Of a stretch of 64,000 nucleotides of DNA, positions 1 through 64,000 are shown piece after piece. The notes below the pieces were generated by a model. The model was not told the DNA's origin, ran no database searches, and worked only from the letters and a program-made list of their open reading frames with translations. The DNA comes from Salinibacterium sp. NG253 (GTDB lineage: Bacteria; Actinomycetota; Actinomycetes; Actinomycetales; Microbacteriaceae). Position 1 is the first letter of the stretch, and every line of letters starts with the position of its first letter. A program made the position numbers and the translations under genes. The DNA lies in the NCBI RefSeq assembly GCF_015864945.1, contig NZ_JADYWF010000003.1, positions 1-64,000 of the forward strand. Reading direction: 5' to 3'.

Positions 1-57
1 TCTCTGCGCCGATGGTACTGCAAGGGGGACCTTGTGGGAGAGTAGGACACCGCCGGA
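1..57 (+). rRNA. rrf: 5S ribosomal RNA, 3' end only
   Basis: The first bases match the 3' part of an actinobacterial 5S rRNA: the CGCCGATGGTACTGC segment, then the GGGAGAGTAGGACACCGCC segment that closes helices IV and I. The 5' part lies left of the window, so this is the tail of an rRNA operon. A strong terminator follows directly. The exact 3' end was placed by eye near base 57 and is uncertain by a few bases. Confidence 0.9.
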
Positions 58-67
58 CTTCAATTGT

Positions 68-101
68 AAAATAGCCACACCCTTCGGGGTGTGGCTATTT
101 T
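68..101 (+). terminator. intrinsic terminator of the rRNA operon
   Basis: Perfect 15-bp inverted repeat (68-82 with 87-101) with a TTCG tetraloop. The stem begins with AAAA and ends with TTTT, so it works as a classic intrinsic terminator in either direction. It lies about 10 nt after the 5S rRNA. Confidence 0.93.
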
Positions 102-193
102 GCTTTAACCACCAGACAATCGCTGTCCACCGCCGGGTGAAGTTTTCTTTCGATCGAAGCTCGGCGACGAGCGGACAGACCTGCAGCGCAGGG

Positions 194-856
194 CTAACGG
201 AGCTCCGCGTCCACCCACTCGGAGCCGACGCTCATGAGTGACCGCGCGCCCGACGTGATGCCAGCAACCCGCTCGGCCAGAGCTGATTCGTCGCCAGGGT
301 CCGCCGCCAACGTCATCACCGCTGCGCTGCCGTACTCGGTGCCGACTACCGTGACGCCGTGTTGGCGCAGCTCAGACTCAACCCGGCCGGCATCCGAATG
401 GGGGAGTGCTAACTGAAACAGCTCACGCCGTGATCGCAGAACAAGACGCTTCTGGGCCCGCAAGCCGTCGATGGCAAGTGCCGTGGCATCCGAGTAGGCA
501 CGGATGAGGCCGCCGGTGCCCAAGAGGGTGCCGCCGAAATAGCGTGTAACCACCGCAACGCAATCAATGAGACTGCGGCCAGTGATCACGTCGAGAATGG
601 GGCGTCCGGCGGTCCCTGACGGCTCACCATCATCGTTTGATCGGCGGACCTGATCTGGCTCAGTTGAAGAGCCGAGGACAAACGCAGAGCAGTGGTGCCG
701 CGCATCCCAATGAGTTTTACGCGCCTGTTCGATGACGTCTCGGGCATCCGCTTCGGTGTCGACTCGGACTATGCGGCAGAGGAAGCGTGAGCGTTTGACT
801 TCGAGTTCGGCTTCGGCGCCGGCGTCGGGGCCTCCGCGTAACGTGTACTCGAGCAT
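194..856 (-). CDS. YigZ/IMPACT family protein
   Basis: A 220-residue protein of the YigZ/IMPACT family, whose eukaryotic members modulate Gcn2 signalling and whose bacterial role is unclear. The signature lies in the N-terminal half: KRSRFL near residue 20, then HHCSAFVLG, SNDDGEPSGTAG and VVTRYFGGTLLGTGGLIRAY. The C-terminal part (about residues 145-220) corresponds to the small DUF1949-like domain. The reading frame extends further upstream, but that extension would overlap the divergent gene at 930 and looks non-coding; ATG at 856 gives the usual family length. No clear Shine-Dalgarno is visible. Confidence 0.85.
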   Translation of the reverse strand: MLEYTLRGGPDAGAEAELEVKRSRFLCRIVRVDTEADARDVIEQARKTHWDARHHCSAFVLGSSTEPDQVRRSNDDGEPSGTAGRPILDVITGRSLIDCVAVVTRYFGGTLLGTGGLIRAYSDATALAIDGLRAQKRLVLRSRRELFQLALPHSDAGRVESELRQHGVTVVGTEYGSAAVMTLAADPGDESALAERVAGITSGARSLMSVGSEWVDAELR

Positions 857-929
857 CCATCTATTGTCTCGCACTCGCATCCAGATGGTGGCGCAAGGGC
901 TCACGAGCGCGGCGTAGGCTGAGAACATC

Positions 930-1148
930 ATGGAGCTGTTTGCCGCAATCATTCTGTTTATCAGTGCGCTGTTCAATGTCATCGCGTGGCCGCGATTCTT
1001 CAAGCGCGTCAGCGCTGACCCGCGGGCGCGCGACACAGCGGGAAACACCACCGCGTTCTACCGTGTGCACGCTGTGCTGCTCGGTATCGCATTGGCGATT
1101 GCTGCGGCATCCGTGCTTGCCGGCATGCTTCTGCTGCTGCGTGGCTAA
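930..1148 (+). CDS. SCO4848-like small membrane protein
   Basis: A 72-residue protein with two hydrophobic segments (about residues 3-19 and 48-70) joined by a short polar stretch containing RFFKRVSADPRARD and a TAFYRVHA motif. The size and pattern fit the small actinobacterial family typified by Streptomyces SCO4848, whose function is unknown. A TAGGCT hexamer at 915-920 lies 9 nt before the ATG, so the mRNA may be nearly leaderless. It is divergent from the YigZ gene, which suggests a shared 70-bp promoter region. Confidence 0.6.
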   Translation: MELFAAIILFISALFNVIAWPRFFKRVSADPRARDTAGNTTAFYRVHAVLLGIALAIAAASVLAGMLLLLRG

Positions 1149-1334
1149 CTATCGCCGCTCTAGCTGCTAGCTGCTGGCTTCTCTAGGCGATCGCTGTGGC
1201 ACTAGCCGCTGCGTCCATTGTTGCGGGGCGTTTCTCCTCCCGCAGTAGTTTGTCGTGCGGGTCCGGCGATGATGTCGCAGAGATCCGTCGTTTCGGGGTG
1301 CCGAGCGCAGAACCGTGCACGGGCCCAGAACCGC

Positions 1335-1688
1335 TCAGGAGTGCTCGGCAAGGTAGTCGCGGAGAATCACAGCGTGGTTTACGTGAGGATCTTTAGCCCC
1401 ATAGAGCAGTGTGACGTGCGCATGCGTGGTTAGTCGACTCAGGATGTCGGGGAGCAGGACGTTGTCGTCGAGCTCCGCACGATAGCGGTCGGCGAATTCG
1501 TTCAGGGATTCCGGATCGTGGTTCCACCACTTTCGTAGTTCCGAAGTAGGCGCCAGGTCTTTGCACCATTCGTCGAGCGCAGCGTCTGTCTGTGTAATGC
1601 CGCGCGGCCAGAGTCTGTCGACGAGAATTCTGTAGGCGTCGGCATTCTCTTGTACGCCATATATTCGAGCAATCGTGAATGTGGTCAC
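1335..1688 (-). CDS. DUF488 (YeaO-like) family protein
   Basis: 117 residues matching the short DUF488 family: RIYGVQ, then RILVDRLWPRGI, a DEWCKDLAPTSELRKWW block, and TLLYGAKDPHVNHAVILRDYL at the C-terminus. The biochemical role of the family is not established. The gene stands alone between the small membrane protein at 930 and the GH3 gene. The flanking gaps 1149-1334 and 1689-1867 hold only short repeats and no recognisable site. Confidence 0.85.
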   Translation of the reverse strand: MTTFTIARIYGVQENADAYRILVDRLWPRGITQTDAALDEWCKDLAPTSELRKWWNHDPESLNEFADRYRAELDDNVLLPDILSRLTTHAHVTLLYGAKDPHVNHAVILRDYLAEHS

Positions 1689-1867
1689 GGGTTAGAACCT
1701 TGTCTACGCGGATCCCGCTGGGGAGGTCGGTTGTGTCGCCCAGTATAGGGATAGTGGGCTACAAGGTCAGTTTTCCTTGGGGGAACGGAGCGCGCAATTA
1801 GCGGCCGAAGTCGAGGAATCCCTTCTGGTTCGCCGTATCCCCAGAGTCAGGGGGTCGTCACCGGTTC

Positions 1868-4165
1868 CTATCCGGATGCGAGGACGGAGAACGGCGCCGC
1901 GAGGAGCACTTCGTTGCGCGACGAGGGCCCGACGAGCAATTCAAAGGTTCCCGGCTCGACGCGACGCGTCGCGTTGGCATCTACAAGCGTGCAGTCGGCA
2001 ACGTCGAGTTCGATCGAAACCAGCTGGGACTCGCCTGGGTTGAGCTCGACGAGGCGGTAAGTCTTGAGCTCCTTGTCTGCCCAACTCACGGATGTGACTT
2101 GATCGCGGATGTATACCTGAACAACCTCGCGTGTCGGTCGGGTACCGGTATTTGTCACTGTCACCTCTGCCTGAACGGTGCCGTCGAGGCCGTATTCGTC
2201 CCCGATGATCCGAAGGTTGTCGTATTCGACCGTCGTATAGGAGAGTCCCTCTCCGAATGCATACGCGGGGCTCTGGGTGAGGTCAGCGTAACGGTTTCCA
2301 TGTTGGCCGCGAATCTGGTTGTAGTAGGTGGGCTGTTGCCCGGCGTGACGCGCGAAAGAAATCGGAAGGCGTCCGCTCGGCTCGACGATCCCGAGGAGCA
2401 CTTCGGCGATTGCCTGACCACCCTCCATGCCGGGGTTTGCGGCCCACAGCAGAGCGGCCGCGCGCTCAGCCGACGGTGGTAGCACGAGGGGTTTTGAGGC
2501 GAGAAGAACGAGAACAAAGGGCGTCCCTGTTTCCGCGATCGCATCGATGAGCGCGTTCTGGCCACCAATGAGTTCAAGGGTCGCGGTCGAGCGGCCTTCG
2601 CCGACTAGTTCGATTCTGTCTCCGACGACCACAACGGCGACGTCGCTCTGGCGTGCCGCGGACACCGCGGCGGCGATCATCTTTTCATCTGGCGGGCAGG
2701 GCACCACTAACGGTGGGCGTGGCTGACCATCAGGGAAAAACGCACCTTCAGGATCATCGTCGAGCGTCAGTATGTTGGCACCCTCTGCGTAGTCGATGGT
2801 CCAATCAGCGGGGCAAGCGAGGCGTAGACCATCGAGAGTGGTCGTGATCATGTCGCGGGGGTGTCCGTTCGGCAGCCAGTCTGCCTGCCCCGATGAGCCA
2901 GCCCAGTCGCCGAGCTGCGTTTGCGCATCGTCAGCGAGAGGTCCCACTACCGCCACTCGGCGCGGCGTTGCCTCTGAAAGGGCGGGGGCATCCTCATCCG
3001 GCGCATTGAGGAGGGGGAGTGTGCCGTCGTTGCGCAGGAGAACGAGCGAGCGACGGGCAGCCTCACGATTGAGGGTACGGTGCGGTTCGCTTGCGAGAAC
3101 CGTGTCGATCCGGCTGGCATCGGGGTGTCGTGGATTCTCGAAAAGCCCGAACTCGAATTTCAGGCGCAAGATGCGTGAGACCGCAGGGTCGAGATCTTCC
3201 TCAACGAGCAGACCTCGTTCGATGGCCTCGAGAGCACCGTGGAAGAACCCGGGAGTTGTCATGACCATGTCATTGCCGGCCTTGACGGCTGCGGCTGCGG
3301 CGTGTGCGTAATCCGGTTGAACCTGCTGTTCCCAGACCATGCGCCCGACGTTGTCCCAGTCGGTGATGAGGGTTCCGGTGTAGCCCCATTCGCCGCGCAG
3401 TACATCGTTGAGAAGCCAATCGTTGATTGTAATTGGCACGCCGTCGGTCGTCTGATACCCCAGCATGAAAGTGCGGCAGCCTTCCTTCGCCACTCGTTCG
3501 AATGGCGGAAGGAACCAGGAGCGGAGCTTGCGCCGTGAAATGTCAGCTTCGCTGGCGTCGCGCCCACCTTGAGTTTCGGAGTATCCGGCAAAGTGTTTGG
3601 CGGTCGCGAGGATGGCTGTGGTGTCGTTGGGACCATCGCCTTGATACCCCCGCACCATAGCCGAAGCGAGTTCTCCGATGAGGAAGGGGTCCTCGCCAAA
3701 CGTCTCGTTGATACGCCCCCAGCGCAGGTCGCGAGCGATACACAACACAGGCGAAAAGGTCCAGTGCACCCCGGTGGCAGCGACTTCTTTAGCGGTAGCC
3801 CGCGCGACACGCTCGAGCAGGTCGGGATCCCACGACGCAGCCATTCCGAGTTGAGTCGGGAAAATGGTGGCACCTTCGAAAAACGAGTGGCCATGGATGC
3901 AGTCCTCGCCGACGATGAGCGGGATCTGAAGCCGGGTTTGGGCTACAAGCTCGTGCGCGATTGCAAGGCGTTCGGGCGACGCGTGCAAGATCGACCCCAC
4001 GTGTTGACGCAGTACTTGTTCTGGCAGGTCCTCGCGCGCGTCGAGCTGCATCATCTGCCCGACCTTCTCCTCCACGGTCATTCGCGAGAGGAGGTCGAGG
4101 GCTCTGTCGTCGACGGTACTTGTCGGGTCGCGGTAGAGGGGGGCGGTGGTGTTGGTGCCGGTCAC
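1868..4165 (-). CDS. glycoside hydrolase family 3 beta-glucosidase
   Basis: A 765-residue GH3 enzyme without signal peptide, so hydrolysis should be cytoplasmic. Domain order: (beta/alpha)8 barrel with RWGR near 148-151 and the substrate-binding KHFAGY near 190; catalytic nucleophile Asp269 in TLITDWDNVG; alpha/beta sandwich domain from about 390; fibronectin III-like domain at the C-terminus (EVVQVYIRDQ). The reading frame extends upstream, but the GTG at 4165 has GGAG 6 nt before it and overlaps the stop of the upstream permease as GTGA, which implies translational coupling. It is the last gene of an ABC-transporter operon, so its substrate should be the imported oligosaccharide or beta-glucoside. 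Beta-xylosidase activity cannot be excluded from sequence. Confidence 0.9.
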   Translation of the reverse strand: MTGTNTTAPLYRDPTSTVDDRALDLLSRMTVEEKVGQMMQLDAREDLPEQVLRQHVGSILHASPERLAIAHELVAQTRLQIPLIVGEDCIHGHSFFEGATIFPTQLGMAASWDPDLLERVARATAKEVAATGVHWTFSPVLCIARDLRWGRINETFGEDPFLIGELASAMVRGYQGDGPNDTTAILATAKHFAGYSETQGGRDASEADISRRKLRSWFLPPFERVAKEGCRTFMLGYQTTDGVPITINDWLLNDVLRGEWGYTGTLITDWDNVGRMVWEQQVQPDYAHAAAAAVKAGNDMVMTTPGFFHGALEAIERGLLVEEDLDPAVSRILRLKFEFGLFENPRHPDASRIDTVLASEPHRTLNREAARRSLVLLRNDGTLPLLNAPDEDAPALSEATPRRVAVVGPLADDAQTQLGDWAGSSGQADWLPNGHPRDMITTTLDGLRLACPADWTIDYAEGANILTLDDDPEGAFFPDGQPRPPLVVPCPPDEKMIAAAVSAARQSDVAVVVVGDRIELVGEGRSTATLELIGGQNALIDAIAETGTPFVLVLLASKPLVLPPSAERAAALLWAANPGMEGGQAIAEVLLGIVEPSGRLPISFARHAGQQPTYYNQIRGQHGNRYADLTQSPAYAFGEGLSYTTVEYDNLRIIGDEYGLDGTVQAEVTVTNTGTRPTREVVQVYIRDQVTSVSWADKELKTYRLVELNPGESQLVSIELDVADCTLVDANATRRVEPGTFELLVGPSSRNEVLLAAPFSVLASG

Positions 4166-5241
4166 GAGTTCTCCGTCGTTAGTGATGCTGATGCTGATGC
4201 TGTAGTCGCTGGCCGAACGGCTGTCACAGTGTCGTTGACGTTCAGGCCCTTCTTCTTCATTGCCCGTGCCCGTTCTCCGGCAGACCTCAATCGTGGGTTG
4301 ACGTACTCGTCGATGCCGAAATTGATCAGCGACAGAGCGACGCCGATGGCCGCGATGCAGAGTCCCGGAGGCATGTACCACCACCACTGATCTTGGCGAA
4401 ACGCGCCTTGGGCGCCTGCCCAATTGAGAATCGTGCCCCAGTTGTAGGTTGTGACCGGAATAACCCCGATGTACGAGAGCGTTGTAAGCCCGAGGATCGC
4501 GGCGGTCACGGTTCCTACGAAACTCGCAGCGATAAGCGCCATGAGGTTGGGCAGCATTTCGACCAAGATGATTCGATGGAGGGGCTCACCGTTGGCGCGC
4601 GCTGCTTGAATGAAATCGCGATTGCGTAGAGACATCGTCTGGGCGCGCAACACCCGCGCGCCCCACGCCCATCCGATGACACCAAGTACCGCAGCGATCA
4701 GGATCAAAGGTGGATCATCAAACATCGATGCAACGATGATGATGAGCGGCAACCCCGGGATCACAAGGAAGACATTCGTGAGAGCAGAGAGTCCCTCGCT
4801 GCGCCAGCCTCGTACGTAGCCAGAGATAACTCCGACGATAATCGCGATCGTGGTGGCGATGATTGCAGCAAGAAAGCCCACAACGATGACACCACGGGTG
4901 CCGTGGATTACTTGACTCAACACATCCTCGCCGATGTGGGTGGTGCCCAACCAGTGCGCCGCGGACGGGGGTTGAAAACGAGCGGTGTTGTCGATGGCTG
5001 TGGGCGAATATGGCGCCAGCACATCAGCGAATATTGCCACGAGTACGAAAAAGCCGAGGATCGACAGTCCCGCGATCGATTTGCCGTTACGGAACATCGC
5101 AAAGGCTGAACCCAGCTTCGTCCAGAACGTTGGTTTCTCGGGACCGTAGCCACCGCGGCGCTTGTGGAGTGTATTGATAAGCGCAGTTTCTGGAGTCCAC
5201 GCCGGGCGGCTGGTCGAGGTATCGTTCACACTTGTTTTCAT
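4162..5241 (-). CDS. peptide/oligosaccharide-type ABC transporter permease (DppC-like)
   Basis: 359 residues with a long cytoplasmic N-terminus, one membrane segment near 57-75, a periplasmic loop (PPSAAHWLGTTHIGEDVLSQ), and the typical inner-membrane domain with five further segments. The coupling-helix motif RAANGEPLHRIILVEMLPN-type stretch (RANGEPLHRIILVEMLPN) contacts the ATPases. The C-terminal tail of about 40 residues ends in an Ala-Ser repeat encoded by tandem GATGCT units near 4183-4200. It pairs with the permease at 5245, 3 nt upstream. The GH3 start overlaps its stop codon. Confidence 0.9.
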   Translation of the reverse strand: MKTSVNDTSTSRPAWTPETALINTLHKRRGGYGPEKPTFWTKLGSAFAMFRNGKSIAGLSILGFFVLVAIFADVLAPYSPTAIDNTARFQPPSAAHWLGTTHIGEDVLSQVIHGTRGVIVVGFLAAIIATTIAIIVGVISGYVRGWRSEGLSALTNVFLVIPGLPLIIIVASMFDDPPLILIAAVLGVIGWAWGARVLRAQTMSLRNRDFIQAARANGEPLHRIILVEMLPNLMALIAASFVGTVTAAILGLTTLSYIGVIPVTTYNWGTILNWAGAQGAFRQDQWWWYMPPGLCIAAIGVALSLINFGIDEYVNPRLRSAGERARAMKKKGLNVNDTVTAVRPATTASASASLTTENS

Positions 5242-5244
5242 GGC

Positions 5245-6324
5245 TCAGTCCTCCGTCTGGCGTGTGCGCGGGTCAAGGAATGCGTAGGCAATGTCTGCGA
5301 GCACATTCGCCAGCAACACTGAGAGAGTGATCACGAGGAAGACACCCTGCATGAGCGCGTAGTCCTTCGCATTGGTGGCATCGAGGAGCAGTTTGCCAAG
5401 CCCCGGGTAGCTGAACACCACCTCCATCACGATCGTGCCGCCGACTATGAATCCAATGGACAAGGCGAAACTCTGGATCTGGGGGAGCACGGCATTGCGC
5501 GCTGCATACCGCCAGAGCACCCGATTGTTGGGCATTCCTTTGGCCTGCGCGACCATGACATAGTCCTCATCAAGCACGGTGAGCATCATGTTGCGCATGC
5601 CGAGCATCCATCCGCCCAGTGACGCGATGACGATGGTAAGCGCTGGCAAGGTTCCGTGATGGATCACCTGGCCGATGAACTCGAACGACAGCTCCGGCGA
5701 AATGCCCACGCCGTATGCCTTGCCGATCGGGAACCAGCCGAGGTTCACCGAGAAGAGGGCGATTGCGAGTAGGCCAAGCCAGAAGTAAGGGATGGTGCTC
5801 AGGAATGTTGTGATGGGAATGAGGGCATCGAGCTTGCTCCCGCGTCGCCATCCGACGATCGCGCCGCCGATGGTTCCGATCGCGAAAGAGATGAGGGTCG
5901 CGAAGCCTACGAGACCCAGAGTCCAGGGGAGGGATTGACTGATGACTTCGGTGACAGGGCGCAGGCCGTGCAGCAGTGAGACTCCGAGATCTCCGCGAAG
6001 CAGAAGACCTAGGTACTCCACATACTGCTGCAGAAGTGTTTTATCGGTGTCGAGGCCGAGGAGCGAGCGCAGCGCCTCGGCGGCCTCGGGAGTGACGTTG
6101 CGGTTCCGGGCGAGGTATTGGGTGACCGCATCGCCCTTCATCATGCGGGGCAGGAAAAAGTTGATCGTGATCGCGGCCCAGAGCGTGAAGAGGTAGAACA
6201 GCGCGCGGCCGCCGAGGAACCTCCAGGGGATACGCGAGTGTCCTTTAACGGCGTTCGTGGGGGTGGTGTCAGCGTCGACGCTGTCAGAATCGTCGGTGAA
6301 AGGCTGAGGCTGGATAGCGGTCAC
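5245..6324 (-). CDS. peptide/oligosaccharide-type ABC transporter permease (DppB-like)
   Basis: 359 residues. After a charged N-terminus, a first membrane segment (about 38-54) is followed by the DppB-type periplasmic region (LARNRNVTPEAAEALRSLLGLD) and five to six further helices. The coupling motif AQAKGMPNNRVLWRYAARNA is typical of the peptide/nickel transporter family. Members of this family also carry cello- and xylo-oligosaccharides in Thermotoga and related bacteria. Its start overlaps the stop of the ATPase at 6321 by 4 nt. Confidence 0.9.
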   Translation of the reverse strand: MTAIQPQPFTDDSDSVDADTTPTNAVKGHSRIPWRFLGGRALFYLFTLWAAITINFFLPRMMKGDAVTQYLARNRNVTPEAAEALRSLLGLDTDKTLLQQYVEYLGLLLRGDLGVSLLHGLRPVTEVISQSLPWTLGLVGFATLISFAIGTIGGAIVGWRRGSKLDALIPITTFLSTIPYFWLGLLAIALFSVNLGWFPIGKAYGVGISPELSFEFIGQVIHHGTLPALTIVIASLGGWMLGMRNMMLTVLDEDYVMVAQAKGMPNNRVLWRYAARNAVLPQIQSFALSIGFIVGGTIVMEVVFSYPGLGKLLLDATNAKDYALMQGVFLVITLSVLLANVLADIAYAFLDPRTRQTED

Positions 6325-7130
6325 TGGGTTCCTCCGAGAATGCCGGTTGCCGACCCGAAGTGCCTATCGGGATCGGGGGATGCCGCACGAAGCCTCTGTG
6401 TGTATGGGTTTTGCGGGCGAAGTATGACGTCATCGGCGGCTCCGCGTTCGACCACCCGACCCTGGTTGAGAACGATAATCTCGTCGCTGAAGTGGCGAGC
6501 GGTCGCCAGATCGTGGGTGATATACAGCACGCCGAGGCCCTCTTCGCGTTGCAGATCGGCGAGTAAGTTCAGCACCCCGAGACGGATTGACACATCGAGC
6601 ATCGAGACCGGTTCATCGGCGACGAGGAACTGTGGCCGAGAAGCAAGCGCGCGGGCAATGGCAACCCGCTGCCGCTGGCCTCCCGAAAGTTCGTGCGGTC
6701 GTCGGTCGATGACGGTGTTTGGCTCGAGGTGGACGCGGCCGAGAAGGCGTCGCACTTCGTCGTCGAGCTGTTCCTTCGGCACGACATTGTCGAGCTGAAG
6801 CGGACGCTGGATGTGGTAGCCGATCGAGTGGTACGGGTTGAGCGAGGCGAACGGATCTTGGAAGACCATACGCAGCTGCTGGCGGTAGGAGCGAAGACCC
6901 TTCCCGCGACGGGGGATCGGCTTTCCCCCCAAACGCACCTCGCCGGTCGTTGGCGTTTCGAGTTGAGTGAGAATCTTCGCGATTGTCGACTTGCCGCTTC
7001 CTGACTGACCGACAAGCCCGGTTGTGTGGCCGGACTTGAGCGTAAAGCTCACATCATCCAGCGCCTTAATCTGGCCGGCGCCCCGTACGGAGTAAATCTT
7101 GGTGACAGCATCGAATTCGAGAAGGCTCAT
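6321..7130 (-). CDS. ABC transporter ATPase (DppF-like)
   Basis: 269 residues. Walker A GQSGSGKS at 41-48, signature LSGGQRQRVAIARAL, Walker B FLVADEPVSMLD with the usual Glu, and an H-loop in ITHDLATARHF. The second half carries the short C-terminal extension found in oligopeptide-type ATPases (LRPQNPYTQRL). It should form a heterodimer with the ATPase at 7127, whose stop overlaps this start by 4 nt (ATGA). Confidence 0.92.
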   Translation of the reverse strand: MSLLEFDAVTKIYSVRGAGQIKALDDVSFTLKSGHTTGLVGQSGSGKSTIAKILTQLETPTTGEVRLGGKPIPRRGKGLRSYRQQLRMVFQDPFASLNPYHSIGYHIQRPLQLDNVVPKEQLDDEVRRLLGRVHLEPNTVIDRRPHELSGGQRQRVAIARALASRPQFLVADEPVSMLDVSIRLGVLNLLADLQREEGLGVLYITHDLATARHFSDEIIVLNQGRVVERGAADDVILRPQNPYTQRLRAASPDPDRHFGSATGILGGTQ

Positions 7131-7951
7131 CGCGAAACCAGGCCTTTCTCACCGGTGAGGCGCGGGAAGGATGCCAGTAGTGACTTTGTGTAATCGTCTT
7201 GCGGATTAGTCCAGATTTGCTCTGCCGTGTCGAGCTCAACGATCTCGCCGTCCCGCATGATCGCGATGCGATCGCTGATTTCGAGCAGAAGGGGGAGGTC
7301 ATGTGTGATGAAGATGACAGAGAAGCCGAATTCATGGCGCAGGGCAGAAATTTGACGCAGGATTTCGCGCTGAACGAGCACATCGAGCGCTGTGGTTGGC
7401 TCATCCATCACCATCAGCTGCGGACGGAGGGCGAGTGCCATAGCGATCATTACGCGCTGGCGCATACCGCCGGACAGCTCGTGGGGAAAGGAGCGGTACC
7501 GCTGCGCGCCAACTTTGACGATCTCAAGAAGTTCACCAACCGCGGTGCGTCGCTGCGCTTTGGTGTGTGTCGGCCGGTGGACCTCGAAAACGTCTTCGAG
7601 CTGAGATCCGATTGTCGCTACGGGGTTGAGAGAGTTCATGGCGCCCTGGAACACCATAGAGATCTTGTCCCAACGAAACCGGCGCATGTCTTCGGGGTCT
7701 AGCGCGTTGATCTCAATGTCCTCGCCCGACGAGTCGTGGAAGACGACGGACCCGCTGGTAATTACCGCGGGGGCTTTGAGAAGTCGCTGGACTCCGTAGG
7801 CAAGGGTGGTCTTGCCGCATCCGCTCTCGCCGGCCAGCCCGAGGATCTCGCCGCGACGAAGGTCAATGTTGACGTTGGTAACGGCCTCCACGGGCGGATC
7901 GACGTCGTAGACGACCGAGAAGTCTCTGACGGAGAGCAGGGATTCTCCCAT
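7127..7951 (-). CDS. ABC transporter ATPase (DppD-like)
   Basis: 274 residues. Walker A GESGCGKT at 41-48, signature LSGGMRQRVMIAMAL, Walker B LMVMDEPTTALD, H-loop ITHDLPLL. It is the first of two adjacent ATPases in the beta-glucoside operon. It is separated from the upstream binding-protein gene by 148 nt that hold a strong hairpin and short tandem GACTGGCTG repeats. That gap probably marks an expression step-down between the binding protein and the membrane components. Confidence 0.92.
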   Translation of the reverse strand: MGESLLSVRDFSVVYDVDPPVEAVTNVNIDLRRGEILGLAGESGCGKTTLAYGVQRLLKAPAVITSGSVVFHDSSGEDIEINALDPEDMRRFRWDKISMVFQGAMNSLNPVATIGSQLEDVFEVHRPTHTKAQRRTAVGELLEIVKVGAQRYRSFPHELSGGMRQRVMIAMALALRPQLMVMDEPTTALDVLVQREILRQISALRHEFGFSVIFITHDLPLLLEISDRIAIMRDGEIVELDTAEQIWTNPQDDYTKSLLASFPRLTGEKGLVSR

Positions 7952-8038
7952 TGGTTCATGCTCGCTTTCTTGGTGCCTAGCGCTTGGTGTCTAGCGCCTG
8001 ACGACTTATTCCTGATGGCTGACTGGCTGGCTGACTGG

Positions 8039-8076
8039 CTGGCGGGGCGAGTGCGATAGACGCACTGCCCCGCCAG
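8039..8076 (-). promoter_or_regulatory. intercistronic hairpin between binding-protein and ATPase genes
   Basis: An inverted repeat of 16 bp (8039-8048 plus 8050-8055 with 8061-8076) with one bulged base and a 5-nt loop, 24 nt after the binding-protein stop. Neither strand carries a T-run after the stem, so full termination is unlikely. Partial termination or protection of the upstream mRNA end, as in malE-malF type operons, would give more binding protein than transporter. Confidence 0.7.
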
Positions 8077-8099
8077 AGGTGGAGTTGTTAGCCCGTTAG

Positions 8100-9752
8100 C
8101 TAACTAGCTGGTGTCAGCTTCGCAAGGATCTGCACAATTCCCGGTTGAGTCGGATCCGCTGACGCGTATTGATCGTCCTCGGTGGGGAACCCAACGTAGT
8201 TCCGGGTGTTGTATTCGCCGAGGAGCGGGTGCGCCCCAAGCGGAATCGCGGGAACGTTGTCTACGAAGGCTGTCTGGATAACCTCGAGAGCAGCCGTTCG
8301 CTCATCGTCGGAAGCGGTGTTCGCGTAGGTGTTCAACGCTTCAGTGACCGCGGAGTCGTCGAATCGTCCGAAGTTGAACTGAGCGCGATCATCGACGATC
8401 CACTTGGTGTCCATGGTCGAGGTGTACAGGCCATATGCATTGCCCGTGTCTTCGAGCCAGTGGATGATCGCCTGGAACGTTCCTTCTTGACGCGCGGCGT
8501 CCCAGCCGCCCCAGTCAGGCTGGTCAACGTTGACATCGATGCCGAGGCCTTCGCTCAGTTCTTCAGCGAGCAGAGCCTGCTCAGTGTTCCAGTCACTCCA
8601 GCCAGCAGGAACCGAGATCGAGAACGAGACGGTCTCGCCATCGGGGTCAATCAGGCTCTCGTTTTGCCAGGTGTAGCCAGCGTCCGTAAGGATTTGCTTC
8701 GCTTTATCGATGTCAACCTTGTAATTCTGGCCGCTGTACTCGGGCAGGATTTCATTCTCGAGAAGATCGCTCAGCCCGGTCACGCTCCAAATCGCCTCGC
8801 TCGCTCCTTCACGCGCGATGTCGACATAGGCCTGACGATCGATAGTCCATGCCAACGCTTCGCGGAGAGCCGGGTCATTGAACGGCTTCGTCTGAAGGTT
8901 CATGAACAGGGTGCCTGCTCCCGCGGTGGGCGACACGAGGAAATGATTCGCCTCATCCGCGGCTAGGTAGCTCGCCTCAATTTGTGGGATGAACGCCTGC
9001 GCCCAGTCGGCTTCGCCAGAGACGAGCGCGGTGGTGAGGGCTGCGTTGTCGCCGTACGAAACGTAGTGCAGTTCCGGCACCGCCAGGTCGCCGCCCCAGT
9101 AGTTCGGGTTCGCCGTGAGAGTGACAGATTCCGTCGACCAGTTGTCGAGAACGTAGGGACCGGTGCCGACAGCGAGACCTTCTGCGGTGAGTGGGTCAGT
9201 GTTGGGGTCTTCGATGTTCTCCCAAATGTGCTTGGGCACTATGGGGGTGTGCAGAACGCGAGCCTGCGCGACATACTTCGAGTCGCCGAACGTGAGCGTG
9301 ATGGCGTCTCCGTCGACAGTCGCACCCTCGTAGTTGAGGCCGCTGGTGTCGGCGAGCGTACCGTTGAGGAACTGGTCAAACGTGAACACGATATCGTCGC
9401 CCGTAAAGGCGGTGCCGTCACTCCAGGTCACGCCGCTGCGGGGCACGACAGTCAGCTCGGTGTAGTCGTCGTTCCACTCCACGGACTCCGCGAGCCACGG
9501 GGTAGTGCTGAGGTCGCCTGTCGGATTGACGAGAGCCAGAGTTTCGAAAATGACTTTGGCATAGCCATACTTCGACGCTGACGAGTCGCCCAAATAGGGG
9601 TTGTGCGATTCAGTGGTAATCGCGCCATCTGGTTTTGCGATTGTGAGTGCCGCGCCGCTACCGCTACCGCTATCGCCGCCGCTCGTGGCGCAGCCGGTCA
9701 GCGCCAGCGCCGCCGCGATGCCGATGGCACCGATCGATGTTCTTAGCCTCAT
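8100..9752 (-). CDS. ABC transporter substrate-binding lipoprotein, family 5 (SBP_bac_5)
   Basis: 550 residues. Lipoprotein signal with lipobox LTGC (Cys21), then a Gly/Ser linker, then a family 5 extracytoplasmic solute-binding domain: WLAESVEWNDDYTELTV, SGVTWSDGTAFTGDDIVFTF, GTGPYVL near 195, and FNDPALREALAWTIDRQAYV near 290. It captures the substrate outside the membrane and hands it to the two permeases. AAGGAG lies 7 nt before the ATG. It is the first gene of the operon and is divergent from a TetR regulator. The GH3 gene at the operon end argues for a saccharide substrate, not a peptide. Confidence 0.9.
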   Translation of the reverse strand: MRLRTSIGAIGIAAALALTGCATSGGDSGSGSGAALTIAKPDGAITTESHNPYLGDSSASKYGYAKVIFETLALVNPTGDLSTTPWLAESVEWNDDYTELTVVPRSGVTWSDGTAFTGDDIVFTFDQFLNGTLADTSGLNYEGATVDGDAITLTFGDSKYVAQARVLHTPIVPKHIWENIEDPNTDPLTAEGLAVGTGPYVLDNWSTESVTLTANPNYWGGDLAVPELHYVSYGDNAALTTALVSGEADWAQAFIPQIEASYLAADEANHFLVSPTAGAGTLFMNLQTKPFNDPALREALAWTIDRQAYVDIAREGASEAIWSVTGLSDLLENEILPEYSGQNYKVDIDKAKQILTDAGYTWQNESLIDPDGETVSFSISVPAGWSDWNTEQALLAEELSEGLGIDVNVDQPDWGGWDAARQEGTFQAIIHWLEDTGNAYGLYTSTMDTKWIVDDRAQFNFGRFDDSAVTEALNTYANTASDDERTAALEVIQTAFVDNVPAIPLGAHPLLGEYNTRNYVGFPTEDDQYASADPTQPGIVQILAKLTPAS

Positions 9753-9852
9753 TGCTATTCTCCTTCGTGTGGGCGCACGACCCTGTGCGTGTGAGTGTAT
9801 GACGCCGGGCGTGTCCGAAGGACGACGACGGTGTCGAACTGAGTGCGGGTTT

Positions 9853-9882
9853 ACCTTACAATCAAGTAAGTAAGTTAAGCAA
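9853..9882 (-). promoter_or_regulatory. putative promoter and TetR operator of the beta-glucoside operon
   Basis: On the minus strand a TTGCTT (9877-9882) and a TAAGGT (9853-9858) lie 18 bp apart and form a plausible -35/-10 pair. The spacer and -10 contain the palindrome CTTAC-N6-GTAAG (9855-9870), followed by further GTAAG/TAAG half-sites. This is a likely binding site for the TetR protein encoded 90 bp away. Binding there would block the promoter. Confidence 0.5.
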
Positions 9883-9959
9883 GCATCCGTTTAGTCGATC
9901 TCGATGCTCGTGCGCGGATATACTTTCATCCGGAAAGCAGCTAAAGGGGGAGGCGAACC

Positions 9960-10592
9960 ATGGCAGGTAATCGGCGGCCACCCCGTTCCCGGCCTGAGAC
10001 GCTCGCTCGGCGCCGTGACATCCTCGACGCCGCGGTCGAAATCTTTGGCAACAAAGGCTTTACCGGCGGAACGCTGCAAGAGATTGCCGACGAAGTGGGC
10101 ATGACTCACGCCGGAATCCTTCATCACTTTGGTTCAAAGGACAAACTTCTTCTCGAAGTGCTCGCCCTCCGCGATGAGACAGACGTTGCTGATCTCGAAG
10201 AGCAACATATCCCGGACGGGATCGCACTTTTCCGCCACCTAGTTCGCACGGCGTTTATCAATGAGGGCCGCCCGGGTATCGTTCAGGCCTATGCTGTGCT
10301 GTCTGCGGAGTCGGTGACAGACGATCACCCCGGGCGCGACTTCTTCGAAAAGCGGTATGAAGTGCTGCGCGGTGCGGTCTCCGACGCCTTTGAGATTGTG
10401 TGCGCCGAGCACGGAATCACGTCGAAAGAAAAGATCGACCTCGCATCCGCCAGCATTTTGGCGGTGATGGACGGGCTGCAAGTGCAGTGGCTCCTCGACC
10501 CCAAGACCGTCGACCTCGGCCGAGCATCGGAATTCGCTATCGAAGCGATCGTCGACTCCGTGATTGCTCCGGCGCGGTCAGCGCTGTCCTGA
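9960..10592 (+). CDS. TetR/AcrR family transcriptional regulator
   Basis: 210 residues. N-terminal TetR helix-turn-helix at about 19-62 (RRDILDAAVEIFGNKGF, then GTLQEIADEVGMTHAGILHHF); the C-terminal ligand-binding domain is diverged, as usual. A GGGGGAGG ribosome site lies 6 nt before the ATG. It is divergent from the beta-glucoside transport/hydrolysis operon with about 207 bp between, where a GTAAG palindrome overlaps the operon promoter. It is therefore the likely local repressor, relieved by the imported sugar or a derivative (inference). Confidence 0.9.
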   Translation: MAGNRRPPRSRPETLARRRDILDAAVEIFGNKGFTGGTLQEIADEVGMTHAGILHHFGSKDKLLLEVLALRDETDVADLEEQHIPDGIALFRHLVRTAFINEGRPGIVQAYAVLSAESVTDDHPGRDFFEKRYEVLRGAVSDAFEIVCAEHGITSKEKIDLASASILAVMDGLQVQWLLDPKTVDLGRASEFAIEAIVDSVIAPARSALS

Positions 10593-10641
10593 GGGGCGGC
10601 AAACGTGAGCGTCGCCATTCGCTGCGCTCATGAGCTTAGGC

Positions 10642-10675
10642 GCTAGCCCGCGCAATTAATCGCGGCGAGACTAGC
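10642..10675. terminator. hairpin after the TetR gene
   Basis: Interrupted inverted repeat: GCTAG (10642-10646) with CTAGC (10671-10675), and CCGCG (10648-10652) with CGCGG (10661-10665). It lies 50 nt after the TetR stop and has no T-run, so it is a weak terminator candidate. Confidence 0.35.
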
Positions 10676-10742
10676 CCTCCGCACTGCGCGGCCCGGTGAG
10701 GCTGAGATGCGCTTGTCAGCATCGTCGCCCAGTATGGGGAGT

Positions 10743-11648
10743 ATGAGTTTTGAGCTCCCGCCGCTGCGGAATCCACGACGGACTATTGGCGATCGAACCT
10801 TTGATTTCTCGCGCCAGGTTGCGGTGATGGCGATCGTGAATCGCACGCCCGATTCCTTTTACGATGCGGGAACCAACTACGCGCTTGAGAATGCTGTTGC
10901 CGCGTCGCTGCGGGCTGTCGAGCAGGGAGCCGATTGGATCGATATTGGTGGCGTTCCGTTCGCTCCGGGCGACCCTCTGAGCGTGGAGGAGGAGTGCCAG
11001 CGCGTCGTTCCTGTGGTGCAGGCGCTTCGCGAAGCATCCGACGTCGTGATCTCCGTCGACACCTTCCACGCTGAGGTTGCACGCCGCAGCATCGCGGCCG
11101 GAGCCACGGTGATTAATGACACGACAGGCTTGAGCGATCCTGACCTCGCCGGCGTTGTCGCTGCCAGCGATGCATCGCTCATTCTTGTTCACTCGCGGGC
11201 GCAGCCACGCACCCAGTTCGCTCGGCCGCAGTACGACGATGTTGCGGCAGAGGTGCGGGACTTTCTGCAGAGCCGAGTCGAGCAAGCTGTGGATTCTGGA
11301 GTTGCCGACGATCGGCTCTTCATCGATCCGGGGCACGACCTGAACAAGAACACGCTGCACAGCCTCGAGCTCACGCGCCGCCTCGACGTAATCACCGAAC
11401 TCGGGTTGCCGACCCTCGTCGCGCTCTCCAATAAAGACTTCATCGGCGAAGTGCTTGATAAGCCGAAGCGTGAACGGTTAGAAGGTTCGCTCGCAGCCGC
11501 CGTGGCAGCCATCCTCAATGGCGCGAGGGTGGTGCGGGTGCACGAGGTCGCTGAAACGGTAGCTGCCGTGCGCATGACGGAAGCGATCCTGGGGCTCCGC
11601 GAGCCGGCGCTGCTGAAGCACAACATGTCCGACATCAACGAAAGGTAG
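10743..11648 (+). CDS. folP2: FolP2-type dihydropteroate synthase homologue
   Basis: 301 residues with the pterin-binding TIM-barrel fold: VMAIVNRTPDSFYDAG in place of the canonical VNVTPDSFSDGG, IDIGGVP, ISVDTFHAEVA, INDTTG, and IDPGHDLNKNTLHSLEL. These variants match mycobacterial FolP2 (Rv1207), and in Mycobacterium leprae the folP2 product does not act as dihydropteroate synthase, so pteroate synthesis should not be assumed. ATG at 10743 was chosen because earlier in-frame ATGs precede the conserved part without a ribosome site; GGGGAG is only 1 nt away, so the start may be leaderless. The next gene begins 5 nt after its stop. Confidence 0.8.
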   Translation: MSFELPPLRNPRRTIGDRTFDFSRQVAVMAIVNRTPDSFYDAGTNYALENAVAASLRAVEQGADWIDIGGVPFAPGDPLSVEEECQRVVPVVQALREASDVVISVDTFHAEVARRSIAAGATVINDTTGLSDPDLAGVVAASDASLILVHSRAQPRTQFARPQYDDVAAEVRDFLQSRVEQAVDSGVADDRLFIDPGHDLNKNTLHSLELTRRLDVITELGLPTLVALSNKDFIGEVLDKPKRERLEGSLAAAVAAILNGARVVRVHEVAETVAAVRMTEAILGLREPALLKHNMSDINER

Positions 11649-11653
11649 GCACC

Positions 11654-12403
11654 GTGGCCGACGCATCCGACATCCATTCCCTCAGCGCTGGGGCGCCGCT
11701 CACCGACGAGCAACTTCTCGCGAGCTACGCGGTGGCTGATCGATCAGTGCCGTGGTTGCGCGCGAACTTTGTGTCGAGCATCGATGGCGCTGCCACCCAC
11801 GAGGGTGTGTCTGGTGGGCTTGGCACGGACTCAGACGGTCGTGTCTTCGGGCTGCTTCGACGGCTTGCGGATGTTATCGTCGTTGGTGCGGGAACGGTGC
11901 GGCAGGAGGGCTACCGCAATCTCGCTCTCGACGAGGAGTCTGCAGAGTGGCGGACTGCGCAAGGACTCGCCGCTCAGCCACCGTTTGCCATAGTGACGGC
12001 ATCCCTGCGGCTGGAGCCGGGAGACCTGGGCAGCTACGCGACGCGCCCCCTCGTGGTGACCACCGAGAGCGCACCCGCGGAGAGCCGTAAACGAATCGAA
12101 GAGGTTGCTGACGTGATCATTGCGGGGGATGCTGCCGTAGATACCGTCGAGATGAAACACCTTCTGGCGGAACGCGGGCTAGTTCAGCAGCATAGCGAAG
12201 GCGGTCCGACACTCTTCGCGACCATGATTGCCCAAGGCGTTGTCGACGAGCTTTGCCTCACCGTGAGCCCGCGGCTTGAAGGCGGCTCGGCGCGACGCAT
12301 TGTGGACGCGGCGGATGCGACACCGCAAAACATGTCGCTCGCGCACGCGCTGTCCGCGCCCGATGGCACGCTACTGCTGCGCTACCTCCGCGCCGCTCGC
12401 TAG
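11654..12403 (+). CDS. RibD C-terminal-domain reductase, Rv2671-like
   Basis: 249 residues comprising only the pyrimidine/dihydrofolate-reductase-like domain of RibD, without a deaminase domain. Matches to Mycobacterium tuberculosis Rv2671 recalled from memory include WLRANFVSSIDGAAT near 33-48, RRLADVIVVGAGTVRQEGY, SEGGPTLFATMI and VDELCLTVSPRLEGGSARRIV. Rv2671 has been reported to act as an alternative dihydrofolate reductase when overexpressed. GTG start; the AAAGGTAGG ribosome site spans the end of folP2, so the pair is almost surely co-transcribed. The natural substrate is unknown. Confidence 0.8.
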   Translation: MADASDIHSLSAGAPLTDEQLLASYAVADRSVPWLRANFVSSIDGAATHEGVSGGLGTDSDGRVFGLLRRLADVIVVGAGTVRQEGYRNLALDEESAEWRTAQGLAAQPPFAIVTASLRLEPGDLGSYATRPLVVTTESAPAESRKRIEEVADVIIAGDAAVDTVEMKHLLAERGLVQQHSEGGPTLFATMIAQGVVDELCLTVSPRLEGGSARRIVDAADATPQNMSLAHALSAPDGTLLLRYLRAAR

Positions 12404-12434
12404 CGCGTTGTCGTTGCGATACGCGCGCGCTAGC
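12399..12434. terminator. hairpin shared by convergent genes
   Basis: A 9-bp perfect inverted repeat (GCTAGCGCG at 12399-12407, CGCGCTAGC at 12426-12434) contains the stop codons of both converging genes. There is no T-run. It could act as a compact two-way transcription end or as an mRNA 3'-end stabiliser. Confidence 0.5.
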
Positions 12435-13884
12435 ACTCGACGACGTTGACGGCGAGACCGCCCATCGACGTTTCCTTGTAGCGCGAACTCATATCCTTGC
12501 CGGTCTCGGCCATGGTGATGATGACCTCATCGAGCGAGACGCGGTGCTCGCCATCGCCCCACAACGCCATCTTCGCGGCATTGATCGCCTTCGAGGCAGC
12601 AATCGCGTTGCGTTCAATGCACGGAATTTGCACGAGTCCACCAATGGGATCGCACGTGAGTCCGAGGTTGTGTTCCATCGCAATCTCGGCCGCATTCTCG
12701 ACCTGCGCGGGGGTTCCGCCGAGAATCTCTGCGAGTCCCGCGGCCGCCATGGAAGAGGCTGAGCCGACCTCGCCCTGACACCCGACCTCGGCTCCCGAGA
12801 TGGAAGCCATGCGCTTGTAGAGCACGCCCACGGCCGCGCTGGCCAGCAAGAAGCGCACGGTAGCGTCATCCTTCGTCGCCTGGTCGGCGTCTTTCATGCC
12901 TGGTGCGTAGTGGGTCGCGTAGAACAGCACGGCCGGGATGATGCCGGCAGCACCGTTGGTGGGGGCAGTGACGACCCGGCCACCCGAGGCATTTTCTTCG
13001 TTGACGGCGAGGGCAACGAGGTTGACCCATTCCTGCCAAAAGTTCGGATCGCGGTTGGGGTCTTCTTCACGCAGGCGTCGGTGCCATTCGGGAGCCCGGC
13101 GCCGCACCTTCAAATTGCCGGGCAGGTTGCCGGTGCGCTCAAGGCTGTTGTTCTTGCACTCATCCATAACATCGCGGATGTGCAGGAGCCCAGCAACCAC
13201 CTCAGACTCGGGACGGCGCGCCAACTCGTTGCGCAACATCACGCCGCTGAAGCTGAGCCCCTCGGCGCGACAGTGCGCGAGCAATTGCGCTGCAGTGCGA
13301 AACGGCAGCGGATCCGCCACGGCGGCTGGGCCGCTAGAGGAGCTGCCATCACGGTTGTCGCCCTCGCGATAGATGAAACCGCCACCGATCGAGAAGTAGG
13401 TTGCCTCGAGAATTGCGGTGCCATCCGCATTGTATGCCGCAAAGCGCATGCCGTTCGGATGCCCATCGAGAACGGTGAGCGGGTGCAGGGCGATGTCGGA
13501 CTCGCGGAACGGCACATCGTGACTCGCGCCCAAGCGCAACAACCCGGATTCTTCGATGCGGGCCAGAATCTGTTCCATCTCCGCGGGGAGCACGCGGTCG
13601 GGCAACTTGCCTTCCAAACCAATCAGTACCGCGCTCATCGTGCCGTGGCCAGCACCGGTTGCGGCGAGAGAACCGTAGAGGCGAACGCTGAGAGTGGCGA
13701 CAGAGTCGAGCATCCCGTGGTCGGAAAGATCAGCGGCGAAGGACGCAGCCGCGCGCATGGGGCCGACCGTGTGTGAACTGGACGGGCCGATGCCAACAGT
13801 GAACAGATCGAAGCTGCTGAGGGGCACCTCTTCGAGCGAGGGCGTTGGTACTTCAGTTCGGGGGGTCAGATTGCGAATGGCCAC
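12430..13884 (-). CDS. sdaA: L-serine ammonia-lyase, single-chain iron-sulfur type
   Basis: 484 residues. It converts L-serine to pyruvate and ammonia. The N-terminal beta domain starts with [21 protein letters not shown] (S-S-S-H motif), and the C-terminal alpha domain carries the 4Fe-4S cysteines in [25 protein letters not shown] and VQIPCIERN. Start is GTG with CGGAG 6 nt upstream. A tandem glycine riboswitch lies in its leader, which suggests that excess glycine, via serine hydroxymethyltransferase, is drained to pyruvate. The SD lies in the loop of a short GGTGA/TCACC hairpin next to the start, a possible expression platform. Confidence 0.93.
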
Positions 13885-13948
13885 GGTGACTCCGTTTCTT
13901 CACCACACTGCGTCGTGCGGGCGTCGTTGAGTCCTCTCCGCTCTGTAT

Positions 13949-14120
13949 TGGGCCTGAGAGTTTCCGCACGCTTGTGGCGTTGCGTTGCCCCGTCGGCGAG
14001 TCGGACAGGGCCGACTACTTTTCAGAGTTGCCTATCCACTGCGGTACTGGGGCCTGAGAGATTCCCGGAGAGGGTTTGCTCCTACGGCGCCAACCATCGA
14101 TCGGAAGGACTCTCCCGCAG
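13949..14120 (-). ncRNA. tandem glycine riboswitch upstream of sdaA
   Basis: Two consecutive aptamers on the minus strand. Aptamer 1 (about 14120-14049) has GGGAGAG, GCGCCGTAGGAGCAAA and ATCTCTCAGGCC. Aptamer 2 (about 14048-13949) has GCCGACGGGGCAACGC and AAACTCTCAGGCCC. These are the conserved cores of the glycine riboswitch family, and the linker between them is short. The gap 13885-14261 contains nothing else except the sdaA promoter; a TATGCT hexamer (14150-14155, minus strand) is a possible -10. Genetic decision probably happens near the sdaA ribosome site, since no terminator hairpin with a T-run was seen. Confidence 0.9.
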
Positions 14121-14261
14121 CGGAATGACGGCTGTTCACTTGTGCCATCAGCATACACTTGAGCCTGCCTCGCAGACCCGTCAATCTCGCGCCGGACTGG
14201 TGCTCAGTCGAGCGAGCGTTCCGCCCCTCAGCGCTGCGAAACGCGCGCTCGTAAAGACCGC

Positions 14262-15119
14262 TTAGTCCTCGGGGTCTGAGGGATCGATCGGCTCGTGGTG
14301 GTCAGCGTTTGTCACTCCACGGCGCCAGTAACCGTCGGCTGTTACTTGCTGCTTGGGGAGGCCTAGCTCACGACGCAGGTAGCGGCGGAGCGGAACCAGA
14401 GTTGTCGCTTCTCCCGCAAGGAACACGAAGGTCGACTCGCCGATTTCGCCGAGCGCGCGCAACGCGGCTTCCAGCTGACCGAGGCCGTCTCGGCGATAGA
14501 ACCAACCGGCATCCATGCGTGCCTTCAGCTCGTCGCTGAAGTAGCTCTCAAGGCTTTCGTCGGCGACATCGAATAGGGCGGTGATGTTTACCGAGGTGGG
14601 GAGCATGTCGATCCAGCGCGAGGCTGCCGGGAACGCCGTTTCGTCCGCGATCAGGATGACGTGGGTTGCGCCAACGGGCAGCAGTCGTGATCCCCGCGGA
14701 CCGGCGATCACGAGGCTGTCGCCAGCGGCGGCTTTTCCGGCCCAGGCGGAGGCGGGCCCCTCGTCTCCGTGGACGACGAAGTCGATGTCGAGCTCGTGAC
14801 GACCAGCATCGCTGCGGAAGCCGAGCGGGGTGTAGTCACGCGAGATAACCTTGCCCTCGCCCTTGGGCTTCTTGATTCCATCGGCGGTCATCGTGGGTGC
14901 AGTGAGCACGCCGGTTGCGGGATCGGGAAAGAATACTTTGACGTGGTCGGTGGGGCCACTGCTGACAAATCCGGCGAGTTCATCACCGCTGAGGGTGATG
15001 CGCGCAATCGACGGCGCCGGGTGGCTGACGGCGCTCACTGTCAGGTGGCGGATGACGAGGGGATGCTTGACGGAGTCACGTTCAATTGTCATAGGCGATG
15101 GGCGCGGGCGCCAGCTCAT
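14262..15119 (-). CDS. siderophore-interacting protein (FAD-dependent ferric-siderophore reductase)
   Basis: 285 residues. N-terminal FAD-binding domain (ARITLSGDELAGF, SRDYTPLGFR near 94-103, ELDIDFVVHGDEGPASAWA) and C-terminal SIP domain (VILIADETAFPAASRWI, FLAGEATTLVPLRRYLRRELG). This family (ViuB/YqjH-like) releases iron from ferric siderophores in the cytoplasm. An IdeR/DtxR box lies 11 nt upstream. Start at 15119 was chosen because a TAACTT hexamer (15128-15133, minus strand) lies 8 nt before it, consistent with a leaderless mRNA; ATG at 15092 is the alternative. Confidence 0.92.
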   Translation of the reverse strand: MSWRPRPSPMTIERDSVKHPLVIRHLTVSAVSHPAPSIARITLSGDELAGFVSSGPTDHVKVFFPDPATGVLTAPTMTADGIKKPKGEGKVISRDYTPLGFRSDAGRHELDIDFVVHGDEGPASAWAGKAAAGDSLVIAGPRGSRLLPVGATHVILIADETAFPAASRWIDMLPTSVNITALFDVADESLESYFSDELKARMDAGWFYRRDGLGQLEAALRALGEIGESTFVFLAGEATTLVPLRRYLRRELGLPKQQVTADGYWRRGVTNADHHEPIDPSDPED

Positions 15120-15129
15120 TTCGATAAAA

Positions 15130-15145
15130 GTTAGGCTTACCTAAC
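15130..15145. promoter_or_regulatory. IdeR/DtxR iron box
   Basis: Perfect palindrome GTTAGG-CTTA-CCTAAC, close to the DtxR/IdeR consensus TTAGGTTAGGCTAACCTAA. It overlaps the putative -10 of the siderophore-interacting protein gene, so iron-loaded IdeR should block transcription. Confidence 0.85.
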
Positions 15146-15172
15146 TACTGTAACCCTCGCGTGCGGGGAGAG

Positions 15173-16447
15173 CTAGAGCGACGGCGTGGTTTCTGTCGTC
15201 GTGATGGAGATTTCGCCCTTGAGCGAGCGATGCACGGGGCACTTGTCGGCAATGACGAGAAGCGAAGCACGTTGCTCGGCGGTGAGGTCGCCCTCGAACG
15301 TGAGCTCGCGTGTGAAATGCTCGACCATTCCTTCGGTCGAGGTGCAGTGCTCGCACGCGGCCGCGTCGATACGCTCGCGACTCAGCCGAACGCTGACCGA
15401 CTTCAACGGCATCTTCTTGCGGTCGGCGTACATCCTGATGGTGATGGAAGTGCAGCTTCCAAGCCCGGCCAAGACAAGGTCATAGGGTGCTGGGCCATGA
15501 TTTTCGCTCAGCGGTGCAGGCTCATCAGAGATGAGCTCGTGACCCGAAGCAAAGACGCGCTGTTCGTAGCGCGCAGGGCCGCTCTCGGTGACGATCACCG
15601 AACTGCCATCGGCGGTGATCGAGGCGCTCGGGTTGTCGACGACCGGTGAAGTCTTCGGTCCAGCACTGCTCGCCCGCGGTTCTGGGGCTGCGGTGTGGTC
15701 GAAAGCATAGCGAGCCGACCAGGCCGCGATCATGCTGGCCGCGAAAGCAGCATCATCACGATTGCTCAGGAGATGATCCGCACCATCGAGAGCCACGAAC
15801 GACTTGGGGTGCTTCGCTGTTTCGAAAATCTCCCGCGCGTTGTCGATGCCCACGGTCTGATCGATGGGGGAGTGCATGACCAAAAGTGCGGCATTCAGAT
15901 CGCGCAGTCGAACCGACTGAGGCTGTGCGGCAATGTCGTCGAGGAGTTGTTTGCGGATGCGGAACTCGCGGCCGCCCAGCTGAACCATTGCTTCTCCCGC
16001 AGTCACAATTTCCTCGCTCGCGTGGGCGAACAGGTTCGTGATGTGGGCAGGGTCGCTTGGGCTGCCGAGTGTGACGACAGCACGCGTCGAGGGCACGCGA
16101 TGGGCTGCAGCGAGCACGGCGGCTCCGCCCAGGGAGTGTCCAATGAGGATCGTGGGGGCGCGGTAGTTGGTGCCGAGATATTCGGTGGCGGCCACAACAT
16201 CATCGATGTTTGAGCTGAAGTTGGTGTTAGAAAAATCACCGTCGGAGCCGCCCAAGCCAGTGAAGTCGAAGCGCAAGACGGCGATGCCGTAGTCGACGAG
16301 TGCTTTCGAAATACGTGAGGCAGCGAATGAGTCCTTCGAACACGTGAAGCAGTGAGCGAAGAGCGCGTAGGCGGAAGGGGTGCCTTCGGGGAGGTCGAGG
16401 CGGGCCGCCAGCATGGAGCCGTTGGAGCCGGGGAATTCGATCTTCAT
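15173..16447 (-). CDS. fused alpha/beta hydrolase - OsmC family protein
   Basis: 424 residues with two domains. Residues 1-250 are an alpha/beta hydrolase with the nucleophile elbow GHSLGG, an acid in HSPIDQTVGI, and the His in LDGADHLL. Residues 275-424 are an OsmC/Ohr-type domain with its two conserved cysteines in GLGSCTSITIRMYADRKKM and ADKCPVHRSL. OsmC domains reduce organic hydroperoxides. The fusion is a known architecture in several bacteria; the joint substrate is not known. It lies between the iron-box region and a lipoprotein gene and is not clearly in an operon. Confidence 0.9.
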   Translation of the reverse strand: MKIEFPGSNGSMLAARLDLPEGTPSAYALFAHCFTCSKDSFAASRISKALVDYGIAVLRFDFTGLGGSDGDFSNTNFSSNIDDVVAATEYLGTNYRAPTILIGHSLGGAAVLAAAHRVPSTRAVVTLGSPSDPAHITNLFAHASEEIVTAGEAMVQLGGREFRIRKQLLDDIAAQPQSVRLRDLNAALLVMHSPIDQTVGIDNAREIFETAKHPKSFVALDGADHLLSNRDDAAFAASMIAAWSARYAFDHTAAPEPRASSAGPKTSPVVDNPSASITADGSSVIVTESGPARYEQRVFASGHELISDEPAPLSENHGPAPYDLVLAGLGSCTSITIRMYADRKKMPLKSVSVRLSRERIDAAACEHCTSTEGMVEHFTRELTFEGDLTAEQRASLLVIADKCPVHRSLKGEISITTTETTPSL

Positions 16448-16541
16448 TGTCCGTTACCGCTTTCGTGTCGACTTGCTCCAGCGTTTCTTATCCGGATACC
16501 GGATGCAACGCCCCCATGCTCTCAGTTCTTCCCGTTAACGC

Positions 16542-16582
16542 CAGAACGGCTGGCAAAGACGGTGTCTTCGCCAGCCGTTCTG
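16542..16582 (-). terminator. hairpin downstream of the lipoprotein gene
   Basis: A 13-bp perfect inverted repeat (16542-16554 with 16570-16582), 10 nt after the stop codon of the gene at 16592. There is no strong T-run after it on the minus strand, but its position and stability suggest a transcription end. Confidence 0.6.
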
Positions 16583-16591
16583 AAAAGAAAA

Positions 16592-17092
16592 TTACTCCGC
16601 GGCACCTGCAAGCGAACCGCTGATCTGGTCGCCGGAGGGGTCGTAGACGAGACACAAGATCTCGCGGTCGCCCTCTGACCAGCTGCCCTCGGTGGGGTAG
16701 TACCAGGAGAAGTCGTAGACCGAGTCTTCGTACTCTGCGCCGATAAAGGTTCCGAACTCTGCGTAGCAGTCAGCCGTTGCCTGATCTTCGATTGCGGAGT
16801 CACCGGGGAAGTCGCCGTCGGCCATGTAGGACGCCGCGTAAACCTCTGCATCGTGCGGCTCGGCGCAGTCGATGGTCTTGGTGCTGGAAACTTCGCCGCC
16901 ATCTTGGTTGCCGACTTCGCAGTCACCAATAACGAGGCTGAAGATATCTTGAGTGGTGCCGGCTCCGGGGTCGACGGCATCCGAAATTTCGTTCGTAACT
17001 TGATCGATGATGCTGCAGCCACTGAGCGCCACGGCTGCAACAGCAATGGTGGCGATGGCGAGCGTCCGGCGCCAGATGTTATCTGTCGTCAT
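16592..17092 (-). CDS. septum-formation-domain lipoprotein
   Basis: 166 residues. Lipoprotein signal with lipobox LSGC (Cys26), then an acidic extracytoplasmic domain beginning DIFSLVIGDCEV, with CAEPHDAEVYA near the middle and a C-terminal ILCLVYDPSGDQISGSL. This conserved-Cys pattern fits the actinobacterial septum formation domain family (PF13845-like), often fused to membrane proteins; its molecular role is unclear. ATG at 17092 is preferred because the upstream extension is Arg/Lys-rich and would place the signal peptide too far from the N-terminus. Confidence 0.75.
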   Translation of the reverse strand: MTTDNIWRRTLAIATIAVAAVALSGCSIIDQVTNEISDAVDPGAGTTQDIFSLVIGDCEVGNQDGGEVSSTKTIDCAEPHDAEVYAASYMADGDFPGDSAIEDQATADCYAEFGTFIGAEYEDSVYDFSWYYPTEGSWSEGDREILCLVYDPSGDQISGSLAGAAE

Positions 17093-17188
17093 AGAAGTGG
17101 GTCTCTTTCGTCTGAGGTGGTCACGCTTCGTTCTTCTCAAGCTTAGTGAAATTCAGCACATTCACAGGTGGAAGAAGCGGGAAAAACG

Positions 17189-17980
17189 CTAATGAGAGCC
17201 CAAAAACCCTAGAACTTCGTCGTGGAGCACGCCATTTGTTGCCAGAGCGTTACCTTCCCACGGTCCGGGAACGCCTTCAACAGAAGTGAAACGACCGCCG
17301 GCTTCCAACACAATGGGGATCAGAGCCGCCATATCGTAAGGCTTCAGATCGAATTCGCCCACGACATCGAGCGCACCTTCGGCGAGCAGCATGTACGCCC
17401 ACATATCGCCGATTGCGCGCGAACGCCACGTGGCACGAGTCAACGCAACAACTGCATCGAGGCGACCAGCTTCATCCCAGCCCGGCAGGCTGTTGTAGCT
17501 GATGGATGCCGCCTCAAGCGAAGACACCTTGCTCACTGAGATCTGTTCGGGCTCGCCATCGCGGGCCTGAGCGAAAGCGCCGTGACCGGTTGCCGCCCAC
17601 CACCGCTTACCCAGTGCGGGGGAACTGACCACGCCAACCTGGGGCACACCATCGATGACGAGCGAGATAAGCGTTCCCCAGATGGGGACGCCGCGCAAAA
17701 AGTTGGAGGTGCCATCGATGGGATCGATAATCCACTGGCGGTTCGAGTCTCCGGCCTCGCCATACTCTTCTCCGAGAATCGAGTCTCCGGGGCGGGCAGC
17801 AGCAATTCCGGCACGGATGCTGCGCTCAACAGCTTTGTCGGCATCCGTGACCGGCGTGCGGTCGGGCTTAGTCGTGACTTCGAGGTCGAGGGCGGTGAAG
17901 CGGTCGAGCGAGATGAGGTCGGCATCGCCGGCAAGGGCGAGCGCGAGGGAAAGATCGTCGGCGAGAGTGTATTCGGTCAC
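17189..17980 (-). CDS. hisN: histidinol-phosphatase, inositol monophosphatase family
   Basis: 263 residues. Mg-dependent phosphatase of the IMPase superfamily with ILGEEYGE, the core WIIDPIDGTSNFLRG and a second metal ligand in DLKPYDMAAL. The enzyme removes phosphate from histidinol phosphate in histidine synthesis. Assignment to hisN rests on the actinobacterial sequence type and the aroA-rsgA-hisN gene order; other IMPases would look similar. GTG start, 2 nt after the rsgA stop. Confidence 0.82.
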   Translation of the reverse strand: MTEYTLADDLSLALALAGDADLISLDRFTALDLEVTTKPDRTPVTDADKAVERSIRAGIAAARPGDSILGEEYGEAGDSNRQWIIDPIDGTSNFLRGVPIWGTLISLVIDGVPQVGVVSSPALGKRWWAATGHGAFAQARDGEPEQISVSKVSSLEAASISYNSLPGWDEAGRLDAVVALTRATWRSRAIGDMWAYMLLAEGALDVVGEFDLKPYDMAALIPIVLEAGGRFTSVEGVPGPWEGNALATNGVLHDEVLGFLGSH

Positions 17981-17982
17981 GA

Positions 17983-19044
17983 CTACACGCTAGCGGAACC
18001 GAGTGTCGTGATGAGCCGCTGGAACGAGTCGAGGCGCAACTTGCCGACCTCGCCGAGCGCTCCGGCTGCGACCGCTTCAGCGATCGCGCAGTCGGGGGCA
18101 TCGGGCAAGTGAGTGCAGCCGCGCGGACATTCTTCGGCAAGCTCGGCCAAGTCGGTAAACGACGACAAGATCTTGCTCGGGTCGATGTGACCGAGGCCAA
18201 AGGATCGAACTCCGGGAGTATCGACGACCCAGCCGGTGCCCACGCGATACGAAATGGTCGACGACGACGTGTGACGCCCGCGCCCCGTGACTGCGTTGAC
18301 ATGGCCGACCGCGCGATTAGCGTCGGGCACAAGAGCATTGACGAGCGTCGATTTGCCCACTCCCGAGTGGCCAACCGCAACCGTAGTGTGGCCTTCCAGG
18401 AGCGCGCGCAGCTCGTCGAGGGGAACCTCGTCTGAACGGCTCTCGATCACTGTCAGATCGAGACCGGCAAAGTTCTCCAAAAACGGCGCCGGATCTTGCA
18501 GGTCAGTCTTGGTGATGCACAGGATGGGATCAATCCCCGCATCAAAGGCCGCCACGAGATAGCGGTCGACGAGTCGCGGTCGCGGCTCCGGGTCGGCGGC
18601 GGCAACAACGATGAGCATCTGGTCGGCGTTGGCGACAATGATGCGTTCGACGGCATCCGTGTCGTCGGCGCTGCGGCGAAGCAGTGTGGTGCGCTCTCGG
18701 ATGCGCACGATGCGCGCGAGAGTGCCTTCGGTGCCGGTTGTATCGCCGACGAGATCGACCCAGTCACCGGTGACGACCGACACTTTGCCCTGTTGGTTGC
18801 GGCCGAGTTCACGCGCACGAGCGGCAATGATTTGGCGTTCGTCTGGCGTTCCCTCGTCTACCCAGACTCCATAACGCCCGCGATCGACGCTAAAGACGCG
18901 CCCCTCAATGGCGTCGGCGTGGTCGGGGCGAATCTTGCTCCGTGGCTTATTGGCCTTGGGGTTCGGTCGCATGCGAATCGAACTCTCGTCGTATTCGCTG
19001 TACTTGCGGTCATCATCGTCGTCATCGCCCGTGAGCCAACTCAT
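17983..19044 (-). CDS. rsgA: ribosome small subunit-dependent GTPase A
   Basis: 353 residues. Circularly permuted GTPase that matures the 30S subunit. Acidic N-terminus (GDDDDDD), OB fold (about 45-110), then G4 TKTDL, G1 GHSGVGKST, G3 DTPGVRSFG, and a C-terminal zinc-binding CPRGCTHLPDAPDC motif. Two bases separate it from aroA upstream and two from hisN downstream, so the three genes form an operon. Confidence 0.95.
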   Translation of the reverse strand: MSWLTGDDDDDDRKYSEYDESSIRMRPNPKANKPRSKIRPDHADAIEGRVFSVDRGRYGVWVDEGTPDERQIIAARARELGRNQQGKVSVVTGDWVDLVGDTTGTEGTLARIVRIRERTTLLRRSADDTDAVERIIVANADQMLIVVAAADPEPRPRLVDRYLVAAFDAGIDPILCITKTDLQDPAPFLENFAGLDLTVIESRSDEVPLDELRALLEGHTTVAVGHSGVGKSTLVNALVPDANRAVGHVNAVTGRGRHTSSSTISYRVGTGWVVDTPGVRSFGLGHIDPSKILSSFTDLAELAEECPRGCTHLPDAPDCAIAEAVAAGALGEVGKLRLDSFQRLITTLGSASV

Positions 19045-19046
19045 CG

Positions 19047-20453
19047 TTAGAGCAATCCGAGAGTGTCAGTGGTCAGCGGCGCATCGCCGACGAGCGTGCG
19101 CCACAGCTCAGGGAACTGGGGGAGCGTCTTGGCGGTCGCGTCGATACCCTCGATCTCCACGCCTTCAATGGCAAGGCCAATGATGGCGCCGGCCGTGGAC
19201 ATCCGGTGGTCTTCGTAGCTATGCCACACGCCACTGTGCAGTTCGGCTGGCTCAATGTGGAGACCGTCGTCGAGTTCGGTGACGGATCCGCCGAGCGAGT
19301 TGATCTCGGTGCGTAAGGCTGCGAGACGGTCGGTTTCGTGGCCGCGCAAGTGGCCGATTCCCGTGATTGTGCTCGCGGACGACGCGAGTGCTGCGATCGC
19401 CACGATTGCGGGAGCGAGCTCGCCACCGGTAGAGAGGTCGAGCTCAATTCCGGGGTAACGGTGACCGCCCACCACGCCTACGCCGCCATCGACAGTGAGC
19501 GCACCATCTTTGCGCGTGACCGTCGCACCGAAAAGCGGAAGTAGCTGCTCAAGGTCAGCACCGACCTGAGTGGTCGACTCTGGCCAGCCTTCGATCGTGA
19601 CCGTTCCGCCAGCCACGATCGCGGCAGCCAAGAACGGCGCTGCGTTGGAGAGGTCGGGCTCGAGCGCCACGTCGATCGCGTGGATCGGGCTAGCAGGAAC
19701 AACCCACACCCCGGGTTCCGGGCTCTCGACCGTGACCCCGCGAGCAGCAAGACACGCAATCGTCATTTCAATGTGCGGCATGCTCGGCAGCTTGTCGCCG
19801 GTGTGACGCAGAGTGAGTCCGTTCTCGAAGCGTGCTGCCGCAAGAAGAAGACCAGAAACGAATTGGCTGGATGCCGAGGCATCGATGCTGACGTCGCCGC
19901 CGGCAACCGTGCCCATGCCATACAGGCTGAAGGGGAGGGTTCCGCGACCGTCGTCGGAGACATCCACGCCGAGCGCTCGCAGCGAGTCAATCGTGGTGCG
20001 CATGGGACGACGAAGGGCTGCTTCGTCGCCGTCGAAAGCGACCGGCCCGAGGGCGAGCGCCGCAACGGGCGGGAGGAAACGCATGACCGTTCCCGCGAGA
20101 CCACAATCGATTGAGGTGCCACCTTCGAGTTCACCCGGGGTGATCTGCAGGTCGGGACCAAAAGCGTTCCCCGTTGCGATCTCGTCAATTCCCACGCCGA
20201 GCGCGCGGAGAGCCTGAATCATGAGAGCGCTATCGCGCGAATGAAGGGGCGAGTGCAAACGAGAGGGGCCATCAGCGAGGGCCGCCAAGACCAGTTCGCG
20301 GTTCGTGAGACTCTTGCTGCCCGGCAAACTCAGTGACGCTGCGAGCGCATGCGAAACGGTGGGCGCAGCCCAGTTTCCGGGCACCGTGGTGTCTGGCACC
20401 GTCTCGTCGTCATACGGGCTGAATTCTGGGTTGGAATACTTAGATACGAACAT
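19047..20453 (-). CDS. aroA: 3-phosphoshikimate 1-carboxyvinyltransferase (EPSP synthase)
   Basis: 468 residues. Sixth step of the shikimate pathway. Motifs: SLPGSKSLTNREL near 43-55 (phosphate/glyphosate-site Lys), DCGLAGTVMRFLPP, and the C-terminal EDHRMSTAGAIIGLA. The N-terminal KYSNPEFSPYDD extension appears typical of related actinobacteria. A TACTCT hexamer (20464-20469, minus strand) lies 10 nt before the ATG, so the mRNA is nearly leaderless. First gene of aroA-rsgA-hisN, and divergent from sigR; the two promoters overlap. Confidence 0.95.
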   Translation of the reverse strand: MFVSKYSNPEFSPYDDETVPDTTVPGNWAAPTVSHALAASLSLPGSKSLTNRELVLAALADGPSRLHSPLHSRDSALMIQALRALGVGIDEIATGNAFGPDLQITPGELEGGTSIDCGLAGTVMRFLPPVAALALGPVAFDGDEAALRRPMRTTIDSLRALGVDVSDDGRGTLPFSLYGMGTVAGGDVSIDASASSQFVSGLLLAAARFENGLTLRHTGDKLPSMPHIEMTIACLAARGVTVESPEPGVWVVPASPIHAIDVALEPDLSNAAPFLAAAIVAGGTVTIEGWPESTTQVGADLEQLLPLFGATVTRKDGALTVDGGVGVVGGHRYPGIELDLSTGGELAPAIVAIAALASSASTITGIGHLRGHETDRLAALRTEINSLGGSVTELDDGLHIEPAELHSGVWHSYEDHRMSTAGAIIGLAIEGVEIEGIDATAKTLPQFPELWRTLVGDAPLTTDTLGLL

Positions 20454-20459
20454 CAGTTA
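20433..20459 (+). promoter_or_regulatory. SigR/SigH-type autoregulatory promoter of sigR-rsrA
   Basis: GGAAT (20433-20437), then 18 nt, then GTTA (20456-20459). This is the SigR (Streptomyces) / SigH (mycobacteria) consensus GGAAT-N18/19-GTT. The -35 lies inside the first codons of the divergent aroA gene. The predicted start site, about 20466, is some 35 nt before the sigR ATG. Confidence 0.75.
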
Positions 20460-20502
20460 CTAAGAGTATCGGCGTTTAAGACCCCACGGAGGAGGCGCCC
20501 GT

Positions 20503-21189
20503 ATGACCGCAGTACTGAACACTCAGCAGGATGCCGTCATCAGCGAACTAGAATTGTCGCTAATGACTACCGACAGAGTTGAGCCCAGCGCTACCGATGC
20601 TGCCGCTGACGAGAAGCGACGACAGTTTGAAGAGCAAGCGCTGCCCTTTATGGACCAGCTTTTTGGCGCTGCCATGCGTATGACCCGCAACCCCACCGAC
20701 GCTGCAGATCTCGTTCAAGAGACCTTCGTAAAAGCGTTCCAAGCATTCGGGCAATACCAGCAGGGCACCAATCTGAAGGCCTGGTTGTACCGCATCCAGA
20801 CCAACACCTTCATCAACATTTATCGCAAGAACCAGCGCAATCCTTATCAGGGCACGATCGATGAGCTCGAAGACTGGCAATTGGGTGGCGCAGAATCTGT
20901 CACCCAGTCGGTGTCGACCCGGTCTGCCGAGGCTGAAGCGATTGATCACCTGCCCGACAGCGCGGTGAAGGATGCCCTGCAGTCGATTCCCGAAGACTTC
21001 CGCCTCGCGGTCTACTTCGCCGACGTTGAGGGCTTCTCCTATCAGGAGATTGCCGACATCATGAAAACCCCCGTAGGTACCGTAATGAGCCGACTGCACC
21101 GTGGCCGTCGTATGTTGCGCGAACTACTGGCCGACTACGCGCGTGACCGCACCCCCGTCACGCCAGCAGCATCAAGGAGCACCAAATGA
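20503..21189 (+). CDS. sigR: ECF sigma factor for thiol-oxidative stress
   Basis: 228 residues. Region 2 ([34 protein letters not shown]) and region 4 ([38 protein letters not shown], given here in part) match the SigR/SigH group. GGAGGAGG lies 7 nt before ATG 20503; an internal ATG at 20563 could yield a shorter form, reminiscent of the two SigR isoforms of Streptomyces. Its stop overlaps the rsrA start (ATGA). It should direct thioredoxin and mycothiol-related genes, including its own promoter, when the anti-sigma factor is oxidised. Confidence 0.93.
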
Positions 21190-21416
21190 CCGACTGCGGT
21201 TGCGAAAAAGCAAAAGCTGAACTCGAGGAATACCTCGACCGCGAACTCAACGAGGCCGACTTTCAGGATGTCTCAAACCATCTCGACAACTGCGAATCCT
21301 GCTCGAGCGAACATCTTGTGGCACTCGCGTTGAAGCTCAAGGTCAAGCAGGCCTGCCGTGAGACGGCACCGGATGATCTGCGCAGCGCGATCTTGTCGAA
21401 GCTGGCGGGCGCCTAA
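21186..21416 (+). CDS. rsrA: zinc-binding anti-sigma factor, redox sensor
   Basis: 76 residues. ZAS-type anti-sigma factor that holds SigR under reducing conditions. Zinc/disulfide ligands are visible: Cys4 and Cys6 near the N-terminus, and the H-x3-C-x2-C motif (His32, Cys36, Cys39). The 4-nt overlap with sigR indicates coupled translation and matched amounts. Length is typical for mycothiol-system anti-sigma factors, which are shorter than Streptomyces RsrA. Confidence 0.92.
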
Positions 21417-21461
21417 ACACTCTCTAGCGCTGAGCGCCTACAGCTGCTCACGTGCTAACGC

Positions 21462-21497
21462 AAAAGCGGGCATCCTCCGAAGAGGATGCCCGCTTTT
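21462..21497. terminator. bidirectional terminator between rsrA and kgd
   Basis: Perfect 16-bp inverted repeat (21462-21477 with 21482-21497) around a CGAA tetraloop. The stem has AAAA on the left and TTTT on the right, so it serves both convergent genes. Confidence 0.92.
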
Positions 21498-21516
21498 GTC
21501 ATTAACGCGGGTGCGG

Positions 21517-24500
21517 TTACGGCTGGGTAATCGCGTGGTCGATCAGTTCGGCCTGCTCGAGCGCGCTGCGCTTCGACGAACCGGTCGCCGGTGAGGCGGA
21601 TGCCGGACGCGAGGCGAGCTTGATCTCGCGCGACTCAAGGTGGCGCTGCAGTTCCAAGCTAATGAACGGCCAAGCACCCTGGTTCTCGGGCTCATCCTGA
21701 GTCCACACGATGTCTGCGTTCGGGTACTGGCTGAGAACCACATTCATGTCGGCAACGGGGAGCGGGTAGAACTGCTCCATGCGCACCACGGCGATGTGCT
21801 TGATCTCGCGCTTGTCGAGTTCGGCAATGATGTCGTAGTAGGTCTTGCCCGACGTCACGATGACGCGAGTGACGGCCGACTTGTCGTCGAGACGAACATC
21901 GTCGAGAACGGGCTCGAAGCGACCACTCGTGAAGTCGGCAACATCACTGGTGGCACCGCGCAGGCGAAGCATCGCCTTCGGGGTGAACACGATCAGAGGA
22001 CGGCGCGGACGCGAGTAGGCCTGGCGGCGCAGCAAGTGGAAATACGATGCCGGCGTTGACGGGCGTGCCACGATCATGTTGTTCTCGGCACACATCTGCA
22101 AGTAGCGCTCGATGCGGGCGGAGGAGTGATCAGGGCCCTGGCCCTCATAGCCGTGCGGCAGCAGCATGACGACGCTCGAACGTTGCGCCCACTTCTGCTC
22201 GGCGCTCGAAATGAACTCGTCTACGACAATCTGAGCGCCGTTGGCGAAGTCACCGAACTGGGCTTCCCACATGACGAGAGCGTCGGCACGCTCGACCGAG
22301 TAGCCGTACTCGAAGCCGAGCGCGGCGTACTCGCTGAGCAGCGAATCGTAGATCCAGAAGCGTGACTGGTTCTCGGAAAGGTTTTGCAGCGGCAACCACT
22401 CTTGACCGTTTTCGCGGTCGTGGAGCACAGCGTGACGCTGAACAAACGTGCCGCGGCGAGCATCCTGACCGGCCATACGCACCGGGGTGCCTTCGAGAAG
22501 CACAGAACCGATAGCGAGCAACTCGGCGAAAGCCCAGTCGATGCCGCCCTTGCGGCTCATGTCGGTGCGCTTCTTCAGCAGGGCCTGCAACTTCTTGTGC
22601 ACGGTGAAGTTTGCCGGTGGGTTAGCGTGCGCGTCGCCAATGAGCTGAACAACGCTCTCGTCGATGCCCGTCGTGATGGGCTCTCCGATGGCATCGTCGC
22701 GCTGCGAGCCGGGACGCTCGAGGTCAGAAACTCCGTTGCCATCCTTCGTGAGGATCGGCATCGAACCGGTCTGAGCGGCATGTGTTTCGGCAAAAGCGCG
22801 CTCGAGGCGGTCTTGGAAGTCCTGGTGGCTGGCTTCGTACTCTTCCTGAGTGATGTCGCCACGACCAACGAGACCCTCGGTGTAGAGGGTTCGAACGGAC
22901 CGCTTCGCTTCGATCAAGTTGTACATGAGCGGCTGCGTCATCGAGGGGTCGTCGCCCTCGTTGTGGCCACGGCGGCGGTAACAGATGAGGTCGATCACAA
23001 CATCGCGGTGGAACTTCTGGCGGTAAGCGAAGGCGAGCTCGGCAACCCGAACAACAGCTTCGGGGTCGTCACCGTTCACGTGGAAGATCGGTGCCTGGAC
23101 CGTCTTGGCAACATCTGTCGAGTACTGCGACGTGCGGCCCTCGCTCGGCGGCGTCGTGAAACCAACCTGGTTGTTGATGTTCACGTGGATGGTGCCACCC
23201 GTGCGGTATGCCCGCAGCTGCGACATCTGCAAGATTTCAACAACGATTCCCTGACCGGCCATCGCCGCGTCTCCGTGAACCATGACGGGCAGAACGGCGT
23301 AGGAACCAATGGGGCGACGGTCTTGCTTAGCGCGAACGATTCCCTCGAGCACGCCATCTACCGCTTCGAGGTGTGACGGGTTAGCGGCAAGGTAGACAGG
23401 AATCTGGCGACCATCGGCAGCAGTGAAGGTGCCCTCGGTGCCGAGGTGGTACTTCACGTCACCCGAACCCTGAACGGTGCGCGGGTCTTGGGTTCCCTCG
23501 AACTCGCGGAAGATTTGACCGTAGGTCTTTCCGGCGATGTTCGTGAGCACGCTCAGGCGGCCACGGTGGGCCATACCGATGGCAACCTCTTCGAGGTTGG
23601 CCTCGGCGGCTTTCTGGATGACGGCATCCAGCAGCGCGATCGTTGACTCTCCACCCTCAAGGCTGAAGCGCTTCTGGCCGACGTACTTGGTCTGCAGGAA
23701 GGTCTCAAAGGCTTCGGCCTCGTTGAGCTTGCCGAGGATGCGCATCTGCTCGTCGTGGCCGGGCTTGCTATAGGGCTTCTCGACGTGATCCTGGATCCAG
23801 CGGCGCTGCTCCGGGTTCTGAATGTGCATGTACTCAATGCCAACGGTGCGGCAGTAAGCATCACGCAGTGTGCCAAGAATCTCGCGCAGTAGGGCTTGAC
23901 GCTTGCCGCCGAAACCGCCAGTGACAAACTCACGGTCGAGATCCCAGAAGGTAAGGCCGTGGCTCGAAATGTCGAGGTCGGGGTGTGAACGCTGACGGTA
24001 CTCGAGCGGGTCGGTGTCAGCCATGAGGTGACCACGAACGCGGAACGAGTTAATCAGCTCCTGAACGCGCGACGTCTTGTTGATGTTGTCGGCGAGGTCG
24101 ACGTTGATGTCGTTGGCCCAGTGAATGGGGTCGTAGGGGATGCGCAACGCCGCGAAGATGTCTTCGTAGAAGTTGTTGGCACCGATGAGTCGCTCGTGGA
24201 TCTTCTTGAGGAACTCACCCGAGCCGGCACCCTGAATGACGCGGTGGTCATAGGTGCTCGTGAGGGTAACCGTCTTGCCGATACCCAACTCCGTGAGAGT
24301 GCGAAGGCTCGCACCCTGGAACTCGGCCGGGTATTCAAGCGCTCCGGCGCCGACGATCGTTCCCGAACCGCGCATGAGGCGGGGAACGGAATGCTCGGTG
24401 CCGATTCCGCCAGGGTTGGTGAGCGAAATTGTATTGCCCATGTAGTCGGGCCCGGTCAGCTTGTTCGCGCGGGCGCGAGACACAACATCTTCGTAGGCGG

Positions 24501-25368
24501 CGAGGAACTCGGCGAAGCCCATGGTCTCGGCGTTCTTGATGCCGGGAACAACGAGCGCACGCGTGCCATCAGGCTTGGGCATGTCGATCGCGATGCCGAG
24601 GTTGATGTGCGCCGGAGTAACAACAGACGGTTTGCCATTTGGCTCGTCGTAGAAGACGTTCTGGCTGGGGAACTCTTTGAGAGTCTCGATAATGGCCCAC
24701 GCGATGAGGTGCGTGAACGACACCTTGCCACCGCGAGCACGCTTGAGGTGGTTGTTGATGACAATGCGGTTGTCAATCATGAGCTTCGCCGGGATCGTGC
24801 GAACACTCGTAGCGGTAGGGACCGTGAGGCTTGAGTCCATGTTCGATGCGAGTGCCTTTGCAGCGCCACGGAGGGGAGCAACGACGTTCTCCGTTTTGGG
24901 CTTAGCTGCGGCCTCAGCCTTGAGCGTTTCAATCGGAACCGTCGACGGCGCTTCAGCCGGGATCGGCTGGGGCTTCGGCTCAATTGACGTAGTGCGAGCG
25001 ATGGGCTGGCTGCCCGTGCTGGGGTTAGCCTCGTCGACGAAGGGCTTGGCCTCGGCGGCGGCAGGCGCTGCAGCGGGGGCCGCGGGAGCCGCGGGAGCTG
25101 CAGGAGCTGCGGCAGTGGGCTGCCGTGCAGTCGGCGTCGTCGCCGGGGCTGCGGCCGGAGCATCCGGAGTTGTTGACGTGGGAACGGCACTTGAAGGAGT
25201 CAAGTCTGCCGATGGCGTATAGCTCTCCAAAAAGGGCCACCAAGATTCCGCTACTAGATTTTTGTCTTCGAGGTACTTTTCGTACATCTCGTCGACCAAC
25301 CATTCGTTGGCCCCGAAGTCGCCCGAGGAGTCTCCGTCCGCTGCGGTTCCGGTTACTTGGCCTGACAC
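21517..25368 (-). CDS. kgd: multifunctional 2-oxoglutarate metabolism enzyme (decarboxylase / E2-like fusion)
   Basis: 1283 residues. Actinobacterial fusion of the 2-oxoglutarate dehydrogenase E1 with an E2-like catalytic domain. Order: N-terminal ANEWLVDEMYEKYL helix (about 19-35); flexible Ala/Pro linker of repeated AAPA units (about 60-120); E2-type acyltransferase core with TLTSTYDHRVIQGAG; then the ThDP-dependent E1 half with AIGMAHRGRLSVL, RTVQGSGDVKYHLG, VHGDAAMAGQG and HNEGDDPSMTQPLMY. It feeds the TCA cycle. GTG at 25368 was chosen because AGGCGG lies 6 nt upstream; the GTG at 25401 lacks a ribosome site and falls in the leader hairpin region. Leader attenuation is possible (see leader ORF and terminator). 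Confidence 0.93.
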   Translation of the reverse strand: MSGQVTGTAADGDSSGDFGANEWLVDEMYEKYLEDKNLVAESWWPFLESYTPSADLTPSSAVPTSTTPDAPAAAPATTPTARQPTAAAPAAPAAPAAPAAAPAAAEAKPFVDEANPSTGSQPIARTTSIEPKPQPIPAEAPSTVPIETLKAEAAAKPKTENVVAPLRGAAKALASNMDSSLTVPTATSVRTIPAKLMIDNRIVINNHLKRARGGKVSFTHLIAWAIIETLKEFPSQNVFYDEPNGKPSVVTPAHINLGIAIDMPKPDGTRALVVPGIKNAETMGFAEFLAAYEDVVSRARANKLTGPDYMGNTISLTNPGGIGTEHSVPRLMRGSGTIVGAGALEYPAEFQGASLRTLTELGIGKTVTLTSTYDHRVIQGAGSGEFLKKIHERLIGANNFYEDIFAALRIPYDPIHWANDINVDLADNINKTSRVQELINSFRVRGHLMADTDPLEYRQRSHPDLDISSHGLTFWDLDREFVTGGFGGKRQALLREILGTLRDAYCRTVGIEYMHIQNPEQRRWIQDHVEKPYSKPGHDEQMRILGKLNEAEAFETFLQTKYVGQKRFSLEGGESTIALLDAVIQKAAEANLEEVAIGMAHRGRLSVLTNIAGKTYGQIFREFEGTQDPRTVQGSGDVKYHLGTEGTFTAADGRQIPVYLAANPSHLEAVDGVLEGIVRAKQDRRPIGSYAVLPVMVHGDAAMAGQGIVVEILQMSQLRAYRTGGTIHVNINNQVGFTTPPSEGRTSQYSTDVAKTVQAPIFHVNGDDPEAVVRVAELAFAYRQKFHRDVVIDLICYRRRGHNEGDDPSMTQPLMYNLIEAKRSVRTLYTEGLVGRGDITQEEYEASHQDFQDRLERAFAETHAAQTGSMPILTKDGNGVSDLERPGSQRDDAIGEPITTGIDESVVQLIGDAHANPPANFTVHKKLQALLKKRTDMSRKGGIDWAFAELLAIGSVLLEGTPVRMAGQDARRGTFVQRHAVLHDRENGQEWLPLQNLSENQSRFWIYDSLLSEYAALGFEYGYSVERADALVMWEAQFGDFANGAQIVVDEFISSAEQKWAQRSSVVMLLPHGYEGQGPDHSSARIERYLQMCAENNMIVARPSTPASYFHLLRRQAYSRPRRPLIVFTPKAMLRLRGATSDVADFTSGRFEPVLDDVRLDDKSAVTRVIVTSGKTYYDIIAELDKREIKHIAVVRMEQFYPLPVADMNVVLSQYPNADIVWTQDEPENQGAWPFISLELQRHLESREIKLASRPASASPATGSSKRSALEQAELIDHAITQP

Positions 25369-25384
25369 GTCAAACCGCCTACTT

Positions 25385-25432
25385 TCAGTTCTGGTGATCA
25401 CAAAAACGGCGCGCGGTCTGCGCGCCAGACAT
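25385..25432 (-). CDS. putative leaderless leader peptide upstream of kgd
   Basis: A 15-codon ORF on the minus strand, reading MSGAQTARRFCDHQN. ATG at 25432 lies 8 nt after a TAACAT hexamer (25441-25446), the spacing seen at other leaderless starts in this window, although no good -35 is visible. Codons 3-9 cover both arms of the terminator-like hairpin at 25408-25426, so ribosomes translating it would melt that hairpin. The stop lies 16 nt before the kgd GTG. No homologue is recognised, and a chance ORF of this length is possible. Confidence 0.45.
   Translation of the reverse strand: MSGAQTARRFCDHQN
25402..25426 (-). terminator. intrinsic-terminator-like hairpin in the kgd leader
   Basis: On the minus strand GGCGCGC (25420-25426), 5-nt loop, GCGCGCC (25408-25414), then G and TTTTT (25402-25406). 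A G+C stem followed by a T-run fits an intrinsic terminator. No gene on this strand lies just upstream (guaB1 runs the other way), so it must act on kgd's own leader, which makes it an attenuator candidate. Confidence 0.65.
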
Positions 25433-25548
25433 CCCTGACAATGTTAATCGCTTTGTTGTGCGTCTGCTGGCCGTGAGGCGGCGATCTCCCTTATTTTCCT
25501 GACTTTTCTGCAGATTGTTTTCCTCTAGTGACAATTAGGCTCGTCACT

Positions 25549-26985
25549 ATGGATTTCTACGAGACCACGCCCATGCACGACTTGACCTATTCCGACGTGT
25601 TTTTGGTGCCCAGCCACTCCTCGGTAGGCAGCCGGATGGCCGTCTCGCTGGCGCCCGGTGACGGAACGCCCGCGACCATTCCGCTCGTGGCATCCAACAT
25701 GAACTCGGTGACCGGCCCTCGCCTGGCCGCCAGCCTGGCGCGACGCGGAGGACTCGGCGTGCTCCCGCAAGATCTCAGCGACGACGAGATGGCTGAGGCT
25801 CTCGCGTGGGTTCGAAACCAACCCGTCGATCTCGACTCCGCCGTCTTTTTGAGCCCGAACGACACAGTAGAGAAAGCGCTGCTGCTGGTGCCTCCGCTGC
25901 CCGGCCACGGGGTTGTGCTCCAGAACGACGGCGAACTCGTCGGTGTGGTGGATGCCGAACAGCTGGCCACGGCAATGCCCGGTGCCGCTCTGGGCGACAT
26001 CGCCCGCGCCGACGCCCACGCGATTGACCGCACGGAGTTCGGCAGCGCTCGCGAACTCTTCGACCTTCTCGTCGAGCGAGGCCTCGGCTTCGCCCCGGTC
26101 GTTGAGGGCACTACGGTCGCAGGAACGACCAGTAAGACCAGCGCGCTCCGTTCCACCCTCTACACTCCAGCCCTCGACGGCGACGACAAACTCGCGGTCG
26201 CCGCCGCCCTCGGAATCAACGGTGATGTTGGTGCCCGCGCCAGTGCTCTCGTCGCCGCCGGCGCGTGCGCTCTTGTTCTCGACACCGCGCACGGACACCA
26301 AGAAGGCATGGTGCGGGCGATCGAAACGGTCGCCGCCCTTGACCTCGGCGTACCGCTGGTTGCAGGCAACGTGGTGACGAGCGCCGCTGTGCGTGACCTT
26401 GTCGGAGCAGGAGCAACCATCATCAAGGTCGGGGTTGGCCCCGGCGCCATGTGCACCACGCGCATGATGACCGCGGTCGGTCGTCCGCAGTTCTCCGCAG
26501 TGCTTGAGACGGCGGCAACCGCGCGCGAACTTGGCGCCCACGTGTGGGCTGACGGCGGGGTGCGCTACCCGCGCGACGTTGCGCTCGCGCTCGCCGCTGG
26601 GGCGACATCCGTCATGATCGGTTCGTGGTTTGCCGGCACGATCGAAGCCCCGGGCGAACTGCGTCACGACGATGCCGGTGCGCTCTACAAAACCAGCTGG
26701 GGGATGGCGTCAACCAAGGCAGTGCGGGCCCGTTTTGGTGGCCTTGATGCCTACGATCTCGCTCGCAAGGAACTCTTCGCCGAGGGAATTTCCGGCTCCA
26801 AGATTTATCTTGACCCGGCTCGACCGTCTATCGACGACCTCGTGGACATGATCACCTCGGGGGTGCGCAGCTCGTGCACCTATGCCGGCGCGGCCACTCT
26901 GAGGGAGTTCCGCGAGCGGGCGTTGGTGGGAATCCAGTCCGCTGCCGGGTATGAAGAGGGAAAGGCGCTGCCCGTGAGCTGGTAG
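25549..26985 (+). CDS. guaB1: GuaB1 family IMP dehydrogenase-related protein (probable GMP reductase)
   Basis: 478 residues. IMPDH/GMPR fold: HDLTYSDVFLVPS, LVASNMNSVTG, a CBS-like insert near 85-200, catalytic loop IKVGVGPGAMCTTRMMT with its Cys, and VWADGGVRYPRDVALALAAGA. The actinobacterial GuaB1 group has been shown in mycobacteria to reduce GMP to IMP rather than oxidise IMP, so this is probably a purine-salvage enzyme. ATG at 25549 fits the family start and lies 7 nt after TAGGCT (25536-25541), suggesting a leaderless mRNA; the upstream in-frame start at 25528 has no ribosome site. Confidence 0.88.
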   Translation: MDFYETTPMHDLTYSDVFLVPSHSSVGSRMAVSLAPGDGTPATIPLVASNMNSVTGPRLAASLARRGGLGVLPQDLSDDEMAEALAWVRNQPVDLDSAVFLSPNDTVEKALLLVPPLPGHGVVLQNDGELVGVVDAEQLATAMPGAALGDIARADAHAIDRTEFGSARELFDLLVERGLGFAPVVEGTTVAGTTSKTSALRSTLYTPALDGDDKLAVAAALGINGDVGARASALVAAGACALVLDTAHGHQEGMVRAIETVAALDLGVPLVAGNVVTSAAVRDLVGAGATIIKVGVGPGAMCTTRMMTAVGRPQFSAVLETAATARELGAHVWADGGVRYPRDVALALAAGATSVMIGSWFAGTIEAPGELRHDDAGALYKTSWGMASTKAVRARFGGLDAYDLARKELFAEGISGSKIYLDPARPSIDDLVDMITSGVRSSCTYAGAATLREFRERALVGIQSAAGYEEGKALPVSW

Positions 26986-27014
26986 TAGATCGGTGGTTAC
27001 TGAGGAATCTGTCC

Positions 27015-27020
27015 TATAAT
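27015..27020 (+). promoter_or_regulatory. -10 element for the CNNM operon
   Basis: Consensus TATAAT, 10 nt before the leader ORF ATG at 27031. With a start site around 27028 the transcript would begin about 3 nt before that ATG. No good -35 is visible. Confidence 0.6.
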
Positions 27021-27030
27021 CGAGCCCATA

Positions 27031-27138
27031 ATGGACGACCCTCCCTCTAGTTGTCGCCGGGGCCCTTCTCCGTGCGACCATCACCTGTTTCTCGCCCGTT
27101 CTCTACCTACCTCCGCGGCTGGAGGTGAACTGTCATGA
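27031..27138 (+). CDS. proline-rich leader peptide upstream of the CNNM/CorC genes
   Basis: A 35-codon ORF beginning Met-Asp-Asp-Pro-Pro-Ser-Ser-Cys-Arg-Arg and continuing GPSPCDHHLF, with the tail AAGGELS. Its TGA overlaps the ATG of the CNNM gene at 27135. A perfect TATAAT ends 10 nt before its ATG, so it would be translated from the very 5' end of the mRNA without a Shine-Dalgarno. Codons 27-32 run through a hairpin that holds the CNNM ribosome site. An acidic/proline start resembles MgtL, whose nascent chain destabilises ribosomes at low magnesium. The comparison is by analogy; no homologue is known to me. Confidence 0.6.
   Translation: MDDPPSSCRRGPSPCDHHLFLARSLPTSAAGGELS
27109..27126 (+). 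promoter_or_regulatory. hairpin sequestering the CNNM ribosome-binding site
   Basis: ACCTCC (27109-27114), 6-nt loop, GGAGGT (27121-27126). The 3' arm is the Shine-Dalgarno of the CNNM gene, 8 nt before its ATG. Translation of the overlapping leader ORF would open the stem. Confidence 0.7.
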
Positions 27139-28457
27139 ATGAATGGCTTCTCCTCGCCGCTGGCCTCGTGCTGACTGTTGGCACTGGCTTCTTCGTCGCC
27201 TCTGAATTTGCTCTCGTCAACCTCGATCGTTCCGATCTTGAGTCACGACAAGAGCGTGGCGAAAAGCGACTTTCCCCCATAATCGCGGCGCTCAAGCACA
27301 CCTCGACTCATCTTTCGAGCGCGCAACTGGGCATCACCCTCACGACTCTTCTCGCGGGTTACACCCTCGAACCTGCATTCAGTATTTGGCTATCGATTCC
27401 GCTCGGCGAAGTGCTGCCTGACGGCGTCGTGGTCGTGCTCGCTAGCGTGCTGGCCATCACGTTCGCCACGCTGCTCTCCATGATCGTGGGCGAGCTGGTT
27501 CCCAAGAACTTCGCTCTCGCGTTGCCACGCGCCACCGCAAAATTTGTTGTGCCGTTCCAAATTCTCTTCACGACGGTGTTCAAGCCGGCTGTGAGCCTGC
27601 TCAACAACACCGCAAATGCGATCCTCCGCTCTGTGGGAATCGAACCGAAAGAAGAACTTTCGGGTGCACGCACGGCAGAGGAACTAACATCGCTCGTTCG
27701 CCGTTCGGCTAGCCAAGGAAGCCTCGAAGCGGACACGGCTACCCTGCTCGCGCGCACCCTCGCCTTTGCCGATCACACGGCGCAAGACGTGATGACGCCC
27801 AGGCCGCGGGTCGACAGCATCGACCGCACCGACAGTGCGCAAGACGTCATTGATCTCGCTAAGCGCACCGGCTTCTCTCGCTTCCCCGTAATCGACGACA
27901 GCATCGACGATGTTGTGGGCTTTGTGCACATCAAGCAGGCTGTTGCGGTGCCGCACAAGAAGCGTGCCGACGTGCCCGTTTCTGCACTGCAAACCGAAGC
28001 GCTTCGGGTGCCAGAAACGATGCGACTGGATGCCCTCCTCGCCGAACTTCGCGGACGTGGCTACCAAATGGCTGTTGTCGTTGACGAATACGGCGGAACT
28101 GCCGGAGTCGCCACGCTCGAAGACCTCGTGGAAGAACTCGTCGGCGAAGTTTCCGACGAGCACGACCGTTCGAAAGCAGATGTGGTGCGCTCGCGTGACT
28201 GGTTCACCTTCCCCGCAATTCTGCGCCCCGATGAGCTTCTCGAGCGCACCGGCGTTGAGGTTCCCGAAGAGGGACCGTACGAGACGGTCGCGGGTTGGCT
28301 CATGAGCGAACTCGGCCGAGTGCCACGCACCGGCGACACCATTACCGCCGCTGGCGGAGTGTTCCGCATTGAACGACTGGAAGGTCGACGCATCGACCGC
28401 GTGAGGTTTACCCCCGATCCCATTGACACCACGAGCGATGCTGAGGTGGTGCGCTAA
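27135..28457 (+). CDS. CNNM/CorC family membrane protein with CBS and CorC_HlyC domains
   Basis: 440 residues. Order: CNNM (DUF21) transmembrane domain, about 1-190, with four hydrophobic segments and ASEFALVNLDRSDLE; paired CBS domains, about 205-330, starting QDVMTPRPRVDSID and including VVDEYGGTAGVATLEDLVEELVG; C-terminal CorC_HlyC domain to 430. Family members (CNNM, CorC, MpfA) move or sense magnesium, often as Na-coupled Mg efflux; the older label haemolysin is misleading. It overlaps the leader ORF upstream and the second CNNM gene downstream. Confidence 0.9.
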   Translation: MNEWLLLAAGLVLTVGTGFFVASEFALVNLDRSDLESRQERGEKRLSPIIAALKHTSTHLSSAQLGITLTTLLAGYTLEPAFSIWLSIPLGEVLPDGVVVVLASVLAITFATLLSMIVGELVPKNFALALPRATAKFVVPFQILFTTVFKPAVSLLNNTANAILRSVGIEPKEELSGARTAEELTSLVRRSASQGSLEADTATLLARTLAFADHTAQDVMTPRPRVDSIDRTDSAQDVIDLAKRTGFSRFPVIDDSIDDVVGFVHIKQAVAVPHKKRADVPVSALQTEALRVPETMRLDALLAELRGRGYQMAVVVDEYGGTAGVATLEDLVEELVGEVSDEHDRSKADVVRSRDWFTFPAILRPDELLERTGVEVPEEGPYETVAGWLMSELGRVPRTGDTITAAGGVFRIERLEGRRIDRVRFTPDPIDTTSDAEVVR

Positions 28458-29491
28458 TGGACGTCTGGGGAATCATCTGGCTTTTCGTTCTACTGATCAT
28501 CAACGCCTTCTTCGTGGGGGCAGAGTTTGCCGTCATTTCGGCACGACGCTCACAGATTGAGCCGCTTGCGGCATCCGGTTCACGCTCGGCAAAGACCGCG
28601 CTATGGGCGATGGAACACGCGACGCTCATGCTCGCGGCGTGCCAATTGGGCATCACAGTGTGTTCGCTGCTGATTCTGAATGTGTCAGAACCGGCCATTC
28701 ACCACTTGCTTGAGGTGCCGTTGGCGCTGACTGGCCTCAGCGAAGAACTGATCAGCACGATCGCGTTTATTCTTGCGCTGATCATTGTGTCGTTCTTGCA
28801 CGTTGTGCTCGGCGAAATGGTGCCGAAGAACCTGTCGTTCTCGATTCCCGATCGTGCGGTGCTGATTTTGGCGCCGCCGCTCGTGTTCATCGCGACAGTC
28901 TTCCGCCCGATCATCGTCGCCCTCAACGCGACAGCGAATGGCATCCTGCGACTCTTCAATGTCGTGCCTAAGAACGAAGCGAACAGTGTCTTCACGCTCG
29001 ACGAAGTGGCCACGATTGTGGCGCAGTCGAAGCGAGAAGGTGTGCTGATGGATGCCGGTGGCACCCTCACCGGCGCGTTCGAGTTCACCTCCAAAAAGGT
29101 TCGCGATGTCGCTATCCCGATGTCGGGGCTCGTCACGCTGCCCGAGGATGCCACCCCTGCCGATCTCGAAAAGGCGGTCGCTCAGCGCGGATTCTCGCGC
29201 TACATCCTGCTCAATGACGCGGGAGAACCCACGGGTTATCTGCATTTGAAGGACGTCATCGACCTCGACGAGAGCGAATTCTCGGAGCCGGTGCCGCCCA
29301 AGCGGATTCGTCAGCTCATCTCGATGTACTGCGAGACCGACCTTGAAGATGCGCTGGCGACAATGCGTCGTTCAGGAGTGCACGTTGCTCGCAGCTTCGA
29401 CGCGACCGGTGAAACCACCGGTGTGCTGTTCCTCGAAGACATCATCGAAGTGCTCGTGGGCGAAGTTCAAGACGCCACCCGGCGTCGCTAA
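28457..29491 (+). CDS. second CNNM/CorC family membrane protein, without CorC_HlyC domain
   Basis: 344 residues. CNNM transmembrane domain (about 1-185, with FFVGAEFAVISARRSQIE and VLGEMVPKNLSFS) followed by a CBS pair (about 205-340, with VRDVAIPMSGLVTLPED and ETTGVLFLEDIIEVLVGEV). It ends there, so the C-terminal CorC_HlyC domain seen in its upstream paralogue is missing. Its ATG shares one base with the stop of that gene (TAATG), implying coupled translation and possibly a heteromeric transporter. Confidence 0.88.
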   Translation: MDVWGIIWLFVLLIINAFFVGAEFAVISARRSQIEPLAASGSRSAKTALWAMEHATLMLAACQLGITVCSLLILNVSEPAIHHLLEVPLALTGLSEELISTIAFILALIIVSFLHVVLGEMVPKNLSFSIPDRAVLILAPPLVFIATVFRPIIVALNATANGILRLFNVVPKNEANSVFTLDEVATIVAQSKREGVLMDAGGTLTGAFEFTSKKVRDVAIPMSGLVTLPEDATPADLEKAVAQRGFSRYILLNDAGEPTGYLHLKDVIDLDESEFSEPVPPKRIRQLISMYCETDLEDALATMRRSGVHVARSFDATGETTGVLFLEDIIEVLVGEVQDATRRR

Positions 29492-29518
29492 CAGCGTTCT
29501 CAACTATCGTTGACATCC

Positions 29519-30373
29519 ATGGATACTGAGTCGATGTGGGGTGCTGCTGAGGCGGCACGTCACATCGCTCTGCCCCAGGACTCCGATGACAAGTATTCCC
29601 GCGGGGTGCTTGGGCTGATTACAGGGTCGGCGCAGTATCCGGGAGCCGCGGTTATCGGTGTCGAAGCCGCTGCTCGAACCGGAGTCGGAATGATCCGCTA
29701 CCTCGGTGCTGAGCGTGCCGAAAACCTGATCCTGCAGCGTCGCCCCGAAGCGGTGATGGCTGACGGTCGCGTGCAGGCCTGGCTCATCGGCTCGGGTATG
29801 GATCATGCCAATCGCGAGCCCGCTTCCGAAAAACACATCACTGCCGCCCTGAGCCAGAACGTTCCCCTCGTGCTCGACGGGGGAGCCCTTGACGTGGTTC
29901 ACCGCGTGAGCACCCCAACCGTAATCACCCCGCACTATCGTGAACTTTCCCGGCTGCTTGACGAGCCTGTCGACGAGATCGCTGCGGCCCCCCGGGACTG
30001 GGCGGAATCCGCCGCCACCCGACTCGGCTGCACCGTGCTGCTCAAGGGTCACACGACGTACATCACCGACGGAGCAACGACGGTCGCGGTGGCGGCAGCA
30101 CCAGCATGGTTGGCTACCGCTGGCGCTGGAGACGCGCTTGGCGGCATCCTCGGGGCACTGGTCGCAACGCACAGTGACGCGGTGCTTGTTGATCCGGCAC
30201 AACTCGTGGGGCTCGCTGCCACCGCGTCTTACATTCATGGTCGTGCAGCGCAGCTCGCTAGCGCTGGAGGACCACTCACCATCCTTGACCTGTGTGCTCA
30301 CGTGCCTCACATCGTCGCGGAGCTTGTCGCGGTCGCTGGTGATAGTGCGCCTGCTCCCGCGCCAGCGTGCTGA
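29519..30373 (+). CDS. nnrD: ADP-dependent NAD(P)H-hydrate dehydratase
   Basis: 284 residues. Ribokinase-like enzyme that repairs hydrated NAD(P)H. Motifs: KYSRGVLGLITGSAQYPGAA, WLIGSGMD, LDGGALDV, ITPHYRELSRLL, VLLKGHTTYI and the ATP-site ATAGAGDALGGILGAL. It lacks the YjeF epimerase domain that is fused in many bacteria. ATG at 29519 is preferred because TATCGT (29505-29510) lies 8 nt before it (leaderless type); TTG at 29510 is the alternative. Its end overlaps the GTG start of the next gene. Confidence 0.9.
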   Translation: MDTESMWGAAEAARHIALPQDSDDKYSRGVLGLITGSAQYPGAAVIGVEAAARTGVGMIRYLGAERAENLILQRRPEAVMADGRVQAWLIGSGMDHANREPASEKHITAALSQNVPLVLDGGALDVVHRVSTPTVITPHYRELSRLLDEPVDEIAAAPRDWAESAATRLGCTVLLKGHTTYITDGATTVAVAAAPAWLATAGAGDALGGILGALVATHSDAVLVDPAQLVGLAATASYIHGRAAQLASAGGPLTILDLCAHVPHIVAELVAVAGDSAPAPAPAC

Positions 30374-31665
30374 ACCGCCACACGGTCAGCGCCTTCGCGC
30401 TCTGGCTTCTCTTTATCGCGGTGCACCTCGTGCTGGGCTTGCTCAATCTTCAGGGCCCCGGAAACCCCTTTGGCGATGTCACCATCGTGTACGCAGGCTG
30501 GGCGCAGCAGGCCTATGCCTCAGGAATTGTGGTGGGCGTTGATATGCCGTGGGTGTATCCGCTGCTCGCGATCGTGCCGATTCTGGCATCAGTCACTTTT
30601 GGCATCGGCCACATCGGCGCGACGTGGCTCGCGCTCGTCATGCTCCTCAACCTCGTCGCGCTCGGGTTTCTCACCCGCTGGGGTCGCTCCCGCGCCGGTG
30701 TGATTATCGGATGGTGGTGGCTGGTCTTCTTGCTGGCCCTCGGACCGATTGCGCTCGGTCGCATTGACGCGGTGACGGTGGCGGTCGCGCTTGTCGGAGT
30801 GCGGCTGCTGAGCAGGCACCCCCGAGCGGCAGGCGTCGTTTTGGCGTGCGCCACCTGGATCAAGGTGTGGCCTGCAGCGCTCCTGCTCGCGGCGTTCATC
30901 ACGTTGCGTCATCGTTGGGCTATCGCGATTGCCGCCGCGGGAACAACAGCCACCGTGGTCGTATTCGCGCTGCTGGCAGGCTCAGGGATGAACGTGTTCA
31001 GCTTTGTGAGTGAGCAGACAGGGCGCGGCATCCAAATTGAGTCTCCGATTGCCGGGTTCTGGCTTTGGCAGGCTGTGGCGGGCGTGCCCGACACTTTTAT
31101 CTACTACGACGCCTCGATTCTCACTTTTCAAGTGACCGGAGCCGGAGTGCAACTCGCGGCGGCCCTCATGACACCGCTGCTGGGAGTGGTCATTCTTGTT
31201 ATTGCTGTGCTGGGCGTGAGAGCAACGCGCGCGGGCTCCTCAACTCTTGGCGTTCTTTCGATGTTGAGTCTCGCCCTCGTGACCGCGCTCATCGTGGTCA
31301 ATAAGGTCGGCTCGCCTCAGTTTATTGGCTGGCTCGCGGTACCGATCGTTCTTGGGCTGCTCACCGCTCGCGCCGAGGGGTCGCTTCGGTTCCGGATGCC
31401 CGCGGCGCTCGCCCTCGTCATTGCCGCCCTTACCCAACTGGTGTATCCCTACTTTTATGACCAGCTCTTGGCTGCCAACCCCATCATGGTTACCATCCTG
31501 ACGGTGCGAAACGTGCTCGTTCTCGCCCTTCTGGTGTGGGCGATCGGGCAGCTCGTACGGCTCGGTTCTCGCCCGTCTGCGAGCGGGGAACAGACGCCGC
31601 AGCCGTTCTTCTCAACCCCATACAGCCCATCCCTCGAACGCCCCTCGGCAAAGGAGTCAGCATGA
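30367..31665 (+). CDS. GT87-like polytopic membrane protein
   Basis: 432 residues, about ten to eleven hydrophobic segments, in the style of actinobacterial DUF2029/GT87 mannosyltransferases that use polyprenyl-linked sugars in the membrane. Visible stretches are NPFGDVTIVYAGWA in the first loop, ATWIKVWPAALLLAAF near the middle, and VNKVGSPQFIGWLAVPIV near the end. A Pro/Ser-rich tail follows the last helix. GTG start overlaps the nnrD stop and its own stop overlaps the next ATG (ATGA). The acceptor is unknown, and the glycosyltransferase assignment rests on fold pattern only. Confidence 0.65.
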   Translation: MLNRHTVSAFALWLLFIAVHLVLGLLNLQGPGNPFGDVTIVYAGWAQQAYASGIVVGVDMPWVYPLLAIVPILASVTFGIGHIGATWLALVMLLNLVALGFLTRWGRSRAGVIIGWWWLVFLLALGPIALGRIDAVTVAVALVGVRLLSRHPRAAGVVLACATWIKVWPAALLLAAFITLRHRWAIAIAAAGTTATVVVFALLAGSGMNVFSFVSEQTGRGIQIESPIAGFWLWQAVAGVPDTFIYYDASILTFQVTGAGVQLAAALMTPLLGVVILVIAVLGVRATRAGSSTLGVLSMLSLALVTALIVVNKVGSPQFIGWLAVPIVLGLLTARAEGSLRFRMPAALALVIAALTQLVYPYFYDQLLAANPIMVTILTVRNVLVLALLVWAIGQLVRLGSRPSASGEQTPQPFFSTPYSPSLERPSAKESA

Positions 31666-31973
31666 TCGTCGCATTCTCAATCGCACCCAGTGGTGGTTCC
31701 GACGGAACCGATTCTGTCCACGATGCCGTGGCCGCCGCGGTGAAAGTGGTGCGCGAATCAGGGCTACCGAACCAGACCGACTCGATGTTTACGACGATTG
31801 AGGGGGACTGGGACGAGGTTTTTGCGGTGGTGAAAGCCGCGACAGAAGCTGTCGGGCAATTTGGTTCGCGGGTTTCGCTCGTGCTGAAGGCGGACATCCG
31901 CCCCGGTCGCACCGGAGAGATGACCGGCAAGCTCGAGCGCCTCGAAGAAGCACTCCTTCGCGCCGACAGCTAA
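31662..31973 (+). CDS. thiamine-binding protein of the MTH1187/YkoF family
   Basis: 103 residues. IVAFSIAPSG at the N-terminus, a QTDSMFTTIEGDWDEV core, and SLVLKADIRPGRTG followed by a basic/acidic C-terminal helix. This fits the MTH1187/YkoF-like ferredoxin-fold family, members of which bind thiamine. ATG overlaps the upstream stop codon. The in-frame extension upstream is inside the membrane protein gene and is not used. A strong terminator follows. Confidence 0.75.
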   Translation: MIVAFSIAPSGGSDGTDSVHDAVAAAVKVVRESGLPNQTDSMFTTIEGDWDEVFAVVKAATEAVGQFGSRVSLVLKADIRPGRTGEMTGKLERLEEALLRADS

Positions 31974-32016
31974 CGGTCGTCGGCGTGCCGTTGGATGACA
32001 GCACCTGCTCTTAACG

Positions 32017-32063
32017 AACAAACCGCACTGGATCCGCGTGAAGCGGAGTCAGTGCGGTTTGTT
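32017..32063. terminator. bidirectional terminator
   Basis: 14-bp perfect inverted repeat (32017-32030 with 32050-32063), with a second small CCGC/GCGG stem inside. It lies between the converging thiamine-binding and response-regulator genes. Confidence 0.85.
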
Positions 32064-32090
32064 GTTGCGGCCAGAACTGCGCGGTAAGGC

Positions 32091-32762
32091 TTAGAGGTGG
32101 TGCATCGTGTCGGTCTCGATGAGGATGCCGTCTTCGAGAGCGCGCTTGCGCAGCGCTACCTTGGTGCCGACATCGAAGCCCGCGACGCGGTACTTCTCGC
32201 GAATGCGCTTGAGGTAGCTCTTGGCGGTCTCTTCAGAGATGCTGAGTTGGTAGGCGACCGACTTGACGGGCTCGCCGCCGCCGTAGAGCGCCATGACGCG
32301 ACGTTCTTGAGCACTGAGCTTGGGGGCTCCACCGATTTCGTCGGCGTTGATTGCCAAGTCGAGCTCGGCGGAAATGAATGATTCACCCTTGGATGCTGCC
32401 CGAATTGCTTCCACGATCATGTCGGCGTCTTCGCTCTTGACGAGGTAGCCGAGGGCACCAGCGGCGAGAGCTTCGCGAACCACGTTGGGCTCGGAATAGG
32501 TGCTCATGAGAACAACGCGAACGTTCATCGACTTGAGAGTGTTGATCTTGAGCGAGACCGGGATGTTGTCTTTGAGGTCAAGGTCGAGCAGCACAACGTC
32601 GACAGGGAACTCGGGGTGGATCGTCAGTTCGGGCCACGTCGGCACGGCAACAACCATGTCGATGTCGGCTGCGGCCTGACGAATCCACTCGGTGAGCGCA
32701 CCGAGCAACATTCGGTGGTCGTCAACGAGTGCGAGCCGGATGCGCTTTGTTGGTTCAGTCAC
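32091..32762 (-). CDS. NarL/LuxR-type response regulator
   Basis: 223 residues. Receiver domain with the acidic pair in LALVDDHRML, phospho-acceptor Asp60 in DVVLLDLDL, and Lys in GYLVKSEDAD. C-terminal helix-turn-helix of LuxR type: LSAQERRVMALYGGGEPV, then SISEETAKSYLKRIREKY. It lies 38 nt after the membrane protein at 32801 and forms one unit with the histidine kinase at 34051. The target genes are unknown. The HTH recognition helix is unusual in having AKSYLKRI where VKxHxxxI is common. Confidence 0.9.
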   Translation of the reverse strand: MTEPTKRIRLALVDDHRMLLGALTEWIRQAAADIDMVVAVPTWPELTIHPEFPVDVVLLDLDLKDNIPVSLKINTLKSMNVRVVLMSTYSEPNVVREALAAGALGYLVKSEDADMIVEAIRAASKGESFISAELDLAINADEIGGAPKLSAQERRVMALYGGGEPVKSVAYQLSISEETAKSYLKRIREKYRVAGFDVGTKVALRKRALEDGILIETDTMHHL

Positions 32763-32800
32763 GATTAGGTCCTCTGGTCGTTCGTCTTATCTTACGAAAA

Positions 32801-34054
32801 TTATTGGTCAGCGGGGTTTTCGACAAGGCATTCAATGTCGAGGCGCACGCTGGAGTTCTCTATGGAGTCGGTATACGTTCCGACCTTCGCGACCGCTTCC
32901 CAGGTGGAAGCGTCAACACGATTTCGTGCCACTCCGGTCGAGGTGATCGAGATTCCGACTGCCACTTTGTCTTCGAAACCGGATGCCAAAACGGTAGTTG
33001 ATGGCGCGATCGTGATGTGGACGGAGTTTTTGGCCCCGCGTTTGGTGGTGTCAGTCACAAAGAGCCACGCAGTCGAGAGCAAGCCGTCGCGCTGGGTGGA
33101 GTCGAGCAAACCGGCGAGGCTTCCCTTGTCGGTAAGTGTTACCGATTTGCCGAGCAGGTCAGACTCGGTGATCGCATGATAGAGCCAGGTTTCGCGGCGG
33201 CCCTCAATGAGGTGCAGTCGCAATTCGGTGGCGAGGGATGCCGCCGTCGAGGCAATTTTGGGTTGCAGAGGCAGCTTGGTTGAACCGTTTGCCACCGAGT
33301 CGAGCAGCTTTTCTGCGGCGAGGTCGAGGCGGGCCAGTTCTTCGGATGCCATCATGCCGACGGCAAAACGTGGTGCGGTGAGGGTGCTCTGAACGAGCAC
33401 GCGGTCGAGCTCGACCTGCACGAGTTGGCGGAAGTTGACGATGAGGGAGAGACCAATCACGGTGGGGAGCACGGCGAACGCCACGGTGGTGATCTGCGGA
33501 GCAATATTGTCTTCAGTCAGGGGCACGTTCACCACGATGGCGGCGGCTAAGCCTGCGCCGACCGCAGAGACAGCGATGATGATGTCGGCGCTGGGGCGAA
33601 CCGTCAGCACAAGAAGTAACGCCATTCCGGCCGCAACCGCGGAGGTCGCGTGGCCGCCGATGTTGTGTAGATCCCAGATGGCGAAGATGTCGAGCGCCAT
33701 GACGGCGGCGAGGCCGACAAGGAAGAGCACGAACATCCAGAGCGGAAGTTGGCCGCTGGTGAGCTGCACCACCGTGATGGTGCCAATGATGATGACGATC
33801 AGGAGCACCCATGCAATAGCTGCCGCAACAGGATTGGGGTAGATGTCCCATTGGATCACGAGCCACACGAGACCGTAGATCGCGCGAAGGCTCACCAGAA
33901 TGGCCGCTCCGATGCCGACGAAGCCGGTTCCGAGGCCGATGAGTCGGGGAGTGTCGTCGCCCGCGAGACGTCGAACCGCTGCGCTCTTAGCGTGGCGTGG
34001 TTTGCCGCCGACGATGACGCCGAGAGTGTTTTCTTCGGGAGGAGCGTAGGTCAT
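32801..34054 (-). CDS. polytopic membrane protein with degenerate kinase-like C-terminus
   Basis: 417 residues. A cytoplasmic N-terminus, then about seven hydrophobic segments (about 40-215), then a soluble domain with a helical stretch (SEELARLDLAAEKLLDSVANG ... SLATELRLHLIEGRRETWLYHAI, in pieces) and a beta-rich end. The layout resembles a histidine kinase that has lost both the phospho-acceptor His motif and the N, G1 and G2 ATP-binding boxes. It sits between a true kinase and a response regulator, and its ATG overlaps the kinase stop (ATGA), so it is probably a partner or sensor for the system. No known family is recognised. Confidence 0.7.
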   Translation of the reverse strand: MTYAPPEENTLGVIVGGKPRHAKSAAVRRLAGDDTPRLIGLGTGFVGIGAAILVSLRAIYGLVWLVIQWDIYPNPVAAAIAWVLLIVIIIGTITVVQLTSGQLPLWMFVLFLVGLAAVMALDIFAIWDLHNIGGHATSAVAAGMALLLVLTVRPSADIIIAVSAVGAGLAAAIVVNVPLTEDNIAPQITTVAFAVLPTVIGLSLIVNFRQLVQVELDRVLVQSTLTAPRFAVGMMASEELARLDLAAEKLLDSVANGSTKLPLQPKIASTAASLATELRLHLIEGRRETWLYHAITESDLLGKSVTLTDKGSLAGLLDSTQRDGLLSTAWLFVTDTTKRGAKNSVHITIAPSTTVLASGFEDKVAVGISITSTGVARNRVDASTWEAVAKVGTYTDSIENSSVRLDIECLVENPADQ

Positions 34055-35232
34055 CGGGGAACCTCCAAGACGACGGTGGTTCCGGAGCCGGGAGTGGAGA
34101 ACAGTCGAGCTTGTCCGCCGACTTCTTTCAACCGTGCCACGACGGACTCTTTGAAGCCGAGGCTCGCCGAATCGACATCGTCGAGGATGAAGCCGACACC
34201 GGAGTCGGTGATCATGGCGCGAACGGTCGTGTTGTCTTCGGTGATCGTGACGTGAGCTTCGGTAACGCCGGAGTGGCGGCGAACGTTTTCGAGACACTCA
34301 GCGAGGGCGAGCAGGAAGGCGTCGAGGACGTCGCTGGGAAGCAGAACCTGGCCGGTACCGTGCCAACTGACTTCGAGTCCCATGCGGCCGAATCGCTGCT
34401 TGACTGACTCGAGCGTCGTGCCGAGCACTGTCTCACTTACGGGGGCGCTCAGGTTATAGTCGCCGGATGCTTGCGGCGTGGGGGTGGCACCGAGGCGAAG
34501 TTGACGCAGAAGTCGAGCATCGTCGCCGGCCTGCTGGCGCATGGCCTCTGCTGAAACGCCGACACCGGAGTGGGCGAGCAGCGTGAGAGTGGCCAGAACC
34601 GTGTCGTGAAGCAGGCGAGCACCCTGACGACGCTGGGCTTCGGTCTCGCTGGCTTGGCGTTCTGCGCGGTGGGCACGACCAATGCTGGCGATGCGGCGCA
34701 CGGCTTGTGGAACGCCCGAGCTAATCCAGAAGCCGATGAGGGCGGCAAGGATCCAGCCGAAGATCGCGAGGGCGAGAGTGCGCACGGGCGGCTGGAACGG
34801 TGCGAGCGAAATAATGGTGACGCTCGCTACGGCGAGAAAACTGAGGAGCAATACGATGCGGCGCAGCAGCGTGGTCGTCAAAACGATGGCAAGACAGGCG
34901 AGGGATGCTGACGAGAGTTGGGCCACGGCAGAAAGCCCTGCTTGGCTCGGCCCGCCCGGTGTGCCCGCGATAAGAAGGATTGCGATGATGCCCACCACGA
35001 ACGAGGGAATGACCCAGCCGATCGAGCGGCTGTTTCCCGTTTGGAACTGCAACACAGCCATGACCGCATAGAGCGGGAGGCACAGCAGCAGCGTCGTTGT
35101 CGACACTGCCCCCGGGATGCTCAGGCATACGACCGAAACGATCAGAAAACTAAGACTCGCTACTCGCGCAGTGCGCTGAAGTAGGCGATCTCGTTCTTTC
35201 GTAGTGAGGTCCATTTGTGGCAATGTTTGCAC
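34051..35232 (-). CDS. two-component sensor histidine kinase (NarL-system type)
   Basis: 393 residues. Five or six membrane segments (about 24-170), a short linker, a HisKA_3-like dimerisation segment with the acceptor His in GARLLHDTVLATLTLLAH, and an HATPase domain with N-box ALAECLENVRRHSG, G1 MITDSGVGF and a terminal GSGTTVVLEVP. GTG at 35232 was chosen because GAGAGG lies 8 nt upstream; ATGs at 35274 and 35214 have no ribosome site. It pairs with the response regulator at 32091. Confidence 0.85.
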   Translation of the reverse strand: MQTLPQMDLTTKERDRLLQRTARVASLSFLIVSVVCLSIPGAVSTTTLLLCLPLYAVMAVLQFQTGNSRSIGWVIPSFVVGIIAILLIAGTPGGPSQAGLSAVAQLSSASLACLAIVLTTTLLRRIVLLLSFLAVASVTIISLAPFQPPVRTLALAIFGWILAALIGFWISSGVPQAVRRIASIGRAHRAERQASETEAQRRQGARLLHDTVLATLTLLAHSGVGVSAEAMRQQAGDDARLLRQLRLGATPTPQASGDYNLSAPVSETVLGTTLESVKQRFGRMGLEVSWHGTGQVLLPSDVLDAFLLALAECLENVRRHSGVTEAHVTITEDNTTVRAMITDSGVGFILDDVDSASLGFKESVVARLKEVGGQARLFSTPGSGTTVVLEVPR

Positions 35233-35330
35233 ATTTCGTACCTCTCTCGGGGGTGACGCACCGCCGATTGTCATGAGAAAGCGACATTTTTTCGCCCAAC
35301 ACGCTCGGTGACGGACGATTCTCAGCAAAT

Positions 35331-36536
35331 TTAGAGAGCGAGTAGGCGTTCCAACTGGGCGCTCACGAGCGCATCCTCAATCAAGAAACCGTCGTGGCCG
35401 AATGGGGAATGGATGACGTGTGGCAGCGCGCCGTCGATGTTGCCAGGCAGGTGCTCGGCAATGATCTCTTGGCCGGACACGGGGAAGAGTCGATCGCTGT
35501 CGATGCCAAGCACGAGCGCGGGCATCGTGGCGCGTGCCAGTGCTTGAGCGACGGTGCCGCGACCGCGGGCAATGTCGTGGGAGCTCATTGCTTCGACGAG
35601 AGTGACGTAGCTGTTGGCATCAAAGCGGCGCGCAAACTTGTTGCCGTGAAAGTCGAGGTAGCTTTCGACGGCATAGCGGCCGCCCTTGCCCCACGGGCTC
35701 ACTTCGCTTTGCCACGTGCGGGCGAAGCGTTCATTGAGCTCGTCGGAAGAGCGGTAGTTGAGCAGTGCGAGGCGACGTGCGAGAGCGAGCCCGCGGTGGG
35801 GTCCGTCGCCATCGGCGGCGTCGTAGTACGCGCCATCCGCGAAGGCAGGATCGGTGCGCAACGACTCGACCTGAACCGAGTTGTGAGCGATCTGGTCGGC
35901 TGTGGAGACGGGCGGTGCGGCCAAAACGGCTACCTTCTCGACGCGATCAGGATGCGCGACCGCCCATTCCAGAGCGTGCATGCCCCCCATCGAGCCGCCG
36001 ATCACCGCGGCCCACTTGTCGATGCCGAGGGCATCGCTCAGGGCGACCTGCGCGGCTACCTGATCGCGGATCGTGATGAAGGGAAAGCGGGCGCCGAACT
36101 CGGCTCCGTCGGGCGCGTGAGATGCCGGACCGGTGCTGCCCTGACAGCCACCCAAGATATTGGGAGACACGACGAACCAGCGGTCTGTGTCGATGGCTTT
36201 GCCTGGGCCGACAAGATCGTTCCACCATCCGGCGGTGGCGTGCCCGTTTCCGGGGTTGCCGACAATGTGGCTATCACCGGTGAGGGCGTGGGCGACGAGA
36301 ATCGCGTTCGACGCGTCGTCGTTGAGAGTGCCGTGCGTTTCGTAAGCGATACGCGCTGAGGGAAGGCGGCGGCTGAACTCTAAAGCGAGATCGGTGATGG
36401 TGACGAACTGGCGTTGACCTACTGGATCGCCCTCGCGCCACGCGCCCGTCGCCGGGGGCTTGCCGAGGAGTGAACGCACGTTTGCGTCAGTGATGAATGC
36501 CGAAGGAACAGTGTCTTCAGGTGTCTGCCAGTCCAT
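35331..36536 (-). CDS. metX: homoserine O-acetyltransferase
   Basis: 401 residues. First step of methionine synthesis by direct sulfhydrylation: acetyl-CoA plus L-homoserine. Alpha/beta hydrolase fold with nucleophile Ser182 in VIGGSMGGMHALEWA, the family block VVSPNILGGCQGSTGP, and the catalytic Asp (GIDSDRLFP) and His (FGHDGFLIE) near the C-terminus. ATG with AAGG upstream. It lies 132 nt downstream of metY on the same strand, with a hairpin between the two that could reduce readthrough. Confidence 0.94.
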   Translation of the reverse strand: MDWQTPEDTVPSAFITDANVRSLLGKPPATGAWREGDPVGQRQFVTITDLALEFSRRLPSARIAYETHGTLNDDASNAILVAHALTGDSHIVGNPGNGHATAGWWNDLVGPGKAIDTDRWFVVSPNILGGCQGSTGPASHAPDGAEFGARFPFITIRDQVAAQVALSDALGIDKWAAVIGGSMGGMHALEWAVAHPDRVEKVAVLAAPPVSTADQIAHNSVQVESLRTDPAFADGAYYDAADGDGPHRGLALARRLALLNYRSSDELNERFARTWQSEVSPWGKGGRYAVESYLDFHGNKFARRFDANSYVTLVEAMSSHDIARGRGTVAQALARATMPALVLGIDSDRLFPVSGQEIIAEHLPGNIDGALPHVIHSPFGHDGFLIEDALVSAQLERLLAL

Positions 36537-36615
36537 GTCGCCTTAAGTATCGCGAACTATTCTGTGTGGCACGGAATTATTACGAAGCTGGTGGCTGCCG
36601 ACCGCGTTAACGAGG

Positions 36616-36653
36616 CAGTGGCGGGAGCACTCCGAAGAGCACTGCCGCCACTG
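36616..36653 (-). terminator. hairpin between metY and metX
   Basis: 9-bp perfect inverted repeat (36616-36624 with 36645-36653) with further pairing possible in the loop, 15 nt after the metY stop. No T-run follows, so partial termination or mRNA processing is more likely than a complete stop. Confidence 0.45.
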
Positions 36654-36668
36654 GTGAAGCCAGCAGTC

Positions 36669-37988
36669 TTAGACGCGGGCGCGAGCCTCTGCGGCTGTCG
36701 CGCGGGCGGCATCGAAACCGGTTTGCAGGTCGGCCTTGATGTCCTCGATGTTCTCGAGGCCCACCGAAAGACGCACCAGTCCTGGTGTGACTCCGGCGGT
36801 CAACTGCTGCTCGGGGGAGAGCTGCGAGTGGGTCGTCGATGCAGGGTGAATGATGAGGCTGCGCACGTCACCGATGTTGGCCACGTGGCTGAAGAGCTCG
36901 ACGCTGTTCACGAACGAGCGGCCAGCATCCACTCCGCCCTTGAGCTCGAAGGAGAGAACTCCACCGACACCCTTGGGCGCGTATTTGTTGGCGTTCGCGT
37001 ACCACGGGCTCGAGGGGAGTCCGGCGTAGTAAACCGTGTCAACATCGTCGTGGCCGTCGAGCCACTCGGCGATTGCCTGAGCGTTTTGCACGTGACGCTC
37101 AATGCGCAGGCTGAGTGTTTCGATGCCCTGGATGAGCGAGAAAGCACTGTCGGGGGAGATGGCCGAACCAAGGTCGCGCAGCAACTGAACGCGGGCCTTG
37201 ATGATGTACGCGATGCCATCGCCAAGAACGCCAGTGTAGCTGGCGCCGTGGTACGACGGGTCAGGCTCGGTGAGACCGGGGAACTTGTCAACGTTCTTCG
37301 ACCACTCGAACTTGCCGCCATCGACAATGACTCCACCCAGAACCGTGCCGTGACCGCCCAAGAACTTGGTGGCCGAGTGAACGATGATGTCGGCGCCGTG
37401 CTCGAACGGACGAATCAGGTACGGCGTCGCGATGGTGTTGTCGACGATGAGGGGAACACCAGCAGCGTGGGCGACGTCGGCAACGAGCTCGATGTCGAGA
37501 ACGTTGATGCGCGGGTTACCGATGGTCTCCGCGAAGAGGAGTTTGGTGTTGGGGCGGATAGCAGCTGCCCACTCGGCAGCGTCATCCTGGTTCTCAACGA
37601 AGGTGGTCTCGATGCCGAGCTTCGCGAGGGTGTACTTGAAGAGGTTGTAGGTTCCGCCGTACACAGACGACGACGAGACGATGTGGTCACCGGCCTGTGC
37701 AATGTTGAGCACGGCGAAGGTCGTTGCCGACTGGCCGGAAGCGAGCAACAGTGCTGCGGTTCCGCCTTCGAGAGCGGCTACGCGCTGCTCGACAACATCC
37801 TGGGTTGGATTCTGGATGCGGGTGTAGATGTTGCCGAATTCGGCCAGCGCGAAGAGGTTCTTGGCGTGATCCGCGTTGTTGAAGACGTACGCGGTGGTCT
37901 TGTAGATCGGTGTCGCCCGCGAGTTAGTCGTGGGGTCAGGCTGCGCGCCCGAGTGGATCTGCTTGGTTTCAAAGTTCCAGTCGCTCAC
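36669..37988 (-). CDS. metY: O-acetylhomoserine aminocarboxypropyltransferase (sulfhydrylase)
   Basis: 439 residues. PLP enzyme of the Cys/Met metabolism family that makes homocysteine from O-acetylhomoserine and sulfide. Motifs: FETKQIHSGAQPDP, YTRIQNPTQDVVEQRVAALEGG, LLFAETIGNPRINVLDI, and the PLP-lysine segment IIVHSATKFLGGHGT. GTG start with AGGAGG 5 nt upstream. metX follows on the same strand. No SAM riboswitch was found in the 100-nt upstream gap. Confidence 0.94.
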   Translation of the reverse strand: MSDWNFETKQIHSGAQPDPTTNSRATPIYKTTAYVFNNADHAKNLFALAEFGNIYTRIQNPTQDVVEQRVAALEGGTAALLLASGQSATTFAVLNIAQAGDHIVSSSSVYGGTYNLFKYTLAKLGIETTFVENQDDAAEWAAAIRPNTKLLFAETIGNPRINVLDIELVADVAHAAGVPLIVDNTIATPYLIRPFEHGADIIVHSATKFLGGHGTVLGGVIVDGGKFEWSKNVDKFPGLTEPDPSYHGASYTGVLGDGIAYIIKARVQLLRDLGSAISPDSAFSLIQGIETLSLRIERHVQNAQAIAEWLDGHDDVDTVYYAGLPSSPWYANANKYAPKGVGGVLSFELKGGVDAGRSFVNSVELFSHVANIGDVRSLIIHPASTTHSQLSPEQQLTAGVTPGLVRLSVGLENIEDIKADLQTGFDAARATAAEARARV

Positions 37989-38088
37989 GGCGGCCTCCTA
38001 GGTCGGTTGGTGGATCGGGATGTCCGCCACACTGTGAGCCTAAGCAGGCCCCGTGGGGCGGTCAATCACTCGTGAAATATGTCGTAAC

Positions 38089-39183
38089 TCAACGTTTTTT
38101 AGTAGACAGATCTGTCTCTTTGGGCAAGGGCACAAAAACCCAGTTCGGTTTGGGCTCGATTATCGGTCGGAAAATCTTCTTGATCAACGGGGTCGACAGC
38201 ACGAGAGCGATACCGATTGAGCCGAGCACCATGCTCACGAGCCACATGGCCGACGACCGTTCATCCAACAGCAGTCCGCTTTCGCGGAGCGGATAGAGGA
38301 TGAAGCTGTGCAGGAGGTACACGTACATCGTGGCTTGACCGGCATCCGCAATCCACGTGTGGCGGCGAGGGACCAGAGCGAAGAACGCTGCGCTCAACAG
38401 GATGGCGAGAGCGATGAGGCCGAGCCGGACCGCACCAGCCCACCATTGGTCTTCACCAAGGCCCTGGTAGGAGTCGTCGTAAAAGAACCAGAAACGCAGA
38501 TTGATGGTGCGCCACAGTTCGATGTTGCTGAGGATGATGGCGATCCACCCGAAGAAGATCGTGACCGCGAGTGCCCGAATGAGCAAGACCGAGCGTTCGG
38601 CGACCTTCCAGCGCTCCATGAGCTTCCACTCATTGAGTTTCCACCCCAGCACGAAGAAGGGCAGGATGCCGATGGCGCGAGAGAGCGAGAAGGTGCTGTC
38701 TACGTTGTCGAAGTACCCGACCCCGACGGAGCCGATGATTGCCCACAGCAGCGGCCAGCGCAATAGTGCGAGGTACGGAAGGACCAGGCGGAAGATACCG
38801 AGGGCGAGAAGGAACCAGAGCGTCCAACTGGGCTTCGACGGGTTGAGATCTGTCGTGCCCTCCGCGAAGAACTTCACGATTGACCAGATGGCTTCCATGA
38901 TGAAATACGGCAGCAAAATGTCGGTGAGAACCCGACGCATCTGAAGCGCCGATGGCGGTCCGGGCTTCGAAAAATACCCACTGATGATCGCGAAGGCGGG
39001 CATGTGGAACGCGTAAATAAAGAGGTACAGCGCTAAGGCGTTGTTGGAGTCGTACGTGAGCCGCTGGATGCCGTGGCCAATCACCACGAGGGTGACGGCG
39101 AGAAAGCGGGCGTTGTCCCAGTGGGGGAGTCGTACTTTGGGGGCGCGCGCAGGCGGCGAAGTGGTGAGAGAAGCTCCGGTCAT
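38089..39183 (-). CDS. acyltransferase 3 family membrane protein
   Basis: 364 residues with about ten membrane segments. It carries the acyltransferase 3 / fucose-4-O-acetylase style N-terminus WDNARFLAVTLVVIGHGIQRL and FIYAFHMPAFAIISGYF, with the usual conserved His and Arg in the first helices. These enzymes acetylate cell-surface sugars, and the substrate here is unknown. ATG at 39183 lies 7 nt after a TACACT hexamer (39191-39196, minus strand), so the mRNA is probably leaderless; an ATG at 39204 would put the -10 inside the gene. Confidence 0.8.
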   Translation of the reverse strand: MTGASLTTSPPARAPKVRLPHWDNARFLAVTLVVIGHGIQRLTYDSNNALALYLFIYAFHMPAFAIISGYFSKPGPPSALQMRRVLTDILLPYFIMEAIWSIVKFFAEGTTDLNPSKPSWTLWFLLALGIFRLVLPYLALLRWPLLWAIIGSVGVGYFDNVDSTFSLSRAIGILPFFVLGWKLNEWKLMERWKVAERSVLLIRALAVTIFFGWIAIILSNIELWRTINLRFWFFYDDSYQGLGEDQWWAGAVRLGLIALAILLSAAFFALVPRRHTWIADAGQATMYVYLLHSFILYPLRESGLLLDERSSAMWLVSMVLGSIGIALVLSTPLIKKIFRPIIEPKPNWVFVPLPKETDLSTKKR

Positions 39184-39289
39184 TCGTTGAAGTGTAATCG
39201 GCATCGCCGTGAGCTTCGTGTGGCTTTTCCCGGGTTGTGGGAACTAGATTGAACCGACAGTTCGCTGCAGAAAACCCCTCAGGAGACAT

Positions 39290-40282
39290 ATGACCACCGT
39301 GCTCGTTACTGGCGCCTCAGGCTTCATCGCCAAACACATTGTTCGCGAACTGCTGGCGAGTAACTACTCGGTGAAAGCCGCCGTGCGCTCCGGAACGCGA
39401 CAGGCTCAAGTCGAGGCTTTGTTTCCCGGTGCCGACCTGAGCTTTGTTTCCCTCGACCTGCTCTCCGACGAGGGGTGGGCCGAGGCGATGGCTGGGGTGG
39501 ATGTGCTTCTTCACACCGCGTCACCCTTCCCGGTGGATGAGCCTAAAGATCCTCAGGAGCTGATTCGTCCGGCGGTGGAGGGCACCCAGCGGGCGCTCGT
39601 CGCCGCTCAGGCTGCGGGGGTGCACCGCGTCATTCTCACCTCAAGTTGTGCCGCAATCTACAAAGATTCGGCTAAGCCGCGAATGGATGTCTCGACGCCC
39701 GCGAATTGGACGGACCCGACGCATCCCGACACCACCGCTTATGAAGCATCGAAGACCTTGGCAGAGCGAGCGGCGTGGCAGTTCGTGGCCGAGCATCCTG
39801 AAATGCAGCTCACCACGATCAACCCCGGCGCGGTCTTTGGCCCGCCGATGGATGAGCACTACGGCACTTCTTTGGCGTACGTGGAGCGCTTTCTGGGAGG
39901 TGTCGATCCGGCCTACCCCAAGTCGAATCTCCCGATTGTGGATGTGCGCGATGTTGCCCGCATGCACGTTGCAGCAATCGACAGCGCGGTAGCAATCGGC
40001 AAACGGTACCCGGCGAACGCGGGTGAGATGATGATCACCGAAGCCAGCACCGTGCTCAAAAACGCTTATCCGCAGCGCAAGATCACTACCCGGCAACTGC
40101 CCAACTGGCTCGTAAAGATTGTGGCTCCCTTTAATCCCGCGGTGCGGGCGCTGGCCGGCTCCATTCAACGCAACCTCGATGTTGATGGTTCTGATGCTCC
40201 GCGCGACCTTGGGTTCACTTACATTTCCTCCACCGACGCCATCCTGGCCTCCGCCGAATATCTGATCGCGAACGAACGCTAG
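39290..40282 (+). CDS. extended SDR, dihydroflavonol-reductase-like aldehyde reductase
   Basis: 330 residues. NAD(P)-binding Rossmann motif TGASGFIAKHIV at 7-18, substrate-side TSSCAAIY, catalytic YEASK near 147-151, and the downstream NPGAVFGPP typical of the DFR-like / NAD-dependent epimerase group. These commonly reduce aldehydes or ketones. AGGAG lies 5 nt before the ATG. It is divergent from the acyltransferase gene and is followed 69 nt later by another dehydrogenase. Confidence 0.85.
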   Translation: MTTVLVTGASGFIAKHIVRELLASNYSVKAAVRSGTRQAQVEALFPGADLSFVSLDLLSDEGWAEAMAGVDVLLHTASPFPVDEPKDPQELIRPAVEGTQRALVAAQAAGVHRVILTSSCAAIYKDSAKPRMDVSTPANWTDPTHPDTTAYEASKTLAERAAWQFVAEHPEMQLTTINPGAVFGPPMDEHYGTSLAYVERFLGGVDPAYPKSNLPIVDVRDVARMHVAAIDSAVAIGKRYPANAGEMMITEASTVLKNAYPQRKITTRQLPNWLVKIVAPFNPAVRALAGSIQRNLDVDGSDAPRDLGFTYISSTDAILASAEYLIANER

Positions 40283-40351
40283 CGAGCTCTCGGCGTGAGC
40301 GAGCGCGGCATCCGGTGGCTGGCGACTGCCCGAAGCCACTACCGTTAAAGC

Positions 40352-41125
40352 ATGGCGATCAAGCGAGTAGTAGTTACCGGCGCAAGTTCAGGAATCGGCG
40401 AAGCGACTGCACGTCGTTTTGTGAAACATGGCTGGCAGGTGGTTGCTGTCGCCCGACGGGAGGAACGGCTTGCGGCGCTCGCGGCCGACACCGGCGTCGA
40501 CACCTTCGTTGCAGACGTGACGAAACAGGATGACGTCGAGGCGCTCGCCGCCTACCTGCGTGAGCTTGGCCCCATCCATGCGCTCGTCAACAATGCCGGT
40601 GGCGCGCTCGGTGTCGCCAGTGTTGAAGAGAGCGACGCGGATGACTGGATCCGGATGTTCGACGTCAACGTCGTGGGAACCAAGCGCGTAACCAGCGCAC
40701 TCTTGCCGCTGTTGCGCGAAGCAATCGTTGAGGGCGACACGGCGAGCATCCTTATGATCACGTCAATCGCAGCCTCAGTGCCGTACGAGGGTGGCAGCGG
40801 GTATAACGCCGCTAAGTTTGCTCAGCACGCCCTCACCGCTGTGTTGCGGCTAGAGCTCGCGGGGGAGCCGATCCGGGTGATCGAGGTTGCTCCCGGCATG
40901 GTGAAGACAGAAGAATTTGCGCTCGTTCGTTTCGGCGGCGATGCAGCCAAGGCCGACACCGTCTATGACAATGTGCCCGACCCGCTGGTCGCCGATGACA
41001 TTGCCGAAGCGATCGTGCACGCTCTCGAGCTGCCGCCGTTCGTCAACCTTGACCTCGTCACGATTAAGCCGGTCGCTCAGGCGGCACCCTTCAAAATGAT
41101 CCGCGGTGAGCTGAAGGTTCGTTAG
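40352..41125 (+). CDS. classical SDR oxidoreductase (YdfG-like)
   Basis: 257 residues. VTGASSGIGEATARRF at the nucleotide site, LVNNAGGALG near 84-93, catalytic Ser in MITSIAAS and YNAAK (YxxxK), with a PGMVKTE loop. The type is close to the serine/3-hydroxy acid dehydrogenase YdfG. TACCGT (40340-40345) lies 6 nt before the ATG, fitting a leaderless mRNA. Its stop overlaps the end of the convergent MFS gene by 4 bp. Confidence 0.9.
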   Translation: MAIKRVVVTGASSGIGEATARRFVKHGWQVVAVARREERLAALAADTGVDTFVADVTKQDDVEALAAYLRELGPIHALVNNAGGALGVASVEESDADDWIRMFDVNVVGTKRVTSALLPLLREAIVEGDTASILMITSIAASVPYEGGSGYNAAKFAQHALTAVLRLELAGEPIRVIEVAPGMVKTEEFALVRFGGDAAKADTVYDNVPDPLVADDIAEAIVHALELPPFVNLDLVTIKPVAQAAPFKMIRGELKVR

Positions 41126-42651
41126 TCGTTGCTGTTTCCGGGGGCTGCCGCAGGTTCGGCGCTCTCGGTCGCAGTGTCGTCCGCTCCGGCCGCTGCTACT
41201 GGAACGAGCTCGTCGATCTCGTCCACGACATCGGCGAACGCCAGCTTCGGCACCAAGAACAGCAGCACGGCGGCGACGAGCGCGCCGGCACCACAGATCG
41301 TGAAGACCGTGAGGTAGCCGAACAGGCTTGAGGCGGTCTCCGTGACAGCGGATGCCGCTCCCGCCAGCAGAACGATCGCGAAGATCGCCGAGGCGAACGA
41401 GCCACCAATCGTCTTGGTCGTGTTGGTGAGAGCGGTTGCGATGCCGGTCTGGCCTCGCGGAGCAGCGGCTGCGGCCGCAGCGGGTAGGGCGCCGACAAGC
41501 GCACCCGAGCCAAGACCCGCGATGCTCATGTTGAGGAAGACACTCAGTGCTGTCGCGTGGAACGGCAAGAACATCAAATAGCCAGCTGCCACAAAGAAGG
41601 TGGCCACGATGAGCGCGACGCGCGGACTCTTCCACTTCGACAGAATCGGGAAGAGAAGCGCTCCCACAATCATCGAAACGAGGTAGGCGCCGATGATGTA
41701 CGAAATCTCATCCGATTCCATGCCGAGGCCATACCCGTTGATCGGGTCGGTGCCGGCGAAGGTCGCGAGCGGTGCCTGAGCGCCGAGCAAGCTAATGCCG
41801 ACGAGTCCCGCCGTGAGCTGAATGGGCCACATGCTCGGGTCGCGCAGCATCCGAAGATCGATCGCGGGGTCTTTCTGGCGCAGTTCGTAACGACCCCACG
41901 GGATGAAGGTCGCGACACCGGCGAGCATGACGAGGTAAACCCACCACGCCTCGGGCCCATTGATGCGCAAGAATGTGAGCCCCGACGTGATGAGCAGCAG
42001 GCCGATCGTGAGGATCACAAAGCCCCAGAAATCGAGAGTGCGGCCCGGCAGTGGTTTCGATTCGGGGACACCGAACAGGATCACGAAGAAGACGATGGTC
42101 ACTGCGATGGCCGGGACCATCAGTGTCTGCTGCACGTTCTCGCCGAAAGCCTTGAAGATGCGGCCGCCACCGAGGGCGCCCATGATGGCACCGGCTTCGA
42201 GAGCAACCACGAGGAATCCTGCGGCCCGACGGGTCTGTGATGCACCCATGCCAGTCACGCGTCCGCGGTCAAAGATCAGCGCGACTTCGAGCGGGAGCCA
42301 GACAACGTAGAAACCTTGCAGAGCCCACGCAATCAAGAAGCTCGTGAAGTCACCCGTGAATGCCAGCCACCAGGTTGCGCCGGCGGTCAGAACGGTCGAA
42401 ATGAGCAGGATGCGCTTGTGCCCGTGCATGTCGCCGAGCTTCGCCAAAATGGGCACCACAATGGCGCTCAGCAGCAGCTGCGCAGCTTCGAACCAGTTGA
42501 AGTCAGCATCGCGGATGCCGAGGTGATCGACAATGTCCGGGATCAGCGGGATGTAATACCCCTGAATAATTCCGCTCACCAGCTCGACAAAGAAGAGGTA
42601 GCCGATGAGGCCCATCGTGATGGCCCCGGATTTTCCGCGCAGGAATGACAT
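41122..42651 (-). CDS. MFS transporter, DHA2-like
   Basis: 509 residues with 13-14 predicted membrane segments and motif A-like KLGDMHGHKRILL after the second helix, followed by a cytoplasmic tail of about 40 residues rich in Ala, Glu and Asp. The size and topology suit multidrug-type drug:proton antiporters with 14 segments, but the substrate cannot be read from sequence. TAGCAT (42658-42663, minus strand) lies 6 nt before the ATG, indicating a leaderless mRNA. It is divergent from ung over 44 bp. Confidence 0.85.
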   Translation of the reverse strand: MSFLRGKSGAITMGLIGYLFFVELVSGIIQGYYIPLIPDIVDHLGIRDADFNWFEAAQLLLSAIVVPILAKLGDMHGHKRILLISTVLTAGATWWLAFTGDFTSFLIAWALQGFYVVWLPLEVALIFDRGRVTGMGASQTRRAAGFLVVALEAGAIMGALGGGRIFKAFGENVQQTLMVPAIAVTIVFFVILFGVPESKPLPGRTLDFWGFVILTIGLLLITSGLTFLRINGPEAWWVYLVMLAGVATFIPWGRYELRQKDPAIDLRMLRDPSMWPIQLTAGLVGISLLGAQAPLATFAGTDPINGYGLGMESDEISYIIGAYLVSMIVGALLFPILSKWKSPRVALIVATFFVAAGYLMFLPFHATALSVFLNMSIAGLGSGALVGALPAAAAAAAPRGQTGIATALTNTTKTIGGSFASAIFAIVLLAGAASAVTETASSLFGYLTVFTICGAGALVAAVLLFLVPKLAFADVVDEIDELVPVAAAGADDTATESAEPAAAPGNSND

Positions 42652-42695
42652 GAACGGATGCTATCGGTAGACAGGGCGCGCATTAGCGTAGTGAC

Positions 42696-43376
42696 ATGGA
42701 CTTGAGCAGTGTCGACCCCGGGTGGTCTCGCGAATTACACCCGTTAGAGGGTCAACTGAAGGCGATCACGACGTTCCTTGACGCTGAAACTGCTGCCGGG
42801 CGGCCGTGGCTTCCCCAACCGGATGTCGTACTGCGCGCCTTCGAAGCGCCCTTCGATGACGTGCGGGTGCTCATCGTCGGCCAAGACCCGTATCCGACGC
42901 CCGGGCACGCCGTGGGGCTCGCGTTCTCGGCCGACCGGGCGGTGCGACCGCTACCGCGGAGCCTCGCCAACATCTACAAGGAACTGAACGACGACCTCGG
43001 CATCCCGCCCGCAGCGCACCCCGATCTGAGCGCGTGGCAACGCCAAGGCGTGCTGTTGCTTAACAGGGTGCTGACGGTGCAGGCGGGCCAGACGGGCTCC
43101 CATCGTCGTCACGGCTGGGAAGAGATTACGGCCCACGCGATTCGGGCGCTCGCGGCGAGGCCGCAACCACTCGTTGCCGTGTTGTGGGGCAAGGATGCGG
43201 CATCCGTTGCGCCGTTGCTTGGAGATACGCCAGTCGTTATTAGCGCGCACCCGAGCCCGCTGTCTGCGAGCCGTGGATTCTTCGGCTCGAAGCCTTTCAG
43301 CCGAGTGAACGCTGCGCTCGAGGCACAGGGGGCAGCGTCAATTGATTGGCGAATTGACCCGTCACCAGCCCCATAA
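42696..43376 (+). CDS. ung: uracil-DNA glycosylase, family 1
   Basis: 226 residues. Removes uracil from DNA. Catalytic Asp64 in [18 protein letters not shown] and His185 in [19 protein letters not shown], the two hallmarks of family 1. TAGCGT (42684-42689) lies 6 nt before the ATG, so translation may be leaderless. A hairpin follows its stop. Confidence 0.95.
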
Positions 43377-43383
43377 AATGAGA

Positions 43384-43407
43384 GTCTCGTCGCCCTCGGG
43401 GCGAGAC
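43384..43407 (+). terminator. terminator after ung
   Basis: GTCTCG (43384-43389) pairs with CGAGAC (43402-43407), with more G-C pairing in between, followed by CAGTTTT. It lies 7 nt after the ung stop. Confidence 0.65.
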
Positions 43408-43453
43408 AGTTTTCACCACACACCTTTTTTGTCACGACACCTCGGGAGCAGCC

Positions 43454-43960
43454 ATGGCACACCACTTTAGAGACGCCATCGCAGCGGATGACGCGGCGCT
43501 CGCCGACATCTATGGTCACTACGTGAGCACGACCGTCGTCACCTTCGACATCGTGGAGGTCACTCCCGAGATCATGACTGCCAAGCGAATCGGCGTCGAA
43601 GAGTCAGGGCTGCCGTTCATCGTTGCGGTCGACGACAATGAGCGAGTGCTTGGCTATGCCGCCATGTTCCCTTGGCGCCCCAAGGCTGCCTACAAGCACA
43701 CCGTCGAAGGGTCGATCTATTTGTCGCCGGCCGCCACCGGTCAGGGCGTGGGCGGCGCACTGCTCACCGAACTGCTCGATCGTGGACGGCAGATCGGCAT
43801 CCGCGAAGTCATTGCCGTGATCTCGGATGAGGGCACCGAAGCGTCCGTGCACCTTCACCAGAAACTGGGTTTCGAATCCATCGGGCACCTCACGCGCGTT
43901 GGCTTCAAGTTCGACCGCTGGGTCGGCACCTACCTGCTGCAGAAATCGCTCGACGCGTAG
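43454..43960 (+). CDS. GNAT N-acetyltransferase, phosphinothricin-acetyltransferase-like
   Basis: 168 residues. RDAIAADDAALADIYGHYV at the N-terminus, then GYAAMFPWRPKAAYKHTVEGSIYL, the acetyl-CoA loop ATGQGVGGALLTELLDRGRQ, and HLHQKLGFESIGHL. This is the arrangement of phosphinothricin/methionine-sulfone type acetyltransferases; the true acceptor could be another amine or amino-acid analogue. GGGAGC lies upstream of the ATG. Confidence 0.85.
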   Translation: MAHHFRDAIAADDAALADIYGHYVSTTVVTFDIVEVTPEIMTAKRIGVEESGLPFIVAVDDNERVLGYAAMFPWRPKAAYKHTVEGSIYLSPAATGQGVGGALLTELLDRGRQIGIREVIAVISDEGTEASVHLHQKLGFESIGHLTRVGFKFDRWVGTYLLQKSLDA

Positions 43961-43994
43961 CGCTTCGCCCACGAACAAAAACTTCACGAACGCA

Positions 43995-44034
43995 CGGATG
44001 CCCGGCCTCCCGCGAGGGGAGAACCGGGCATCCG
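43995..44034. terminator. bidirectional terminator
   Basis: 11-bp perfect inverted repeat (43995-44005 with 44024-44034) with an inner CTCCC/GGGAG pairing, placed between the GNAT gene and the converging ABC operon. Confidence 0.75.
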
Positions 44035-44070
44035 CGTCTCTGAGTTGTTCTAGCGACCGCAGCCTTCGAG

Positions 44071-44841
44071 CTACGCCGCGTTGCGCGGAGTTGCCCGCCG
44101 CAACAGCACGAAGCCAGCGAAGCCGCTGATCGCCGTGAGCACGAGGCTCCAGGCGGCGACGCCGAGTACGCCGAGGTCGACCAGCGTGGAACCCACGGCA
44201 GCCCACGAGTCGGTAAAGGTGGTCAGCGCGATCAGGCCGACGAGGAGCGCCCCGACGATGATGAAGAACATCGTGACGCCGGTTGCCTTCCACCGCACCC
44301 AGACCGCAGCAATCGCGGAACCGAAGAAGAGGAAGAACAGGAACAGCACGAACGTAACGAAGATGCGTTCAGGCGCAGATTCACCGAAGTAAATCGGTGC
44401 GAACATCGTTCCGCCCATGCCCCAGCCGTTGGTTGCCTTTTCGATTGCTCCGAGCACGGTGAGACCTGTTGTGTAGATCACGGCAAGAGCGATGAAGGCG
44501 AGAGCGCTGCCGAGGTAGTAGTCACGACGAGTGACGCCATAGCCGAGTGCAAACGGGAACGTGATGCTGATCGCTTGAATTGCCACCACCATCATGTAAA
44601 TGAAGATGAAGAAGCTGGATCCACCAAATTCTGTTCCCTCGAGTGCGCCTTCTCTTTGCTCGGGAGAGAGTGCCGAGTAGATCAGCCACCAGATCGTGAG
44701 CGATCCGGCAAAGATCACTCCGAGAATGATCCACGGCAAGCCGAGGGTCGTCCAGGGGTTGGCGAAGTGCAGTTTGGTGACACGCGTGATGCGCTTCAGG
44801 GGGCTTGCCGGCTGGGCGAGAGCCGTCGTTGTGGTGGTCAT
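44071..44841 (-). CDS. ABC transporter permease subunit
   Basis: 256 residues with about six hydrophobic segments and no family-specific motif. After a short cytoplasmic N-terminus it has a segment near 34-55, then a soluble stretch (ALSPEQREGALEGTEFG), then FPFALGYGVTRRDYYLGSALAFIAL, which resembles ABC-2 exporters. Its ATG overlaps the ATPase stop at 44838. With the GntR regulator it forms a YtrA-like three-gene operon, which suggests export of, or response to, a cell-envelope antibiotic (inference). Confidence 0.8.
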   Translation of the reverse strand: MTTTTTALAQPASPLKRITRVTKLHFANPWTTLGLPWIILGVIFAGSLTIWWLIYSALSPEQREGALEGTEFGGSSFFIFIYMMVVAIQAISITFPFALGYGVTRRDYYLGSALAFIALAVIYTTGLTVLGAIEKATNGWGMGGTMFAPIYFGESAPERIFVTFVLFLFFLFFGSAIAAVWVRWKATGVTMFFIIVGALLVGLIALTTFTDSWAAVGSTLVDLGVLGVAAWSLVLTAISGFAGFVLLRRATPRNAA

Positions 44842-45728
44842 GCGCTGGCCTCGAATTCCTTGGTCTCGGTGCGGGTGAGTTCGATGATGAGCTGCTGCAG
44901 CGACACCGGTGACAGTTCCAGCCCGGCAGCGTGCGCGTCGCGGCGCTCGCTTTCGCTGAGCCCGGCGACGGTCACGGAGCTGAGCCCGCCGATGCCGTCG
45001 CGGTGCAACACTTCGCGGTTGCCGATGAACGCCTCGACGGCGGTCTTCATACCGACAACGTTGGTGGCGCGGTTGCGGAGAGTTTCGGCATCCTCGTTGA
45101 TGAGGAGCTTGCCGTCGTCGATCACGAGAACGTGTTCGAGCAGGTTGCTCACCTCGTCAATGAGGTGAGTGGAGAGAATCACGGTGCGCGGGTGGGTGGC
45201 GTAGTCCTCCAGAAGGCGGTCGTAGAAGATTTGGCGAGCCACGGCGTCCAACCCCAGGTAGGGCTCATCGAAGAAGGTGAGCGGTGCGCGTGAGGCGAGG
45301 CCGACGATGACGCCGATGGAGGAGAGCTGGCCGCGCGAGAGTTTCTTGATGCGGCGGTCGAGGGGGAGGCGGAAGTCGGCGATGAGGCGATCGGCAAATT
45401 CTTGATCCCAATTGGCGAAGAACCAGGGGGCAGTTTTGAAGACGTCTTTGGGGCGGAAGTCTTCGGGGTAGCGCTGGCTCTCTTTGATGAAGCAGGTGTT
45501 CTGCAGAACCTTGGCGTTCTCGACCGGGGGTTGGCCGAACAGTGAGATGGTGCCGCTGGAGGCGAACTCTTGGCCGGTGAGCAGCTGCATGAGCGTGGTC
45601 TTGCCGGCACCGTTGCGACCGAGGAGGCCGTAGATCTTGTTCTCTTCGACGGTGAAGCTCACGTCGTTGACGGCATTTACTTTGCCGAAGTGCTTACTGA
45701 GGTTAGTGACCTCGATGGTGGGGGTCAT
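44838..45728 (-). CDS. ABC transporter ATPase, YtrB-like
   Basis: 296 residues. Walker A GRNGAGKT at 37-44, a signature of LSRGQ instead of LSGGQ, Walker B LTFFDEPYLGLD, and H-loop LSTHLIDEVSNLL. The C-terminal 90 residues form an accessory domain after VLVIDDGKLL. It is the nucleotide-binding partner of the permease at 44071; its start overlaps the GntR stop (ATGA). Confidence 0.9.
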   Translation of the reverse strand: MTPTIEVTNLSKHFGKVNAVNDVSFTVEENKIYGLLGRNGAGKTTLMQLLTGQEFASSGTISLFGQPPVENAKVLQNTCFIKESQRYPEDFRPKDVFKTAPWFFANWDQEFADRLIADFRLPLDRRIKKLSRGQLSSIGVIVGLASRAPLTFFDEPYLGLDAVARQIFYDRLLEDYATHPRTVILSTHLIDEVSNLLEHVLVIDDGKLLINEDAETLRNRATNVVGMKTAVEAFIGNREVLHRDGIGGLSSVTVAGLSESERRDAHAAGLELSPVSLQQLIIELTRTETKEFEASA

Positions 45729-46084
45729 GAGTTGTTCGCCTCCTTGGCGATCATCTGGGTGAGTTGGGCAGAGTCGATGCCGAGCTTTTCTGCTTCGGCC
45801 AAGAGGGGGCGAACGTACTCGCTGCTGAAGCTGTCGCGGCGGGCACCTTTGAGTTGTTCTTGAGCGCCAGCGGCGACGAACATTCCGATTCCTCGTTTCT
45901 TATAGAGAATTCCTGCATCGACGAGCACGTTCACGCCTTTGAGGGCGGTCGCGGGGTTGATGCGATAGAAGGCTGCGAACTCGTTGATCGAGGGAGCCTG
46001 GCCTTCTTCGGGCAGTGCGCCGGAGATGATGTCGTTCTCAATGTTCTCGGCGACCTGCGCGAAGATGGGGCGAGAGTCATCCAT
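45725..46084 (-). CDS. GntR family regulator, YtrA subfamily
   Basis: 119 residues. The N-terminal winged helix is of GntR type (PIFAQVAENIENDIISGAL, PSINEFAAFYRINPATALKGVNVLV, GMFVAAGA) with only a short C-terminal helix, as in YtrA-type repressors that control their own ABC operons. The longer reading frame was rejected because AAGGAGG lies 6 nt before ATG 46084. A perfect 11-bp-arm palindrome lies upstream and is its likely operator. Confidence 0.88.
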   Translation of the reverse strand: MDDSRPIFAQVAENIENDIISGALPEEGQAPSINEFAAFYRINPATALKGVNVLVDAGILYKKRGIGMFVAAGAQEQLKGARRDSFSSEYVRPLLAEAEKLGIDSAQLTQMIAKEANNS

Positions 46085-46155
46085 GTGAGCCTCCTTTCTG
46101 AGTGCGGGTGGTGATCTAGCGGTGCCGCAGTGTTGCGGAAACAGTGCGGCGGCTA

Positions 46156-46185
46156 GTTGGTTAGTTGGTGATGTAACTAACCAAC
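46156..46185. promoter_or_regulatory. putative GntR operator
   Basis: Perfect inverted repeat: GTTGGTTAGTT (46156-46166), 8 nt, AACTAACCAAC (46175-46185). It lies 72 bp upstream of the GntR gene and 41 bp upstream of the divergent amidase gene, so the amidase promoter could also be affected. Confidence 0.75.
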
Positions 46186-46225
46186 CAGCATCGCGGGTTG
46201 TTGTCAACCCCCTTAGGCTGAATCC

Positions 46226-47641
46226 GTGTCAGAACTTCATCGCCTCACCGCCCTTGAGCAGCTCCATCTCGTGCGATCGGGCGAGCTGAAACCCAGCGAA
46301 CTCGTGGAGTGCTACCTCGATCGCATCGAACGCCTTAACCCTGAGTTGGGCGCCTTTACGGTCGTGACTCCGGATGCTGCGCGCCAGCGTGCTGCGGAGC
46401 TCGAGGCCTCTGGCTCCCGCGCCTCCGCCCTCTGGGGTCTGCCCTCGGGCGAAAAGGACTTGTGGGCCCGCGCCGGAGTGCGCACCGCCTACGGATCGCG
46501 CGCCTTCGCCGACTTCGTACCCGAGGTATCGGATGAGATCGCCGACGTTCTCGATGCCGCTGGCGCGATCAGCCTCGGCAAAACAGCGACTCCTGAATTC
46601 GGCCTCCCCGCCTACACCGAACCGCTCTCGGATGCCCCGGCCGTGAACCCCTGGGACACCTCGCTGGGCTCCGGCGGCAGCAGCGGGGGAGCGGCCGTCG
46701 CTGTTTCTGCCGGTCTCTTGCCTTTCGCGCCGGGCTCGGATGGCGGTGGCTCGATTCGCATCCCCGCCGCCGCGACCGGACTCGTCGGCCTCAAGCCGTC
46801 GCGCGGTCGTGTGCCCGCGGGCAGCGGTTTCGGCAGCCTCGGCCAGCTTCCGGTGACCGGGCCCCTCGCTCGCACGGTAGCCGATGCTGCGTTACTCCTC
46901 GACGGCATCGCCGGCCCTTCACCGTTCTCGGTTGGCCCGCCCACGTGGGATGGCGGTGCCTTCCTCAACGCCGCAATCCGCGGCGAAGGCACCTTCAACA
47001 TCGGCGTCATGACGACCTCGCCGTGGGACGACACCTACGAGATCAGCGTCTCGCCCGAAGCTCAGGATGCTCTCGCTCTCGCCCGCACCGCGCTCGACCA
47101 GCTCGGCCACGGCAGTGAAGACTTCGCGCTCGACCCCTCACCCGAATACGCCGAAGCCTTCACGGTGCTGTGGCAAGCAGGAGCCGCCGGAATCCCGCTC
47201 GATGGCGAACAACTCGAACTCGTGGAACCCCTCACGAAATGGCTCATCGAAAGCGGACGTCGGATGAGCGCGCGCGACGTGGGCGTCGCCATCGCGACGC
47301 TGTCTCGGTTCGAGCGCAGCGTCATCCGCCAGTTCTCGACCTACGATGCTGTGCTGACCCCCGCGATGGCCATGACGCCGCGCCCGCTCGGCTGGTTTCA
47401 TGCCGAGGATGCCTTCGAAAACTTTGCGAAGCAAGTGCAATACACGCCCTGGACAAGCTTCGTCAACGTCTCGGGCCTGCCCGCGATCAGCCTCCCCGTG
47501 CACGAAACCGCGGAAGGCCTGCCGATGGGCGTGCAGCTCATTGGCCGCCCCGGTCGCGAAGACGTGCTGCTCGCGATTGGTGCGCAACTCGAGCGCCGCT
47601 TCCAATGGGGCTCGCGGCACCCGGCGGTGTTTGGGGCTTAG
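46226..47641 (+). CDS. amidase signature family protein
   Basis: 471 residues. Amidase-signature hydrolase with the Ser-cisSer-Lys triad: Lys in LPSGEKDLWA, Ser in SLGSGGSSGGAAVAV, and nucleophile Ser in SDGGGSIRIPAAATGLVGLKP (shown in pieces). The C-terminal PWTSFVNVSGLPAISLP is also typical. GatA is unlikely because no gatB or gatC lies nearby. GTG start lies 6 nt after TAGGCT (46214-46219), suggesting a leaderless mRNA. Substrate unknown. Confidence 0.9.
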   Translation: MSELHRLTALEQLHLVRSGELKPSELVECYLDRIERLNPELGAFTVVTPDAARQRAAELEASGSRASALWGLPSGEKDLWARAGVRTAYGSRAFADFVPEVSDEIADVLDAAGAISLGKTATPEFGLPAYTEPLSDAPAVNPWDTSLGSGGSSGGAAVAVSAGLLPFAPGSDGGGSIRIPAAATGLVGLKPSRGRVPAGSGFGSLGQLPVTGPLARTVADAALLLDGIAGPSPFSVGPPTWDGGAFLNAAIRGEGTFNIGVMTTSPWDDTYEISVSPEAQDALALARTALDQLGHGSEDFALDPSPEYAEAFTVLWQAGAAGIPLDGEQLELVEPLTKWLIESGRRMSARDVGVAIATLSRFERSVIRQFSTYDAVLTPAMAMTPRPLGWFHAEDAFENFAKQVQYTPWTSFVNVSGLPAISLPVHETAEGLPMGVQLIGRPGREDVLLAIGAQLERRFQWGSRHPAVFGA

Positions 47642-47728
47642 TCCAGACTCGTTTTCGCGCCGCGGCCGCCTGCCTCGGGTTATGGGCATGTGCCCGGTGA
47701 CGAATCCGCGGGGCCGATAGCGTGCGAT

Positions 47729-47977
47729 TCAGCTGCGCGACGACGATCGTGGCAGGTAAGCCCACACAATCTGCGCAGCGATCAGAACCACGATCAGAAG
47801 TGCGCTGGCGGCCATGAGCCAGATCGACCAGTACCAGATTGTGGACATCCATTCAGTCAGTGTTTTGCTCCAGTCGTGTCCTTGCTCGCGTGCGACCGAA
47901 GTGAATCCGAGGATGCCGAGATACAGCGCAAGGCTAATCCCCAAGCCCCAAAATGCGCCGATTGTTGCTCGCTTCAT
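47729..47977 (-). CDS. small two-helix membrane protein of unknown function
   Basis: 82 residues with hydrophobic segments at about 6-25 and 50-75 and a short polar loop containing REQGHDWSKTLTEW. No family is recognised. A much longer reading frame continues upstream, but it would overlap the promoter and coding sequence of the gene at 48174 and looks non-coding. ATG at 47977 lies 6 nt after TACGCT (minus strand), the pattern of other leaderless genes here. Confidence 0.6.
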   Translation of the reverse strand: MKRATIGAFWGLGISLALYLGILGFTSVAREQGHDWSKTLTEWMSTIWYWSIWLMAASALLIVVLIAAQIVWAYLPRSSSRS

Positions 47978-48144
47978 GGAGCCAGCGTACGTTCCGAACC
48001 TCGTATGAACAAGATGAATTCTCACAATTAAAAGCGGCAGGGTGAGGGGAGTTGGCGCCGCAGCTTGCGGCTTTCGCCACCCGAGGGCGTCCAGATGGAC
48101 CGCCGAAATTCGTGGCTTGGAGTCCGCCGAGAGGGCTTCGTAAT

Positions 48145-48166
48145 TTAGGTAAGGCATGCCTATACT
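48145..48166 (+). promoter_or_regulatory. IdeR/DtxR iron box overlapping a -10 element
   Basis: TTAGGTAAGGCATGCCTATA (48145-48164) matches the IdeR/DtxR consensus at most positions of both half-sites. TATACT (48161-48166) at its right end is the likely -10, 7 nt before the ATG at 48174. Iron-loaded IdeR should repress. Confidence 0.8.
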
Positions 48167-48173
48167 GGGATCA

Positions 48174-48527
48174 ATGTTTCCCGAACTCTTCACCCCGCAG
48201 ATCGCCTGGAATCCCCAGTCGGCTGACCGCGTGCTGCTCGCGGGAGACGAGACCTCGATCGACGCAATCTCGATGATTCTCGCGACATTGCCGGCCCGTT
48301 CACGCGGCCAGGTGTTCATCGAGGTCGATTCGGCAGACGACATCCAGCCGCTATCGGCTCCTGGCCGTTTCAGCGTGTGCTGGTTGCTGCGCGAACGCGG
48401 CCAAAGCGTTGCCCGCTCGGTCGATGCATGGCTCAGCGAAATGCTGCCCGTTAGTGCCTTCGGCGAGAGCACCGTCTACGCCTGGGTTGCCCATCAGGGC
48501 CCCGCACGCCTGCTCAGCTCCAACTAG
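48174..48527 (+). CDS. stand-alone SIP domain protein
   Basis: 117 residues that match only the C-terminal SIP half of siderophore-interacting proteins: DRVLLAGDETSIDAISMILATL near the N-terminus, GQVFIEVDSADDI, and a C-terminal YAWVAHQGPARLL. The FAD-binding half is absent and no remnant was seen upstream, so it may be a free subunit or a decayed reductase. Iron regulation is supported by the box overlapping its promoter. A leaderless start at 48174 was chosen because TATACT precedes it by 7 nt. Confidence 0.75.
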   Translation: MFPELFTPQIAWNPQSADRVLLAGDETSIDAISMILATLPARSRGQVFIEVDSADDIQPLSAPGRFSVCWLLRERGQSVARSVDAWLSEMLPVSAFGESTVYAWVAHQGPARLLSSN

Positions 48528-48548
48528 CTCGCGCCCAGCATCCGCCCG

Positions 48549-49016
48549 CTAACTCTTCGGGCTGCCTTTCGGCGCACGCGTTGATTTTGCGCGCACGTAG
48601 CCACCCAACTCCAGCCCCGCCTCCACCTCAAAGCGGTTCGTCAGCGGGTTCTGCCCGGCCAGCAGATACAGCGGAATAAACCACAGCCCATACTTGCGCC
48701 ACTGCTCGCGGTGCACAGCCTCATGCGCGAGCACGTTATCGCTCGCGTTGTCGCAGGTCAGATACACGGCGCCAATCGTGGTTCCGCCACGACCGAAGGC
48801 CCAGCGAGGAACATGCTCGGCAACGATAACGCCGCCCTGAGAACGCACCCGCAAACCGCTCAACACGCCACCCCACAGCAGCCCGGATGCCGTAGCAAAC
48901 CAGTAGCCGGGTCGCGTGACCACGGGGTGCAGCAGCACTCGCTGAGCGCGCGGATTGTGTTCGGCGCGCGCGAGAGCGTGCCCGAGCCGCGTGCCCAGCG
49001 TTATCGCTCGGCTCAC
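48549..49016 (-). CDS. HExxH-motif protein of unknown function
   Basis: 155 residues. It has a zinc-metallopeptidase-like motif AHEAVHREQW (HEAVH at 98-102) and, downstream, NRFEVEAGLELGGY with acidic residues that could serve as a third ligand. A hydrophobic stretch near 42-55 may touch the membrane. No certain family; it recalls DUF4157-type putative peptidases. GTG start overlaps the stop of the flavin oxidoreductase at 49013 as GTGA, so the two are translationally coupled. Confidence 0.65.
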   Translation of the reverse strand: MSRAITLGTRLGHALARAEHNPRAQRVLLHPVVTRPGYWFATASGLLWGGVLSGLRVRSQGGVIVAEHVPRWAFGRGGTTIGAVYLTCDNASDNVLAHEAVHREQWRKYGLWFIPLYLLAGQNPLTNRFEVEAGLELGGYVRAKSTRAPKGSPKS

Positions 49017-50425
49017 GGGCGCCCGATGGTTTCGAGCAGTCGCAGCCAGACCTCACTGATCGTGGGGTACGAGGGGACCGCGTGCCAGAGCCGCGCGATG
49101 GGAACCTCGCCGACGATAGCGATGGTGGCCGAGTGCAGCAGTTCCGCGACATCCTGACCCACAAAAGTCGCGCCGATGATGACCTGACGTTCGCGGTCAA
49201 TCACGAGTCGCGCGTGGCCTTCGTAGCCGTCGGCCTGCAGGCTCGCGCCGGCAACCCAACCAATGTTGTAGTCAACGACCTGCGCGTCGATGCCTTGCTT
49301 CTCGGCATCCTGCGACATCACACCGACCGAAGCGACTTCTGGGTCGCTGAACGTGACTTGCGGAACAGCGCCGTGGTCGGCTGTCGCAACATGCGCACCC
49401 CACGGGGCGTCATCTACAGGTTTGCCGTTGGCGCGCGCGGCAATCACATCACCGGCAGCACGGGCCTGGTACTTGCCCTGATGAGTGAGCAGCGCGCGGT
49501 GGTTAACGTCACCCACGGCGTACAGCCAGTCAGTGTCGTGCACGAGCATCGTGTCGTCAACCGAGAGCCAGTCGCCCGGAGTGAGGCCAACGCTCTCAAG
49601 CCCAATGTCGTTCGTGCGCGCGGCGCGACCAGTAGCAATGAGAACTTCGGATGCCGTAAAAGTGGCATCGTCGGTAGTGATCACGACGCCGTCAGCGGTG
49701 CGTTCCACGCTCGTGGGGGAGGCCGCAACGATCGTGACGCCGCGCTCCTTGAGCGCCTTCGCTACCATTTCGCCGGCGAAGTCTTCTTGACCGTGGAGGA
49801 GTCCGCTGCGGGCAAACAAAGTGACTTCGGCACCGAGGTCGAGGTAGGCAGTGGCCATCTCGACGCCCACAACGCCGCCGCCGATGATGGCGAATGATTC
49901 GGGAACAACTTTCACCGAGGTCGCTTCACGCGGGGTCCACGGCTTCGCGTCGATCAAGCCGGGAATGTTGGGGAGCTTCGGGTCGGAGCCGGTCGCGACG
50001 ACGACGGCATGATTCGCCGTGAGGGTCGTGACAGTTCCGTCGTCAGCCGTAACGGTGACCTTCTTCTCTCCGTCGAGGCGAGCGTGACCACGCTCGAGCC
50101 CGATTCCCGCTTTCTTCACCCACTTCACTTGACCAGCGTCATCCCAATTGCTGGTGAAGCTGTTGCGGCGCGCGAGGAGAGCTTCGACGTTGATGCCACC
50201 GGTGACGGCTTCGGCGGCGCCCGGTAGCTTCTCGACAGCACGAAGTGCGAGACCGCTGCGGATGAGGGCCTTCGATGGCATGCAGGCCCAGTACGAGCAC
50301 TCACCGCCCACGAGTTCGCTCTCGATCAGTACGACGCTGAGCCCGCCCTGAACGGCGCGATCGGCAATGTTTTCACCAACCGCTCCTGCTCCAATGACAA
50401 TGACATCCCAGTTGTTCTCGGTCAT
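49013..50425 (-). CDS. class I pyridine nucleotide-disulfide oxidoreductase, dihydrolipoamide dehydrogenase-like
   Basis: 470 residues. FAD site DVIVIGAGAVGENIA, redox-active pair Cys43/Cys48 in GGECSYWACMPSK, NAD(P) site FAIIGGGVVGVEMA, second FAD site LYAVGDVNHRALLTHQGKYQA, and a dimerisation domain. The usual active-site His of the HPTxSE motif is Tyr here (VPSYPTISEVWLRLLE), so true dihydrolipoamide dehydrogenase activity is doubtful. AAGGAG lies upstream of the ATG. Coupled to the HExxH gene. The electron acceptor is unknown. Confidence 0.82.
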   Translation of the reverse strand: MTENNWDVIVIGAGAVGENIADRAVQGGLSVVLIESELVGGECSYWACMPSKALIRSGLALRAVEKLPGAAEAVTGGINVEALLARRNSFTSNWDDAGQVKWVKKAGIGLERGHARLDGEKKVTVTADDGTVTTLTANHAVVVATGSDPKLPNIPGLIDAKPWTPREATSVKVVPESFAIIGGGVVGVEMATAYLDLGAEVTLFARSGLLHGQEDFAGEMVAKALKERGVTIVAASPTSVERTADGVVITTDDATFTASEVLIATGRAARTNDIGLESVGLTPGDWLSVDDTMLVHDTDWLYAVGDVNHRALLTHQGKYQARAAGDVIAARANGKPVDDAPWGAHVATADHGAVPQVTFSDPEVASVGVMSQDAEKQGIDAQVVDYNIGWVAGASLQADGYEGHARLVIDRERQVIIGATFVGQDVAELLHSATIAIVGEVPIARLWHAVPSYPTISEVWLRLLETIGRP

Positions 50426-50483
50426 TTCGAACTCCTTCGCGGTGGTGGTGCGCGTGTTGCCGGGGTTGGTTGCGCCGGCGATC

Positions 50484-51284
50484 CTACTTGCCGATGAACT
50501 CGGCGGTCGTGCGGGTCATAAAGGCTTCCATGCCAATTCTGGCATCTTTACTCTGGGCAACGGCTACGAGCGCGGGCTGAAGGCCAGCCTCAGCGGCGGC
50601 ATCGCCCTCGCGAATCGCAAGATTGGCGTTGGCGAGCGCTGCCTGAACCGCGAGGGGAGCCTGGGCTGCGACGCGGTGCGCCAGTTCAAGCCCGCGCGCG
50701 TACTGCTCACCGTGCGGAACAACCTCTTGCACCATCCCGATTCGGTACGCCTCGGCAGCATCGAAGCTGTCGCCGGTGAGAATCCAGCGCATCGCATTTG
50801 ACCAGCCGACCTGGCGGGGAAAGCGAATGGTGGCTCCGCCAAAGGGCAGGATGCCACGCGATACTTCAACCTGACCGAAGACGGTCGAGTCGGCGGCAAC
50901 CGCAATGTCGCTCGCCAGCAGCAGCTCGATACCGAGCGTGAGGCACGTGCCCTGCACCGCAATCACGACGGGCTTCGAGAGTTTCTCGCCCGAGACCTGC
51001 CACGGGTTGATGCCACCCTCGGGAACCATATCGAGCCCATCCGCTCCGATGCGCGGGCCGATGTCGGCAAGGTCGAGGCCGCCAGTGAAGTGGTCGCCGT
51101 GAGCAAAAACGAAACCTGCCCGCAGCTCGGGGTCGCGCTCGAGCTCGCCGTACGCAAGCGCCAGCTGCTGCAACATCTCCATGTCGGCGGCATTGCGCTT
51201 GTCGGTGCGATTGAGTCCGATGAGCAAGACGTGACCGTCTCGCTCCACAGTGATTTTGGGCGTGCTGGTGTTGGCGTCAGTCAT
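50484..51284 (-). CDS. crotonase / enoyl-CoA hydratase family protein
   Basis: 266 residues. Crotonase fold with oxyanion-hole segments FVFAHGDHFTGGLDL and VQGTCLTLGIELLLASDI. The typical hydratase Glu pair is not obvious (VFGQVEVSRGILPFGGATIRFPRQVG, in part), so hydratase activity is uncertain. It is probably leaderless: TAGTCT (51291-51296, minus strand) lies 6 nt before the ATG. It precedes the flavin oxidoreductase by 58 nt on the same strand. Confidence 0.85.
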   Translation of the reverse strand: MTDANTSTPKITVERDGHVLLIGLNRTDKRNAADMEMLQQLALAYGELERDPELRAGFVFAHGDHFTGGLDLADIGPRIGADGLDMVPEGGINPWQVSGEKLSKPVVIAVQGTCLTLGIELLLASDIAVAADSTVFGQVEVSRGILPFGGATIRFPRQVGWSNAMRWILTGDSFDAAEAYRIGMVQEVVPHGEQYARGLELAHRVAAQAPLAVQAALANANLAIREGDAAAEAGLQPALVAVAQSKDARIGMEAFMTRTTAEFIGK

Positions 51285-51368
51285 GTCTTCAGACTACGAC
51301 TCACCGACTGTTCTGTCGCCGGATGCTGGCGATAAGCTCATACCCACACCAACTTTTCGGAGGCTCCT

Positions 51369-51686
51369 GTGTTGCGTTCCGCAATCCTCGTACTTACTCT
51401 CGCGTCGACGGCGCTCATCGCCGGCTGCTCGAGTGAGCCTCCGGTAGAAGTCCCCGCGAGTGAGATCGCTGCCACGGCAGCAGGCGCGCTTGAACAGACC
51501 ACGGGAGAACTGCCCGAAATGGACTGCGGTGACGACAGCATCCCGCTCAAGAACGGCACCAAGCTCGATTGCGTGCTCACCGACACCACGCTCGGTGAAG
51601 ACTTCGACAGCCGTGTCACACTCAGTGATGTCGACGGCGCGAACTACTCGGTTTCTGTCGAGGTCTCTGAAGAACCACGCGAATGA
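51369..51686 (+). CDS. DUF4333-type lipoprotein
   Basis: 105 residues. Lipoprotein signal with lipobox IAGC (Cys20), then a small domain with conserved cysteines in MDCGDDSIPL and LDCVLTD, fitting the actinobacterial DUF4333 group of unknown function. GTG start with GGAGG 5 nt upstream. Its last 43 nt overlap the end of the convergent arginase-family gene. Confidence 0.8.
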   Translation: MLRSAILVLTLASTALIAGCSSEPPVEVPASEIAATAAGALEQTTGELPEMDCGDDSIPLKNGTKLDCVLTDTTLGEDFDSRVTLSDVDGANYSVSVEVSEEPRE

Positions 51687-52507
51687 GTGTTGGCGCTGCT
51701 GAGGGCGCCAATCAATCGCAAAATGGTCGGCAGATCATCCACGGCATGGGCTGCGGATGACGGCGCAAACTCCGTGATGCCCGCTCCCGCAAGCGGGAAC
51801 TTCGCGAGCACCGCGCGAATGGCCTCGGTGAGCGCGGACGCTTCGAGCCCGAACGGCACGGGGGAGCCGAGCCCGGCCAAGGCGGCAGGATCGAGCACGT
51901 CGAGATCGATATGCAGATAGACGCTGTCCGCACCGGTGGCGGTAATGGCCTCGAGCAACGCTTCGGTTGAGAAGGTGGCAGGGCCGAGCATCCGGATGTC
52001 GGACTGCGTGATGTATTCATCTTCAGCAGTATCGATCGAGCGCACTCCGGCGAGAATGACCCGATCAGCGCGCACCGGATGCTCGGGAACAAGTTCAGCC
52101 GGCCCGTCACCCAGCAGGGTGCGCAACACCATGCCGGTGAAGGCGCCAGACGGGCTGGAAGCCGCAGTGTGCAGATCGGGGTGCGCGTCAAACCACACCA
52201 CGGCCGGTTGCTGAGCACTCACATGCTCGATCGCGGCGAGTTCAACGCCACAGTCACCCCCAATCGTGAGGTGGGGTGTGTCATCGGCAGCGAGAGCGTT
52301 GCGGGTGCGGTCACGCACGAGCAGCAGCGAACTGTAGCGGTGGATGCCCGTGCCCTGGTGGTCGCCCGCCTCAAGCGGGACATCGACGGAGCGAGTCGCT
52401 GCGGAGGGAAGATCTCCCCGAATCGACTCGGCTCCGTCGACCAGTTGCATGGCTCGAGAAGAACCCGAACCCTGCCACTGGGGCACGACAACATAAGTGA
52501 GTGCCAT
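51644..52507 (-). CDS. arginase/agmatinase/formiminoglutamase family protein
   Basis: 287 residues. Binuclear manganese ureohydrolase fold: TIGGDCGVEL, WFDAHPDLHTAASSPSG and HIDLDVLDPAAL supply the metal ligands. The usual His after the first motif is partly different, and substrate (arginine, agmatine, formiminoglutamate or other) cannot be decided. It is 24 nt downstream of pspA. The Ser/Thr/Glu-rich C-terminal tail is encoded in the overlap with the convergent lipoprotein gene. Confidence 0.85.
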   Translation of the reverse strand: MALTYVVVPQWQGSGSSRAMQLVDGAESIRGDLPSAATRSVDVPLEAGDHQGTGIHRYSSLLLVRDRTRNALAADDTPHLTIGGDCGVELAAIEHVSAQQPAVVWFDAHPDLHTAASSPSGAFTGMVLRTLLGDGPAELVPEHPVRADRVILAGVRSIDTAEDEYITQSDIRMLGPATFSTEALLEAITATGADSVYLHIDLDVLDPAALAGLGSPVPFGLEASALTEAIRAVLAKFPLAGAGITEFAPSSAAHAVDDLPTILRLIGALSSANTHSRGSSETSTETE

Positions 52508-52531
52508 GGTGTGAACTTTCGTGCGGGCGAA

Positions 52532-53269
52532 CTATTCGCCGGCGGTGAGTGCCTGAGCGCCGCCAGCCTTGAGAGCAGCGAGTCGTGCTTCAACTTCGGT
52601 GACCTTGCCGAGGTCTTCGAGACCTTCGAACTGAGCATCGAGGCTAGATGCGGCGAGCTCCTGCTGACCGAGAACCTTGGCTTCTTCGCGACGGATCTTG
52701 TCTTCGAAACGACCGAGGTCACTCGTGGGGTCGAGGAGGTCGATCGACTTGAGGGCGTCGTGCACCTGCGACTGGGCTTCAACCGTCTTGGAGCGGGCAA
52801 CGAGCTCATCGCGCTTCGACGTGAGTTCGCTCAGCTTGGCGCGCATTCCGTCGAGGCCGCTCTTGAGCTGGTCAACGACTTGCGTCTGTGCAGCGATCGT
52901 GGGGGCAGCAGCGCGAGCTTCGTTCTCGGCAGAAACCTGACGCCCGATAGCTATCTTGGCGAGGTTGTCGAACTTGTCGGCATCAGCGGCATTGCCGGCG
53001 GCGCGAAGTTCGTCTCCCTTGACGCTGGCGGCAAGAGCCTTACGGCCCCAATCTGATGCAGCCTCGCGGTCTTCGGCGTGGTCCTGCTCCATGAGGCGCA
53101 AGTTGCCGATGGTCTGAGCGACAGCGCTCTCCGCATCCGCAATGGAATTGGTGTAGTCACGAACCAGCTGGTCGAGCATGAGCTGCGGGTCCTCAGCCTG
53201 ATCGAGGATTGAATTGATGTTCGCCTTCACCATTTGTGAAATACGACCGAGAATCGACTGCTTTGCCAT
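52532..53269 (-). CDS. PspA/IM30 (phage-shock / Vipp1) family protein
   Basis: 245 residues, almost wholly helical. An amphipathic N-terminus (SILGRISQMVKANINSILDQ) is followed by AEDPQLMLDQLVRDYTNSIADAE and long coiled-coil stretches to about 200. PspA proteins bind stressed cytoplasmic membranes. The ORF can be read further upstream, but that part lies inside the TPM gene end and is not used; ATG 53269 with GAAAGG upstream is right for the family. It follows the TPM gene by 37 nt. Confidence 0.9.
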   Translation of the reverse strand: MAKQSILGRISQMVKANINSILDQAEDPQLMLDQLVRDYTNSIADAESAVAQTIGNLRLMEQDHAEDREAASDWGRKALAASVKGDELRAAGNAADADKFDNLAKIAIGRQVSAENEARAAAPTIAAQTQVVDQLKSGLDGMRAKLSELTSKRDELVARSKTVEAQSQVHDALKSIDLLDPTSDLGRFEDKIRREEAKVLGQQELAASSLDAQFEGLEDLGKVTEVEARLAALKAGGAQALTAGE

Positions 53270-53306
53270 GCGAAGTGCCTTTCGTGAGTTTTCGAAGAAA
53301 CCGTAC

Positions 53307-55340
53307 TTAGAATCTACCGCCGCGACTGCGACCGCCACCACCGCGTCCAGAACTTCCACTGGAACGTCTACCGCCGCCACCCGAGAATCCGCCCGAGCGA
53401 GAGCCCCCGCCCCACGAACCGCCACTGGACGGTCGTGACGACCGCGATCCGAGGCTGCCACCGATCAAACCACCGATGATGCCGCCCAAGAGGTCGCCAC
53501 CGCCGCTGCCGCCAACCGCGCCACCCAGGCCGCCAAGCATTCCCGAACCGGAATTGCTGCCCGTAGAGAACTGCGACACCTCACGCTGAGCGAGGTCATA
53601 GGCGCTTGCCGCCAACTGGTCAGCCTGGCGCGCATGCGTCAACGCCGTCACAGGGTCGGACGTCTGCAAAGCCAACGCCTGCTTGAACTGACGGTCTGCT
53701 TCGCTGATTCTCGTTCGTGCCGTCGCCCCCACACCGCCACGGCGGGTGGTGATGAACTGCGCTGTGGTCGTAATACGGGACTGCGCTGCGGCCAAAGCCG
53801 CCGACAGCTGTGTCGCGGCGTGGGCGAAGGCAGCCTGCTGATCGCGCACCCCTACAAAAACTGTCTCGAGTGCAGCGTTGGCATCGCCCAGAGTGCTGAG
53901 GCTCGCCACCGGGTTATTCGTCGCGGACTGCGCCGTCGCGAGAGCCGCTCCGGCAGCCGCGATCGCCGGCTGCAACGCTCCGGCAGTGGCATCGTTCGGC
54001 AGCGCGCGAGCAGCCGCAATATCGCCAGTGGTGTCAGTGATCGTGGCTGCAAGCTGCGTCTCGGCAGACTGGAGCTCTGTCGCCAAGGAATCAACGGCAT
54101 CCATGAGTTGGATGGCCTGGCCGAGTTCTGCCTGAGCCGTGCGAACACCGACAGCGGCCTCGCTCGACTTCTGGGCCTCGATGGCAGCGCTGGCGGCGGT
54201 GGAATCGGCAACGGCCGAGGCGAGCAAGGCGCGAGCGCGTTCACCATTGTCAGTCACGGCTTCGATAGCAACCGGCGCATAGCGACCTCGGAGCGCTTCG
54301 AGGGCGCTCTCGGTTGCGGGCAATCGCTCCGACGCCTTCGCGATTAGCGTGGACGTCTCGGCGAGGGCTGCGGGGGCATTCGTTTCGAGCTTGCGCAGCT
54401 CATCGAACGCGGCCGCTTGAGCATCAAGCAAATCGTCTGCCCGCTCACACAGCTCGATGATCTCGATCGTCATCGCCCGCTTCTGCTCAGCAGTCTCGGG
54501 CTCACTGTCATCGAGCTTCTGACGGATGCGGAACGCCTGCGCCACCGCAGCGCTCGCCTCTTTCAGCGATGCTGCGAAGTTAGTCGTGGCTGCCGCGCCA
54601 AACTGGGCCTCAGCAAAACCGAGCTCTTGCTCGCTTGTCTTGAGAGCGTCATCCAGCTCGACCAGCGCACTGCCGGCCCGGCGGTCGAGTTCCTCTTGCG
54701 ACACGCTCTCGACAGGGGAGCCAGCAGCTGCACCTGTGTTGCCGCGGCGGCGAACACGGTAAAACACGTAAGCGCCAACACCAACCACAGCCGCGCCGCC
54801 CACGATCGGCAACACCGAAATGCCGCCACTCGACGACTCGGTCGTGCCGGATTCCGTGCCAGCGCCAGTGCCCGCAGCACCATCGCCCGCGAGCGAGTCT
54901 GCGCCAGCGATCGCAGCCTGTCCCCAATTGTCGTCGCGCAGTTGCGACTCAATGGCGGCTTCCGCTGCATCCAACTGGGCATCGGTGACGGGAGCGTCGG
55001 CGGCAACCGACAGCGCGTACTGGCGCTGCGAGACGGCAACCGCAAGCAGGAGATCGTCGTCACCTAGCCCGTTAGCTTCTGCCGTGGCATCCGCCCAATC
55101 GATGGGAGCGGAGGGGTTGGTGAACTCGTCGACATAGACAACAAAGAGTTGGATGCCGGCCCGGTCATACAACGAATCCAGCGCATCGGTGACGTCGCCG
55201 CTATCGCCCGCAAGCACCCCAGCGGTGTCGATGACATAGGCACCATCGAGGCTCACTGGGTCGTCGGCCAGGGCGGGGCTTGCGGTTAGCAAAGCTAGCG
55301 CCGCAGCGAGGGCAAAAACGGTGCCCAATCGTGCCTTCAC
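53307..55340 (-). CDS. TPM-domain membrane protein with coiled coil and Gly-rich tail
   Basis: 677 residues. Signal peptide (1-26, ending SPALA), TPM domain (about 40-145, with DRAGIQLFVVYVDEF and LLAVAVSQRQYAL), Gly/Ser linker, one membrane segment near 180-200 (VLPIVGGAAVVGVGAYVFY), then a long cytoplasmic helical region to about 600, ending in a Gly/Ser/Arg-rich tail of some 70 residues. TPM proteins act in membrane quality control and often sit next to PspA. GTG at 55340 was chosen for AAGGAG 7 nt upstream. Confidence 0.85.
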   Translation of the reverse strand: MKARLGTVFALAAALALLTASPALADDPVSLDGAYVIDTAGVLAGDSGDVTDALDSLYDRAGIQLFVVYVDEFTNPSAPIDWADATAEANGLGDDDLLLAVAVSQRQYALSVAADAPVTDAQLDAAEAAIESQLRDDNWGQAAIAGADSLAGDGAAGTGAGTESGTTESSSGGISVLPIVGGAAVVGVGAYVFYRVRRRGNTGAAAGSPVESVSQEELDRRAGSALVELDDALKTSEQELGFAEAQFGAAATTNFAASLKEASAAVAQAFRIRQKLDDSEPETAEQKRAMTIEIIELCERADDLLDAQAAAFDELRKLETNAPAALAETSTLIAKASERLPATESALEALRGRYAPVAIEAVTDNGERARALLASAVADSTAASAAIEAQKSSEAAVGVRTAQAELGQAIQLMDAVDSLATELQSAETQLAATITDTTGDIAAARALPNDATAGALQPAIAAAGAALATAQSATNNPVASLSTLGDANAALETVFVGVRDQQAAFAHAATQLSAALAAAQSRITTTAQFITTRRGGVGATARTRISEADRQFKQALALQTSDPVTALTHARQADQLAASAYDLAQREVSQFSTGSNSGSGMLGGLGGAVGGSGGGDLLGGIIGGLIGGSLGSRSSRPSSGGSWGGGSRSGGFSGGGGRRSSGSSGRGGGGRSRGGRF

Positions 55341-55397
55341 GGGATGCTCCTTCGTCGACAAAAGTGACACGGCGAGTCTAACGACAGGAACCTTGGG

Positions 55398-56135
55398 TTA
55401 TTGCAGAACGATCGGCATCTGTTCGCTGCGTACCTCAGCGGCGGCGCCGTCGGCTGGGTCGGTGGGCACGAACGCGAGTGTGCTGCTGACCGCATACGTG
55501 CCAGGGGCAACCATTCCGCCCGTGTCGATGGTGGTGCAGTCGTAGATGGCGATAGCCACGGAGAATTCGATGCTTTGGCCAGGCTGCAAATTCACCGGCA
55601 TCACCGACAGAATCTGTGCGTCGGGGCTGTGGGAAATAACGATGGAATCGTCGAGGAGATTCACGTCAGGCACCGACGCGGTTGTCCCCTGCACGGGGGC
55701 ATCCGAGTCATTGGTCAGTCGTACCGTTCCGAAGGCGCTGCCCGACGCCACGACTTCTGCCGGTAGTTCGAGCTCGAGCGTCAAGCCGAAGGGCGACGCG
55801 GACTCCACCGGAATCGTCTCACCACACAGGCCAAAAGCGCGGGAATCATCGGGAGCGGCCTGCGCTGCTCCTGCGTCCGACGAATCCGCGGCCGACTCCG
55901 GAGCAGAATCGTCCGCCAACATACTCACCGCCGTATCACTGCTCGAGAACAGCGGAATAACGCTGGCTCCCGTAAAGATCAGTGAACTCACCGCGAGTGC
56001 GCTCACCAAGCCGACTGCCCACTGGCGCGGACGACGGCGCGACTTGCTGCGCGAGATAATGGCAGCAGTGTCAATCGCAATTGCGGGCGGTTCGCCCGAC
56101 GTCAGGTGTGCGCGAAGCTCGTTTTCATCAACCAC
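55398..56135 (-). CDS. membrane-anchored extracytoplasmic protein, putative anti-sigma factor
   Basis: 245 residues. Cytoplasmic N-terminus of about 37 residues ending in a basic cluster (SRSKSRRRPRQW), one membrane segment (40-60), then an Ala/Ser/Asp linker and an immunoglobulin-like beta domain (TVRLTNDSDAPVQGTT, LQPGQSIEFSVAIAIYDC) with two cysteines. The layout and the 8-bp overlap with the sigma gene suggest an anti-sigma factor, but the usual zinc-binding motif is missing from the N-terminus. Confidence 0.65.
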   Translation of the reverse strand: MVDENELRAHLTSGEPPAIAIDTAAIISRSKSRRRPRQWAVGLVSALAVSSLIFTGASVIPLFSSSDTAVSMLADDSAPESAADSSDAGAAQAAPDDSRAFGLCGETIPVESASPFGLTLELELPAEVVASGSAFGTVRLTNDSDAPVQGTTASVPDVNLLDDSIVISHSPDAQILSVMPVNLQPGQSIEFSVAIAIYDCTTIDTGGMVAPGTYAVSSTLAFVPTDPADGAAAEVRSEQMPIVLQ

Positions 56136-56667
56136 GGTGGCCTCCTACGGTGTCGGCAGCATCGTGATCAAGGCTCACAGCCATGCGGCCGAGGGCATCG
56201 CTCAAGTAACGTTTCACAGCGCCTGAGCTGATATCCAGCGTCGCAGCGATGTCATCCACCTTGAGGTCTTCGTAATAGCGCAGCACGATGCAGGCGCGCT
56301 CGCGGGGGCGCAACTTCATCAGCTGAGACTGCAAATCTAAGCGAGCCTCGGTGTCGGCATCCGCAGATTCGTGGATGTCGGGCTCCACCGTGAGGTGGGC
56401 AATCTTGCGCCAGCGGCTGATCTTTCGACCGCGGTCAAGGTAGGTGTTCAGAATCGCTCGACGCACATAGGCTTCGGCGCTGGCGATGCCGAATCCGTTG
56501 CGCAGGCGACCGAATGTTTTCACGAGGGCATCGTGCACGAGGTCGGAGGCGTCGTCACGGTTTCCCGAAATCAGGTACGCGTAGCGCGCTAGTGCTTCGC
56601 CGCGCTCTTCGACGAGTTGTGTAACTACGTCTTCCCAGCGGGCAGGGGTGTTTTCGGTCTCAGTCAC
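56128..56667 (-). CDS. ECF sigma factor, SigE-like group
   Basis: 179 residues. Region 2 ARYAYLISGNRDDASDLVHD and region 4 LRPRERACIVLRYYEDLKVD followed by the helix-turn-helix DIAATLDISSGAVKRYLSDAL. GTG at 56667 with GAGGAGG 6 nt upstream was preferred to ATG 56736, which would lack a ribosome site. It begins a same-strand run with a membrane partner, TPM and PspA, which suggests an envelope-stress response. Its own promoter was not identified. Confidence 0.88.
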   Translation of the reverse strand: MTETENTPARWEDVVTQLVEERGEALARYAYLISGNRDDASDLVHDALVKTFGRLRNGFGIASAEAYVRRAILNTYLDRGRKISRWRKIAHLTVEPDIHESADADTEARLDLQSQLMKLRPRERACIVLRYYEDLKVDDIAATLDISSGAVKRYLSDALGRMAVSLDHDAADTVGGHRG

Positions 56668-56771
56668 TGAGCCCCTCCTCGCCGTCGTCTCTATCATGGC
56701 CGAGGAATGGCCAATAGTTAGCGCAATTGTGGTCACACTAGTAAAGACGAACGGCGAGGCGGTTTCGTTGG

Positions 56772-58601
56772 TTAGCTCTGGAGACGTGTTTTCAGGTGCT
56801 CAAGTTGGCGAGAAACTGCGGCAGGAACACGGCCGTCGAAGGTTGCAAAGAATTCTTCGGTGGCTTCGGCTTCGGCCATCCACGAGTCGTTATCGATCGC
56901 GAATAGCTGTTCCATGGTGTCATCGGCGAGTTCAAGACCATCGATGTTGAGGTCGCCTTCACGCGGCATCAACCCGAGAGCGCTTTCGCGGGCGGCAACC
57001 GTGCCGTCAACACGGTTGAGAATCCATTCGAGCACGCGCGAGTTTTCGCCAAACCCTGGCCACAAGAAGGAGCCGTCGGCACCCTTGCGGAACCAGTTGA
57101 CTTGGAAAATGCGCGGCACCGTGCCGGATCCGCGGAGATCCTGGCCGACCGAGAGCCAGTGGGCCCAATGGTCTGCCATGTTGTATCCACAGAACGGCAT
57201 CATGGCGAACGGATCTCTCCGTAGTTCGCCAATGGTGCCTTCGGCAGCCGCCGTCCGCTCAGATGAGATAGTGGCGCCCAGGTAGACGCCATGCTCCCAA
57301 TCTCGTGCCTCCACCACTAGCGGCACGTTGGTCGCGCGGCGACCGCCGAAGATTATGGCGTCAATAACGACGCCCTGTGGCGATTCCCAGTCATCTGCGA
57401 TGCTGGGACATTGTGCTGCTGCCACAGTAAAACGTGAGTTCGGGTGAGCCGACGGGGTGCCAGATTCTGGCGTCCAGTCGTTACCCTGCCAATCGATTAG
57501 GTGCTCGGGCACCTCATCGCTCATGCCTTCCCACCACACGTCGCCGTTGTCTTTCAAACCGACGTTGGTGAAAACAGTGTTGCCCCAGATGGTGTCCATC
57601 GCGGTCTCGTTTGTGGCGTAGCCGGTGCCCGGTGCCACTCCAAAGAAGCCAGCTTCAGGGTTGATGGCGCGCAGGCGGCCGTCAGCTCCCTTGCCGAGCC
57701 ACGCGATGTCGTCGCCGATCGTCTCGGCCTTCCAGCCGGGGATGGTCGGCTTGAGCATGGCCAAGTTGGTCTTGCCACAGGCGCTGGGAAATGCTGCCGC
57801 GATGTGGAAAACGCGACCGCGGGGGTTGGTGAGCTTGAGGAGCAACATGTGCTCAGCAAGCCAGCCCTCTTCGCGAGCGATAACCGAAGCGATGCGCAGG
57901 GCGAATGACTTTTTCGCGAGAATCGCGTTGCCACCGTAAGCGGAACCGAACGACCAGATTTCGCGAGTCTCGGGGAAGTGGCTGATGTACTTGGTCTGGT
58001 TACAGGGCCACGGCACGTCAGCCTGACCGGCTTCCAGCGGTGCACCGACCGAGTGGATGGCGCGCACCCATTCAGTGGAGTCATCGATGGCATTGAGCAC
58101 GGCGGTTCCCATTCGCGTCATGATGCCCATGCTCATGACGACGTAGGGGGAGTCCGTTACCTGCACGCCGATCTTGGCGAGCGGGGAACCGAGCGGGCCC
58201 ATCGAGAACGGAACAACGTACATCCGACGACCGCGCATGCTACCGGCGAAGAGGCCGTCAAGCGTGTTGCGCATTTCTGCAGGCTCTGCCCAGTTATTGG
58301 AGGGGCCAGCATCTGCTTCGTCGGCAGAGCAAATGAAGGTTCGCGCTTCGACGCGGGCGACATCGCTCGGGTCGCTGCGGGCGAGGTAGCTGTGGGGGCG
58401 GTACTCGTCGTTGAGACGGGTGAGCGTTCCGGCAGCAACCATTTCGGTTGCGAGCTCGTCTGCTTCCTCTGCGCTGCCGTTGCACCAGACAATATCGTCG
58501 GGCTGTGTGAGGGCGGCGATCTGTTCCACCCACGTGATAACACTCTGGTTTGTTCCGTCGGGTGCGGAGAAGTGCGTTCTTGTCATCTCGGCGATGCTCA
58601 T
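56772..58601 (-). CDS. pckG: phosphoenolpyruvate carboxykinase (GTP)
   Basis: 609 residues. Converts oxaloacetate to PEP in gluconeogenesis. Motifs: [20 protein letters not shown], kinase-1a loop [13 protein letters not shown] with its Cys, [21 protein letters not shown] and NTVFTNVGL, plus [20 protein letters not shown] at the guanine side. ATG at 58601 has GGAAGG upstream; the longer reading frame starts in the promoter. It is divergent from a RamB/PrpR-type regulator, consistent with carbon-source control. Confidence 0.95.
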
Positions 58602-58693
58602 TTCTACCTTCCGCTGAAGAGTTGTAGTGCTGAAAAAACTGTTGTTATTCGATGATGACGCAGTTTTACTTGTGATGTTGGCGAACGGAGTGG

Positions 58694-58720
58694 AAAGAAT
58701 CACTGTTCTTTAGTTATAGT
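58694..58720. promoter_or_regulatory. operator and -10 region between pckG and its divergent regulator
   Basis: Perfect palindrome AAAGAA-TCACTG-TTCTTT (58694-58711), directly followed by TATAGT (58715-58720), the likely -10 of the regulator 6 nt before its GTG. A second, wider repeat TCACT-N13-AGTGA covers 58700-58722. The palindrome is a good candidate for binding by the regulator at 58727 itself. Confidence 0.55.
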
Positions 58721-58726
58721 GAACGT

Positions 58727-60163
58727 GTGAATGATCTTGTGACTCTCGGGCAACGCATCCGACATTTCCGCACGACCGCCGGCATGACCCTCGATCAGTT
58801 GGGAGACAAGGTCGGTGTGGCCGGTAGCCAACTCTCGCTGATGGAGAACGGGCGACGAGAACCCCGACTCACTCTTCTGTCGGCGATTGCGGCCGCCACG
58901 GACATCCAACTTGCTGATCTCTTGGAGGAGTCGCCGCCCACCAAGCGCGCTGCCCTCGAAATTGAGCTGGATCGCTTGCAACGCAGCACTATCTACGCCT
59001 CGCTGGGGTTGCCCAAGATTCGCCCATCAAAGGGCATTCCCGATGAGACGCTTGAAGCCATCGTTGGCCTCCACCACGAACTTTCGACGCGGTCGCGCAA
59101 AGCAATTGCTACGCCTGAAGAGGCCCGTCGTGCCAACACCGAGTTGCGGATCCGCATGCGGGCCCTCGACAACTACTTGCCTGAGCTTGAAAAAGAAGCC
59201 GAAAAGTTGACGATTGCCGGAAATCACACCTCGGGCGCCCTGACTCACCGGGCCGTGAGCCTCATGGCGGAATCGCTCGGCTTCGAGCTCGTGCATGTGC
59301 ACGACCTGCCGCATTCAGCACGCTCGGTTACTGACCTCAAGCACGGGCGCATCTACTTGCCTCCGGCATCCATTCCTGGCGGTCACGGCTTGCGCTCCAT
59401 GGCGCTTCAAGCGATGGCGCACCGCGTTCTTGGACACACCGAACCCACCAGCTACGCCGAGTTCTTGCACCAGCGTCTCGAAATTAACTACTTTGCGGCG
59501 GCAGTGCTCATGCCCCTCAAGCAGTCCGTTGCATTCTTGAGTGAAGCCAAGACGAATCGCAATATCGCTGTGGAAGACTTTCGGGATGCCTTCGGCGTCA
59601 CCCATGAAGCAGCAGCGCTTCGCTTCACCAACTTGGCAACCTCGCACCTCGATCTCGAAACGCACTTCTTGCGCGTCGGCGACGATGGGGCTGTCTACAA
59701 GGCTTACGAAAATGATGGTCTGCGGCTGCCCGTTGACGTCACCGGTTCAGCGGAGGGCCAATTTGTGTGCCGCAATTGGAGCGCGCGAACAGCGTTCACG
59801 CGCACCAACCGCACGACAGAGTTCTACCAATACACCGACACCCCAGAGGGCAGCTTCTTCGAGTCAACCCAAACGGGAACGACGGATGCCGAAGAGTTCT
59901 CCATCACCATCGGGGTGCCCTTTGCGCACTCCAAATGGTTCCGCGGCCGCGCGACCGACGTTCGCAAGTCGTCAACCTGCCCTGATGAGAGCTGCTGTCG
60001 CAAACCCGAAGACGAGTTGCGCGATCGCTGGTCAGGTAACGCCTGGTCGAGCGCCAAACTTCACGCCCACATTCTCTCGCCGCTGCCCTCGGGAACCTTC
60101 CCGGGAGTGGATGATCGCGAGCTCTACGAATTCTTGGAGTTGCACGCGAGCGACGCGCGGTAA
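58727..60163 (+). CDS. RamB/PrpR-type regulator (XRE HTH plus IrrE-like domain)
   Basis: 478 residues. XRE helix-turn-helix at 7-62 (LGQRIRHFRTTAGMTLDQLG), helical linker, IrrE-like middle domain (about 170-290, with MALQAMAHRVLGH in place of a clear HExxH and a FAAAVLMPL segment), and a C-terminal domain with a cysteine cluster (STCPDESCCRKPEDE). Similar proteins control acetate (RamB) or propionate (PrpR) genes in corynebacteria and mycobacteria, responding to acyl-CoA and, in PrpR, to an iron-sulfur cluster. The pckG neighbour favours RamB-like control. GTG start, leaderless pattern. Confidence 0.85.
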   Translation: MNDLVTLGQRIRHFRTTAGMTLDQLGDKVGVAGSQLSLMENGRREPRLTLLSAIAAATDIQLADLLEESPPTKRAALEIELDRLQRSTIYASLGLPKIRPSKGIPDETLEAIVGLHHELSTRSRKAIATPEEARRANTELRIRMRALDNYLPELEKEAEKLTIAGNHTSGALTHRAVSLMAESLGFELVHVHDLPHSARSVTDLKHGRIYLPPASIPGGHGLRSMALQAMAHRVLGHTEPTSYAEFLHQRLEINYFAAAVLMPLKQSVAFLSEAKTNRNIAVEDFRDAFGVTHEAAALRFTNLATSHLDLETHFLRVGDDGAVYKAYENDGLRLPVDVTGSAEGQFVCRNWSARTAFTRTNRTTEFYQYTDTPEGSFFESTQTGTTDAEEFSITIGVPFAHSKWFRGRATDVRKSSTCPDESCCRKPEDELRDRWSGNAWSSAKLHAHILSPLPSGTFPGVDDRELYEFLELHASDAR

Positions 60164-60194
60164 CGGCGTATCGCGTGGCCGGATCATCTCGCGG

Positions 60195-60635
60195 TTAGCA
60201 GTCGCAGGAAATCGCTGAAACGGGAGCCGTGAGCGGATCCTTTTCGCGGATGACTGGTCCGTTGCTGTCAGCGACGGGGTAGCCTTCGCGCGCCCAGTAT
60301 TCGAAGCCGCCGATCATTTCGCGCACCTCGTAGCCGAGTCGTGCGAACTCGAGGGCAGCTTTCGTGCCGCCGTTGCAGCCAGGGCCCCAGCAATATACAA
60401 CAACGGGCATATCGAGGGCGATCTCGCCGCTGGCCCGCTCGCGGATGTCTGCAGTCGGCATATGCACGGCTCCGACGGCGTGGCCCTGGTTCCACGCCGT
60501 ATCGCCTCGGGAATCGATCAATACGAAACGTTCCTGTGTCTCGAGGGCAGCTCCGACATCCGAGGGATCGGTTTCGAAGTCAAGCTTGCGTGAAAAGTGG
60601 GCGACTCGGTCAGCGGCCGTTGCGGGAGGCGTCAT
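60195..60635 (-). CDS. rhodanese-like sulfurtransferase domain protein
   Basis: 146 residues. Single rhodanese domain with catalytic Cys82 in VVVYCWGPGCNGGTKAA and a second Cys at 87, IDSRGDTAWNQGHAVGAVHMP at 40-60, and a Cys-x-Cys end (ISCDC). Single-domain rhodaneses carry sulfur as persulfide. It lies between the RamB-type gene and the pentapeptide gene, with no operon partner. Confidence 0.85.
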   Translation of the reverse strand: MTPPATAADRVAHFSRKLDFETDPSDVGAALETQERFVLIDSRGDTAWNQGHAVGAVHMPTADIRERASGEIALDMPVVVYCWGPGCNGGTKAALEFARLGYEVREMIGGFEYWAREGYPVADSNGPVIREKDPLTAPVSAISCDC

Positions 60636-60720
60636 GGCAACAGATTAGTGGGCGGCGTCGGTCGCGTGGGGTAACTTCGGTTCGGCACGACACCGGCTAC
60701 TTGAGGGAGCAATTGATTGC

Positions 60721-61383
60721 ATGGCTAAGAAAACGGCAACCGCTGCACCGCTCATCGATGCTCTGCAGCTTGAGAACCTCGCTGAGGGCGAGGCCACGCT
60801 GCTGCGGGCCCACGAAAGCTATGACGGTCAACGGTTTGAGACATCCGATCTCAGCGATCAGGATCTCTCGGGTGTCTCGTTTTCTGAGTGCGAGTTCTCC
60901 GACCTGGAGGCCAACGGGGCAGACTTTCGGGCGGCGACCTTTGTCGAGACGCGCTTCGAGAAACTCAACGCCCCCATCTTCACCGCGCCGCGCTCACGCC
61001 TTCGCGATGTGAGCATCGAAGGCTCTCGTCTGGGCTCCGCTGAGTTCTATGAGTCCACGTGGAAGTCGGTTCGTTTTACCCATTGCCGCATTGGCTACCT
61101 GAATCTGCGTGGCGCCCACCTTCAGGATCTACTGTTCGATGACTGCCTAATCGATGAACTTGACCTTGGCGCGGCCACGGCCAACCGAGTTTCGTTTACG
61201 AACACGCAGGTAAATGCGCTCGATCTCACCCGTGCCACACTGACGAATTTTGACTTGCGTGCCCTCGAGTTACGCCACGTCACTGGAGTCGAATATCTCA
61301 GGGGTGCAACGATCAATTCTTATCAACTGGCCGAGTTCGCACCCATGCTTGCCGCCCACTTGGGCATCGTGCTCGAAGAATAA
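60721..61383 (+). CDS. pentapeptide-repeat protein
   Basis: 220 residues. From about residue 38 to 195 it shows repeated A(D/N)LxX-type pentapeptides: TSDLSDQDLSGVSFSECEFS, ANGADFRAATFVETRF, LNLRGAHLQDLLFDDC and ALDLTRATLTNFDLRAL. This predicts a right-handed quadrilateral beta helix. Some family members mimic DNA and inhibit or protect gyrase, but nothing here proves that. A weak GGGAGC lies 12 nt before the ATG. Confidence 0.85.
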   Translation: MAKKTATAAPLIDALQLENLAEGEATLLRAHESYDGQRFETSDLSDQDLSGVSFSECEFSDLEANGADFRAATFVETRFEKLNAPIFTAPRSRLRDVSIEGSRLGSAEFYESTWKSVRFTHCRIGYLNLRGAHLQDLLFDDCLIDELDLGAATANRVSFTNTQVNALDLTRATLTNFDLRALELRHVTGVEYLRGATINSYQLAEFAPMLAAHLGIVLEE

Positions 61384-61418
61384 GGGGCGCCCGGCGGAAT
61401 ACCGCAACGAACGCCCCT
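61383..61418. terminator. bidirectional hairpin terminator
   Basis: AGGGGCG (61383-61389) with CGCCCCT (61412-61418) and an inner GCGG/CCGC stem, between the pentapeptide gene stop and the converging flavoprotein gene. Confidence 0.6.
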
Positions 61419-61437
61419 GCTGAATCGTGGAGCCGGC

Positions 61438-62718
61438 TCAGCAGCCTCCGCCGCCCGAGCCGCAGCACACGTCGGTCTCGGGAAGCATCAGGTTCACGCG
61501 ACCAGCGCTCGCAGTATCGCCGGCGATTGCGGCGGCCACGGAGCGCACTTGCTCGTACCCGGTAGCCATAAGGAATGTTGGCGCCCGGCCATAGCTCTTC
61601 ATCCCGACCACGTAGACATTGTTCTCGGGATGCGCGAGCACGCTAGCTCCGTGTGGCTCGACAGTGCCACACGTGTGCACATTGGGGTCGATGAGCGGCG
61701 CGAGAGCAACGGGAGCCTCAAGCACGGGGTCGAAGCTGAGGTGCAGTTCACGCAAGATGTCGAGGTCGGGGCGGAATCCGGTGGCGGCGGCGAGAGCATC
61801 CACGGTCACGGATTGTTCGCCATCGGGGTTACTGCTGATCACGCGCAGTCGGCCATCGGGCTGAGGCGAAAGCTCGGTGATGGTGAAATCTGTCAGCAGG
61901 GTAACGGCACCCGATTCGACCGCAGCCTTGAGGCGTGTTCCGAGGGAGTCGCGGTCCGGAAGTTTGTCGGCAGTTCCGTTGTACATGCGGCGAGCTGAGC
62001 GGCCGCGAATAGCCCACGTTATTTCTGTGCCCGGTTCGCTCTCGCGCAGTTCTGCGAGAGCAAGCAGCGTATTGGCGGCCGAGTGACCCATGCCGATCAC
62101 AAGGGTGTGCTTGCCGGCGAAACGCGCACGATCGGTGCCGCGGACGTCGGGGAGGGGGCCGGTGAGCCACTCGTTGCTTTCGGCCTCACCAGTCGCGGGG
62201 AGGCCAGAAGCACCGATGGGGTTGCTGTGACCCCACGTTCCCGAGGCGTCGATAATCGCCGACGCGAGGATGTCGTACACGCCATCGGCGGAGTCAACGC
62301 GAACCAGCAGCGGGTGGCGCTCGCGGCCAATGGTTTTGGTGGTGTCGATGCCTTGGCGCGACGTACCGATCACGCGGCTGTTGTAGCGGATGAGCGGGGC
62401 AAGCTCGGCGGTGGCGGCGAGCGGGAGGAGGTAGTCGTGAACGAGTTCGGCACCGGTGGGTACCGCTTCGGGGTCAGGGGAGACCCAGTCGGTTTTTTCG
62501 AGAAGTTCGCGGCCGACGGGGTCGATGGTGTTGCTCCAGGGCGAGAAAAGCGAGACGTGACCCCACTGGCGGATGGCATCTCCGGCACGTTCTCCCGCTT
62601 CGAACACGATGGTGTCGATGCCGCGTTTGTTGAGGTTGGCGGCGGCGGCGATCCCGATGGGGCCGGCCCCGATAACCACGACAGGTAGCGGGTTGGAGGG
62701 GGAAGGTACGACGGTCAT
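61438..62718 (-). CDS. FAD-dependent oxidoreductase with cysteine-rich tail, beside an ArsR gene
   Basis: 426 residues. FAD-binding VVVIGAGPIGIAAAANLNKRG, NAD(P)-binding HTLVIGMGHSAANTLLALAE near 215-234, and ALAAATGFRPDLDILRELHL, in the manner of flavin monooxygenases. The tail ends Val-Cys-Cys-Gly-Ser-Gly-Gly-Gly-Gly-Cys, with three cysteines that could bind a soft metal such as arsenic(III). Divergent ArsR suggests metal or arsenic induction; similar flavoproteins occur in actinobacterial ars loci. GAGGAGAG precedes the ATG. Confidence 0.8.
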   Translation of the reverse strand: MTVVPSPSNPLPVVVIGAGPIGIAAAANLNKRGIDTIVFEAGERAGDAIRQWGHVSLFSPWSNTIDPVGRELLEKTDWVSPDPEAVPTGAELVHDYLLPLAATAELAPLIRYNSRVIGTSRQGIDTTKTIGRERHPLLVRVDSADGVYDILASAIIDASGTWGHSNPIGASGLPATGEAESNEWLTGPLPDVRGTDRARFAGKHTLVIGMGHSAANTLLALAELRESEPGTEITWAIRGRSARRMYNGTADKLPDRDSLGTRLKAAVESGAVTLLTDFTITELSPQPDGRLRVISSNPDGEQSVTVDALAAATGFRPDLDILRELHLSFDPVLEAPVALAPLIDPNVHTCGTVEPHGASVLAHPENNVYVVGMKSYGRAPTFLMATGYEQVRSVAAAIAGDTASAGRVNLMLPETDVCCGSGGGGC

Positions 62719-62768
62719 TGCTCTCCTCGGTGTGTCCGCCAGCAGAACTGCTAGCGCTCGCTCACGAT

Positions 62769-62784
62769 AACAGCAATTACTGTT
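62769..62784. promoter_or_regulatory. putative ArsR operator
   Basis: Palindrome AACAG-CAATTA-CTGTT (62769-62784) between the divergent flavoprotein and ArsR genes, 31 bp before the arsR start and 50 bp before the flavoprotein start. It is followed by TACGAT (62803-62808), the likely arsR -10. Confidence 0.6.
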
Positions 62785-62815
62785 GATAACAAAGAAAACG
62801 TGTACGATCGTAGCT

Positions 62816-63181
62816 ATGAGCGAACGCGTCGATCTTCTGACTATTCAGAAGCCCACTTGGTCTGCCTCGGCCGAGCGGGCCCAGAGCCTAGCGCCACTGT
62901 TGCGCGCCCTCGGCGATCCCAACCGGCTCCAGCTCGTGCTCCTGCTCACTGAACGTCCTCACACAGTGCGTGAACTCACGGATGCCACGGGCCTGAGCCA
63001 AACATTGGTGAGTCACCACTTGGCGCCCCTGCGCGAGAACGGCCTCGTCACGGTCACGCCGCGCGGTCGTTCCAACGTCTACGAACTGTGCTGCGAAGCA
63101 TTCGCCGAGCCCGTCAAGATGCTCGCATCTGTTGCGACGAGCACCGATGCCGGCGCCAAGGCCTGCTGCGTCGTGTCATAG
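62816..63181 (+). CDS. ArsR/SmtB family metal-responsive repressor
   Basis: 121 residues. Winged helix with LLRALGDPNRLQLVLLL at 28-44, recognition segment LSQTLVSHHLAPLRENGLV, and the wing TPRGRSNVYEL. Cysteines are in two vicinal pairs, 92-93 and 117-118, and none lies in the DNA-binding helix, so the metal site differs from the E. coli ArsR CxC type. ATG 62816 lies 7 nt after TACGAT, a leaderless pattern; an upstream in-frame ATG at 62783 lies inside the operator. Likely represses itself and the divergent flavoprotein. Confidence 0.88.
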   Translation: MSERVDLLTIQKPTWSASAERAQSLAPLLRALGDPNRLQLVLLLTERPHTVRELTDATGLSQTLVSHHLAPLRENGLVTVTPRGRSNVYELCCEAFAEPVKMLASVATSTDAGAKACCVVS

Positions 63182-63218
63182 CGGCGCGGAGCAATCAGCG
63201 TGCGGGTGAAAATAACAG

Positions 63219-63291
63219 TGCCCCCGGAGGGAATCGAACCCCCGACCTACGGTACCGGAAACCGGCGCTCTATCCCCTGAGCTACGAAGGC
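63219..63291 (-). tRNA. tRNA-Arg (CCG)
   Basis: 73-nt cloverleaf: acceptor GCCTTCG/CGGGGGC with three G-U pairs, D stem GCTC/GAGC, anticodon loop TTCCGGT with anticodon CCG, T loop TTCGAAT. The 3' CCA is not encoded. A T-rich stretch (TTATTTT) follows about 5 nt after the 3' end. The closing base pair of the anticodon stem is a mismatch as I drew it. Confidence 0.92.
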
Positions 63292-63378
63292 AAGGGCTCC
63301 ATCTTAGCAAGCAATTGCCACCCACTATTAGCACGCTGTGGGGATGACCAGTTCAGCTTCTCGTGACAGTATCGGAGG

Positions 63379-64000
63379 ATGCTGCGCACTGTGTCGTCCC
63401 ACCAAGAACTCGACCTTCGCGGTCGCACCGAAATGGTCTTCAGTATTGCGGTCTCCGCTTACTGGCCTACGGCATCCGAGTCCATCGACTTTGTGTTGGA
63501 TGGTGAGCCCCAGCAGCCAACAGAGTTGGTCGATGCGCGCGGAACCCGTCTGCATTCGCTCGTCGCGGGGCCGGGGCGGCTTGTGGTGGATTACGCCGCC
63601 ACCGTTGAGGAAACCCCCGAACCTGCACCGGTCAACGACATCGATCTGATCGAGTATTTGCGACCGAGTCGCTATTGCGAGTCCGATGTTCTGCTTCCGA
63701 GCGCTCGTTCGTTGTTCCCGAGCCAGACCGGTCACGAGTTGCTTCAGGCAGTGCGTGATTGGGTCGGCGCGAATATGCGGTACACGCCAGGCATCTCTTT
63801 GGCGACCGATGGGGCAGCCCATTCGATGTTGGCGCGCCAGGGTGTTTGCCGCGACTACGCGCACCTCACGATTTCGATGCTGCGTGCCAAAGATGTGCCG
63901 GCGCGGTATACCTCGGTGTACGCGCCCGGGCTAAGCCCCATGGACTTCCATGCCGTCGCCGAGGCGTATGTCGACGGCGCGTGGTGGATCGTTGATTCCA
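63379..64000 (+). CDS. transglutaminase-like protein, cut by the window edge
   Basis: About 207 codons, open at the right edge. N-terminal beta domain (LRGRTEMVFSIAVSAYWP), then a transglutaminase core: RDWVGANMRYTPGISLATDG, catalytic Cys157 in RQGVCRDYAHL, PARYTSVYAPG, His191 in MDFHAVAEAYVDG, and Asp206 in WWIVDS. Bacterial relatives are mostly proteases or peptide ligases of unknown substrate. ATG at 63379 abuts a GGAGG with no spacing, so the true start could be GTG at 63391. Confidence 0.85.
   Translation, partial: MLRTVSSHQELDLRGRTEMVFSIAVSAYWPTASESIDFVLDGEPQQPTELVDARGTRLHSLVAGPGRLVVDYAATVEETPEPAPVNDIDLIEYLRPSRYCESDVLLPSARSLFPSQTGHELLQAVRDWVGANMRYTPGISLATDGAAHSMLARQGVCRDYAHLTISMLRAKDVPARYTSVYAPGLSPMDFHAVAEAYVDGAWWIVDS

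Follow-up and report, generated by a model that had tools for sequence, protein, structure and literature searches.

Conserved Asp-Asp-Pro-Pro leader peptides ahead of CNNM genes in Microbacteriaceae: a candidate magnesium gauge for predicted exporters

The window, that is, the whole stretch of 64,000 nucleotides from Salinibacterium sp. NG253 that was analysed, carried on its plus strand an IMPDH/GMP-reductase family gene, a gap containing a TATAAT hexamer, a small open reading frame, the genes CNNM-1 and CNNM-2 and an NAD(P)H-hydrate dehydratase gene, in this order. The first of these genes (25528..26985, assigned by domain match), which we take to be of the GuaB1 type, was located upstream of the candidate switch and outside it. 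The hexamer at 27015-27020 was assigned as the -10 element of the leader's own promoter. The frame behind it (27031..27138) encoded a leader peptide of 35 codons, MDDPPSSCRRGPSPCDHHLFLARSLPTSAAGGELS, whose conserved core Met-Asp-Asp-Pro-Pro (27031..27045) was predicted to be a ribosome-destabilising start. The leader stop TGA (27136-27138) and the start of CNNM-1 at 27135 shared the sequence ATGA (27135..27138), a potential coupling site, and a hairpin of ACCTCC (27109-27114) with GGAGGT (27121-27126) covered the CNNM Shine-Dalgarno sequence (27109..27126). The hexamer, the frame with its acidic and proline-containing start, the stop/start overlap and the two complementary hexanucleotides had all been pointed out in a sequence-only reading of this DNA, and all were found in place; the distance from hexamer to ATG, described there as within 10 nt, was a gap of exactly 10 nt.

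CNNM-1 (27135..28457) was composed, according to domain matches, of a CNNM transmembrane domain, a CBS pair and a CorC_HlyC domain, and CNNM-2 (28457..29491) of CNNM and CBS domains. The Pfam matches of CNNM-1 were PF01595 (1.4e-36), PF00571 (4.2e-12) and PF03471 (1.1e-17). The ATG of CNNM-2 and the stop of CNNM-1 had one base in common (TAATG), hence CNNM-2 is probably coupled in turn. When compared with solved structures, CNNM-1 matched CorC (4hg0, 1.8e-36) and 7m1u (7.6e-34, residues 15-337); the matched entries 7m1t and 7m1u are titled 'Hemolysin, contains CBS domains' and are presumably archaeal CNNM/CorB proteins. By homology, the pair are probable Mg2+ exporters. The CNNM of Salinibacterium sp. 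SWN167 was 100% identical to that of the window. Elsewhere in the window, a glycine riboswitch (RF00504) was detected on the minus strand at 14032-14127 with 58.1 bits against a gathering score of 32.

The upstream regions of CNNM-1 orthologues were collected from 27 genomes of the genus, the window's own included, and from 120 genomes of the family, 118 of which had the gene. Further regions were taken from family members in the class and order samples, from 35 of 49 named loci, a set with Salinibacterium, Glaciihabitans, Frigoribacterium and Leifsonia among its genera, and from some extra stretches. Of 186 loci, 2 lacked any upstream sequence, and 22 were set aside because their 120 nt before the gene were duplicates, which left 162 distinct loci, two of them paralogues. 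An ATG or GTG frame was counted as a leader if it was preceded at 5-11 nt by TANNNT and if its stop lay between -12 and +35 relative to the start of CNNM. Such a leader was present at 151 of the 162 loci, against an expectation of 5.75 after dinucleotide shuffling of these upstream sequences, and 116 of the 151 leaders started with MDDPP. Among the outcomes that would speak against it, the sequence-only reading had named that close relatives do not conserve the frame or its Asp-Pro start; the opposite was observed. The leaders varied from 11 to 68 residues in length; thus, the stretch between the start and the end of the peptide is for the most part free to vary. The standard form was absent at 11 loci (L060, L122, L134, L139, L158, L165, L168, L169, L173, L175 and L248). 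MDDPP was present and TANNNT absent at L060, L139 was the fusion in genome G063 described below, and at several others CNNM itself was read close behind a -10 element.

Codon changes were counted on a tree built with FastTree from 74 CNNM proteins, 72 of which had leaders. In codons 2-5, 50 changes were found along with 10 amino-acid changes, so at least 40 of the 50 were synonymous, compared with 31 of 163 in codons 7-10, where 132 changes altered the amino acid. Because the changes in codons 2-5 were mostly synonymous, it was concluded that selection acts on the first amino acids of the leader. Across the 151 leaders, positions 1 and 2 of codons 2-5 were nearly fixed and position 3 was freer; the third position of codon 5 was T in 57, C in 51, G in 33 and A in 10 leaders. 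The 35 leaders without MDDPP included MDEPP, MDHPP, MGDPP, MNDPP, MEPPS, MDDDHPP and MTDDHSHS. Residues 2-10 contained Asp or Glu in all 35 and Pro in 33 of these. Residues 2-4 were acidic at least once in 33 of the 35, as compared with 4 and 0 when the same three codons were read in the other two frames.

The synonymous choice itself was biased: CCT accounted for 73% of the Pro codons at leader codon 4 against 5% in CNNM, which indicates that some of the constraint is not purely at the peptide level. Over leader codons 6-20, AGA made up 16% of Arg codons (1% in CNNM), AGT 21% of Ser codons (4%) and CAT 57% (13%). Taken over codons 4-20 of the 151 leaders, the rare codons CCT, TCT, AGT, AGA, CAT and AAA were strongly enriched, and they may serve slower decoding or an open 5' end. 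Out-of-frame TAG/TAA triplets (CTCTAGT, CATAGA, CATAAA) were rejected as a conserved element, since CACAGA and other variants broke the pattern, and were taken as rare-codon use.

The sequence ATGGAYGAYCCNCC occurred once in the whole 2.97-Mb genome of the strain, at the window leader. The 120 family genomes gave 117 matches, and 88 of them were found at a CNNM start, that is, at 87 leaders (one, L319, at a contig edge) and at the G063 fusion. The other 29 matches were close to the background, as the reversed pattern gave 25 in the same genomes. None of the 29 had TANNNT 5-11 nt upstream, and a sharing of the leader by other genes was rejected on this ground. Fifteen second CNNM paralogues, with 57-63% identity to the query, were listed, and 10 of them likewise had the motif at the place of the leader. 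In the own genome, the third CNNM (G000:C1:495100) had no MDDPP start within 150 nt upstream.

The -10 element was spaced 9-10 nt from the leader start at 134 of the 151 loci, and its commonest hexamer was TATACT. No conserved -35 element was seen at the family leaders, and no promoter-like hexamer pair was found at the window leader in a simple sigma-70 scan; therefore, the promoter was called from the conserved -10 element by itself. At the usual distances between a -10 element and the transcription start, transcription is expected to begin at about 27026-27028, just before the ATG at 27031, thus the leader mRNA is probably leaderless. The first 18 nt of the predicted mRNA were more open than shuffles at 141 of the 151 loci (0.61 vs 0.45 unpaired; six shuffles for each leader).

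Relative to the CNNM start, the end of the leader stop was placed at +1 (14 leaders), +4 (41), +8 (78) or +13 (6), so that 139 of the 151 stops overlapped or adjoined the next start as in a coupled gene pair. A Shine-Dalgarno-like sequence preceded CNNM at 63 of the 151 loci only, hence the stop/start overlap was regarded as the constant element and termination-reinitiation as the likelier output. The CNNM start region was modestly less open than shuffles (0.33 vs 0.40, at 112 of 151 loci). The sequence-only reading had proposed that the ACCTCC/GGAGGT hairpin acts as the switch by hiding the CNNM ribosome-binding site. By reading, the hairpin was present at 6 of the 26 same-genus loci with a leader (L001, L004-L008), and its fold in the window was ordinary when compared with shuffles (local z = -0.25; whole leader z = -1.28). 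Together with the scarcity of Shine-Dalgarno-like sequences, these results did not support it as a general device. The hairpin is at most one local way of making CNNM leader-dependent, accessory to the coupling in close relatives.

A natural joining of the leader to its target was found in G063, where the frame MDDPPSAELLLL..., beginning 10 nt after TAGAAT, was continuous with CNNM over 475 residues, and MDDPP formed the N-terminus of CNNM itself. G426 (77% complete), the only other member of that genus among the genomes, had a separate leader of 12 residues, read as MDDPPSDRPWTA, whose stop overlapped the CNNM start (TGATG). The Asp-Asp-Pro-Pro start was kept when leader and CNNM were joined. 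Since a loss of ribosomes in the fusion can only mean less CNNM, this one case suggests that destabilisation would switch CNNM off.

Based on these comparisons, we consider it moderately probable that the leader is a translated magnesium gauge of the CNNM exporter pair, by which the exporters would be turned off at low Mg2+. Transcription would begin only a few nucleotides ahead of the leader ATG, and ribosomes would load on the leaderless 5' end, where they would translate a pair of acidic residues and a pair of prolines at positions 2-5, as in the Glu-Pro-Asp-Pro of E. coli MgtL. When Mg2+ is sufficient, the ribosome would survive to the leader stop and reinitiate on the overlapping CNNM-1 start and, after CNNM-1, on the overlapping CNNM-2 start, and the exporters would be made. 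At low Mg2+, many ribosomes would fall off in the first codons, and the exporters would not be made because the lost ribosomes never reach the coupling site. The core of the sequence-only reading, an Asp/Pro leader that leaves CNNM off at low Mg2+, thus gains support from the conservation of the leader and of its MDDPP start, the synonymous drift, the fusion and the confinement of promoter-proximal motif copies to CNNM. The part in which a hairpin hides the ribosome-binding site did not stand as a general device.

The family leaders had the features of the MgtL type, namely an acidic and proline-containing start of a short frame before a Mg2+ transporter gene. As in MgtL (E. coli, Salmonella mgtA), positions 2-5 of a short leader on the mRNA of a Mg2+ transporter consist of acidic residues and prolines, two of each. 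According to the available part of PMC11282234, at low Mg2+ the ribosome is lost from MgtL at EPDP (residues 2-5), a loss that is countered by EttA. The same part states that di-acidic residues alone are insufficient for destabilisation, which counts against the magnesium-gauge reading. MgtL differs in that it serves an importer and acts through Rho-dependent transcription termination, with low Mg2+ turning the gene on, whereas low Mg2+ is expected to turn CNNM off because the stop of the leader overlaps with the start of the exporter gene. The window leader also belongs to a different phylum and probably to a leaderless mRNA, and no sequence homology to MgtL is claimed. In Salmonella MgtQ, encoded between mgtC and mgtB, acidic residues 2 and 5 similarly lower leader translation and set that of a Mg2+ transporter, but the abortion there frees a sequestered ribosome-binding site and turns an importer on (PMC8092293, in its available text).

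The available text of PMC12421838 describes Salmonella corC and mgpA as induced by high Mg2+ and probably acting in Mg2+ efflux, calls the mechanisms of their regulation unclear and cites the CorC N-terminus, after Chadani et al., as ribosome-destabilising. CorC (YbeX) of E. coli and Salmonella therefore resembles the present case as a CorC-domain protein with a destabilising start and a predicted higher production at high Mg2+ (PMC12421838, same text). It differs in that the motif is the N-terminus of the soluble CorC, whereas in Microbacteriaceae, apart from the G063 fusion, the peptide that carries the motif is separate from its target. YoaL, the overlapping leader of mgpA (yoaE), likewise promotes translation of a protein of high-Mg2+ tolerance, although its target is a TerC/CorC protein (PMC12421838, same text). 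In mycobacteria, the uPPE2-PPE2 pair is another actinobacterial upstream frame coupled over AUGA, mainly by termination-reinitiation, with a B12 riboswitch rather than a nascent peptide as the regulator (PMC11260477, in the part available).

The start of YbeX in E. coli K-12 is MSDDNSHSSD, and two leaders were close to it by eye, MNDDNSHSPKPDP of G133 (L161, GTG-started) and MTDDHSHSPEPEP of G071 (L159). Their starts MNDDNSHS and MTDDHSHS thus stood beside the MSDDNSHS of E. coli CorC/YbeX (L291:2907-3785). YbeX shares CBS and CorC domains with the leader's target. The likeness of the starts may be convergent or due to chance.

The titles and abstract openings that were searched, with most subscription papers outside their range, described no such leader, actinobacteria included, and contained MDDPP as a word only in connection with food peptides. 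A 50-genome intergenic survey gave 8 uORF candidates, ilvB and fthC being among those described in the accessible part of PMC11109978, and the accessible part of a uORF review (PMC11550727) does not mention magnesium. For the wider proposal, we see roughly even prospects that in Microbacteriaceae, and in related forms within the class, Asp-Asp-Pro-Pro on a leaderless mRNA serves as the Mg2+ sensor of an exporter switch, a sign-inverted translational counterpart of MgtL that would be independent of the enterobacterial CorC N-terminus. The leader is a concrete, sequence-defined candidate switch for CNNM/CorC exporters in a large actinobacterial family. If true, a sensor built on the ribosome's own need for Mg2+ would be in use well beyond the enterobacteria, with the opposite sign and in the service of an exporter. 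About 150 natural variants and one natural fusion would be available for dissecting which nascent N-termini shed ribosomes.

Asp-Pro-Pro is a context of ribosome pausing as well. The leader could thus sense another translational stress, be it pausing at Pro-Pro by way of EF-P or prolyl-tRNA or the energy state by way of EttA, with the same coupling output and with Mg2+ not as the main signal. The enrichment of rare codons in the leader, CCT, AGA and AGT among them, is in line with this, as is the action of EttA on acidic N-terminal motifs, that of MgtL included (PMC11282234, available part). Several variants, however, were acidic without Pro-Pro (MTDDHSHS, MDDSSPAH, MDKAGSDH), and the promoter-proximal motif copies were found only at CNNM, a transporter of Mg2+ type; we regard this explanation as unlikely.

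It was also considered that the leader is a constitutive leaderless mini-cistron, which delivers ribosomes to CNNM by coupling at a fixed level and senses nothing. The unusually open 5' end would suit such a function, and outside the family a coupled small frame was found even where the acidic start was missing. On the other hand, there is no evident reason for a pure delivery frame to keep Asp-Asp-Pro-Pro, which would be expected to shed ribosomes, through mostly synonymous drift, and this start was retained even when fused onto CNNM. Such a constitutive role therefore seems rather improbable.

A reversed sign, by which ribosome drop-off would free an RNA structure or stop Rho so that low Mg2+ raises CNNM, is known from the mgtL-mgtA and mgtQ-mgtB leaders of enterobacterial Mg2+ importers, as described in the source texts available. 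For the present leaders it is very doubtful: the shortest, of 11 residues, could hardly accommodate alternative structures, no intrinsic terminator was found in 26900-27300 of the window, so that the window leader lacks a terminator-like site, and drop-off in the G063 fusion can only lower CNNM. A DNA or RNA binding site directly behind the promoter, in place of a coding sequence, is a scarcely credible explanation of the conserved block: although the nucleotides ATGGACGACCCTCC looked conserved within the genus, the family varied at third codon positions, mostly synonymously on the tree, on which ground a DNA motif was rejected, and no Rfam family reached the gathering score in the window leader, where two weak matches were at chance level.

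A riboswitch or another known RNA was rejected for the leader on the same Rfam result. The M-box (RF00380) had no match in the window at the gathering score, and the leader region gave none either when E values up to 10 were admitted; it was present in 3 of 30 relatives and in 0 copies in the own genome. Two same-genus genomes, G017 and G018 (L292, L293), had an M-box magnesium riboswitch that is absent from the window's genome.

The comparison outside the family counted in part against the magnesium-gauge reading. Among 56 loci from outside Microbacteriaceae, for which no shuffle control was run, 43 had a coupled frame with a -10 element or a Shine-Dalgarno-like sequence, and 13 had none. Two loci of the latter group, L184 and L185 of a 9.2-Mb genome, were read as carrying frames (MDGSSCST..., MGEPPRTR...) that terminate at the start of CNNM. 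Acidic and proline-containing starts were observed in some members of families f2, f3 and f5 and in a Plantactinospora record (MDDPPSHMPWP, MDDHPSSAA, MTTVPDQLPDDPDDEP, MDDLPSHSPWP). In f45 and f46, the starts were mostly MSSPPGPR- or MPSRRCRP-like, with little acid. Coupling thus extends further than the acidic start does, and this start is patchy outside Microbacteriaceae.

Coupled leaderless frames with Ser/Pro/Arg starts were seen in f46 (L203, L205, L206, L209, L211) and f45 (L198, L200, L204, L210), for example MPSRRCRPLAGLPQSR and MSSPPGPRGG, and L210 had MDSSEGP. In f19, a leader of 23-25 residues led by a Shine-Dalgarno sequence was present at 11 of 12 loci (L072-L081, L086), with acidic starts such as MKDSDDAGCSSGRPTR. 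It represents a second leader type ahead of CNNM, and in about half of these leaders the body D/E-D/E-A-G-C-S-S-G-R-P-T was conserved.
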